Shown: positions 1-38,324 of the stretch, one piece after another | Numbering within the stretch: the first letter of the stretch is position 1 | How the letters are laid out: every line of letters begins with the position of its first letter | Origin: Nitrospira sp. | GTDB lineage: Bacteria; Nitrospirota; Nitrospiria; Nitrospirales; Nitrospiraceae | Reading direction: 5' to 3' | DNA: 38,324 bases | NCBI GenBank assembly: GCA_016788885.1 | Contig: JAEURX010000015.1 | Location: 1 to 38,324, forward strand | Made by a program: the position numbers and the translations under genes | The notes under the pieces: model-generated | Database searches by the model: none | What the model saw: the letters and a program-made list of their open reading frames with translations, nothing else | What the model was told of the DNA's origin: nothing

Positions 1-475
1 CGGCTGGGCCCATCTGGCGGCGGTGATCGATTGTCATGATCGGGAAGTGATTGGGTACGAGTTCGCCTTGCGGAGTCGGGCGAAGGAGGCCGAGCGCGCC
101 GTGGAAGCCGCCTGCCTGGCCCGGTTTGGGACGCTGCGGCCTGTGGGGGCGCCAGTCTTGCGAAGCGATAACGGCCTCATCTTTCAGAGTCGGCGGTTTC
201 GACAAGCCTGCCGGGACTATCGGCTGACGCAGGAGTTCATCACGCCCCATACGCCGGAACAAAATGGGATTATCGAACGGTTCTTCCGCAGTCTCAAAGA
301 AGAGTGTGTCTGGCAGCACGTGTTTCGGACGTTCGAGGACGCGCGACGCGTCATTCGAGAGTGGATGCAGTGGTACAACCAGGAGCGCCCGCATCAGGCC
401 TTGGGCTATCGGAGCCCGATCCAATATCGGACGCAACAAGTAACTCAGGTGGCTTGATTTCAAGGGAGCACTACA
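1..475 (+). mobile_element. IS3-family element A, right part only
   Basis: This is the right-hand end of an IS3-family insertion sequence whose left part lies outside the window. It holds the C-terminal part of the transposase and, after the stop codon, a short tail ending in GGGAGCACTACA (464-475). Read from the other strand the tail starts TGTAGTGC, and a TG start is typical of IS3 termini. The boundary could be 2 bp further right. The element interrupts the transposase of element B, which runs on the opposite strand, so A inserted after B was already present. Confidence 0.7.
2..457 (+). CDS. IS3-family transposase OrfB, C-terminal part (partial)
   Basis: This is the catalytic rve (DDE integrase) domain of an IS3-family OrfB. 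The frame is open to the window edge and reads GWAHLAAVIDCHD at its start, so the GTG at 23 is internal and not a true start. The visible D-x-E part includes the LRSDNG segment (second catalytic Asp) and the EQNGIIERFFRSLKEE segment (catalytic Glu). The tail YNQERPHQALGYRSP is the usual end of the family. The protein cuts and joins the IS ends. Whether the full copy is intact cannot be judged here. Confidence 0.9.
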   Translation, partial: GWAHLAAVIDCHDREVIGYEFALRSRAKEAERAVEAACLARFGTLRPVGAPVLRSDNGLIFQSRRFRQACRDYRLTQEFITPHTPEQNGIIERFFRSLKEECVWQHVFRTFEDARRVIREWMQWYNQERPHQALGYRSPIQYRTQQVTQVA

Positions 476-1056
476 CAGGCATCCAGCGCCTTCGAGGTAA
501 ATTCGCTCCCATTGTCCACGGTGATGATCTTCGGGTATCCACACGGCTTTGCCACTCGCTCTAGGGCGGCGACCACCTTCTTCCCGGTCAGGGTGAAGTC
601 TGGTTCGATTATTTGACTGTGCCGACTATAGTTATCCACGACCGTGAGTGCGCGAAACCGCCGCCCGTCCAGTAGTGTATCCGCGACAAAATCCATACTC
701 CATCGTTCGTTCACCTGCGTCGGAGCCGACGGGACTACCCGCAGCGGACTGGCGCGTTTCCGTCGATGTGTCAGCCGCACCGCCAGCCCTTCTTCGCGAT
801 AAAGTCGACGGACCCGCTTGCCGTTGATCAGCCAGCCTTCTCGTCGCAGCATCACGTGCAGCCGGAGATACCCGAAGCGGGGACGGGCGTGAGCCAATTC
901 GCGCAACCGTCTCCGGAGGGCACTATCATCGCGCCGGCTGTGGCGGTAGTACCAGGACGCCCGATTCAACGTGACCAGCCCACACGCTCGTCGCACCCCG
1001 ATGGGATGCCGCCCTAGTACCTCTCGCACCAGAGCGCGTTTGCGCGCGGGCTTCAA
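460..1056 (-). pseudogene. IS3-family transposase OrfB, truncated
   Basis: The protein has the OrfB N-terminal region (HTH_21-like) and the first part of the rve domain: WSMDFVADTL carries the first catalytic Asp and VDNGSEFTSKALDA the second. Homology stops at ALDA, followed by CVVLP and a stop codon supplied by the end of element A. The Glu-containing C-terminus is absent, so the transposase should be inactive. The frame opens with TTG at 1056, overlapping the orfA stop. In the live element it would be reached by -1 frameshifting from orfA. Confidence 0.85.
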
Positions 1057-1319
1057 GGCTTTTTTGCGAGCACCTCTTGCAAAATCACCTTATCAAGCGT
1101 CAAATCGGCGACCAATTGCTTGAGCCTGCGGTTCTCCTCCTCCAGCTGCCGCAGCCGCCGGATCTCCGCGATCGCCATCTGGCCATATTGCTTACGCCAG
1201 ACATAGTACGTCGCTTCACTGATCCCAAGCGCTCGCGTGACTTCGGGAATCGGCGCTCCAGCCTCCACCTGCCGCAGCGCCGCGGCGATCTGTACCTCCG
1301 AAAACTTGCTCTTCTTCAT
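1053..1319 (-). CDS. IS3-family transposase OrfA
   Basis: This 88-residue protein has a helix-turn-helix (FSEVQIAAALRQVEAG through GISEATYYVWRKQYG) followed by a leucine-zipper-like coil (IRRLRQLEEENRRLKQLVADL). That is the normal OrfA plan: it binds the IS ends and multimerises. It matches the IS2/IS407 subgroup. The ATG at 1319 has an AAGGAGGAGGG ribosome site just upstream. Its last codons contain the slippery heptamer A-AAA-AAG (1059-1065, minus strand) in the correct register for a -1 shift into orfB. Confidence 0.9.
   Translation of the reverse strand: MKKSKFSEVQIAAALRQVEAGAPIPEVTRALGISEATYYVWRKQYGQMAIAEIRRLRQLEEENRRLKQLVADLTLDKVILQEVLAKKP
1059..1065 (-). promoter_or_regulatory. Programmed -1 frameshift site of IS element B
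   Basis: The orfA codons gca-aaa-aag place A-AAA-AAG exactly in the zero frame, and the -1 frame continues directly into orfB. This is the classic IS3-family arrangement for making the OrfAB fusion transposase. Because orfB is truncated, any fusion made here would be non-functional. Confidence 0.75.
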
Positions 1320-1503
1320 GCCCTCCTCCTTCCTCTGGAGGGCTGTCAGGCTAACACACGTTTCTAGTTTTCGCTGGTCCAGTTTTCTGGGAGGACGTCA
1401 CGCTCATCGCGGTTGCTCTGTATGTGACCTCTCTCACTGATGGAGGCGGGACTCTTGGTTCAGCGCCATGTTCCGTCCCGTCCTTGATTTTAGTACGCTT
1501 GTC

Positions 1504-1535
1504 GTGCGCATATGCACGGCTGTGCATAGATGCAC
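1504..1535. promoter_or_regulatory. Twin GTGC-N6-GCAC palindromes, putative enhancer for the DAB operon
   Basis: Two 14-bp palindromes, GTGCGCATATGCAC (1504-1517) and GTGCATAGATGCAC (1522-1535), have centres 18 bp apart. The second is perfect in its GTGCAT/ATGCAC arms. They lie about 125-155 bp upstream of the start expected from the sigma-54-like promoter at 1633-1648. That is a normal distance for an NtrC-type activator. The rest of 1401-1692 contains no convincing gene. Confidence 0.5.
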
Positions 1536-1632
1536 GTTGTCCGCGACCGGAGACGATCTTCTTCCTCTGCAGGGACCTAACTGATTCGCTCATTTCTTGG
1601 ATTTCACAGGGTTTCGTTCTTGTTGTCGCGTT

Positions 1633-1648
1633 AGGCCCTGTTCTTGCT
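1633..1648 (+). promoter_or_regulatory. Sigma-54-like promoter of dabBA
   Basis: AGGCCCTGTTCTTGCT fits the -24/-12 pattern TGGCACG-N4-TTGCW, with both invariant dinucleotides (GG at 1634, GC at 1646) correctly spaced by 10 bp and an intact TTGCT. It has three mismatches in the -24 half. Transcription would start near 1659, some 34 bp before dabB. The sigma-54 activator gene at 9296 and the palindromes at 1504-1535 support the call. Confidence 0.5.
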
Positions 1649-1692
1649 GATGACGCGGCGCAAGAACTGCGTGCTTCGGAGACCTGTGCATT

Positions 1693-3360
1693 ATGGAAGC
1701 AATTTTTCCACTCGTGACGATCTTTGCGCCCCTGCTGGGCACATTGCTCATCGGCCTGTTTTGGCGGGAGCTTGGTGAGCGCAGTGCACGCCTCGGCGTC
1801 GGAGCGCTCTGGTGCTCGGCGCTGACGTCGTTGGTAACCCTGGCGGTGGTGCTGTATGGAGACCCGATCCGCTTAACCATCCTGGGTGCGTCCTCGGGAG
1901 CCCTGGCCTATACGATTCTCATCGATCGCCTGGCCGGGGTCATGATGGTGTTGATCAGCCTGGTCAGTCTCATCATCCATGTGTATTCCGAGCGATACAT
2001 GGTAGGCGACGCAGGCTACATCCGCTTCTTTGTATTTCTGGGTGGTCTCACCTCCGTGTTGCTGAGCCTGGTCAGCAGCGGCAATCTGTTGTGGATGTTC
2101 GTCTGCTGGCATTTGGTGACGTGGCTGCTCGCGTCGTTGCTCGTCTGCAACCCGGCGAGTCGTCCGGCCAGGGAAGCCGGCCAGATGACCTTTTGGGTTC
2201 AGGGGCTCGGGGATTTCGCCTTTCTCTTGGCGCTGTTGGCCCTGTATGGCGCGACCGGCACGCTGGATCTGACCGAACTCTTTGCTCGCCTGCAGGCCAA
2301 TCCTGCGACGTTGACCCTCTGGCCGGGCATGCAGACGGATCTGGACGTGGCCCTGGTCGCGACCCTGTTACTCCTGTTGTCGGTGATGACGAAATCGGCG
2401 CAGTTTCCCTTTCACCTGTGGCTGATCGGCACGATCGAGGCCCCGACGCCGGTTTCGGCCTTGATGCATGCGGGTATCGTGAACGCCGGCGGCTTTCTCG
2501 TCAATCGCCTTGCTCCGCTGTTCGGATTGGCTCCCACGACGCTGCATCTGATGTTTGTGATCGGGTGCGTGACAGCCTTGATCGGCGCCACCGCGATGCT
2601 GACGCAAACCAGCGTGAAGCGCAGGCTCGTGTACTCGACCATGGGACAGATGGGATATATGGTCATGGAGTGCGGGCTGGGTGCATTTGCCCTGGCGGTG
2701 TTCCATCTCTGTGCGCACGGCCTCTTCAAGGCTACCCTGTTCCTCAATTCCGGCTCGGTCATCCACAAGGCGCGGACGGAATTCAAATTACCCCCGGCCG
2801 CCCAGGTGGATGAGGCCCATAGTTTTTCACCCATGACGTGGACGACCGGTGTGGTTGCGACGTTGGTGTTGCCGTTGGTGATCCTGCTCGTTGCGCATGG
2901 CGTCGTCAGCATTCCCTTGCAGGATGCGCAGGGGGCGGTGATTTTTCTCTTCTTCGGGTGGGTCACGACGTCGCAAGCGATGTTCACGCTGTACCGACTC
3001 CACACCGGGGCCTCCTGGACTGTCTCGTTGACCATGCTTGGGGCATTGACGGTCATCGGCCTCACCTACCTCTGGGCAGGCGAGGCATTTACCCATTTTT
3101 TGTATCCGGCCCATGATGCTGCGGCGAGTTTCATGCGCGCGGCCGAATGGAATCGTACGTTATTTGACGCGGTGGTGGGGTTAGCGGTGATGTTCATCCT
3201 GGCTGCGTGGGGCATGATTTACGGCAAGGCCAAAGGCGTCAAGTTGCTGATGCCGGCCTGGATGGATCAGTTGCGTGCACGGGCCTATGTCATGTTCTTG
3301 AATGGCCTCTATGTTGAAGATTTGGTTCGCGTGATCGGTCGAGCTGCGTTCCGCCGGTAA
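1693..3360 (+). CDS. dabB: DabB, membrane subunit of DAB inorganic-carbon transporter (NuoL/MrpA-like)
   Basis: This is a 555-residue polytopic membrane protein of the proton-antiporter family that includes NuoL. The proton-antiporter core is visible in KSAQFPFHLWLIGTIEAPTPV and the following segment with SALMHAGIVNAGGFL, and the chain is strongly hydrophobic throughout. It is followed 34 bp later by the DUF2309 gene, which is the diagnostic DAB arrangement. In characterised systems DabB couples cation flow to CO2 hydration by DabA, accumulating bicarbonate. It is not part of a complete complex I operon here, which argues against a respiratory NuoL. The ATG at 1693 follows a GGAG at about 1679. 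Confidence 0.9.
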   Translation: MEAIFPLVTIFAPLLGTLLIGLFWRELGERSARLGVGALWCSALTSLVTLAVVLYGDPIRLTILGASSGALAYTILIDRLAGVMMVLISLVSLIIHVYSERYMVGDAGYIRFFVFLGGLTSVLLSLVSSGNLLWMFVCWHLVTWLLASLLVCNPASRPAREAGQMTFWVQGLGDFAFLLALLALYGATGTLDLTELFARLQANPATLTLWPGMQTDLDVALVATLLLLLSVMTKSAQFPFHLWLIGTIEAPTPVSALMHAGIVNAGGFLVNRLAPLFGLAPTTLHLMFVIGCVTALIGATAMLTQTSVKRRLVYSTMGQMGYMVMECGLGAFALAVFHLCAHGLFKATLFLNSGSVIHKARTEFKLPPAAQVDEAHSFSPMTWTTGVVATLVLPLVILLVAHGVVSIPLQDAQGAVIFLFFGWVTTSQAMFTLYRLHTGASWTVSLTMLGALTVIGLTYLWAGEAFTHFLYPAHDAAASFMRAAEWNRTLFDAVVGLAVMFILAAWGMIYGKAKGVKLLMPAWMDQLRARAYVMFLNGLYVEDLVRVIGRAAFRR

Positions 3361-3394
3361 TTCGCCGGGGACCGGACCGCAATGGAGTACAGGC

Positions 3395-6300
3395 ATGGCA
3401 CTTGAACGACGCACTTTCACCGATGCAGAGCGGATGGAATTGCGGTCTCACGTGGAACTGGCGGGAGAGGCCATCGCCTCCTACTGGCCCATGCGCACGT
3501 TCATCCACCACAACCCGTTGCATGGCCTGGAGGAGCTGCCGTTCGATCAGGCGGTGAAGCGGGGCGAACAACTGCTCGGGGGCAAAGGCTATCTGCCGGG
3601 TGCGCTTTATCGCCGGTATGTGGCGGAGGGCCGTATCCGTCCGGAAGATCTGACCCACGTGCTGACACCGCTTGCCGGAGACCGGCAGGTGACGTTTGCC
3701 GGTCGCCAATTGTCCCACCTGGAGTTGTTGCGGTTGTCCATGATGCATGGGCTCGGCGATCCGTCCCTCGAGGCACAGGCCACGGATGGGGCAACGGATC
3801 AGATTGTGGCCTGGCTTGCCTCTTTGGCCGATGAGGCCAAGACCATCCAGACGGAATCGCTCCTTCCCTGGGAACCGCTCGATCTGTGCTCACAGGAGAC
3901 CCTGTCGGGCTGGTGCGATCGCACCTTGGGCACGTCGATCGTGTCGGACATCAACGAGCAGATGGTGAAATGGTGTGGAGTGTTTCTGGACGAGGGCGAA
4001 GCCTCATGGGTCATGCCCGAGCGGCAGCACACGTTTTATCGCTCCTGGAAACGACTGGCCCGGTACGATGCCGGGTTACGACTGCTGGGAGTGATGGATG
4101 TCGCGCAAAAAATCGACGCGATGGATGATCGTCCCGAAGAAGCGGTGCTCCATAGTCTGGCGGCGATGGGCATTCCCAAGCCGGCGTGGGAATCGTATTT
4201 CGCCTTACATCTGTCCGCCCTTCCCGGATGGACCGGGTACATCAAGTGGCGTTCTGAGGAACCGCATTACCCCTGGCAGACACGGTATCCCATCGATCTC
4301 GTGAAGTATCTGGCGGTACGCTTGTTCTACGAACGTGAGTTCGTCGATCTGCGCTGCCGGCAGCGGTTGGGTCTCGCGGGACAGTTTGACGCTGTCCGTG
4401 GCTACATCGAGCAGGCTCCTTACGGCCATTGGTTGAGGCGGCAGATGGTGGGCGGAAGGCTGGCGGCAGCGGTCGCCTCCGACGTGCAGGTCTGGACTCG
4501 ACAGCACCCGCACGCCAGTCAGGAGGAATGGAATCGCTTCGGGCGGCAGGTATATGAGCAGAGCGCCGGCCTGCGTGGTGCCGACATCCTGAAGCGGGAT
4601 GCGCGACGCTTGTCGGCGCTGGCTGTCGCCCTGGGCGTCGATCAGAACTTGGTGCCTCAGACCTCTCCTGCGGATGTGTTCACCGTGCTGAATTGGCTGG
4701 ATGGATTTCCGGTCGGACAACAGAGCCAACGGTGGCTGGAGGCGTTTGAAACGCGACAGCGTCTGGATGTGGTGGGACAATTGAGCGGAATCGCCAGGCA
4801 GTTGCGCGACAGCGATGGTCGCCCCGCGACTGGTGCGCCTGCGCGTCCGCTCGCCCAACTGGTGTTTTGCATCGACGTCCGCTCTGAAGTATTCCGCCGA
4901 CACCTTGAACAACTCGGCGGCTATGAAACATTGGGCGTCGCCGGATTTTTCGGTATCCCTGTGAAGTATCAGGCCTTCGGCGAAGAGCTTCCGGTGACGC
5001 ATGCGCCCGTGCTCTTGAAGCCCAAGAATCATATCCGCGAAATCCCGCGCAGCTACCATGGCACGGCGGCAAGTCGGCATCGGCTATTTGCCAAACTCAG
5101 CCACGCAGGCCATCATCTGCTCCACGATCTCAAAGAAAATGTCATTACGCCGTATGTGATGGTGGAGGCCCTGGGCTGGTTTTTCAGCGTGCCGTTCTTT
5201 GGGAAAACACTCTTCCCGCTCTGGTATCACCGCGTCACGACGTGGTTGAAGGGACTGTGGTTGCCGCCGTTGGCGACGACCCTCACGATCGATCGGTTGA
5301 GCCGCGAAGAGGCGCAGGAAATGGTGGCGGTGGAACAGCGCGCCGCCATTCGCGCCGCGCTGCGGCAGGAGTTTCCAGAGCTGGGGTCCGCGATCACGCC
5401 CGCGTTGATCGATAACATCAGGCTCGGCGCCATAGAGAATCAGGACGACCAGGGCAAGCGAGAGGTCGCGGAGAGTCTGGGAACCACGGCTGCCCAAGTC
5501 GAAGCTTTGTATGAGCGATTCCGTCGTGACTACACGCTGACGCCGCGAGGCATGTCCTCCCGTCTCCAACGCATCACTCACCATGGATTTTCGGTCTCCG
5601 AGCAGGCCTATGGTGTGGAAGCAGCGCTTCGACTGATGGGATTCACCTCGGGGTTTGCGCGCCTGGTGGTCATGTGTTCCCACGGCAGCACCTCGGACAA
5701 CAATCCGTATGAATCGGCGTTGGACTGCGGCGCGTGCGGAGGGAACAGCGGTTTGCCCAACGCGCGCGCCTTTGCCTCGATGGCAAACAATCCAGCGGTT
5801 CGTAAGGTCTTGGAGTCGCGCGGTCTCAAGATTCCAGGGGATACACACTTTGTGGCCGCGCAGCACGACACGACCAGGAACGATGTCCGCATCGTCGATT
5901 TAGAGGATGTCCCTGCGACACATCGGAAGGACCTGGTGCGGTTGTTGGACGATCTTCGAGAGGCGGGTGAGCAGGCGGCGCACGAACGGGGCTTGGCATT
6001 GGAGGGGACGGTTGCCTCGTCGAAGCGCAAGGACTCACTGATCAGGGCAAGCCGGAGAAGTGTGGACTGGGCCCAGGTGCGTCCGGAGTGGGGGCTGTCG
6101 AAAAATAATTTGCTCATCATCGGGCGGCGAGACCTCACGCGACCCTTGAATCTCCAAGGGCGGTCATTCCTCCATTCCTACGATTACCGACAGGATGACT
6201 CGGGGAAACTCCTGGAAGCCATCATGACGGCGCCGCTCATCGTGGCCCAGTGGATCAACATGGAGCACTATTTCTCGACCGTCGACAACGAAGTCTACGG

Positions 6301-6739
6301 CAGTGGGAGCAAGGTCTATCACAATATCGTCGGGCGGGTAGGGGTGATGAGTGGAGCAAGCAGTGACCTTCGGCTCGGGCTTCCTGCTCAGACTGTGCTG
6401 GACGGGCCGCGTCCCTATCACGAACCGATGCGGCTCCTCGCGGTGATCGAGGCTCCAAGGGAGCGGGTGGAAGCGGTGATTGCCACCCATCCCAGTCTCG
6501 AGCGGCTGTTCCATAACGAGTGGGTCTCGCTGGTGGTGTGCGAGCCGAACGAAGCCACCTTTTATCATTATGACATCATGCAGGGCTGGCAACCGGTGGC
6601 GGTAGAGCCGGACCAACGGACGGTGCGTTCAGATAATGTCAATGGACAGGTGAAGGTCGAAGCACATCCTGGCGGCGAGGCCTGCGAGGTCGTGGAGTCT
6701 GTGCCTGTGGAGCGGGATTCGACGACGACGCGTCCGTAG
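3395..6739 (+). CDS. dabA: DabA, DUF2309 carbonic-anhydrase-like subunit of DAB transporter
   Basis: This 1114-residue DUF2309 protein has a beta-carbonic-anhydrase-like zinc site with the family spacing: C492 and D494 in LVFCIDVRSE, H763 in MCSHGS and C778 in LDCGACGG. The H-to-C spacing of 15 residues equals that of the characterised Halothiobacillus DabA, whereas the C492-H763 interval is longer. The protein is clearly larger than the roughly 800-residue type member. It should hydrate CO2 to bicarbonate at the cytoplasmic face, energised by DabB. The start ATG at 3395 is in the only long frame, although its ribosome site is weak (GGAGTACAGGC). Confidence 0.92.
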   Translation: MALERRTFTDAERMELRSHVELAGEAIASYWPMRTFIHHNPLHGLEELPFDQAVKRGEQLLGGKGYLPGALYRRYVAEGRIRPEDLTHVLTPLAGDRQVTFAGRQLSHLELLRLSMMHGLGDPSLEAQATDGATDQIVAWLASLADEAKTIQTESLLPWEPLDLCSQETLSGWCDRTLGTSIVSDINEQMVKWCGVFLDEGEASWVMPERQHTFYRSWKRLARYDAGLRLLGVMDVAQKIDAMDDRPEEAVLHSLAAMGIPKPAWESYFALHLSALPGWTGYIKWRSEEPHYPWQTRYPIDLVKYLAVRLFYEREFVDLRCRQRLGLAGQFDAVRGYIEQAPYGHWLRRQMVGGRLAAAVASDVQVWTRQHPHASQEEWNRFGRQVYEQSAGLRGADILKRDARRLSALAVALGVDQNLVPQTSPADVFTVLNWLDGFPVGQQSQRWLEAFETRQRLDVVGQLSGIARQLRDSDGRPATGAPARPLAQLVFCIDVRSEVFRRHLEQLGGYETLGVAGFFGIPVKYQAFGEELPVTHAPVLLKPKNHIREIPRSYHGTAASRHRLFAKLSHAGHHLLHDLKENVITPYVMVEALGWFFSVPFFGKTLFPLWYHRVTTWLKGLWLPPLATTLTIDRLSREEAQEMVAVEQRAAIRAALRQEFPELGSAITPALIDNIRLGAIENQDDQGKREVAESLGTTAAQVEALYERFRRDYTLTPRGMSSRLQRITHHGFSVSEQAYGVEAALRLMGFTSGFARLVVMCSHGSTSDNNPYESALDCGACGGNSGLPNARAFASMANNPAVRKVLESRGLKIPGDTHFVAAQHDTTRNDVRIVDLEDVPATHRKDLVRLLDDLREAGEQAAHERGLALEGTVASSKRKDSLIRASRRSVDWAQVRPEWGLSKNNLLIIGRRDLTRPLNLQGRSFLHSYDYRQDDSGKLLEAIMTAPLIVAQWINMEHYFSTVDNEVYGSGSKVYHNIVGRVGVMSGASSDLRLGLPAQTVLDGPRPYHEPMRLLAVIEAPRERVEAVIATHPSLERLFHNEWVSLVVCEPNEATFYHYDIMQGWQPVAVEPDQRTVRSDNVNGQVKVEAHPGGEACEVVESVPVERDSTTTRP

Positions 6740-6812
6740 CCGATGCCGGCGAGGGCGCCTGATGGTATTGAATCTGGCACGACAGAACTAAAGGGGAGGA
6801 AGGGGGCGGAGT

Positions 6813-7136
6813 ATGTTGACGCTGCATCCGATGAAAGAGATTCGAATTGTCATCGAAGGGGAACACCTGAAAATCGTGACCAGTCTACTCGACCGGGTGG
6901 GCGCGACCGGGTACACGATCATCAACAACGTATCGGGCAAGGGGCATCACGGGTTTCATGAAGGGCACTTGCTGTTCGACGACACCAGCAGCCAGGTGAT
7001 CGTCTTTACCGTGGTGCCGGAGGAGCGTATCGAGCCGATTCTGGCGGGGCTCGGGCCGGTGTTCCACAAACATTCGGGTGCGATGTTTGTCAGCGACGTC
7101 TCCGTGACCCGCCGGGATCATTTCGTCGTTCGATAG
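6813..7136 (+). CDS. PII-like regulatory protein of the DAB operon
   Basis: This 107-residue protein has a ferredoxin-like fold pattern typical of the PII superfamily: KEIRIVIEGEHLKIVTSLLDRVGATGYTI, a glycine/histidine-rich loop (VSGKGHHGFHEG) in the T-loop place, then IVFTVVPEERIEPILAGLGPVF. The classical T-loop tyrosine region of GlnB is not visible. PII-like genes next to DAB genes are known and are thought to sense adenine nucleotides or bicarbonate to tune uptake. The ligand here is unknown. The ATG at 6813 follows a strong GGAGGAAGGGGGCGGAG. It lies 73 bp after dabA and is probably co-transcribed. Confidence 0.75.
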   Translation: MLTLHPMKEIRIVIEGEHLKIVTSLLDRVGATGYTIINNVSGKGHHGFHEGHLLFDDTSSQVIVFTVVPEERIEPILAGLGPVFHKHSGAMFVSDVSVTRRDHFVVR

Positions 7137-7160
7137 AGTCGGAGGCTCGGTCTCCGCCTC

Positions 7161-7211
7161 TCGACGGGCTCGGGGCTGCCCGGTATACTGACCGTGCACG
7201 CCCGGGCGTGC
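7161..7211 (+). promoter_or_regulatory. Sigma-70-like promoter with palindromic operator before the kinase/regulator pair
   Basis: TCGACG (7161-7166), a 17-bp spacer and TATACT (7184-7189) form a fair housekeeping promoter with a start near 7196. A perfect 16-bp palindrome, GCACGCCCGGGCGTGC, occupies 7196-7211, right over the predicted start. Its GCAC/GTGC arms recall those before dabB and before 10995, so repression by the encoded regulator is a reasonable guess. Confidence 0.45.
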
Positions 7212-7234
7212 CATTCAATGACCTGGCATGAGGG

Positions 7235-9241
7235 ATGAGCACGACGTTGATGGCTTCTTCCCACCGCAGCCGCTCCAAAACCTCCAGACCTGTCACGTCC
7301 GAGATCGCTGCCGCTGAAGTGTTGGCGTGGCTCAGCGATTGTATCCACGGCGGGCTCTGCTTCGTCTGCAAGGGCCTTCTCATTTTCGAAAATTCTCAAT
7401 TTGCAGAGCTGGTCGAGAGCGTCGTCTCCGGCGGGGCGGCACAGGAGCCTACGCTGCGGAAGCGGCTGTTGGACGACGCCATCGCGTGGAACGAACGAGA
7501 TCTGGGCGCGCGCAAGAGCGTGGAGTATCACCTGGCTGCCCCAGACGGACGGTCCCTGCATTACGACTGCCGTTTCAATGTCGTGCCTTATCGAGGTGAG
7601 CGCGGCGTGCTCATGGTGTTGGAGGATGTTACGGAGCGGGTGCGGCTCGCCCAGGATGCCGCGCAGGTGGCGCGATTTCAATCGGTGTTGGCGCGCATCG
7701 GGACGCTCGGCGTGAGCGGCGTATCTGCCCAGGTGCTGATGAATGAGGCCGTGAAGGAAACGGCCACTGCCCTGGAGGTGGAGCTCTGCAAAATCCTCAT
7801 CCCACGAGAACCGGACGGCCATCTCTACATCATGGCGGGAAGCGGTCTGCGGGATGAACTCATCGGAAAATTGACCATCGAAGGCGGGACCCACTCGCAG
7901 GCCGGGTACGCGATTCGGGAACGCATGCCGGTGGTGGTAGAGGATCTTCGCAGGGAAACGCGGTTTTCCGCGTCCAAATTGTTGACTGAGCATGGCGCGG
8001 TCGCCGGCATGTGTGTGCCGATGCTGGTCGAAGACCGGGTCTATGGGGTCATGACCGCCCATTCCAAGCGCGTACGCCGGTTCACCCAGCAGGAGCAGGA
8101 ATTCCTCTCGACGATGGCGAACACGGTCGGTACGGTGTTGGAGCGCCGGCGGCATGAAGAGACGCAGATGGATTTTTATCATCGCCTGTTCCTGTCCGCG
8201 CAGGACGGCGTGATGATGACGGATACGACCGGAACCATCGTCGACTGGAATCCGGCCATGGAGCGCATGACCGGATGGACGCGCGAAGAGGCCTTGGGGC
8301 AGCGTCCGGTGATTCTGAAGTCGGGGAAACATGCGCCGGAATTTTATGAGCGGCTGTGGCAATCGATCCGGGCCGGGCATCCATTTGTGGAACGGTTCGT
8401 CAATCGTCGTAAAGACGGCTCGGAGTTTCTGGTCTGGGAAAGTGTCAGCCCGGTCAAGGCCTCCGATGGCACCACGCAATACTTCATGGCGATTCTGACC
8501 GACCTCAGTGAGCGTGAACAAATGCTGGAAGCCCTGCGCCATACCGAACAAGTCAAACTCGTCGGACAATTGGCCGGTGGGATCTTGCATGAGGTGCGGA
8601 ATCCCCTCATCGGCCTGGGGAGCCTGGCCACGCACCTGGCCGAACAAACCACCCTGCCGCAGGACGCCCGTGACCGTTGCCGGTTGATCGCCAGGGAGGC
8701 GGCGCGGATCGACGAACTCCTCGAATCGCACCTCAGCCAGTTACGGCCAAGGCCCTTCGACATTGCCGCCTGCGACCTGGCCTCGGTGCTGGAGGATACC
8801 TGCACGCTGCTTCGTCCGAATCTGGTAAAGAATCAGATCGTGGTCAGGACCGCGGTCTCTTCCGACCTCCCTGCGGTTGAGGCTTCGAGGGCTCACATCC
8901 TGCAGGTTTGCCTCAATATTGTGATGAATGCCATCGATGCGATGCCGGGCGGCGGCCAGGTCCATGCGACGCTCACTCCGGAGGTCCGGCGCGCTCCCGG
9001 CGTGTTGATGCGTCTCGCCGATGGAGGGAAGGGCATCGCGCCTGAGGATTTGCAGCGCATCTACGAGCCGTTTTTCACGAATGGGAAGGCGAAGGGCGTG
9101 GGCCTCGGGTTGACCATCACTCGGGACATCGTGGAACGCCATCACGGGCAGCTCGTGATTGAAAGTCCGCCGGGGCAAGGAGCCGTGGTTTCTGTGTGGC
9201 TTCCGGTCAGGCACGACGCGTCGAGAGGAATCGAGCGATGA
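7235..9241 (+). CDS. Soluble PAS-GAF-PAS sensor histidine kinase (NtrB/AtoS-like)
   Basis: This 668-residue protein has no transmembrane segment, so it probably senses a cytoplasmic signal. Domains in order: a divergent PAS-like region (about 20-125, ending LEDVTERVRLAQ), GAF (about 150-305), PAS (about 315-425, MTDTTGTIVDWNPAMERMTG), HisKA with phospho-acceptor H452 in GGILHEVRNPL, and HATPase with N box (N565 in MNAIDAMPGG), G1 ADGGKGI and G2 GVGLGLTI. The H box is of the NtrB type that partners sigma-54 activators. The partner gene follows 54 bp later. No strong ribosome site is seen before the ATG at 7235. Confidence 0.88.
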   Translation: MSTTLMASSHRSRSKTSRPVTSEIAAAEVLAWLSDCIHGGLCFVCKGLLIFENSQFAELVESVVSGGAAQEPTLRKRLLDDAIAWNERDLGARKSVEYHLAAPDGRSLHYDCRFNVVPYRGERGVLMVLEDVTERVRLAQDAAQVARFQSVLARIGTLGVSGVSAQVLMNEAVKETATALEVELCKILIPREPDGHLYIMAGSGLRDELIGKLTIEGGTHSQAGYAIRERMPVVVEDLRRETRFSASKLLTEHGAVAGMCVPMLVEDRVYGVMTAHSKRVRRFTQQEQEFLSTMANTVGTVLERRRHEETQMDFYHRLFLSAQDGVMMTDTTGTIVDWNPAMERMTGWTREEALGQRPVILKSGKHAPEFYERLWQSIRAGHPFVERFVNRRKDGSEFLVWESVSPVKASDGTTQYFMAILTDLSEREQMLEALRHTEQVKLVGQLAGGILHEVRNPLIGLGSLATHLAEQTTLPQDARDRCRLIAREAARIDELLESHLSQLRPRPFDIAACDLASVLEDTCTLLRPNLVKNQIVVRTAVSSDLPAVEASRAHILQVCLNIVMNAIDAMPGGGQVHATLTPEVRRAPGVLMRLADGGKGIAPEDLQRIYEPFFTNGKAKGVGLGLTITRDIVERHHGQLVIESPPGQGAVVSVWLPVRHDASRGIER

Positions 9242-9295
9242 TGAATGTGAATCAATGGGGTGGTGCGGCTCAGCTCGAACGTGAGGTGTCCTAGC

Positions 9296-10702
9296 ATGGC
9301 GTGGCAACTGTTATTGCTGGAAGATGAGGTGTCGGTTCGCGAGGCGTTTGCCTTGCGACTGCGCGATCAGGGGTATGTGGTGCAGACGGCTGAATCGGGA
9401 GAGGAGGCTTTGAGTCTCCTGCGGACCTTTGAGCCGGATGTGCTCGTGGTGGACCTGGTGATGCCGAATCTGTCGGGCTTGGATGTGCTGACCCGGGTGA
9501 AGCAGCTGTCGCCGGAGCTTCCGGTCATTGTGTTGACGGCGAGGGGGACGGTGAAAGATGCCGTAGAGGCAATGCAATTGGGCGCCTTTGATTTCGTCGC
9601 CAAAAGCATCGACATGGACGATCTCCTGCATACGCTGCGGCGAGCGACTGACTTCCTGACCCTCCAACGGCAGGTGCAGTTGCACAGTGGCCAGGATGCC
9701 GCGCGGTACGCGCTGGATCGTGTGATCGCCAGGAGTCCCGTCACGCAGCACTTTCTCGCGCAGGTGAGGGAGCTGATCAAGAACGATCGGGTGACGGTGT
9801 TGTTGCAGGGCGAGACGGGAACCGGTAAGCAGTATATGGGGCGCGTAATTCACTACAACAGTGCGCGCGTGGGGAAACCTTGCCTGGAGGTGGATTGCCC
9901 GTCGATTCCCCAGGAGCTGTTCGAAAGCGAGCTGTTCGGCCACGAGAAGGGATCGTTTACCGGGGCGACCGGCAGGAAATGCGGCCTGCTGGAGATGGCC
10001 GAGGGGGGGACGATCTTTTTCGACGAAATCGGCGACCTGCCGTTGCCGTTGCAGGCAAAACTGCTTCGGGTGTTGGAAGAACGGACGATCCGGCGGGTCG
10101 GAGGGGCGGCGAGCATCCCGATCGACGTGCGCGTGATGGCTGCGACGAATCGGAATCTGAAGGACGCGGTGGCCAAGGGAGAGTTTCGTGAAGATCTGTA
10201 CTTTCGCCTCAATGTGGTGACACTCACGGTGCCGCCCCTTCGCGACCGGAGGGAGGACATTATCCCCCTCGCGGAACAGTTTCTGACCCGATCAGCCTTG
10301 GCGCTGAGAAAACCGGTGCGAACCCTGGGTGCCAGCGCGCAAACCTTGCTCCGTGGCTATTCCCTGCCCGGCAACGTGCGGGAACTGAGCAATCTGATCG
10401 AACGGGCCGTGTTGTTTTGCGCCGGGACCACGCTCGAGGCGGCCAATTTTCCCGCAGATGTCCAACAGGCGGTCTTGCCGTCCCTGCAGAGCCACCCGGC
10501 CGTTCCCACACCCGGTGAGGGATCGGCTGACCCCACTCAGGTTCACATCAGTTTCCAGGTCGGCATGCAATCCCTGGCCGACCTGGAGGACCGGATCATC
10601 GGGGAAGTGCTGGCACGCTCAGGTGGCAACAAGACCTTGGCTGCGAAACAACTGGGTGTGACCCGCTGGATGTTGGATCGTCGCCGCAAGCCTCGGGCCT
10701 AG
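9296..10702 (+). CDS. NtrC-family sigma-54-dependent response regulator
   Basis: This 468-residue activator has a receiver domain with acidic LEDE, phospho-Asp D53 (VVDLVMPN) and conserved Lys (VAKSID). The AAA+ domain follows, with Walker A GETGTGKQ (172-179), sigma-54 contact loop GSFTGA (219-224, a tolerated variant of GAFTGA) and Walker B D243-E244 in FFDEIGD. A C-terminal Fis-type HTH (NKTLAAKQLGVTRWMLDRRR) ends the chain. ATG 9296 is preferred over an earlier in-frame start at 9260 because GAGG at 9283-9286 is suitably placed and the receiver begins directly (MAWQLLLLEDE). It is likely the activator of dabBA and of the 10995 gene. That target assignment is inference. Confidence 0.9.
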   Translation: MAWQLLLLEDEVSVREAFALRLRDQGYVVQTAESGEEALSLLRTFEPDVLVVDLVMPNLSGLDVLTRVKQLSPELPVIVLTARGTVKDAVEAMQLGAFDFVAKSIDMDDLLHTLRRATDFLTLQRQVQLHSGQDAARYALDRVIARSPVTQHFLAQVRELIKNDRVTVLLQGETGTGKQYMGRVIHYNSARVGKPCLEVDCPSIPQELFESELFGHEKGSFTGATGRKCGLLEMAEGGTIFFDEIGDLPLPLQAKLLRVLEERTIRRVGGAASIPIDVRVMAATNRNLKDAVAKGEFREDLYFRLNVVTLTVPPLRDRREDIIPLAEQFLTRSALALRKPVRTLGASAQTLLRGYSLPGNVRELSNLIERAVLFCAGTTLEAANFPADVQQAVLPSLQSHPAVPTPGEGSADPTQVHISFQVGMQSLADLEDRIIGEVLARSGGNKTLAAKQLGVTRWMLDRRRKPRA

Positions 10703-10766
10703 TTCACGCTCAGCCCTCGAGTTCTCGCCTTTCCTTGCAACACGACTGGATGATGGTCATCTGTGA

Positions 10767-10806
10767 GTGCCGGCGCACGCGCGCACAACTGCCCGTGCGC
10801 GCGCAC
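10767..10806. promoter_or_regulatory. GTGC/GCAC palindrome cluster, putative enhancer for 10995
   Basis: Two perfect 12-bp palindromes, GTGCCGGCGCAC (10767-10778) and GTGCGCGCGCAC (10795-10806), have centres 28 bp apart. They lie 135-175 bp upstream of the start expected from the sigma-54-like promoter at 10915. A 9-bp stem (10778-10786 with 10795-10803) can also form, so a weak terminator of the preceding gene is an alternative. No U-run follows. Confidence 0.4.
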
Positions 10807-10914
10807 ACGTCATTGCTACCCTCGTGGTCCGTGTATCCCGCACTAGGCTCTCCGCAGCGCCGCATTTTCTGTGGAAAGTGTCTTTCCTCAGTCGACCCCG
10901 GTGAACCATGAAGC

Positions 10915-10930
10915 TGGACCGGCCTTTGCA
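10915..10930 (+). promoter_or_regulatory. Sigma-54-like promoter upstream of zinc-ribbon gene
   Basis: TGGACCGGCCTTTGCA matches TGGCACG-N4-TTGCA except for the swapped fourth and fifth bases. GG (10916) and GC (10928) are exactly placed. The predicted start is near 10942, 53 bp before the gene at 10995. It is the best sigma-54-type sequence I found in the window. Confidence 0.6.
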
Positions 10931-10994
10931 CATCCCTGTTCCTGTGAGATGAGTACGTGCAGTCCCACACCACCGGTTACACCACGGAGATGGT

Positions 10995-11192
10995 ATGAAT
11001 TGCTTGCGATGCAACAGTCCGATGTATCAGGAACTCTATGATCACTTTCAGGAAACGCAAGGCCAACAATTTCACGCGATGCACTGTCTGATGTGCGGCG
11101 ATATTGTCGACCCTGTGATCCTCAAGCACCGTCGTGAACGGGTGGAGCCATTGGGAGATCGGGCCAGACTGGCCGTCGTGACCTCGGTCTGA
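10995..11192 (+). CDS. Small zinc-ribbon protein (paralogue of the 12767-12988 gene)
   Basis: This 65-residue protein has two Cys pairs, CLRC near the start (MNCLRCNSPM) and CLMC about 30 residues later (HCLMCGDIVDPVI), as in a structural zinc ribbon. A second protein of the same plan is encoded at 12767-12988 (minus). Both share the pattern MxCxRC, then CxxCGxIVD and a basic RRER/NRAR stretch. The function is unknown. The ATG at 10995 follows GGAG. It sits downstream of a sigma-54-like promoter, so it may belong to the regulon of the NtrC-type protein just upstream. Confidence 0.7.
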   Translation: MNCLRCNSPMYQELYDHFQETQGQQFHAMHCLMCGDIVDPVILKHRRERVEPLGDRARLAVVTSV

Positions 11193-11211
11193 ACGTGGCG
11201 AAGGAGTCGTT

Positions 11212-11256
11212 GGGGGCGTTTGGCAGAGGGGCCGTTCACTGCCGGGAAACGCCCCC
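11212..11256 (+). other. Long inverted repeat between the zinc-ribbon and DUF2294-like genes
   Basis: Arms 11212-11221 (GGGGGCGTTT) and 11247-11256 (AAACGCCCCC) pair perfectly and continue inward with GGCAG (11222-11226) and CTGCC (11239-11243) across a 3-base bulge, giving about 15 paired bases. No U-run follows. It could stabilise or attenuate the transcript. A further 12-bp perfect palindrome, CCCGGTACCGGG, lies at 11268-11279. Confidence 0.55.
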
Positions 11257-11297
11257 GTCTGATCGGCCCCGGTACCGGGAACTCTCAAGGATGGACG

Positions 11298-11645
11298 ATG
11301 GCGCAGGCTCGTACTCCCGCTGATCTCGAATATGCCGTCATGCTGGCGATTCTGAACTTTCACACGGAGTTCATGAAATCCACTTATTCGCATGTCGACG
11401 TCCAATTGTCTGAGGACATCATCAAGGTGACGTTGACTAGGATTGGAACGGTGCCTGCCGAAGCGCGCTTGGCTCAATCCGAGGAGGGACGGGCGCTGCT
11501 CCGGCAAGTGCACGAGGCCCTGTTCACCTCTTGTCAGGAGGTGCTCATGCAGCGCATTGAACGCGTCGTCGATCGCAAAGTGCGGACGATGGTGACCAGT
11601 CTCGACCCGGTCTCCGGGAGGAGCCATATCGCGATCAATCTCTAA
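11298..11645 (+). CDS. DUF2294-like protein
   Basis: This 115-residue soluble protein has the layout of DUF2294: an N-terminal helix (LEYAVMLAILNFHTEFM), strands with DIIKVTLTRIGTVPAEARLAQSEEGRALL, a helix rich in charged residues (LMQRIERVVDRKVR) and a final strand. The family has no firm biochemical role. ATG 11298 is chosen because AAGGA (11287-11291) precedes it at normal spacing. An upstream in-frame TTG at 11220 would place the hairpin inside the coding region and is less likely. It lies 105 bp after the zinc-ribbon gene and may share its transcript. Confidence 0.6.
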   Translation: MAQARTPADLEYAVMLAILNFHTEFMKSTYSHVDVQLSEDIIKVTLTRIGTVPAEARLAQSEEGRALLRQVHEALFTSCQEVLMQRIERVVDRKVRTMVTSLDPVSGRSHIAINL

Positions 11646-11654
11646 CACCCTTCC

Positions 11655-11677
11655 GTTCAGCAGGCCGCCCGCTGAAC
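11655..11677. terminator. Hairpin between convergent genes
   Basis: GTTCAGC (11655-11661) and GCTGAAC (11671-11677) form a perfect 7-bp stem with a C/G-rich loop, placed between the convergent genes ending at 11645 and 11794. No U-run follows on either strand, so termination is only suggested. The rest of this gap shows nothing recognisable. Confidence 0.35.
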
Positions 11678-11793
11678 CCCGGCAGAGAGAGCGCCGACGC
11701 GGATCATCCAAATCGTTGACAGGTTTCGCCTTCGCCGGCCGGTACGCGATCGTTTGCAGCGCGCCACCATTCCCCCATTCTGCGCCCTCTCAT

Positions 11794-12648
11794 TCATTGA
11801 TTTCGTGGCGGAATCGCCACATCGATGACCTTATTGTCGGTATCGATCAACAGAATCACCATGTCGCCCTTCTGAAGCGATTCTAATTTGTGACGAGTCG
11901 TGTCTCGAATTTCAAACGGCTGTTCACCGTGCGTTCCGGTACGTAGGACAATCGTATCGGCGGTCAGCGGGGTCACGATGGTGCCGTCGACCCGTTTGTG
12001 CGCGCCCTTGATCGGCGACAGCGAGCCGTGGCGGGCATCCTGATGCTGGCCGTCCTGCCGAGTGGATAGGGCGACATCAGCGATTTGATTGGTTTCGTCC
12101 AGCAGGAAAACGGCCGTGGCCCCCTTGGGGATCGCGGCGACTTTGCTGCGCGCCTGGGAGCGAATCTGATAAGACCGTTCCTCACCGGCCGATCGCACGA
12201 CGACCGTTTCCTGGCCGATCGGCAGGTATTGCGAGACTTCTCCCCGCACCACCGTGTGTGAGCTCAACTCCCCCTGCACGGGATGATAATCCACCAAGAG
12301 ATTTTGTTCGTTGAGCACCACAATGAGGTCATCTCCCTCTGCGAGGGGAGCAAATCTTTTTTGGTTTGCCTGCTTCAAGGGAAGGAAACGAGGTTGTACT
12401 TCTCCGACGTCGACCTTGATCTGGTCGGACGTAATAGACAGGATCTTCGCCAGCACCGAACGGTTGCCTTTCAACAACGTGTCGGCGTCTTCCCGCAGCT
12501 GGCTTGATCTGTCCTTCGGTGCCTGTGACGCCTGTTCTCCCGCCATAGCCGATGTGAAGCCTATGATCCCGGCCAACGAGGTGGCCGCCACGGTCATAGC
12601 GGCCTGCTGGTAGTGAAGGGGGAGTCGAAAGTATCTGTTCCCGATCAT
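11794..12648 (-). CDS. Secreted protein with three internal repeats, unknown function
   Basis: This 284-residue protein has an N-terminal signal-type segment (AAMTVAATSLAGIIGFTSAMAGEQ), so export is likely. The mature part holds three related units of about 65 residues. Each has a polar beta stretch, an R/K-x-L/F-A/E-L-xKG(D/A)xxxVxLxxxNxxxDVA motif and a short linker: KRFAPLAEGDDLIVVLNEQN, SKVAAIPKGATAVFLLDETN and HKLESLQKGDMVILLIDTDN. I do not recognise a named family; it looks like a repeated small beta-barrel. ATG 12648 follows AAAGGAGA, and an earlier ATG at 12702 lacks one. It follows the zinc-ribbon gene by 118 bp on the same strand. Confidence 0.6.
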   Translation of the reverse strand: MIGNRYFRLPLHYQQAAMTVAATSLAGIIGFTSAMAGEQASQAPKDRSSQLREDADTLLKGNRSVLAKILSITSDQIKVDVGEVQPRFLPLKQANQKRFAPLAEGDDLIVVLNEQNLLVDYHPVQGELSSHTVVRGEVSQYLPIGQETVVVRSAGEERSYQIRSQARSKVAAIPKGATAVFLLDETNQIADVALSTRQDGQHQDARHGSLSPIKGAHKRVDGTIVTPLTADTIVLRTGTHGEQPFEIRDTTRHKLESLQKGDMVILLIDTDNKVIDVAIPPRNQ

Positions 12649-12766
12649 CACGATGTCTCCTTTGTTATGGTGTCGCGCAGAGGCACAGTGGGTGTGGGCC
12701 ATCGTTGCTTCCTCGCCGACTGACTATGTTGAGTTGAACGAGCTTTTCGCGCCATCTGCCCTTGGG

Positions 12767-12988
12767 CTACCGGAGCAGGCCGACCGCATTGACGCGTCGG
12801 CGAGCGCCGCCTTTCCGCCACTCCTCTGCACTCTCTTCCCCGCGCGCACGATTTTCCGCGATGAGTTGATCGACAATTTCACCGCAGGCAAAACAGCGCC
12901 AGGCCAGACGGTTTTCCTCGATGGGTTCGATACCCCAATCTCCTAGATCGAGGGGAAACATGAGGTTTTCGCATCGTTGGCAGTGCAT
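12767..12988 (-). CDS. Small zinc-ribbon protein (paralogue of the 10995-11192 gene)
   Basis: This 73-residue protein has CQRC in MHCQRCENLMFP and CFAC in WRCFACGEIVDQLIAENRAR, with a longer middle segment than its paralogue at 10995 and a basic C-terminal tail. It probably binds zinc; its role is unknown. ATG 12988 is chosen over 13063 because GGGAGGA stands immediately upstream at ideal spacing. It is also downstream of a CTAGG-type promoter whose predicted start (about 13027) falls inside the longer frame. Confidence 0.7.
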   Translation of the reverse strand: MHCQRCENLMFPLDLGDWGIEPIEENRLAWRCFACGEIVDQLIAENRARGEESAEEWRKGGARRRVNAVGLLR

Positions 12989-13033
12989 AACGTTCCTCCC
13001 GTCACAAGACATGTGGGCGTGGGTGACCTGCCG

Positions 13034-13078
13034 ATCATACGAAGCTTTCCTTTCCCCCAGCACTGGGAGAGACCCTGG
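13034..13078 (-). promoter_or_regulatory. CTAGG-type box plus -10 for the 12988 zinc-ribbon gene
   Basis: On the minus strand the box reads CCAGGGTCTCTCCCAG (13078-13063) and is followed by TATGAT (13039-13034), the best -10 of the set. The box centre is 31.5 bp before the first -10 base, the same distance as at the other sites. The box is a weaker palindrome than most, since both halves have the CCAGG/CCCAG form. Confidence 0.5.
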
Positions 13079-13129
13079 TTTGCGGGGGCGGGCGGAGCGG
13101 GGTACTAGTTACGCAGCGACGCCGTGAGT

Positions 13130-13174
13130 CAAGGGATCTGCCTAGTGGGAATGGCAGAGCCCTCTCCGTACAGT
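13130..13174 (+). promoter_or_regulatory. CTAGG-type box plus -10 for the cytochrome/glgC/treY operon
   Basis: CAAGGGATCTGCCTAG (13130-13145) is followed by TACAGT (13169-13174), with 31.5 bp from box centre to the first -10 base. The predicted start is near 13181, just before the AAGGAGG at 13192 and the ATG at 13205. It is divergent from the box at 13063-13078. Confidence 0.55.
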
Positions 13175-13204
13175 CACCTCAGCAAGTCAACAAGGAGGTG
13201 CAGG

Positions 13205-14656
13205 ATGGGGACCACAGGGAGGCGGAACGTCGTCAGGCTGGGCGGGACGCTCATGGCCTTTGCGGTGGTGCTCGTCTCAAATGCCATGGTTCATGCCGAG
13301 CGCGCAGGGCAGGAACATCGGTCCGCGGCGGATACTCGCATAGAGAAGACAAAGGAAAAAGGATTTGACGGCGTCGATTTCTCGTACGATCTGTTCGGGG
13401 GACCTCCCGGTCAATCGGCTGCACGATTGGCCGAGCAGACGATGGCCAAGGATACGGCGGAGAAACCGGAGGTCATGGCCAAGCAGACCACGCTCTTAAA
13501 AGACCGTTATCACCTGGAATGCAGAACGAATAGTTCCGCCCGCATGACCAAGGGAAAGTCCCAACCGATCGGACCGACGGTGAGGTTGAAGGAGGGGCTG
13601 AGCTGGGACGCGCTGGCTCGCCTGGATCCGGAAGACATTCGCAAGCAGAAGGCGTTTCCCCAGGGGTTTATGCGATTGCCGCATGTCAAACATGAGGTAG
13701 GGGGGATGGTATTTCCCCAGGAGCAGGTTGAACAATTTCCTCGGTTGGAACGATTTGACGTGGAGTTTGATCTGCCGGCCTGCTTTCGCCCTGAATTTCC
13801 TCCGCCTATTTTTCTGACGACGCATCCCGAATTGGGAGATGTGTCACAAGGCGAGGTGTTGAACGCCGACAATTTCGATCGATTGTTTCGGGGGCTGATC
13901 ACTCCCGTGCAACTGGATGGGCTGAGGATGTTGGTGACGCAGTTTCCGCAGGAAGAGTTCAATGGGACGGCCGATCGCAAATCGGCCAAGCCCAGCCTTG
14001 GCGTGACGTGCTTGGACTGCCATGTAAACTTCCACACAACCGGCCAGTTTCATCTCAATCCCGATACTCGACCGCAACGCGACCGGCTGCGCCTCGACAC
14101 CGTGAGTCTGCGCGGGATGTTCAATCAGCAACTCCATGGCTCTAAACGGAGTTTGCGATCCGTGGAAGATTTCACCGAATTCGAGCAGCGGACGGCCTAT
14201 TTCAACGGCGATCACATTCGTGCCGCCAAGAAAGGGATGAATATCATCGACCGCTTGCAGGTCGCGCATATGGCCCAGATTCAAAACATGATCGATTTTC
14301 CTCCCGCGCCGAAACTCGATCCCATGACGGGGCGCCTGGATCGCACGCGGGCCGACCGGCAGGAAATCGCGGGCGAAGAGCTCTTTTTCGGCAAAGCGCG
14401 TTGCGCGCAATGCCACCAACCGCCGGCCTATACCGACCATATGATGCACGACCTGTTTCTGGAGCGATTTGGAGCGGAGGCCGACGGGCCTATCAAAACG
14501 TTCGTCTTGAGAGGCATCAAGGATTCGCCTCCTTATTTTCATGACGGACGACTGCTCACCTTGGAAGATACGGTCGAGTTTTTTAATGTCATCGGAGGAC
14601 TGAAGCTCACGACGGATGAAAAGGCGGCCTTGGTCGCCTTTCTCCGTGCGTTGTGA
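13205..14656 (+). CDS. Periplasmic MauG/CcpA-like di-heme cytochrome c
   Basis: This 483-residue protein has a signal peptide (RRNVVRLGGTLMAFAVVLVSNAMVHA) and two c-type heme sites, C269-C272-H273 (CLDCH) and C400-C403-H404 (CAQCH), 131 residues apart as in di-heme peroxidases. The C-terminus (LRGIKDSPPYFHDGRLLTLEDTVEFF) is the conserved end of that family. An extra region of about 230 residues precedes the first heme, and I recognise no domain in it. It may act as a peroxidase or oxidase in the periplasm; substrate unknown. ATG 13205 has an AAGGAGG upstream and excludes 27 unlikely residues. It is followed 61 bp later by glgC. Confidence 0.82.
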   Translation: MGTTGRRNVVRLGGTLMAFAVVLVSNAMVHAERAGQEHRSAADTRIEKTKEKGFDGVDFSYDLFGGPPGQSAARLAEQTMAKDTAEKPEVMAKQTTLLKDRYHLECRTNSSARMTKGKSQPIGPTVRLKEGLSWDALARLDPEDIRKQKAFPQGFMRLPHVKHEVGGMVFPQEQVEQFPRLERFDVEFDLPACFRPEFPPPIFLTTHPELGDVSQGEVLNADNFDRLFRGLITPVQLDGLRMLVTQFPQEEFNGTADRKSAKPSLGVTCLDCHVNFHTTGQFHLNPDTRPQRDRLRLDTVSLRGMFNQQLHGSKRSLRSVEDFTEFEQRTAYFNGDHIRAAKKGMNIIDRLQVAHMAQIQNMIDFPPAPKLDPMTGRLDRTRADRQEIAGEELFFGKARCAQCHQPPAYTDHMMHDLFLERFGAEADGPIKTFVLRGIKDSPPYFHDGRLLTLEDTVEFFNVIGGLKLTTDEKAALVAFLRAL

Positions 14657-14717
14657 CGAAGGCGGAATGATCGGCGGAGCTGGTCTGGACAGAAGACAGC
14701 AGCTTCGAGGAGATATC

Positions 14718-15974
14718 ATGGCACACGAATTCACCCATCAACCAAAAGTCTTGGCGCTCATTCTGGCCGGTGGAAAAGGAGAGCGTCTGATGCCGCTCAC
14801 CGAGGTGCGCAGCAAACCGGCCGTACCCTTCGGGGGGACCTATCGCATCATCGACTTCGTGTTGAGCAATTTCTACAACTCCGGCATCACCGCCATCCAT
14901 GTGATGGTCCAATATCGCTCGCAGTCGCTGATCGAACATCTTCGCCGCGCCTGGCGGATCGGGGATGGAGAAAGGCAGTTCGTGACGGTGGTCCCTCCAC
15001 AAATGAACCTCCGCCGCGGTTGGTATGAAGGCACGGCCGACGCCATCTATCAAAATCTCAACCTGATTCAAGATGCCGCCCCCGATGTCGTGGCGGTGTT
15101 CGGGGCTGACCATATTTACCGGATGGATATCCGGCACATGCTCCGATTCCATCTGGAGCGCCAAGCGGATGTGTCGGTGGCCGCACTTCCGGTCCCTCTG
15201 GATTCTGCACAGGGATTCGGCATCATTGAAGTGGATCGCAACGATCGCATCATCGGGTTCCAGGAGAAACCATCGGAGCCGAAGGCGATGCCGATGCGGC
15301 CGGACCGCGCGTTATCATCCATGGGTAATTATCTTTTCACGACGGATGTACTGCTGAGAGCCTTGAGCGAAGATTCCGGCACAGAAGGCACCCATGATTT
15401 CGGGCGTGATATTTTGCCGCGCCTGCTGCATCACGAGCGAGTCATGGCCTACAACTTTCAGGACAACGACATCCCCGGTCTCAACTATTACGAAGAGCCC
15501 GGCTACTGGCGCGATGTGGGAACGATTCCAGCCTACTGGCAAGCCAATATGGATTTGCTGGGTGAAACGCCGCTCAATGATCTCCGAAATCCGGAATGGC
15601 CGATTCGCGGCGAATCGGCGAGGGGGCTCCCGGCAAGCCTGATCAACTGTTATGTGGATCACGCGCTGATCGGCGAGGGCAGTCGCATTGTCGAAGCAGA
15701 CATCAGGCGCTGTGTCATCGGACGCCATGTCAAAATCGAACCGGGCGCGCAAATCGAGGACTCCGTGATCTTGGACCATACGTCCATCGGCGCCAAGGCA
15801 CGGTTGCGTCGCGTCGTGATCGACCGCGGCAATGCCATTCCGGCCGGCTCCGTATTGGGCCATGATGAGGCCGGCGCGGCCCTATCGCCCGCCGTCACCT
15901 CATCCGGGCTGACCGTGTTGCCGAAAGCAGTGCTGCAACAGGATGTATCCAAGCAGCGCCTCTCCTCCACATGA
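14718..15974 (+). CDS. glgC: Glucose-1-phosphate adenylyltransferase
   Basis: GlgC makes ADP-glucose from ATP and glucose-1-phosphate, the committed step of bacterial glycogen synthesis. The 418 residues match the family length. The nucleotidyl-transferase signature LALILAGGKGERLMPLT is near the start, followed by SKPAVPFGGTYRIIDF, FGADHIYRMDIRHML and a C-terminal left-handed beta-helix (IGEGSRIVEADIRRCVIG). ATG 14718 is chosen for the GAGGAGA just upstream; the open frame extends back to 14616 over the cytochrome gene. It lies between the cytochrome and treY genes with short gaps. Confidence 0.95.
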   Translation: MAHEFTHQPKVLALILAGGKGERLMPLTEVRSKPAVPFGGTYRIIDFVLSNFYNSGITAIHVMVQYRSQSLIEHLRRAWRIGDGERQFVTVVPPQMNLRRGWYEGTADAIYQNLNLIQDAAPDVVAVFGADHIYRMDIRHMLRFHLERQADVSVAALPVPLDSAQGFGIIEVDRNDRIIGFQEKPSEPKAMPMRPDRALSSMGNYLFTTDVLLRALSEDSGTEGTHDFGRDILPRLLHHERVMAYNFQDNDIPGLNYYEEPGYWRDVGTIPAYWQANMDLLGETPLNDLRNPEWPIRGESARGLPASLINCYVDHALIGEGSRIVEADIRRCVIGRHVKIEPGAQIEDSVILDHTSIGAKARLRRVVIDRGNAIPAGSVLGHDEAGAALSPAVTSSGLTVLPKAVLQQDVSKQRLSST

Positions 15975-15999
15975 TCGCGGACAAAGAGCCTGAGCCGCC

Positions 16000-18900
16000 A
16001 TGCCTCGCATTCCCGTCTCCACCTATCGGCTTCAGTTCAACCATTCTTTTACGTTTCGCGATGCCGCTCGAATCATTCCGTACTTGCATGCCCTCGGCAT
16101 TACCGATTGCTACGCGTCCTCATTACTCAAAGCCGTGCCCGGGAGTCTGCACGGGTACGATTTGATCGATCCCGGCCTGTTGAATCCGGAGTTGGGCAGC
16201 GAAGAGGATTTTGCCTCGTTCACCGCGGCTCTGAAAACCTATGACATGGGATTGTTAATCGACGTGGTCCCCAATCACATGGGAATTCTCAGCGCGGAGA
16301 ATCGGTGGTGGTGGGATGTGTTGGAAAACGGCCCTGGCTCCCGCTATGCCCCGGCATTCGACGTGGATTGGGCGCCTCTGAAGCGAGAACTCAACGAGAA
16401 AGTCCTGCTGCCCATCCTGGGAGAACAATACGGCACTGCCCTCGAACAGCAAGAAATTCGACTGCTGTATGAGGGGGGCGGGTTCGTGATCTCCTATTTC
16501 CAGCATCGACTCCCGACTACACCTGCATCCTGGGCTCGCATCCTGTCCTTCCAGATCGACGATCTGGCCGATCGTGTGGGCGAAGCTCAGCCTGCGGTCC
16601 AGGAACTACGGAGCATTGTGACGGCGTTGCGTCACTTGCCGCCTTCCTGCGAGAGGTCCCCCGACGACATTGCGGAACGTGATCGTGAAAAACAGCTCGC
16701 GAGGCGGCGTTTGGCGGCGTTGGTGTCCGACAGCCTGGACGTGCGGGACTCTATCGCGGCTACCGTCGAACGGTACAACGGGACGAAGGGCGTCTCCGAC
16801 AGTTTTGACCTGCTCGATGCCTTCTTGAACGTACAGCATTACCGGCTGGCTTCTTGGCGAGTGGCGTCGGAAGAAATCAATTATCGGCGATTTTTTGACA
16901 TCAACGAACTGGCGGCGATTCGTACCGAAGACCCTGAGGTTTTTGCAGAGTCGCACCGATTGATCTTCCGGTTGATCAAGAAGGGGATTGCGACGGGCCT
17001 GCGCATCGATCATGTGGACGGACTGTACGACCCCGAACATTACCTCCGGCAATTGCAGGACTGGGCGGCGGCCGAGCTGCCGCGACAGAGCGGCGGTGAT
17101 CGTCCGTCCCTCTTCATCGTCGTGGAAAAGATTCTAGGGTCGGGCGAACAGTTACCGCGCACCTGGCCCGTGGCGGGGACGACCGGGTATGACTTTTTGA
17201 ATGTGCTGAACGGATTGTTCGTGCGCACCGACCATGCCAAAGCAATGGAGACCGTCTATCGGAATCTGACGGGCGCGAGGCTGCCGTACGATGAACTGGT
17301 GTACCAATCCAAAAAGCTCATCATGCGCGCGTCGATGTCCAGCGAACTCAATGTGCTCGGGCACGTCGTGAATCGCCTGTCGGAACGCGACCGGCATTAT
17401 CGCGATTTCACCTTGAATAGTCTGACGCATGCGGTGCGCGAGATCATCGCCTGCTTTCCCGTGTATCGATCATATGTGACGGCTGAGCGGGATGATGTGC
17501 TCGAACGGGATCGCCGCTTCATTCATCAGGCCGTCGCCTGCGCTGTGCAACGCAATCCGGCGGTGAGCCGGCAGGTATTCGATTTCGTGCGGGATCTGCT
17601 GCTGGGCACCCTAGCGCTCTCCAAGCACCTCACGACAGAAGAACGGATGCGCTTTGTGACCCGGTTCCAACAGACCACCGGGCCGGTCATGGCCAAAGGG
17701 GTTGAAGACACGGCCTGCTATATCTATAACCGCCTGATGTCGTTGAACGAGGTGGGAGGGGAGCCCGGAAGATTCGGCCTCACGTCGGAGCAGTTTCACC
17801 AGAGCATACGTGATCGATACGCAGGCTGGCCCCATGCGTTGTCCGCCACCTCCACGCACGACACCAAACGCGGAGAGGATGTTCGCGCCAGGCTGAACAT
17901 CCTGTCGGAAATGCCGGATCGTTGGAGGAAGGCCGTCGCTCGATGGATGAGAATGAACAAACGCCATCGGACCGAATTGGAGGAAGGCCCGGCTCCCGAA
18001 CGGAATGTGGAATATCTCTTGTATCAGACTCTGATCGGGACCTGGCCTGTGGGGCCGTTGGATGCCGGCCGGTATGAGGAGTTCATCAAACGGATCGAGC
18101 GGTACATGATCAAGGCCGTTCGAGAGGCGAAGGTGCGCACCAGTTGGGTGAACAGTCACGCGGCCTATGAGGATGCGCTCAAACACTTCGTTCGAGCGCT
18201 CCTGGAGCGTCGATCCGGCAACCAATTTTTGGAGGCCTTCCGTCCGTTTCAAGACATGGTGGCCAGATATGGCATGTATAACAGCCTCTCGATGGTCGTG
18301 CTGAAGGTCGCTGCCCCGGGCATTCCTGACTGTTATCAAGGGACAGAGTTGTGGGAACTCACGCTTGTTGATCCCGACAACCGCGCTCCAGTCGACTACG
18401 CGACCCGCGAGGTCATGATGGCGGAGTGTGTACGAATGGAGGAGCAAACGGGCGACGATCGAATTGCCGCTGTGAGGGCACTGTGCGACTCTTGGCAGGA
18501 TGGGCGCATCAAGATGTTTCTCTTGCGCGTGGCACTCCATCATCGGCGGAACCAGGCGGCACTCTACCTGCATGGTGATTATGTACCGTTGGCCGCGCAG
18601 GGGCGCGATCAGTCCCGGCTCTGCGCCTTCGCTCGACTGCATCAGGACCAAGCGGTCGTGGCCGTTGCTCCGCGTTTCTTGGCGAGCCGGGAAACAGAAC
18701 AGGCTGTTGGCTCTGTACTAGAGGCTCCGTGGCAGGACACGTCCGTGACGGTTCCGTCATGGAAAGCCGGATCGGTGTACCACCACCTGTTCACTGGGGA
18801 ACGATTTGAAACGACATGTGACGGGCCGCATCAGGTGTTGCAGGTCGGAGCAATCCTCAGGCATTGCCCCGTGGCGTTGCTCATCCGTTCTGAGAAATAG
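16000..18900 (+). CDS. treY: Malto-oligosyltrehalose synthase
   Basis: TreY isomerises the reducing-end glucose of malto-oligosaccharides to a trehalosyl unit, which TreZ then releases as trehalose. The 966-residue length and the start PVSTYRLQFNHSFTFRDAARI are typical. GH13 catalytic residues are visible: D337 in GLRIDHVDGLYDP, E376 in IVVEKILG and D621 in TSTHDTKRGEDVRARL. No treZ is present in this window, so its partner must lie elsewhere. The gene starts 25 bp after glgC with only a weak ribosome site, consistent with an operon. It draws on the glycogen pool that GlgC and GlgX help to shape. Confidence 0.95.
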   Translation: MPRIPVSTYRLQFNHSFTFRDAARIIPYLHALGITDCYASSLLKAVPGSLHGYDLIDPGLLNPELGSEEDFASFTAALKTYDMGLLIDVVPNHMGILSAENRWWWDVLENGPGSRYAPAFDVDWAPLKRELNEKVLLPILGEQYGTALEQQEIRLLYEGGGFVISYFQHRLPTTPASWARILSFQIDDLADRVGEAQPAVQELRSIVTALRHLPPSCERSPDDIAERDREKQLARRRLAALVSDSLDVRDSIAATVERYNGTKGVSDSFDLLDAFLNVQHYRLASWRVASEEINYRRFFDINELAAIRTEDPEVFAESHRLIFRLIKKGIATGLRIDHVDGLYDPEHYLRQLQDWAAAELPRQSGGDRPSLFIVVEKILGSGEQLPRTWPVAGTTGYDFLNVLNGLFVRTDHAKAMETVYRNLTGARLPYDELVYQSKKLIMRASMSSELNVLGHVVNRLSERDRHYRDFTLNSLTHAVREIIACFPVYRSYVTAERDDVLERDRRFIHQAVACAVQRNPAVSRQVFDFVRDLLLGTLALSKHLTTEERMRFVTRFQQTTGPVMAKGVEDTACYIYNRLMSLNEVGGEPGRFGLTSEQFHQSIRDRYAGWPHALSATSTHDTKRGEDVRARLNILSEMPDRWRKAVARWMRMNKRHRTELEEGPAPERNVEYLLYQTLIGTWPVGPLDAGRYEEFIKRIERYMIKAVREAKVRTSWVNSHAAYEDALKHFVRALLERRSGNQFLEAFRPFQDMVARYGMYNSLSMVVLKVAAPGIPDCYQGTELWELTLVDPDNRAPVDYATREVMMAECVRMEEQTGDDRIAAVRALCDSWQDGRIKMFLLRVALHHRRNQAALYLHGDYVPLAAQGRDQSRLCAFARLHQDQAVVAVAPRFLASRETEQAVGSVLEAPWQDTSVTVPSWKAGSVYHHLFTGERFETTCDGPHQVLQVGAILRHCPVALLIRSEK

Positions 18901-19003
18901 CCTCGCATTCTTTCCTGTGTACGTCCCAATTCACTCCTTCTTTTTTTATCGTTCGGATTCTCTGCGACCCCGCGGCACCCTCGCTCCCGCTGTGCCGAAC
19001 ATT

Positions 19004-19048
19004 CTAGGGCCATTCCTAGCTACCTTCGGCCGGTCCCGGCGCTATCAA
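19004..19048 (+). promoter_or_regulatory. CTAGG box plus -10 for the PRC-barrel gene
   Basis: CTAGGGCCATTCCTAG (19004-19019) has perfect five-base arms around N6. TATCAA (19043-19048) follows with 31.5 bp from box centre to its first base. The predicted start is near 19055, giving a leader of about 75 bp before ATG 19131. Nothing else is recognisable in 18901-19130. Confidence 0.62.
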
Positions 19049-19130
19049 TAACAGAAGGGGTAATCACAGCCTCACGTGGCAATCGCGGAGACGTGCCCAT
19101 TCGTCTCATTTCACAAGAAGGAGGATTCAG

Positions 19131-19490
19131 ATGGCCATTCATACAGGTCGACGGTTGTTATCCGCATCGACGATCGAGGGCCTGCCGGTGCACAATCAGG
19201 CCGGCGAGGATCTGGGTGAAATTCATGCGCTCATGATCGATCTCGAAAACGGACGTATCGCGTATGCGGTCCTTTCATTCGGAGGGTTTCTGGGGCTTGG
19301 AGACAAACTCTTTGCGCTCCCGTGGGAAGCACTCACGCTGTCGGCCGGGGGCGACTTCTTCATCCTAAATGTGGCCCGAGAGCGGCTGGAGCAAGGAGAA
19401 GGATTTGATAAGGACCGATGGCCGGACATGGCCGATACGGCTTGGGGCGAACGCCTGCATACCTATTATGGCTATAAGCCCTATTGGTGA
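19131..19490 (+). CDS. PRC-barrel domain protein
   Basis: This 119-residue soluble protein has the PRC-barrel pattern: LLSASTIEGLPVHNQAGEDLGEIHALMIDLENGRIAYAVLSFGG, then GDKLFALPWEALTLS. Such small free-standing barrels are common in stress-induced gene sets and have no defined enzymatic role. ATG 19131 follows AAGAAGGAGGA. A CTAGG-type promoter precedes it and a strong hairpin terminator lies 190 bp downstream. Confidence 0.85.
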   Translation: MAIHTGRRLLSASTIEGLPVHNQAGEDLGEIHALMIDLENGRIAYAVLSFGGFLGLGDKLFALPWEALTLSAGGDFFILNVARERLEQGEGFDKDRWPDMADTAWGERLHTYYGYKPYW

Positions 19491-19679
19491 GCTTCGCGAC
19501 AATCTGAGGCAACATCCTCTGCCAGAGCACGAGGGGCAAGACGCAACCGGCTCGATAGGGGAAGATCAAGTTGCGGGGCATGAGCGGCACCAGCGGATTG
19601 CCCTCAAGGCAAGCGTCGGGCGTCGAGGGTGGCGATCTGAATAGTCAACGGTAAGCAGGTTCACGCTTGATGAGGCGAC

Positions 19680-19715
19680 GAAGGGGCGGGCTCTCAGCCG
19701 AGAGTCCGCCCCTTC
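19680..19715. terminator. Strong bidirectional hairpin terminator
   Basis: A 16-bp stem (19680-19695 with 19700-19715, one G-U pair) closes a 4-base loop. It sits between the convergent PRC-barrel and glycosyltransferase genes. A short T-rich stretch follows on the plus strand. This is the clearest intrinsic terminator in the window. Confidence 0.8.
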
Positions 19716-19740
19716 TTGTGTGGACGACGCCTTCGGGTGG

Positions 19741-20829
19741 CTAACGCTGCTCTGAGCAGGCGAGTCCGCTTGCTTCTGCTGTGTGGAGCGAGTCAGCTAG
19801 GAATGGTTGACCGAGCAGCTGGTGATACACCTCAACATAGTCCCGAGCCATCCGCTCAATGGTGAAACGTGATTCAAAGGCCTGCCGGCACTCATGCCTG
19901 GACAGCAGTGGAATGCATGTCGGCGCGGCAAGCAGTTCCTCGAAGGTCTGGCAGATCACGCCGCTCACTCCCTGTTCGAGAATCTCGGTCACACAGCCAG
20001 CGGCATAGGCAATGACCGGAGTCCCGCAGGCCAGTGATTCGACCAGTTCGGGACAGAATGGTTCCGTCTGTTGATATGGAGCGATCAAGGCATGGGCATG
20101 GCCGAGAAAATCGTCTTTTTCCGAATTGGTGAGTTCGCCGACCAATTCGACCAGCGGATGGTCCAGCAATGGTTCGATGACCGTCTGGTAGTACTCCGCA
20201 TGGCTCGGGTCAACCGTGGCACCGATACGCAATGGCATGCCGGTATGTTTGGACAGTGCGATCGCGTGATCGAGGCCGGTTTCCGGCATGATGCGACCGA
20301 GGAATGCCAGATACCGCCCCGGCTCGAAGCGAGGGGAGAAGAGATCGCCAGGAAATCCAGGGTGGATCGTGCTGTGCCAATTTGCCCAAGCCAGCGGCTC
20401 GCGTTGCGCGTCCGAGAGTGACACCAGTGACATATCGGAAAATTTTCGGAAGACAGGCAGCAGTTCCGGCGCGTCGAGACGAGTATGAAGCGTGGAGAGA
20501 ACCGGTGTGTTGCAACGGCGTGCCAGAGGAAAGGGGAGGAACCCCAAATGCGAATGGATGACATCGAACGTGTCTGGAGTTGCAAATGCTCGCTCCATGA
20601 GCGTGATGAGTGGCGCATCGTAATTTGAGATCCCCGACGACAGATGCAGGGATTGTGGGCATGTGGCGACCAGTCTGGCGGAAGTCACGGAATCGCCGCT
20701 GGCGAAGAGGGTGACCTCATGACCTTGGCGAACCAATGCTTCCGTGAGATACGAAATCGTCTGTTCGGTGCGGCCGCTCAGCACGGGAGGGATGCTCTCT
20801 CGGAGCGGGGCGAGCTGTGCGATCTTCAT
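19741..20829 (-). CDS. GT4-family glycosyltransferase
   Basis: This 362-residue GT-B enzyme has an N-terminal acceptor domain (KIAQLAPLRESIPP; HEVTLFASGDS; DVIHSHLGFLPFPLARR) and a C-terminal donor-sugar domain with the GT4 signature EPFCPELVESLACGTPVIAY followed by GCVTEILEQGVSGVIC. It probably transfers a sugar from a nucleotide donor in the cytoplasm; acceptor and donor are not identifiable. ATG 20829 is preferred over a GTG at 20835 because AAAGGAG is then correctly spaced. Two CTAGG-type boxes lie upstream. Confidence 0.85.
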   Translation of the reverse strand: MKIAQLAPLRESIPPVLSGRTEQTISYLTEALVRQGHEVTLFASGDSVTSARLVATCPQSLHLSSGISNYDAPLITLMERAFATPDTFDVIHSHLGFLPFPLARRCNTPVLSTLHTRLDAPELLPVFRKFSDMSLVSLSDAQREPLAWANWHSTIHPGFPGDLFSPRFEPGRYLAFLGRIMPETGLDHAIALSKHTGMPLRIGATVDPSHAEYYQTVIEPLLDHPLVELVGELTNSEKDDFLGHAHALIAPYQQTEPFCPELVESLACGTPVIAYAAGCVTEILEQGVSGVICQTFEELLAAPTCIPLLSRHECRQAFESRFTIERMARDYVEVYHQLLGQPFLADSLHTAEASGLACSEQR

Positions 20830-20870
20830 GATCACTCCTTTGATCTGACGGGACGGGTGTATGAATGGCG

Positions 20871-20915
20871 ATGATGTCCGGAGGCCGTTCGGTTACCTCC
20901 TGGGTTGATGCCTAG
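20871..20915 (-). promoter_or_regulatory. CTAGG-type box plus -10 for the glycosyltransferase (proximal)
   Basis: The minus strand reads CTAGGCATCAACCCAG (20915-20900), then CATCAT (20876-20871) at the standard 31.5-bp distance. The predicted start near 20864 lies 35 bp before ATG 20829. Confidence 0.52.
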
Positions 20916-20923
20916 GTCGTGTG

Positions 20924-20969
20924 ATCTTAGATGACACTATGGCGCCAGCCCTACTAGGCGTCTCCCTAG
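20924..20969 (-). promoter_or_regulatory. CTAGG box plus -10 for the glycosyltransferase (distal)
   Basis: The palindrome CTAGG-N6-CCTAG at 20954-20969 has perfect arms. A TAAGAT hexamer lies at 20929-20924 on the minus strand, 32.5 bp from the box centre, one base off the usual spacing. It may be a second promoter or an auxiliary binding site 54 bp from the proximal one. Confidence 0.5.
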
Positions 20970-21009
20970 CAAGAGGCCAGGCGCAGGAGAAGATGCGGAG
21001 AGAGGATGG

Positions 21010-21879
21010 TTATCGTTTGACCGCTCGAATGCCGATCACGACTTCGTAGTCGCGATCGTAATGGTCGAGCTCTTCGCGGCGCAGCTCCGAACTGATCAGC
21101 CCCTGGAGACTGGCGGTTGCGGCTAACACATTGCCGTAGGTGGACACGGTGATGTCCTCGGGCCGAAAAATGTCTTCAAACAACATGCGTGCGGACAGCG
21201 ATGTGAAACGCCAATATTCACCCCAGGTATCCATGTCGAAACGGGCAATCTGACTGATACCCGGAACCACGGCCAGCACCACCCCGTCCGGTTTTAAGAT
21301 GCGGGCGACCGTGCGAAGCGCGGCTCGTACGTCATAGATGAACTGTAAGGTAAACGTGAGAATGACACAGTCGAAACTGTTGGATGGAATGTGTGGCGCA
21401 TGAGTCAGATCGCCGTTGATCGTGGATCCTGGCGAGTCGGCATGGAGATGAAGAATCTCGGAGCGAGTGACCCGGTCCTGGCCGAATTGCGTCGTATACC
21501 GGTTGTCGCCGATCTCCAACACCTGTCCGTGAATGTCAGTGCCATACGCAGGAAAGAAGTGCCCCTCTGTGTAGTATCGGTCGATGGGTTGGCCGGCCTG
21601 CCATCCGAAATCGCGTCGGATCGGGTGAACGCGCCGCAAGGAGTGGCCCCATCGCCAATCAAGACCCAGTCCGTTGGGCTCGCCGAGGAAGGTGACTCGG
21701 ACTTGCTGATAGAGGGTGTCGCCCAACACCTTGCGGATGGTGTGTTTGAATGGCCAGGCGACCCCGGAAATGAGGTGGTTTCGGATGCGCACTTCTCCTC
21801 GTACGGCTAGTATGTTACCTGGTCGCATTCTAGTAAGTTTGCCAGTGATATGCATGTAGTTTTTACTCGTACGAGGCAT
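21010..21879 (-). CDS. SAM-dependent methyltransferase (class I)
   Basis: This 289-residue protein has a Methyltransf_11-type core: motif I VLEIGDNRYT (a degenerate glycine motif), NGDLTHAPHIPSNSFDCVILTFTLQFIYD, then LRTVARILKPDGVVLAVVPG. The substrate is unknown; proteins of this build are often found with glycosyltransferase genes. The ATG at 21879 is only 2 bp after the stop of the proline-rich gene on the same strand, so the pair is probably one transcript. The first 28 codons are AT-rich and read like leader sequence, so a later start (for example the GTG at 21795) is possible. Confidence 0.78.
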   Translation of the reverse strand: MPRTSKNYMHITGKLTRMRPGNILAVRGEVRIRNHLISGVAWPFKHTIRKVLGDTLYQQVRVTFLGEPNGLGLDWRWGHSLRRVHPIRRDFGWQAGQPIDRYYTEGHFFPAYGTDIHGQVLEIGDNRYTTQFGQDRVTRSEILHLHADSPGSTINGDLTHAPHIPSNSFDCVILTFTLQFIYDVRAALRTVARILKPDGVVLAVVPGISQIARFDMDTWGEYWRFTSLSARMLFEDIFRPEDITVSTYGNVLAATASLQGLISSELRREELDHYDRDYEVVIGIRAVKR

Positions 21880-21881
21880 CC

Positions 21882-22205
21882 CTAACGTACGGCCGGAGGT
21901 GGAGGTGTGGGAGGAGGGGTGAGACTGCGAGGTGTGGATTGTTCTGGATCGATGGCCATATGCGGGTCAACGACGGGCGGTGGTATGACGGCCTCCGGGC
22001 TTGGGGGAGGTATATGGTCCGGTTGTTTGAGAATGCCAGGATCGATCTGTGACGGGGTGGGCGGTTGCGGCGGGTTGGTCTTGGGAGCGGGCACCGACGG
22101 GGTGGACGGCGGCCTCTCCGGTTCTGGTTCCGCCAGTGCTAGGGTCATCGGGATGAATCCGAGAAGCGACATGGCAAGAATCAACGTAGGTCTCGACCGT
22201 GTCAC
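21882..22205 (-). CDS. Small secreted proline-rich protein
   Basis: This 107-residue protein has a signal peptide (RPTLILAMSLLGFIPMTLALA) and a mature part made largely of Pro with Glu, Thr and Ser (PPQPPTPSQ; PPPSPEAVIPPP; TPPPTPPPPAVR). It is probably disordered in the periplasm or at the envelope. The start is taken as GTG 22205 because GGGAGGGA stands just upstream; the ATG at 22271 has no such site and would bury the signal peptide. It is followed after 2 bp by the methyltransferase. Confidence 0.6.
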   Translation of the reverse strand: MTRSRPTLILAMSLLGFIPMTLALAEPEPERPPSTPSVPAPKTNPPQPPTPSQIDPGILKQPDHIPPPSPEAVIPPPVVDPHMAIDPEQSTPRSLTPPPTPPPPAVR

Positions 22206-22303
22206 GATGTCCCTCCCTTCGTGAGAGTGGCGATACGCCCTATGTGAGATCGCCGGCAGCACTCGGCTCAACCGGGGTGATGCCGTGTCGGGACATGCCG
22301 CGT

Positions 22304-22618
22304 TCAGACCTTGCGGCGTCGAGTCGCGGGCTGCCGTACCGGCATCACCTTGGCCATGGTGTGTTCAACCGTGCCGATCACCTTTCCTAAGACGGTCCCT
22401 ATCGCCCGCCCGACCTGCCGGGCGTTCCGTGCAGACATCGGAGTGATTGTACCGGTTGCGGTTCCCTTCCTCGTCCGTCGGGAGTCTTGAGGAGAGTCCT
22501 TCGCGTTCTTGCGTGCAATCACGCGAGGCGTCGGATCGATCGTTCTGCCTGCAGCACGCCGCTGTGACACAACGTGCTTCTTGCGACCTTGTGAGGGGCT
22601 GGATGTCGCGCGTTTCAT
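22304..22618 (-). CDS. Small highly basic protein, unknown function
   Basis: This 104-residue protein is rich in Lys and Arg across its N- and C-termini (GRKKHVVSQRRAAGR; PATRRRKV), with one more hydrophobic, helix-like stretch (ARQVGRAIGTVLGKVIGTVEHTMAKVM). Nucleic-acid binding is plausible from charge alone, but I recognise no family. ATG 22618 follows AAGGAG. A CTAGG-type box and TACCGT -10 lie upstream (22709-22753). Confidence 0.6.
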   Translation of the reverse strand: MKRATSSPSQGRKKHVVSQRRAAGRTIDPTPRVIARKNAKDSPQDSRRTRKGTATGTITPMSARNARQVGRAIGTVLGKVIGTVEHTMAKVMPVRQPATRRRKV

Positions 22619-22708
22619 GAGTGCTCCTTACGAAAGGTGAAAGGCGGTGTAGTCCACTTGCTCGATCCTTCATGGCGGGGGCCTGTGCGTACTGCCTCGC
22701 TACTCGTC

Positions 22709-22753
22709 ACGGTATCGCCTGTCGTTGCGGGCTCCTACTGGGTAACCTCCTAG
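22709..22753 (-). promoter_or_regulatory. CTAGG-type box plus -10 for the basic-protein gene
   Basis: The minus strand reads CTAGGAGGTTACCCAG (22753-22738), then TACCGT (22714-22709) at the standard 31.5 bp. The predicted start is near 22702. It is back to back with the box at 22854-22869, which serves the opposite strand. Confidence 0.55.
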
Positions 22754-22853
22754 TTTTATGCGAGACCGTGCTCCACGGGAGTACAGGCAGATGACGAGGG
22801 AGTAGGTTCCCCCGCTTCCAACAGCATGGTTCTATGCCGTGGACCTCTTCGAG

Positions 22854-22898
22854 CTAGGGGTTTCACTAGGGTCAGACGGGCGGCAACTGTTCTATAAG
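22854..22898 (+). promoter_or_regulatory. CTAGG-type box plus -10 for the outer-membrane protein gene
   Basis: CTAGGGGTTTCACTAG (22854-22869) is followed by TATAAG (22893-22898) at 31.5 bp. The predicted start near 22905 lies shortly before the candidate start codons at 22924-22963. Confidence 0.6.
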
Positions 22899-22947
22899 GA
22901 GACAGCATCAAACATCTACGTACATGTTGAGGGGGGGACGCGAGCGC

Positions 22948-24270
22948 GTGAGTGCATTCGTCATGTGCCGGCGAAGGATCCTTATTGTCTTCTGGATCGT
23001 GAGTACGATGTTGAATCCACACTTCTCGGTCTGTGGGTGGACGTCTGAGGAGGCCTGGGGAGAGGAGCCAACCCCTATCGCGGGAGAAGAGTTTCGCACG
23101 ACCCTCTTTGGGGAAGACATCTACGTGCCGCCGCGAGATCGTCGGAGTGTCACGGCCATCAGTTTCGGTATTCAGGCACTTCCCAACGGGCCGAGCCAGA
23201 TGGAAGCACTGCCGTTCGGCGCGCTGTACCTCTGGAGAAACTGGGACGATGACAATCGCCGGCTGCGAGGGACCTTCTCGGGGGTGGTGAATGATGTCGA
23301 TTACACCATCGGTCTACGGGACTATCCGAACTGGTCGCTCCTGTTCACCTGGGACAACTTCATCCTTCCCATGGGACGCTCTGAATATGTCCAGGGGCAG
23401 CGCCAGAGGGGCACAGAACTGGAGTGGAGTTATGCCTTCGCCGGCGCCGGGCTAGGGTATCGCCTGCCGGTGCATCCGTTTCGGCAGGACAGTGCCGTCA
23501 ATATTTCCGTTACCTATGAGGCCGGGTATCGGTGGTTCAAGGGTACCGGTCACACCGCGTCCGACTACGGAGTCCCCAAGGATACCTATGAAGGACGCAT
23601 CCATTTTCGAATTCGCGCCGATGCGTTGAAGCGTAATCTGATGGAATTGCCGCATGAAGGGATCACCCTGGGCGGTGACCTGTTGCACGGTCATCGGGCC
23701 AAGTGGGACCGATGGGGCGGCGCCCCGTTCGATACGCCTGATTTCAAGAAGGAACGCACCTACATTCAGGCGAGCGCCTATGCGCTGGTGGCGACGGGAT
23801 TGCCGTTTGTGGAGAGTGAAAAACATCGCCTGCTCACGAGCGTGCATGCCGGAATCGGCAAAGACCTGGATCGCTTTTCCGCCTTCCGGCTTCCCGGGCG
23901 TCCAACGGGATACGAGTGGGAAGCCATTTCTCTCCCCATGATCCACGGCGTGGCATTCAATGAACTGTTTCCCACGCGGTATGCGGTGGCGAATCTTCAA
24001 TATCGCTATGAAGCGTTGTTTTTCCTCTATCCCTATGTCGAGGCCACATGGGGCCTGGTCGAACGGCCTGTGTTCACCTCTGGCACCGCCGTGAAACAGA
24101 TCACAGATTCGATGCCTGCGCTCGGCGGAGGGGTGGTGACGGGGGCTCCCTGGAAATCACAAGTCGAGCTCAATTACACGTATAACTTCGGCATCTATCG
24201 CGACCCCGGCGGCGCTCCTCCGACCAAGGGGGGACATGGTCTGATCATCTTCTGGTCCAAGCAACTGTAA
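22948..24270 (+). CDS. Probable outer-membrane beta-barrel protein
   Basis: This protein of about 440 residues has an N-terminal export segment (MCRRRILIVFWIVSTMLNPHF) and many alternating aromatic/polar strands (FGALYLWRNWDDD, YTIGLRDYPNWSLLFTWDNF, LEWSYAFAGAGLGYRL, AVANLQYRYEALFFLYPYVEATWG), ending in a beta strand (HGLIIFWSKQL). I do not recognise a specific family. The start is uncertain: GTG 22948 follows a G-rich stretch at 22931-22937, while ATG 22924 and ATG 22963 are in the same frame. Its own CTAGG-type promoter precedes it. Confidence 0.68.
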   Translation: MSAFVMCRRRILIVFWIVSTMLNPHFSVCGWTSEEAWGEEPTPIAGEEFRTTLFGEDIYVPPRDRRSVTAISFGIQALPNGPSQMEALPFGALYLWRNWDDDNRRLRGTFSGVVNDVDYTIGLRDYPNWSLLFTWDNFILPMGRSEYVQGQRQRGTELEWSYAFAGAGLGYRLPVHPFRQDSAVNISVTYEAGYRWFKGTGHTASDYGVPKDTYEGRIHFRIRADALKRNLMELPHEGITLGGDLLHGHRAKWDRWGGAPFDTPDFKKERTYIQASAYALVATGLPFVESEKHRLLTSVHAGIGKDLDRFSAFRLPGRPTGYEWEAISLPMIHGVAFNELFPTRYAVANLQYRYEALFFLYPYVEATWGLVERPVFTSGTAVKQITDSMPALGGGVVTGAPWKSQVELNYTYNFGIYRDPGGAPPTKGGHGLIIFWSKQL

Positions 24271-24287
24271 CGAGGGAAGGCCCCTCG
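24271..24287. terminator. Short hairpin after the outer-membrane protein gene
   Basis: CGAGGG (24271-24276) and CCCTCG (24282-24287) pair across AAGGC directly after the stop codon. There is no U-run, so this is a weak call. The rest of the gap to 24359 holds a TAGGAT (24308-24313) that could be a -10 for the next gene. Confidence 0.35.
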
Positions 24288-24358
24288 CTATCACGTGGAG
24301 AGAGTGGTAGGATTTTTCATCGCCCTGCTCAATTTCCCCTCTAGCCCGGAGCGCTGTC

Positions 24359-25042
24359 ATGAAACCCAGAGTCCTCATCGCTGACGACCATACACTCGTG
24401 GCTGAAGGTATCGAAAAACTGCTGGAGCGTGAGTGTGAACTGTGCGGAAGAGTCGCGGACGGTCGAGCCCTTGTGCAGGCCGTTGAGCGTGACCGGCCGG
24501 ATATTGCGCTTGTGGACATCGCGCTTCCGCTCCTCAACGGATTGGATGCCTGCCGACAAATCAAAAAATCCGCTCCAGACGTGAAGTTGCTCGTACTCAC
24601 CATGCATGGCGAGCAGTACTTCGTGACGGAAGCGTTTCGAGCGGGTGTCTCCGGGTATGTCCTCAAGCAGTCTGTGGCTGAAGAGCTGGTGTTTGCCATC
24701 AGGGAAGTATTGAAGGGACGCATGTACGTGTCTCCGAGCGTGGCCGAGAATCTGGTCGAGCAGGCCCTCCATCCCAGCGCGGCGCAGCCGTCCGCCGACA
24801 CCGCCTCACAGGATGGACTGAGTGTGCGCCAGCGGGAAGTGTTGCAGCTGATCGCAGAGGGGCAGTCAACGAAGGAGATTGCGTCGACCCTGAATGTCTC
24901 GATCAAGACGGTGGAGTTTCATAAAACGCGGATCATGAAACAGCTCGGTGTGCACAGCACAGCCGAACTGACCAAGCACGCCATCGCGATCGGCCTGATT
25001 GCGATGCCTCAACAGCCGACGGTTCCCGAGTCGAGGGTGTAG
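24359..25042 (+). CDS. NarL/FixJ-type response regulator with LuxR HTH
   Basis: This 227-residue protein has a receiver with IADDH acidic pair, phospho-Asp D53 (LVDIALPLLNG) and Lys in VLKQSVAEELV, then a LuxR-type HTH at about 155-215 (LSVRQREVLQLIAEGQSTKEI through VSIKTVEFHKTRIMKQLG). It should bind DNA as a dimer after phosphorylation by a HisKA_3 kinase, such as those encoded at 33419-38323. It is convergent with a paralogue that ends 3 bp away. It is a leading candidate to bind the CTAGG-N6-CCTAG boxes (inference). Confidence 0.92.
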   Translation: MKPRVLIADDHTLVAEGIEKLLERECELCGRVADGRALVQAVERDRPDIALVDIALPLLNGLDACRQIKKSAPDVKLLVLTMHGEQYFVTEAFRAGVSGYVLKQSVAEELVFAIREVLKGRMYVSPSVAENLVEQALHPSAAQPSADTASQDGLSVRQREVLQLIAEGQSTKEIASTLNVSIKTVEFHKTRIMKQLGVHSTAELTKHAIAIGLIAMPQQPTVPESRV

Positions 25043-25045
25043 GCG

Positions 25046-25702
25046 TCAGGATGGTGGGTCATCCAGCGTGGTGAGACCTTGTGAGAGCGCGAAGCGCGTC
25101 AGTTCGGCCGTCGTGTGGATGCCCAGGCGTCTGGTGATATTCCCTTTGTGAAATTCTACGGCCTTTGCCGAGACCTTCAGTTCCGCCGCGATTTCCTTGG
25201 TGGAGAACCCCTTCGTCAGCAGTTGGAGGACCGCTTGCTGGCGGGGCGTCAGCTTGGAGGAGAATCCCTCCGGCTTCACCCAGGGCGTTTCGATCGCGTC
25301 CTGCACTTCCAGCGACAATTGCGGTGAGATATACCGTCGATTCTTCAGTGCTGCGGTGAGCGCCGACAAGAGTTCGGTCGACGCCGATTGCTTCAGCACA
25401 TACCCGATGGCCCCCAGATCGAAGGCCTGTGAAATGTAAAATGGCTCGCTCATCATCGTGACGAAGATCAATTTGGCTTGGGGCACGCTTGCTCGAAGTT
25501 GCCGTGTCACATCCAGCCCGTTCATGGTCGGCATGGAAATGTCGAGCAGGATAATGTCGGGAGCCAGCGCCGGCGCAATACGCAGCAGCTCCTCTCCGTT
25601 CAACGCGGACCCGACCACGTCATATTCCGGTTCCAGCAATTGCCGATAGGCTTCCAGGACGATGCTGTGGTCGTCGGCGATCACGAGACGCGCTTTCGGC
25701 AC
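25046..25702 (-). CDS. NarL/FixJ-type response regulator with LuxR HTH (paralogue)
   Basis: This 218-residue regulator has the same layout as its convergent neighbour: IADDHS, phospho-Asp D54 (LLDISMPTMNG), VLKQSASTELL, and a LuxR HTH (LTPRQQAVLQLLTKGFSTKEI through VSAKAVEFHKGNITRRLG). GTG 25702 is preferred over ATG 25726 because GGGAGGAG is then ideally placed. The two regulators share the AKAVEFHK/IKTVEFHK recognition-helix region, so they may bind similar sites. A weaker CTAGG-type box lies about 120 bp upstream on its strand. Confidence 0.92.
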   Translation of the reverse strand: MPKARLVIADDHSIVLEAYRQLLEPEYDVVGSALNGEELLRIAPALAPDIILLDISMPTMNGLDVTRQLRASVPQAKLIFVTMMSEPFYISQAFDLGAIGYVLKQSASTELLSALTAALKNRRYISPQLSLEVQDAIETPWVKPEGFSSKLTPRQQAVLQLLTKGFSTKEIAAELKVSAKAVEFHKGNITRRLGIHTTAELTRFALSQGLTTLDDPPS

Positions 25703-25794
25703 GGACTCCTCCCTTCTGCGAGTCATACACTGTCTGCTTCAGCATACCAGGCCCAGCCCGAGCAATGACAGGTCTCACGCCCGCAGGGTTCTTC

Positions 25795-25839
25795 ATCTAA
25801 CACAGCCAGTGGTTCCAGTGTCCCTAGGGAATCCCCTCA
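25795..25839 (-). promoter_or_regulatory. Weak CTAGG-type box before the minus-strand LuxR regulator
   Basis: The minus strand reads TGAGGGGATTCCCTAG (25839-25824), with one good half-site and one poor one. TTAGAT lies at 25800-25795, at the standard 31.5 bp. If used, it would give autoregulation of the regulator gene. It is back to back with the superoxide dismutase box at 25852. Confidence 0.35.
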
Positions 25840-25851
25840 GTCATCGCAGCG

Positions 25852-25896
25852 CCAGGGCATCACCTAGTAGGAGGAGGGAGGCAGCCGTGGTAGCGT
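25852..25896 (+). promoter_or_regulatory. CTAGG-type box plus -10 for the superoxide dismutase gene
   Basis: CCAGGGCATCACCTAG (25852-25867) is followed by TAGCGT (25891-25896) at 31.5 bp. The predicted start near 25903 leaves about 49 bp before ATG 25952. A CATAAG at 25902 is an alternative -10. Confidence 0.5.
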
Positions 25897-25951
25897 GACT
25901 CCATAAGAACGCCGGTCACCATTCATCCAAGATCCGTCATGGAGGTGTCTC

Positions 25952-26587
25952 ATGAACAAGCCTGACCTGTATCGCGTCAAGTCTTACGATCTCTTTGGAT
26001 TGACCGGCATCTCAGATGACACGCTCCGTATGCACGTTGGACTCTATGAGGGCTATGTCAACGCTACCAATGCCCTGCATGCCCAGTTGGAGGAATTCCG
26101 TCGAGGTGGAAGAGTCGATCAAGAGGCCATGCCGGCCTATTCGGAACTCACCAGACGGTTGGGTTTTGAATACAACGGCATGGTGCTGCACGAGTACTAT
26201 TTCGGGAACCTCCTACCGGGAGGCGGCGCACGTCCTGCGGAGGAATCGGGATTCGGGCGTGCTGTTGCCAGGACGTTCGGCGACTTTGAGCGGTGGAAGG
26301 CTGATTTTTGCAGCGTCGGGATGTTGCGGGGTGTAGGGTGGGCCATCTGCAATGTCGATCCGTCCAGCGGGTTGCTTTCCAATCATTGGGTCACGCTCCA
26401 CGAACACGGCAACGTCGCCGGGTTTCAGCCGGTGCTGGTCATGGATGTGTGGGAGCATGCCTACTTGCTGGATTACAAACCCGGTGAGCGGATGCAGTAC
26501 ATCGACGCATTTTTTGAGAATGTGGCCTGGAGTGCCGTCGAAGAGCGTATGCAGGCTGGACTGTCCCCGGTGCTGGTTCATCGATGA
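25952..26587 (+). CDS. Fe/Mn-type superoxide dismutase
   Basis: This 211-residue protein has the four metal ligands of the Fe/Mn family: H28 (MHVGLYEGYV), H80 (VLHEYYFGNL), D165 and H169 in the signature DVWEHAYLLDY. It would convert superoxide to peroxide and oxygen. The N-terminal metal segment lacks the usual double His-His, so the protein belongs to a divergent branch. There is no clear signal peptide, so it is probably cytoplasmic. ATG 25952 follows GGAGGTG. Its TGA overlaps the ATG of a proline-rich open frame (ATGA at 26584-26587). Confidence 0.88.
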   Translation: MNKPDLYRVKSYDLFGLTGISDDTLRMHVGLYEGYVNATNALHAQLEEFRRGGRVDQEAMPAYSELTRRLGFEYNGMVLHEYYFGNLLPGGGARPAEESGFGRAVARTFGDFERWKADFCSVGMLRGVGWAICNVDPSSGLLSNHWVTLHEHGNVAGFQPVLVMDVWEHAYLLDYKPGERMQYIDAFFENVAWSAVEERMQAGLSPVLVHR

Positions 26588-26886
26588 AGGGGTACATGAT
26601 GAGAAGCCACTGGTGTACGACGTTCCCCGATCCATCGCCCCCTGATCCGGCTCCGCTTCCGGATCCGACGCCTAGTCCATTTCCGCCGGATCCGTTTCCG
26701 CCGCCAATTCCTCCATACCCGACGAAGCCACCCATTCCTCAGTTACGGTGGGACACGAGTCACGCACGGGTGAGACCTGAATGGACACATGGGCGGCATG
26801 GTATGGCTCGATGGGAATTCCGTCGGCTGCATTCGAGAAGGCATAGACCACCAATGCCGGATGGTCGATCGAGAAGGAGACTGTGT
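26584..26886 (+). other. Proline-rich open frame overlapping the SOD stop, possible small peptide or N-terminal extension
   Basis: An ATG at 26584 overlaps the superoxide dismutase stop codon as ATGA, suggesting translational coupling. The frame runs without a stop into the 26887 gene. The first 50 codons give PDPSPPDPAPLPDPTPSPFPP-type low complexity, built on repeated GGATCC-like DNA. The later codons (RRLHSRRHRPPMPDGRSRRR) look non-coding, and a strong internal start follows. Either a 199-residue fusion is made or only the downstream protein. Confidence 0.3.
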
Positions 26887-27183
26887 ATGGACGCTTCACA
26901 CAAAGCTGACCTCATTCGTCCCTGGATCGATCCGGATGAACGGGTGACGGTCGACTTTCAGAATGAACGAGGGTTGAACGGGGAAGTCATCGAATGCGAC
27001 GGCCAAACGGTGACCGTCCTGCTGGAGACGGCCTTCCCGCACTACCGCCAACATGTGACGCTTCCGCTGAGCATGATCTCCATCGGCGAAGACAATGGGC
27101 ACTATACGAGAAACCCCGACAAGCCGCTCCGGTATGAACGGCTTCGCCTCGTCGTGCATGAGGACAGGCCGCAAGCCGTCTGA
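26887..27183 (+). CDS. Small conserved-looking protein, unknown function
   Basis: This 98-residue soluble protein includes the stretches IDPDERVTVDFQNERGLNGEVIE and DGQTVTVLLETAFPHYRQHVTLPLSMISIGED, which read like a small SH3- or Sm-type beta-barrel, but I cannot assign a family. ATG 26887 follows AGAAGGAGA, a strong ribosome site. The same frame extends back to 26584 (proline-rich stretch). It is followed after 19 bp by the CBS-domain gene, so the two are likely co-transcribed, possibly from the superoxide dismutase promoter. Confidence 0.6.
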   Translation: MDASHKADLIRPWIDPDERVTVDFQNERGLNGEVIECDGQTVTVLLETAFPHYRQHVTLPLSMISIGEDNGHYTRNPDKPLRYERLRLVVHEDRPQAV

Positions 27184-27202
27184 TGATTCGCAGGAGCCGC
27201 CG

Positions 27203-27688
27203 ATGAATGACGATCATCGACACACCGATCTTCCAAGACCCATGCCGGCTGGGACGCGTCGCCCGACAGCGGGGATCTACCGGGAGTCGCTCCGGAACGA
27301 GCAGTTGGGGTTGCTGCCGGGAGACGTCAAGCAGGTCAAAGAAGTCATGAGCTCGAAGGTGACCACGGCAACCCCACGGACAAGTCTCACCGAGGCGGCT
27401 GGATTGATGAAGAAACTCGATGTGCCCGTGGTCGTGGTGTACGACGGGGCGCGGCTGAAAGGCATGCTCACGGAACGTGACATGGCACTCAGTCAAGCCA
27501 TTCAACGCGCGTCGCCGAAGGCGGCGATCGAGCGTTTCATGCGCACCTCGATCCCGCCCTGTTTTGACGATGATCTCCTCAGGGATGCCCTCGACCTCAT
27601 GCGTGCGTCCAAGCTGGAGTGGCTTCCTGTGCTGGATCGTCGGCATCGCCTCGTCGGGGTCCTACCCATCTATGTTCCTCAGCCCTGA
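27203..27688 (+). CDS. CBS-domain pair protein
   Basis: This 161-residue protein is made mostly of two CBS motifs: VKEVMSSKVTTATPRTSLTEAAGLMKKLDVPVVVVYDGARLKGMLTERDMAL and IERFMRTSIPPCFDDDLLRDALDLMRASKLEWLPVLDRRHRLVGVLPI. Such Bateman modules bind adenine nucleotides and sense energy state. No effector domain is fused. ATG 27203 follows CAGGAG. The open frame upstream of it overlaps the 26887 gene and is ignored. Confidence 0.85.
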   Translation: MNDDHRHTDLPRPMPAGTRRPTAGIYRESLRNEQLGLLPGDVKQVKEVMSSKVTTATPRTSLTEAAGLMKKLDVPVVVVYDGARLKGMLTERDMALSQAIQRASPKAAIERFMRTSIPPCFDDDLLRDALDLMRASKLEWLPVLDRRHRLVGVLPIYVPQP

Positions 27689-27714
27689 CTCTCAAGGGAA
27701 TTCGAGCGTTAGGG

Positions 27715-27759
27715 CTAGGGACCTGCCTAGTCCTCTCCTGTATGCGGCTCGCCTACTGT
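27715..27759 (+). promoter_or_regulatory. CTAGG box plus -10 before the 27811 ORF / ferritin-like / glgX genes
   Basis: CTAGGGACCTGCCTAG (27715-27730) has perfect arms. TACTGT (27754-27759) follows at 31.5 bp. The predicted start is near 27766, before the small frame at 27811 and the ferritin-like gene at 28044. Confidence 0.6.
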
Positions 27760-27810
27760 GAGCACAACAGATATCCGCTGCACCGGTCTTCCATCCAGAA
27801 ACGAGGATTT

Positions 27811-27996
27811 ATGCAGATGCTGCAACCGTCGTCGATCTCCTCCGGAGTCGCCTGCATTCTTGCGATTTGTGCGTTGGCGGTCGGGGTGCAATCTAGGCAC
27901 ATGGTCTCTCGATTCACTACAGCCAGCAAGGAGGTCGAGGTATTGGGGTGCGAGTCAGCGTGGCCGCATCTTCGGTCAGACATCACATCAGAATGA
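27811..27996 (+). CDS. Possible small membrane or secreted protein
   Basis: This 61-residue frame starts with ATG after ACGAGGA and carries one hydrophobic segment (SGVACILAICALAVGV), then a polar tail with one Cys. It lies about 45 bp after the start predicted from the CTAGG box, so it would be the first gene of that transcript. No family is recognised, and a longer non-coding leader of the ferritin-like gene is the alternative. Confidence 0.4.
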   Translation: MQMLQPSSISSGVACILAICALAVGVQSRHMVSRFTTASKEVEVLGCESAWPHLRSDITSE

Positions 27997-28043
27997 ACCA
28001 CGTCGTCGCGTCAATCTCAGTCATGTTCATGAAAGGAGCGACT

Positions 28044-28583
28044 ATGAGCCGCACAAAAGGACAGTCTTCATTCGTTCAGGATATCCAGGCCCTCAGAGAT
28101 CGGGCTCGCCAGCATATTGAGGATGGAGCACAGACCGCGGATGACCGGGCGGATCGCGACACCGTGCTGCGGTTGCTCAACGAGGCCTTGGCCACGGAGA
28201 TCGTCTGCGTCCTGCGCTATCGTCGGCACTATTTCATGGCGCAGGGGATGAATGCGGAGAGCGTGAAGGCTGAATTCCTCACCCATGCGGGAGAAGAACA
28301 GATCCATGCCGATCAATTGGCTGCGCGCATCGTGCAACTGGGCGGGGAACCCAACCTGTCGCCGGCCGGTCTGACGGAGCGGAGTCATAGCGAGTATGTG
28401 GAAGGAGATGATCTTGAGGAGATGATCAAGGAAGATCTGGTGGCCGAACGTATCGCCATCGAAAGTTATCGAGACATGATTGCCTTCGTGCGGAACGACG
28501 ATCCGACGACCCGGCGCCTATTGGAAGAGATCCTCGCCAAGGAAGAGGAACATGCTGAGGATCTAGTCAGCCTATTGAAGTAA
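28044..28583 (+). CDS. Ferritin-like (bacterioferritin-type) protein
   Basis: This 179-residue four-helix protein has the ferritin di-iron pattern: LLNEALATEIVCVLRYRRHY (Glu), FLTHAGEEQIHADQLAARI (ExxH type), IKEDLVAERIAIESYRDMI (Glu) and ILAKEEEHAEDLVSLL (ExxH). It probably binds iron and protects against iron-driven oxidation; whether it forms a 24-mer or a Dps-like 12-mer cannot be told. ATG 28044 is chosen for AAAGGAG just upstream; longer frames to 27948 lack one. It is followed 66 bp later by glgX. Confidence 0.85.
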   Translation: MSRTKGQSSFVQDIQALRDRARQHIEDGAQTADDRADRDTVLRLLNEALATEIVCVLRYRRHYFMAQGMNAESVKAEFLTHAGEEQIHADQLAARIVQLGGEPNLSPAGLTERSHSEYVEGDDLEEMIKEDLVAERIAIESYRDMIAFVRNDDPTTRRLLEEILAKEEEHAEDLVSLLK

Positions 28584-28599
28584 CTCCATCCCCGAGATG

Positions 28600-28623
28600 G
28601 GCGGCGCCTGTTTGAACGCCGCC
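28600..28623 (+). other. Hairpin in the ferritin-like/glgX gap
   Basis: GGCGGCG (28600-28606) and CGCCGCC (28617-28623) pair across a 10-base loop with no U-run after. It may set the relative expression of the two genes or be a weak terminator. Confidence 0.35.
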
Positions 28624-28649
28624 GTGCGGGCACTCGAACAGGAGATCGC

Positions 28650-30782
28650 ATGAAGGTATGGCCAGGCCGACCTTATCCGCTGGGGGCAACGTGGGATGGG
28701 GAGGGGGTGAACGTCTCCCTGTTCTCCGAGAATGCGACGTCGGTGGAGTTGTGTCTCTTTGACGGGCCGGACGCCTCTCAGGAATCTCATCGGATTCGAG
28801 TGGAGGAACGGACCAATCAAACGTGGCATGCCTATCTGCCGGAGGGACGCCCTGGCCTCCATTACGGGTTTCGAGTCAACGGCCCCTATGACCCGCCCGC
28901 GGGACACCGGTTCAATCCGGCAAAGCTGTTGCTTGACCCCTATGCCAAATCCATCGCCGATACCATTCGGTTGTCGGATCGCATGTTCGGCTACCAGCTT
29001 GGTGATGCCGAGAGCGATCTCGTGCGTGATGATCGCGACAATGCGGAAGATATGCCGAAGTGTGTCGTGGTGGATCAAGCCTTTAGCTGGGGGGGCGATC
29101 GCCTGCTCCACACGCCGTGGTCAAAAACAGTGATCTACGAAGTGCACGTCAAGGGATTCACGGCCAGGCATCCGCATGTGCCGGAACATTTGCGTGGCAC
29201 GTATGCCGGGTTATCGACGCCGGCGGTCATCGAATATCTTCAAGGGTTGGGAGTGACGGCCGTCGAGCTCTTGCCCGTGCATCATGCGGTGCAGGACAAA
29301 CATCTGACGGATCAGGGGCTGACGAACTATTGGGGGTATAACACCATCGGATTTTTTGCGCCGGACATGCGCTACGCGGCGTCACCCGTCCGTGGGCGGC
29401 ATGTGCGGGAGTTCAAGACGATGGTGAAGACTCTACACAGCGCCGGCATCGAGGTCATTCTGGATGTGGTCTATAACCATACGGCCGAGGGCAATCACCT
29501 TGGGCCGACGCTGTCCTTTCGCGGCATCGACAATGCGGCCTACTACCGCCTCATGGCCGACGACCCCCGCTATTACATGGACTACACTGGGTGTGGGAAC
29601 AGTCTGAATGTCCGGCATCCGCGAACGCTCCAGTTGATCATGGACAGTTTGCGGTATTGGGTGCTGGATATGCACGTGGATGGGTTTCGATTCGACCTCG
29701 CCTCCACATTGGCAAGAGAACTTCATGAAGTGGATCGTCTGAGCGCGTTTTTCGACATCATTCACCAGGACCCCATTCTCTCTCAGGTGAAGTTGATTGC
29801 AGAGCCGTGGGATCTCGGAGCCGGGGGATATCAGGTCGGCAATTTCCCCGTGGGGTGGGCGGAATGGAACGGCAAGTACCGTGATGCGATTCGACGCTAC
29901 TGGAAAGGAGACGGTGGGCAAGTCGCCGAGTTGGCCTATCGGCTCTCCGGCAGCAGTGATTTGTATGAGACGAGCGGGCGGCGCCCGTTCGCCAGCATCA
30001 ACTTCATCACGGCGCATGATGGTTTCAGCCTACACGATCTGGTCTCGTACAACGAGAAACATAACGAGGCCAACGGTGAGGGCAACCAGGACGGTCACAA
30101 TGACAACCTCAGTTGGAATTGTGGTGTCGAAGGCCCTACCGACGATCGCGCGGTTCTGGATCTGCGTCTCCAGCAGAAGCGGAATATGTTGACCACGCTG
30201 TTGCTGTCGCAGGGGGTGCCCATGCTCTGCGGGGGAGATGAAATCGGGCGGACTCAGCAGGGTAATAACAACGCCTATTGCCAGGACAACGAACTCAGTT
30301 GGCACGAGTGGAATCTGACGTCGGAAGACCGCGTCCTGCTCGGATTCGTCCGGCAGCTGATCGCGTTGCGTCAGCAACACCCGGTCTTTCGTCGTCGCCG
30401 GTTCTTTCAGGGACGGCAGATCCATGGGTCAGAAATTAAAGATATCGTCTGGCTGCGTCCGGATGGCAACGAAATGGATGAGGCGGACTGGAGTCAAGGC
30501 TATCTGCGTGCCTTGGGCATCGTGTTGGCAGGGGATGCCATTGAGGAAACGGATGCCCGCGGGAATCCGATTGTGGACGACACGTTCTTGCTACTCCTGA
30601 ACGCGCACCATGAAGCGATTCCGTTTCTGTTGCCGGCCGGCGAGGGCAGTGCCGCCTGGGGCGTTGTGCTGGACACCAGCACCGGCGGCATGGCGCACCA
30701 GGGCACCTTTGTCGTCGGCACCTATAGCATTGCACCCCGTTCCATGGCTGTCTTGTGTCGACGTTCGGCGGTCTCATCGTAA
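28650..30782 (+). CDS. glgX: Glycogen debranching enzyme
   Basis: GlgX hydrolyses alpha-1,6 branches of phosphorylase-trimmed glycogen and releases malto-oligosaccharides, the substrates of TreY. The 710 residues begin with a CBM48 module ([21 protein letters not shown]), followed by the GH13 barrel: DVVYNHT (272-278), nucleophile D349 in GFRFDLA, acid/base E385 in LIAEPWD, and D457 in [17 protein letters not shown] 28650 follows CAGGAGA. It shares a direction, and probably a transcript, with the ferritin-like gene. A TreX/isoamylase label is an alternative within the same family. Confidence 0.94.
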
Positions 30783-30918
30783 TCGAGTGATCCTGTCCCA
30801 CGCGTCTCTTTTCAGATCCATCCGGATCGGTTCGTTCCCCTCGCGCCGGCAAGAGCCGTCTCTCATCGTGAACAATGCGTACTGTGCGGTGCCACGTGAG
30901 GGCTTGTTCGCGTGAAAA

Positions 30919-30963
30919 CTAGGGGTATGTCCAGGCGTTCTCCTGGGTATTCGGCGGTATACG
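30919..30963 (+). promoter_or_regulatory. CTAGG-type box plus -10 before the CsbD cluster
   Basis: CTAGGGGTATGTCCAG (30919-30934) is followed by TATACG (30958-30963) at 31.5 bp. A second overlapping palindrome, CCAGGCGTTCTCCTGG (30931-30946), may be an extra binding site. The predicted start near 30970 sits just before the GGGAGGTG and ATG at 30990. Confidence 0.6.
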
Positions 30964-30989
30964 TAGCCTAGACCAGGCGGGAGGTGCGT

Positions 30990-31220
30990 ATGAAGATCCG
31001 GAAGGTCGATGGAGTGAAGGCGAAGGTGGTGGTCACCGTCGGCGACGATGATGGCGAGAGCACCATCATCCTGTATCGTGGCGGCAAGACCGGCCTGGCG
31101 TTTCGACCTCCGGCGAATCGGATTCTGAAAGACGCCGCCCGATCCAGCCGTACCGTAGATGCCACGCACGCAGACGCGTCAGTCTCCGCGGCATTACCAC
31201 ATCAACCAAGGAGGGGCTCA
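30990..31220 (+). other. Upstream frame in phase with CsbD: small protein or N-terminal extension
   Basis: ATG 30990 follows GGGAGGTG and opens a frame (KIRKVDGVKAKVVVTVGDDDGESTIILYRGG, then an Arg/Ala/Ser-rich tail) with no stop before the CsbD start at 31221. The first 45 residues look like real coding sequence with beta-strand alternation. It directly follows a predicted promoter start. Translation would give a 156-residue fusion to CsbD unless ribosomes start anew at 31221. Confidence 0.45.
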
Positions 31221-31460
31221 ATGAACACGGACCAGTTCAAAGGAAAGTGGGTGCAGTTCAAAGGGGAGGTGAAGAAGCAATGGGGGAAATTCACGGACGA
31301 TGACTTAATGCAGATCGAGGGCGACTACGACAAATTCGTGGGCCGGGTGCAGGAGCGCTATGGAGACAAGAAGGATGAAATCGTCCGATGGGCCGACGAT
31401 TGGTACAGGCGGCAGGGGCAATCGTCCCCAGCGCAGCGCGAGGCTCAGCGGCCTCGTTGA
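31221..31460 (+). CDS. CsbD-family stress protein
   Basis: This 79-residue CsbD protein has the repeated pattern MNTDQFKGKWVQFKGEVKKQ, then WGKFTDDDLMQIEGDYDKFVGRVQERYG. CsbD proteins are small, abundant and induced by general stress; their mechanism is unknown. ATG 31221 follows AAGGAGG at good spacing, and the family normally starts with this sequence. The frame is continuous with the 30990 stretch. Confidence 0.9.
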   Translation: MNTDQFKGKWVQFKGEVKKQWGKFTDDDLMQIEGDYDKFVGRVQERYGDKKDEIVRWADDWYRRQGQSSPAQREAQRPR

Positions 31461-31510
31461 CGTAGGTCGCCTCAACGATAACCCTTTACTAAGGAAACGG
31501 AGTAGGGAAG

Positions 31511-31789
31511 ATGAAACAAGCCATCGCAATTGCGCTGTTGTCCGGCTTGGTGACGAGTCCAGCCTGGGCAGTATTCGAAACTAATGCACAGTTGGCCGCT
31601 TCTGCAACGGTGTCCTTGGAGGATGCGGTGAAACATGCCTTGAAAGCCGTTCCCGGAAAGGCCGTGGAGGCTGAAATCGGAAAGGAAGACGGCCGGACGG
31701 TCTATGAGGTCGAAATCATCGACATCAACAACAAGACGCAGAAGGTGTATGTCGATGCGCAGAACGGTCAGATCACGAGTGACCGATGA
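31511..31789 (+). CDS. Secreted PepSY-domain protein
   Basis: This 92-residue protein has a signal peptide (KQAIAIALLSGLVTSPAWA) and one PepSY domain: SLEDAVKHALKAVPGKAVEAEIGKEDGRTVYEVEIID, then KVYVDAQNGQI. Small periplasmic PepSY proteins are thought to inhibit or modulate proteases. ATG 31511 follows GGAGTAGGGAAG. It lies between two CsbD genes on the same strand. Confidence 0.85.
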   Translation: MKQAIAIALLSGLVTSPAWAVFETNAQLAASATVSLEDAVKHALKAVPGKAVEAEIGKEDGRTVYEVEIIDINNKTQKVYVDAQNGQITSDR

Positions 31790-31861
31790 GGATGAGGGGA
31801 GGAGTCCGGCTGACCCTCAGGCAGGGCGCCCCCGGATCGACGCCATCGAAAGGACGGCATC

Positions 31862-32215
31862 ATGACATTACGACCGCGACTGCTGAGTATGACACTGATA
31901 GGTGTGGCTCTGACCGCGGGGATGGCGCAGGCGGAGCAAGGGCCAGCAACAGTCTGCATCGGTCTCCACGCCGACACCGGTTCGGCCATGGTCGTGGTGA
32001 ACCAGGATCAGTTTGAAGGCAAATGGAAGCAGTTCAAGGGCGAATTGAAGAAACAGTGGGGTGAGTTTACCGACGACGACTTGTTGGCCATCGAAGGCCG
32101 CGTCGACAAACTCGAGGGCAAGATTCAGGAACGGTATGGCGACCGCCGGGAAGAGGTGAAACGGTGGGTCGATGAGTGGTTCGATCACCACGGCAGCCGT
32201 CCGCGCGAGTCATGA
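31862..32215 (+). CDS. CsbD-family protein with N-terminal signal-like segment
   Basis: The C-terminal 70 residues are a CsbD domain (NQDQFEGKWKQFKGELKKQ; FTDDDLLAIEGRVDKLEGKIQERYG) closely related to the 31221 protein. Ahead of it is a 42-residue segment, LRPRLLSMTLIGVALTAGMAQA plus a short linker, that reads as a cleavable signal peptide. The only well-placed ribosome site (AAAGGAC) is before ATG 31862. An internal ATG at 31988 has none. Export of a CsbD domain would be unusual, as the family is usually cytoplasmic. The ORF is 117 residues long. Confidence 0.8.
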   Translation: MTLRPRLLSMTLIGVALTAGMAQAEQGPATVCIGLHADTGSAMVVVNQDQFEGKWKQFKGELKKQWGEFTDDDLLAIEGRVDKLEGKIQERYGDRREEVKRWVDEWFDHHGSRPRES

Positions 32216-32253
32216 CAAATGCCCACACGGCAGATTTATTCACAAGGAGTCCT

Positions 32254-32853
32254 ATGATGACACGATTGATCTTCCCGGTTGTGCTGACGATTGGAGTTGC
32301 GTTGACGGCCTGGGGGCTGCCCATACCGGCGATCGCGACGGCGGCCGATGACAAGAATCTCTTCGAACAGATCGATATCGGATTGTTGTCCATCGGTGGT
32401 CGAGCCACGTACGTCGATCCAAAAGACGGATCTAGTCGGTGGTTCGGGGGCGGTCAGGTACGGCTGCACCCCTCACGCTATCTGGCCTTCGAAGGGTCGG
32501 TCGACTATCGACGCAATGACATCGGCGACACACGTGTCCATACCTATCCTGTGCAGGTGTCTGCGCTCATTTATCCACTTGGCACGACCAGGCTTGCACC
32601 GTTTCTGTTGGGCGGTGGAGGCTGGTACTACACCACGGTCAAGGGACCTGGCGGCTTCGACGACACCCAGAATCGATTCGGCGCCCATGCCGGCGGGGGA
32701 TTGCAGTTCTTCTTCAATAAGCATGTCTCGATCGACAGCACCTACCGATACATCTGGCTGGAGAAGATCCAATCCAAGGACCAGAACATCGTAGATAAGA
32801 AGTTTCAGGACAACGGGCACATGGTGACGGTCGGCGTCAACTTCCATTTTTAA
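32254..32853 (+). CDS. Small outer-membrane beta-barrel protein (OmpA/OmpW-like barrel)
   Basis: This 199-residue protein has a signal peptide (TRLIFPVVLTIGVALTAWGLPIPAIA) and alternating beta strands (LLSIGGRATYVDP, WFGGGQVRLHPSRYLAFEGSVDYR, VQVSALIYPL, FLLGGGGWYYTTV, AHAGGGLQFFFNKHVSIDSTYRYIWLE). It ends in the C-terminal Phe (VGVNFHF) typical of proteins inserted by the BAM complex. ATG 32254 follows AAGGAG. It is the last gene of the CsbD group before a 380-bp gap. Confidence 0.8.
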   Translation: MMTRLIFPVVLTIGVALTAWGLPIPAIATAADDKNLFEQIDIGLLSIGGRATYVDPKDGSSRWFGGGQVRLHPSRYLAFEGSVDYRRNDIGDTRVHTYPVQVSALIYPLGTTRLAPFLLGGGGWYYTTVKGPGGFDDTQNRFGAHAGGGLQFFFNKHVSIDSTYRYIWLEKIQSKDQNIVDKKFQDNGHMVTVGVNFHF

Positions 32854-33235
32854 GCGGCTGCACTCGCCAGTTGAGTACACATGAAGTGTGGGAGTGTGGC
32901 GGGGAAGGTGTGCCCCACGACGAGGGTGAGGTGCCTCCTGGATTGTCGGGTTCGTCCTGTCAGGGGTAAGCGATGGCCCTAGTGCGTGCGGGGTGGGATG
33001 ACTCTATCGCCGGGTATGCGGCCTTGATGGTGGAATCCGACTGTCACCATCCCGGGTGCCATCATTCATGTGAAGGACGGAGGCGTGGTCGTCTCCGTCC
33101 CACGTCTCGGCGAGGTCCGGTAGCTCAGGCATCGGTCATGATTGAGTGTGGAATGAAGTACACGGTCCGTGCGTGTTCCTCTGAACGCGGGGTCATGGGT
33201 AGACTAACCGTTCGTCAGCTGAGAGAGGTATCATC
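32854..33235. other. Intergenic region before the DUF1328 gene
   Basis: I see no convincing gene. It holds a hairpin with 8-bp arms, GGACGGAG (33075-33082) and CTCCGTCC (33093-33100); an isolated CCTAG half-site (32978-32982) without a partner; a short palindrome CACGGTCCGTG (33161-33171); and TAGACT (33200-33205), a possible -10 for the gene at 33236. Confidence 0.4.
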
Positions 33236-33403
33236 ATGCTAAGCTGGGCAGTTACATTTCTTGTCATCGGGCTCATCGCCGGCGTGCTGGGCGTATCAGG
33301 CGTGGCGGGCACTGCGACCCACATCGCCTATGTCTTGTTCGTCGTGTTTCTGATTCTTGCGGCGATCGGGATGGTCATGGGGAAACGTCCCCCTGTGGCC
33401 TGA
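33236..33403 (+). CDS. DUF1328 small membrane protein (YtjA family)
   Basis: This 55-residue protein starts [22 protein letters not shown] and continues [23 protein letters not shown], two hydrophobic helices joined by a short loop, the exact plan of DUF1328. The family is widespread in proteobacterial stress gene sets and its function is unknown. The ATG at 33236 follows GAGAGAGG. It converges on the hybrid kinase gene, whose end is 15 bp away. Confidence 0.85.
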
Positions 33404-33418
33404 GGGAGAACAGGGCCC

Positions 33419-36232
33419 TCATCGGCCGGCGCGAACGGTGTTGACGATCGCTTCATACAGTTGGCCGGCGGCGCGTTCTTTGGTCACGAAGACCGCCGCA
33501 CCGGCGCTGAGCATCGCTTCCTCGATGTGGCGTTCGTTCTGGACGGACAACCCGATGATCACGATGTCCGGATGGGTGGCGAGGATTTGGCGTGTCGCCT
33601 CAATGCCGTCGACTTTCGGCATATTGATGTCCATCACCACCACGTCCGGTTCGAGGGTCGCCGTGAGCGCGATCGCGGCCTCTCCATCGCCGGCTTCTCC
33701 GATCACGTCGAGATCTTCATAGCTGTCCAATACACTGCGCAATCCTTGCCGTACCATCGCGTGGTCATCGACGAGCAACACGCGTAGCCGTTGGGAGGAG
33801 ATCGCCCGTGTCCTCGACTGATGCAGGTGTTCTGCTGCGATGGACCGGGCTGAGGGCGCGGTTGTTTCCACGGGAACGGTGATGGTGACGGTCGTTCCCT
33901 GTCCTTCTCCCGACAGTAAACTCAAATGTCCGCCGATGGCTTCCACACGCTCTTGCACGTTAAAGAGCCCGAATTGTCCGGGGTGATCGCGATCCGTTTC
34001 CAGAAGGGTCTCCGGATCAAACCCGCGTCCACCATCGGCGACGGTGATGGTCGTCCAATTCCCCGGGCTTGGCCTCAGCGTGATCGAGGCTTCGGCCGTC
34101 TCGGCATGTTTGACGACATTGAACAGCAGCTCCCGAACGCTCTGGTAGAGGATCACGGCACGTTCCTCAGCCATGGGAAGGTGTTCAATCTCGCAGTGGA
34201 GCGAGACGCTGAGCCCATGGGTTCTCATTTGGCTCGCTAACCATTTGAGCGCAGCGGGGAGACCGAATTGATACAAGACCTGCGGACTCAATTCTGCGAC
34301 CAGCGACCGGGTATAGTTGAGCGATTGCGTGAACACGTCGTCGGTCTCGCTCAACAATTGCTGGGCTTTCGGGTCCTTCACCTGTGGCCTGGCCTGACCG
34401 AGCTTCATTCGTCCGACGACCAACAGTTGGGCCAGGTAATCGTGTAGTTCGGTGGCCAGTCGGCGACGTTCCTGCTGTTCCGTCGTACTGAGATCCGAGG
34501 CCAGGGCGCGCAATCGGGACTGTGAGCGCTGCAGCGCTCGCGTGCGTTCGTCGACCCGCTTTTCGAGTTCGACGGTCCACCGCTGGAGTTGTTCCTCCGC
34601 GTGCTTGCGGTCGGTGATATCGATCGCCGCGCCGAGATAGCCCGTCAGCAGGCCGGTTTCCGTCAACAGCGGAACCCCGCGGTCCAGGATCCAGCCATAC
34701 GTCCCGTCCTGCCGACGCAGACGATATTCCAATTCAAACGGCTCATGACCAGAGCAGTGTGTGTTGTATGATTGGACGAACATCGCCCGATCATCGGGAT
34801 GAATGTTGGTGAGGCGGCCGTTACCCAATTCCTCCTCGAGCGCGCGTCCCGTATAGTCAAGCCAGGATCGGTTCAGCCAGGTGCACAGTCGGTCCGGCCC
34901 CGCCATCCAGACCAGCACCGGCGTGGCATCGGCCAGCATACGGAAGTGGGCTTCGCTCTCACGCAACGTCGCTTCCGCCCGTTTCCGTTCCGTGATGTCG
35001 AACATCACCCCGGTAATCTGCCGCGGGTGGCCGGTGGAATCCGGGAGGACTTGGCCGGTGATTGCAATCCAGGCTTCCGTGAGCGGAGCCTGGCGCAGCA
35101 CGCGACACTCCAGAGCGTATGAGCCTCGGTTGACGACCGCTTCTTCGATGGCCGCCTGCACCTGTTCCCAGTCATCCGGGTGAATGAGGCGGCCGAAAGA
35201 GGCCAGCGTCCCGCCGAAGCTCATGGCCGATACACCGAGCATGACTTCCAATTCAGGCGACAATGCGAGGGTGTGATTGTCGAGATCTTGATGAAACGTG
35301 CCCATACGCCCGGCTCTCAATGCCAGGCGATGACGAGCTTCCCGCTGTTGCAGAATTTGCAGGATGTGTTTTTTCTGACCGTCGGTTTTGTTCAGGCTGC
35401 CGGCCAGCACCCAGAGCGAGGTGAGCATGATCAACATGACCGCAGCCACGGCCAAGGCGACTCCGAAGTTGAAGTCGTAATAGCCTGATCGTTGCGCGGT
35501 GATGCGGATCCACCCGGCAAGAATCGGGAGGCCGATGGCAAAGGGCAGCATGCGTCGCAGCATCACCCCGCCGAGATCATCGCACATCAGCGTGGCCATG
35601 AATCCTCTCGTCGGCCTCGCGGCAAGTATTCCGAGACCGATCAGAAACAACAGGGTGGCGGTGTACAGCGAGACCGTGGAGAAACTACCGACCTGGTAGA
35701 GGGACCGTACCCCATAAAGATAGCCGACCAGCGCGATGGCGCCCATGGTCATTCCGGCCAGTGCCGCATATTGGGAGGGATGCTGGTCGTTCGACACCGG
35801 TTGGTCGAGGGTGATCAATGCGAGAGACAACAGCAGGGTGAGACAGGCGGTGAGGGGTGCCATGCGTCCAGGGTGCAAGGCGGTGTCGATATCGATGTCG
35901 TGCGTGAACCAGAGATCGATACCGATGTTGATACCGAAGACGTATTCAGCCAGGGTAAGTCCGGCAAGGAGGCTTGCGACGCCGGCGGCAGTCTGGGCGC
36001 ATCGTCGGCGAAGCCGGGTCACTGCCGATTCGTCCGCCAGCAACCACAACGCAAGCCCGCAGGAGAGGATCGACATCACGGTGACGGGCTTGATCGTCCG
36101 CAAGGATGGATGGAGGGCGGACACCCAGGAAGGGTCATAGGTCCAGGACAGCAGAACGAGCAGTGGCCAGATGATGGCCGCGAGGGCCGCGAAGCGAGTG
36201 ACAGACGGCAGGAGCTGCAGGACTGGAGTCAT
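33419..36232 (-). CDS. Membrane hybrid histidine kinase, HisKA_3 type, with C-terminal receiver
   Basis: This 937-residue protein has about eight transmembrane segments in residues 10-280 (MASE-like sensor), two PAS domains (about 300-420 and 425-545, ending FDITERKRAE and IDITDRKHAEEQ) and a coiled coil. A NarX/DegS-type HisKA_3 domain follows with H597 in RRLATELHDYLAQLL, then HATPase (VRELLFNVVKHAE, ADGGRGFDPE). A receiver with D868 (VVVMDINMPKVDG) ends the chain. There is no DNA-binding domain, so output must pass to a separate regulator; the LuxR proteins at 24359 and 25046 fit. A CTAGG-type promoter lies 180-225 bp upstream. The ribosome site before ATG 36232 is weak. Confidence 0.9.
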   Translation of the reverse strand: MTPVLQLLPSVTRFAALAAIIWPLLVLLSWTYDPSWVSALHPSLRTIKPVTVMSILSCGLALWLLADESAVTRLRRRCAQTAAGVASLLAGLTLAEYVFGINIGIDLWFTHDIDIDTALHPGRMAPLTACLTLLLSLALITLDQPVSNDQHPSQYAALAGMTMGAIALVGYLYGVRSLYQVGSFSTVSLYTATLLFLIGLGILAARPTRGFMATLMCDDLGGVMLRRMLPFAIGLPILAGWIRITAQRSGYYDFNFGVALAVAAVMLIMLTSLWVLAGSLNKTDGQKKHILQILQQREARHRLALRAGRMGTFHQDLDNHTLALSPELEVMLGVSAMSFGGTLASFGRLIHPDDWEQVQAAIEEAVVNRGSYALECRVLRQAPLTEAWIAITGQVLPDSTGHPRQITGVMFDITERKRAEATLRESEAHFRMLADATPVLVWMAGPDRLCTWLNRSWLDYTGRALEEELGNGRLTNIHPDDRAMFVQSYNTHCSGHEPFELEYRLRRQDGTYGWILDRGVPLLTETGLLTGYLGAAIDITDRKHAEEQLQRWTVELEKRVDERTRALQRSQSRLRALASDLSTTEQQERRRLATELHDYLAQLLVVGRMKLGQARPQVKDPKAQQLLSETDDVFTQSLNYTRSLVAELSPQVLYQFGLPAALKWLASQMRTHGLSVSLHCEIEHLPMAEERAVILYQSVRELLFNVVKHAETAEASITLRPSPGNWTTITVADGGRGFDPETLLETDRDHPGQFGLFNVQERVEAIGGHLSLLSGEGQGTTVTITVPVETTAPSARSIAAEHLHQSRTRAISSQRLRVLLVDDHAMVRQGLRSVLDSYEDLDVIGEAGDGEAAIALTATLEPDVVVMDINMPKVDGIEATRQILATHPDIVIIGLSVQNERHIEEAMLSAGAAVFVTKERAAGQLYEAIVNTVRAGR

Positions 36233-36273
36233 GAGGACCGCTCACTGTCTGGCATACAAACCTATAGTCACAA

Positions 36274-36297
36274 CCTTGGTGCGTCCCTTGGTGCGTC
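36274..36297 (-). repeat. Tandem 12-bp direct repeat in the hybrid-kinase leader
   Basis: CCTTGGTGCGTC occurs twice head to tail (36274-36285 and 36286-36297). It lies in the roughly 175-bp leader predicted between the CTAGG-type promoter and the kinase start codon. No reading frame of interest spans it. Confidence 0.7.
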
Positions 36298-36413
36298 GAT
36301 GGGTGAGCCAAGCGATGGGCATGGCAACACGCCGGCATGGATCAACGTGACGCGATCTGTTTCGAAGAGAGGGCGCAGTGGTGATCGGATGTGAGCGATC
36401 CGTGACACGCATC

Positions 36414-36458
36414 ATCGTACCGAGTCTGAAGGCCAGAGAGTACTGGGGAATCCCCTAG
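36414..36458 (-). promoter_or_regulatory. CTAGG-type box plus -10 for the hybrid kinase gene
   Basis: The minus strand reads CTAGGGGATTCCCCAG (36458-36443), with extended symmetry GGGGATTCCCC. It is followed by TACGAT (36419-36414) at the standard 31.5 bp. If real, the kinase is under control of the same factor as its presumed target genes, a feedback loop. Confidence 0.6.
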
Positions 36459-36484
36459 TTCAGTGCCTGTGACTCCCGTCCCTG

Positions 36485-38323
36485 TCAGGAGGCGACAGGG
36501 CAGTGACGGAGAATGATGTCGTAGAGCTGGCCCGCGGCGGATTCTTTGGGGAGAAAGTCCGCGGCGCCGGCCTCGGTCATCGCAAGTTTCACCTGCGGGT
36601 CGTTTCTGACCGAAATGCCGATGATGGCCATGGACGAATGCTCACGCCGCAGGAGGCGCGTGGCTTCGACACCGTCGATGAGCGGCAGATTGACATCCAT
36701 GACCACGACATCGGGCTGGAGCGATCGCGCCATGATCACGGCATCCTGCCCGTTGGCGGCCTCTCCCACGACCGTCAGATCCGTATAACTGTCCAGGATA
36801 CTGCGCAGGCCCTGTCGGACCATGGCGTGGTCATCCACCAGCAACACCTTCACCGTCTTTGCCTGATCGTTCTCCAGGGTGGTCATGGAGGGGGTGGACC
36901 CCACTTGCCCGCCGGCGGACGGAGCGCCGGCGGCCTGAACCAGCGGAAGATGCAGAATGGCGATCGTTCCGACGCCAGGGGCGGACGACAATTCGCATTC
37001 TCCTCCCAACAATTCCATCCGTTCGCGGATACTCAGCAATCCGAATTTGCCATGGGGCTCTCCCGGGTTGGTGATGTTCGCGACATCGAATCCCACGCCC
37101 TCATCTTCGACGCAAATCCACAACTCCTCCTGCGTATCGACGCTGACTGTCAACGTTGCCTGATCGGTCTTGGCATGTTTGATAATGTTGAACAGCAATT
37201 CGCGGACGGACTGAAAGAGGAGCACGGCCTGATCGTCGGGCAGCGTAAATGGTTTGCTGCCGAGTTCGACCGACACGCGGAGGTTATGCTGCTTCATCTG
37301 CTCGCCCAACCACAGCAACGACTTGGCCAATCCAAATTGATAGAGAATTTGCGGACTGAGTTCGGCGACGAGAGAGCGGGTATAGGTGAGCGCTTGGTCC
37401 AGCATGGTATCCACCTGCACAAGGTTGCTGGAGACAGCCGGGTCACCGACTCGTGGAATGATCTGGGAAAGGCGCAGTCGGCTCGCGACGACCAATTGTG
37501 CCAGGTAATCGTGCAGTTCGGTGGCCAGTCTTCGCCGCTCACGTTGTTCCGTCAGCGTGAGTTCGGACGCCAAGGCGCGTAGGCGCTCCTGGGAAGCCAG
37601 GAGTTCCCGTGTGCGTTCCGTGATACGCGCTTCCAGCTCGCTGGCGGATTCCTGCAGTTGTTGCTCGGCGTGCTTCCGTTCGGTGAGATCCACCAGCATG
37701 TTTACGGTGCCGAATAACTCCTCCGCTTCGTTTCGCAACGGAGTCGAGTGGTGAGTGACTGGAATCAGCGTTCCGTCAGGCCGTTGGATCTTTGCTTCGA
37801 GACCGAGGATCGGGCGGCCACGCGTCAGCGCCTGACGGAGGGGGCAATCATCATCGGTCAGTGGTCGACCGTCGGGTCCACTCAGACGCCAGGAGCCGGA
37901 CCAGTAGGTGACGCCGGGTGTCGGGCGGCACCCCCACAGATCGACCGCCGCCTGGTTGTAGTGTGTAATCAAGCCCTCCGCATTGGTGGTGAACACCGCA
38001 GCGGGGAGCGCTTCTACCAGATGGGCCAAGTGACGTTCCGCCTCTTTGTGTTCGGTGATATCCCTGGCGATCTTGGATGCCCCGACGATACGGCCCCGGC
38101 CGTCCTTGATCGGCGAGACCGTCAGCGAAATGTCGACGAGTGAACCGTTTTTGCGTTGTCGCACGGTCTCGTAGTGATCGATCCGGTGGCCTTGACGAAT
38201 CTGTTCCAGAATACGCGGTTCTTCATCGAAACGGTCTTTGGGGATGAGGCGTTGCACCGGCTGTCCGATCATGTCCTCTGCGGTATAACCGAAGAGGCGT
38301 TGGGCGCCGCGGTTCCAACTCAT
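36485..38323 (-). CDS. Hybrid histidine kinase, HisKA_3 type, with C-terminal receiver (5' end outside window)
   Basis: The visible 612 residues start inside a PAS domain (SWNRGAQRLFGYTAEDMIG), so the true start is beyond the window edge and the ATG at 38323 is internal. A second PAS follows (about 100-215), then a coiled coil, HisKA_3 with H271 in RRLATELHDYLAQLV, HATPase (VRELLFNIIKHAK, EDEGVGFD), and a receiver with D543 (VVVMDVNLPLIDG). From the HisKA_3 domain onward it is closely similar to the 33419-36232 protein, so the pair arose by duplication. It ends about 250 bp upstream of its paralogue on the same strand. Confidence 0.9.
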   Translation of the reverse strand: MSWNRGAQRLFGYTAEDMIGQPVQRLIPKDRFDEEPRILEQIRQGHRIDHYETVRQRKNGSLVDISLTVSPIKDGRGRIVGASKIARDITEHKEAERHLAHLVEALPAAVFTTNAEGLITHYNQAAVDLWGCRPTPGVTYWSGSWRLSGPDGRPLTDDDCPLRQALTRGRPILGLEAKIQRPDGTLIPVTHHSTPLRNEAEELFGTVNMLVDLTERKHAEQQLQESASELEARITERTRELLASQERLRALASELTLTEQRERRRLATELHDYLAQLVVASRLRLSQIIPRVGDPAVSSNLVQVDTMLDQALTYTRSLVAELSPQILYQFGLAKSLLWLGEQMKQHNLRVSVELGSKPFTLPDDQAVLLFQSVRELLFNIIKHAKTDQATLTVSVDTQEELWICVEDEGVGFDVANITNPGEPHGKFGLLSIRERMELLGGECELSSAPGVGTIAILHLPLVQAAGAPSAGGQVGSTPSMTTLENDQAKTVKVLLVDDHAMVRQGLRSILDSYTDLTVVGEAANGQDAVIMARSLQPDVVVMDVNLPLIDGVEATRLLRREHSSMAIIGISVRNDPQVKLAMTEAGAADFLPKESAAGQLYDIILRHCPVAS

Positions 38324-38324
38324 G

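Follow-up and report, generated by a model that had tools for sequence, protein, structure and literature searches.

A predicted sigma-54 circuit for inorganic-carbon uptake in Nitrospira and its relatives

The dab operon and its upstream region

The window that we have analysed, a stretch of 38,324 nucleotides from Nitrospira sp. (NCBI GenBank assembly GCA_016788885.1, contig JAEURX010000015.1, positions 1 to 38,324 of the forward strand), carries genes for a predicted inorganic-carbon transporter, a PII-like protein, a histidine kinase and an activator of the NtrC type, with candidate regulatory elements ahead of them:

1504-1517, no strand: dyad 1, GTGCGCATATGCAC, proposed activator site; centre about 148 bp ahead of the predicted start, kept in relatives
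1522-1535, no strand: dyad 2, GTGCATAGATGCAC, proposed activator site at 18-bp spacing from dyad 1; centred about 130 bp ahead of the predicted start
1633-1648, + strand: predicted sigma-54 (-24/-12) promoter, AGGCCCTGTTCTTGCT; GG, TT and TTGCT unchanged in 28 of 28 orthologous promoters
1693-3360, + strand: dabB, NuoL/Mrp-like membrane subunit (PF00361, PF00662)
3395-6739, + strand: dabA (PF10070, 891 bits), its zinc-site segments alignable with those of the DabA2 structure 9rd0
6813-7136, + strand: PII-like protein, nearest solved relatives 5d4n and 5d4l
7235-9241, + strand: GAF/PAS histidine kinase, without a clear membrane segment
9260-10702, + strand: NtrC-type activator, with receiver, AAA+ domain bearing GSFTGA and Fis-type HTH

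The CIDVR and His...Cys segments of the dabA product align with those of DabA2, so that it has the Cys/Asp/Arg/His/Cys residues of the zinc site (Cys351, Asp353, Arg355, His524 and Cys539 in DabA2; PMC13144422), and its gene adjoins a dabB. The pair is predicted to encode a DAB-type inorganic-carbon transporter. The PII-like protein matches 5d4n and 5d4l, which we take to be structures of bicarbonate-binding CPII, with E 8e-31 over residues 2-101, the full-length similarity by which the CPII type is recognised here, and resembles SbtB more weakly. According to Pfam, the activator combines receiver, sigma-54 AAA+ and Fis-type HTH domains, as do enhancer-binding proteins of the NtrC type; it also has a Walker A motif, and its GSFTGA is GAFTGA in several orthologues. 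Its assignment as NtrC proper (NR(I)) was rejected, the score being 392.4 bits against a curated equivalog cut-off of 558.6 (TIGR01818), and it reaches 408 bits against the AtoC cut-off of 714. The genome encodes RpoN, the sigma-54 factor itself (PF04552, E 1.5e-56), as well as numerous further activators of the NtrC type (142 candidates at first look). It also has a second DAB locus (L068; G000:C43:54517-56151), with a DabB 48% identical and a PII-like gene of its own, in which neither a kinase and activator of this kind nor the dyads and sigma-54 site were found. A few genes downstream of the features listed above, at 14616-15974 of the window, lies glgC, for glucose-1-phosphate adenylyltransferase.

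The promoter-like element, AGGCCCTGTTCTTGC at 1633-1647, departs from TGGCAC-N5-TTGC at two places, which counts against the main reading, and its GG (1634-1635) and GC (1646-1647) stand ten bases apart, the proper -24/-12 spacing. From this GC there are 45 bases to the ATG of dabB at 1693, with transcription predicted to start at about 1659. Both dyads are 14 bp long and of the form GTGC-N6-GCAC. Directly upstream are two oppositely oriented IS3-family elements, or transposase remnants of such (23-457 and 460-1319), the nearer gene ending about 185 bp before the dyads, which are intact. The original prediction had described the -24/-12 element 45 bp ahead of dabB, the twin palindromes, and a kinase and NtrC-type activator encoded directly after dabB-dabA-PII, and we find positions, spacing and gene order to be as it stated. 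Within the window alone, however, both motifs are at chance level, with 25 promoter-like matches observed against 40 expected from shuffles and two dyads against 0.95; similarly, the exact sigma-54 consensus has 14 matches in the whole genome and 12 in the reversed control. The case for sigma-54 control consequently rests on comparison with relatives.

Conservation and loss among relatives

We searched for DabB in 101 genomes and took the upstream DNA of its close relatives for the promoter comparison. Across the 28 alignable dabB promoters, the 17-nt core has a pairwise identity of 0.84, whereas the 5' flank reaches 0.33 and the 3' flank 0.50; restricting the comparison to ten divergent promoters gives 0.77 for the core and 0.30 for either flank. 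The twin dyad with zero mismatches and 18-bp spacing occurs once per genome in 18 genomes of the genus, always before dabB. A looser pattern of a single dyad plus promoter gives many matches genus-wide, at about the noise level of the reversed control, dabB being the recurrent signal. The loss of the -24/-12 bases in close relatives had been named as grounds for giving up the idea of sigma-54 control, and a search for the same promoter and palindromes before dabB in other Nitrospira had been proposed as a check; the bases are invariant and both elements recur, which supports sigma-54 dependence of the dabB promoter more strongly than could be done from the window by itself.

The activator has orthologues, with 76-90% identity, in 27 of the 101 relatives, the window's own genome counted, all of them in genomes with this type of DAB, and their terminal helix, NKTLAAKxLGxTRWMLDRRRK, is almost invariant. 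Dyads, promoter and activator go together in nearly all genomes having this DAB type, and the exceptions are informative. Two genomes (G003 and G020) have a different activator at their main dab locus, with 39-40% identity and another helix, and the dabB promoter there has kept the sigma-54 core while losing the perfect dyads; a second locus in the same genomes has an activator orthologue of 79% identity together with the dyads. The main loci of these genomes (L050 and L052) also have no kinase, and the different sigma-54 activator follows the PII gene, an apparent replacement of the regulator. Another genome (G011) retains the DAB and PII-like genes in the absence of the activator and of the sigma-54 site, with a single dyad. 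One case counts against the main reading: G016, a draft genome with the locus cut at a contig end, has the site but yielded no activator.

Further targets and phylogenetic spread

Downstream of the activator gene, a comparable combination of dyads and sigma-54 promoter (10767-10931), overlooked in the original prediction, precedes genes for a zinc-ribbon-like protein and a member of the MpsC family:

10767-10808, no strand: second upstream site, comprising an imperfect dyad, GTGCCGGCGCAC (10767-10778), and a dyad, GTGCGCGCGCACAC (10795-10808); same layout in relatives
10914-10931, + strand: second predicted sigma-54 promoter, CTGGACCGGCCTTTGCAC; like element before the zinc-ribbon gene in 7 of 7 loci counted as independent
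10957-10970, no strand: additional dyad, GTGCAGTCCCACAC, shortly beyond the second predicted start
10995-11192, + strand: zinc-ribbon-like protein of 65 aa with two CxxC motifs; no protein family scoring above cut-off
11298-11645, + strand: MpsC-family protein (PF10057, E 1.1e-12, 48.4 bits against a cut-off of 23)

Dyads at the place of the one at 10957-10970 are present also in L046, L047, L049 and L053, and this further dyad could serve in feedback repression of the zinc-ribbon/mpsC operon.

In a second genome collection, which shares some genomes with the first and provides related rather than independent loci, dyad plus promoter precede 11 of 11 SulP genes, 7 of 7 zinc-ribbon genes, 9 of 9 lone dabA genes and 17 of 20 dabB genes, the three dabB exceptions being 47-49% identical and belonging to the other DAB type. 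Random windows show the combination in 0.9% of cases for the control loci and 2.7% overall; given the kinship of the loci, p-values from this comparison are no more than indicative. By lone dabA we mean a gene neither directly behind dabB nor inside an operon, a definition that leaves out, for instance, L183; this second cluster of N. moscoviensis has two full-length dabA genes in tandem, followed by a PII-like gene, a kinase (58%) and an activator (70%), and no recognisable dabB within the locus, the operon start lying outside it. The same signature is seen before some CysD-like genes (5 of 17) and before 5 of 21 mpsC genes, downstream or unlinked copies counted, an incomplete coverage that counts against the main reading. 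Moreover, a twin dyad with one mismatch in G004 is located about 1.4 Mb from the dabB of that genome and just before a lone dabA. In SulP-type clusters the gene for the activator is immediately followed by one for a conserved protein of some 790 aa (L167:11661-14033, L178:11661-14033, L171 and L175), for which no Pfam match was found.

The spread of the system extends to Leptospirillum-type genomes, a further point that had escaped the first reading of the sequence. Here an activator of 55-62% identity, with a similar helix (LGISRWALDRRLK), still adjoins the dab genes, and all five dabB loci having enough upstream DNA present a GTG-N8-CAC dyad with a TGGCA-N7-TTGC element 66-88 bp further downstream.

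The proposed circuit and its alternatives

How would a shortage of inorganic carbon reach these promoters? The reading that we favour, and regard as highly probable, is that of a dedicated sigma-54 circuit for inorganic-carbon uptake, run by the kinase and activator pair adjoining the dab genes. The promoter, the dyads, the family of the activator, the joint conservation and loss of these elements, and the shared targets (DabBA, lone DabA, SulP, zinc-ribbon/MpsC and some CysD-like genes) are all supported by the sequences compared. Since no membrane segment is clearly recognisable in the kinase, its signal is probably cytosolic; most likely a shortage of inorganic carbon, it would alter phosphorylation by the GAF/PAS kinase. 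The phosphorylated activator would then bind the two dyads, some 130-150 bp ahead of the start, as their co-conservation and the habits of the family suggest, and by DNA looping contact the sigma-54 polymerase at 1633-1648. This polymerase would transcribe dabB-dabA-PII, and also the genes for kinase and activator if they are cotranscribed, which would amount to positive autoregulation. Acting at 10767-10931, the same activator would switch on the genes for the zinc-ribbon-like protein and its MpsC-like neighbour. We infer the low-carbon signal, the phosphorylation, the direct binding and the single transcript, as well as the tight on/off control envisaged in the original prediction.

The most serious alternative is that the circuit answers to sulfur supply, to redox or to some other stress, the carbon transporters being just part of its output. 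SulP proteins are annotated as sulfate permeases, some clusters include genes for CysD-like and Usp proteins, and a few CysD-like genes carry the signature. However, of all the partners it is the DAB genes that recur most constantly, in Nitrospira and Leptospirillum-type genomes alike; no STAS domain was detected in the SulP proteins, which are 452-457 aa long, and in N. marina a role in bicarbonate import has been proposed for BicA-like SulP proteins (PMC8115632); moreover, most CysD-like genes are without the signature. We consequently judge this explanation to be improbable. It is more improbable still that, behind a genuine sigma-54 promoter, some other protein occupies the dyads and the adjoining activator works elsewhere or through other sites. 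The abundance of NtrC-type candidates in the genome leaves room for another binder, and the binding of the dyads by the adjoining activator is itself deduced; yet the dyads track the orthologues of this activator with their near-invariant helix, decay where the local activator is different, and are accompanied in Leptospirillum-type genomes by activators having a similar helix. Least credible of all, to the point of being very hard to sustain, is the idea that the -24/-12 match and the dyads are fortuitous, or that a constitutive sigma-70 promoter drives the operon: this would suit the lack of enrichment over shuffles within the window, but it is contradicted by the invariance in all 28 promoters and by the recurrence before other targets, and a search of 1340-1720 for a sigma-70-like site found none.

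A different question, which concerns the input of the kinase alone and not sigma-54 control, is whether the PII-like protein reports bicarbonate or energy state to the kinase, as GlnB does for NtrB. Its gene directly precedes that of the kinase, and its nearest solved relatives are of the CPII type. On the other hand, a PII-like gene is found behind dabA even at loci that lack this kinase and activator (L067, L068 and L071-L075), whereas Leptospirillum-type loci keep kinase and activator with no detectable PII-like gene. We therefore regard such an input as unlikely, if the least unlikely of the alternatives, and action of the PII-like protein on the transporter rather than on the kinase as more likely, in the manner in which SbtB tunes SbtA; a complex of these two proteins is reported in PMC8352866.

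The circuit that we propose resembles the NtrB/NtrC (with GlnB) and AtoS/AtoC systems in having a soluble PAS-type kinase, an activator of receiver-AAA+-Fis architecture, tandem upstream dyads and a -24/-12 promoter, and shares with nitrogen control the proximity of a PII-family gene. It differs from both in the extra GAF domain, in having inorganic-carbon transporters as targets and in an activator scoring below the NtrC and AtoC cut-offs. The transporter is like DabA2/DabB2 of Halothiobacillus in its DabB and in the aligned zinc-site segments of DabA, and MpsABC of Staphylococcus provides the counterpart of MpsC, which in the window, unlike in the MpsABC and DAB systems, is encoded in another operon, preceded by a sigma-54 promoter of its own. 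While the PII-like protein has affinities with CPII and SbtB, its genetic partner here is DAB. LysR-type regulators such as CbbR and CmpR, of which CbbR in A. ferrooxidans is an example, are likewise DNA-binding activators of carbon-acquisition genes, but differ in protein family, promoter class and DNA site. An earlier hint of sigma-54 near carbon-fixation genes came from Thioalkalivibrio, with a sigma-54 activator close to a RuBisCO/carboxysome operon; the accessible text of that report describes proximity and expression, with no promoter or dyads, and does not concern DAB (PMC5744179). In the openly licensed literature we found no earlier report of sigma-54 control of DAB or of bicarbonate transporters with enhancer-binding proteins, nor of the regulation of inorganic-carbon uptake in Nitrospira. 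Hence, the machinery is that of a standard sigma-54 enhancer system, and it is the target and the phylum-wide spread that appear to be new.

In evolutionary terms, we tentatively suggest, as a possibility that may well prove too broad, a carbon counterpart of nitrogen control for the whole phylum, in which an ancestral kinase and sigma-54 activator of Nitrospirota would sense inorganic-carbon shortage and command transporters of unrelated families, DAB and SulP/BicA-like, as well as MpsC. Nitrospira are major nitrifiers, oxidising nitrite and fixing CO2 by the reverse TCA cycle. The system is present in the sequenced genomes of N. moscoviensis and N. defluvii, so that with promoter, dyad and activator defined the circuit can be tested in these species. 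It would link MpsC and the small protein with the zinc ribbon to inorganic-carbon uptake alongside DAB, and may offer a marker of carbon limitation in nitrifying communities.
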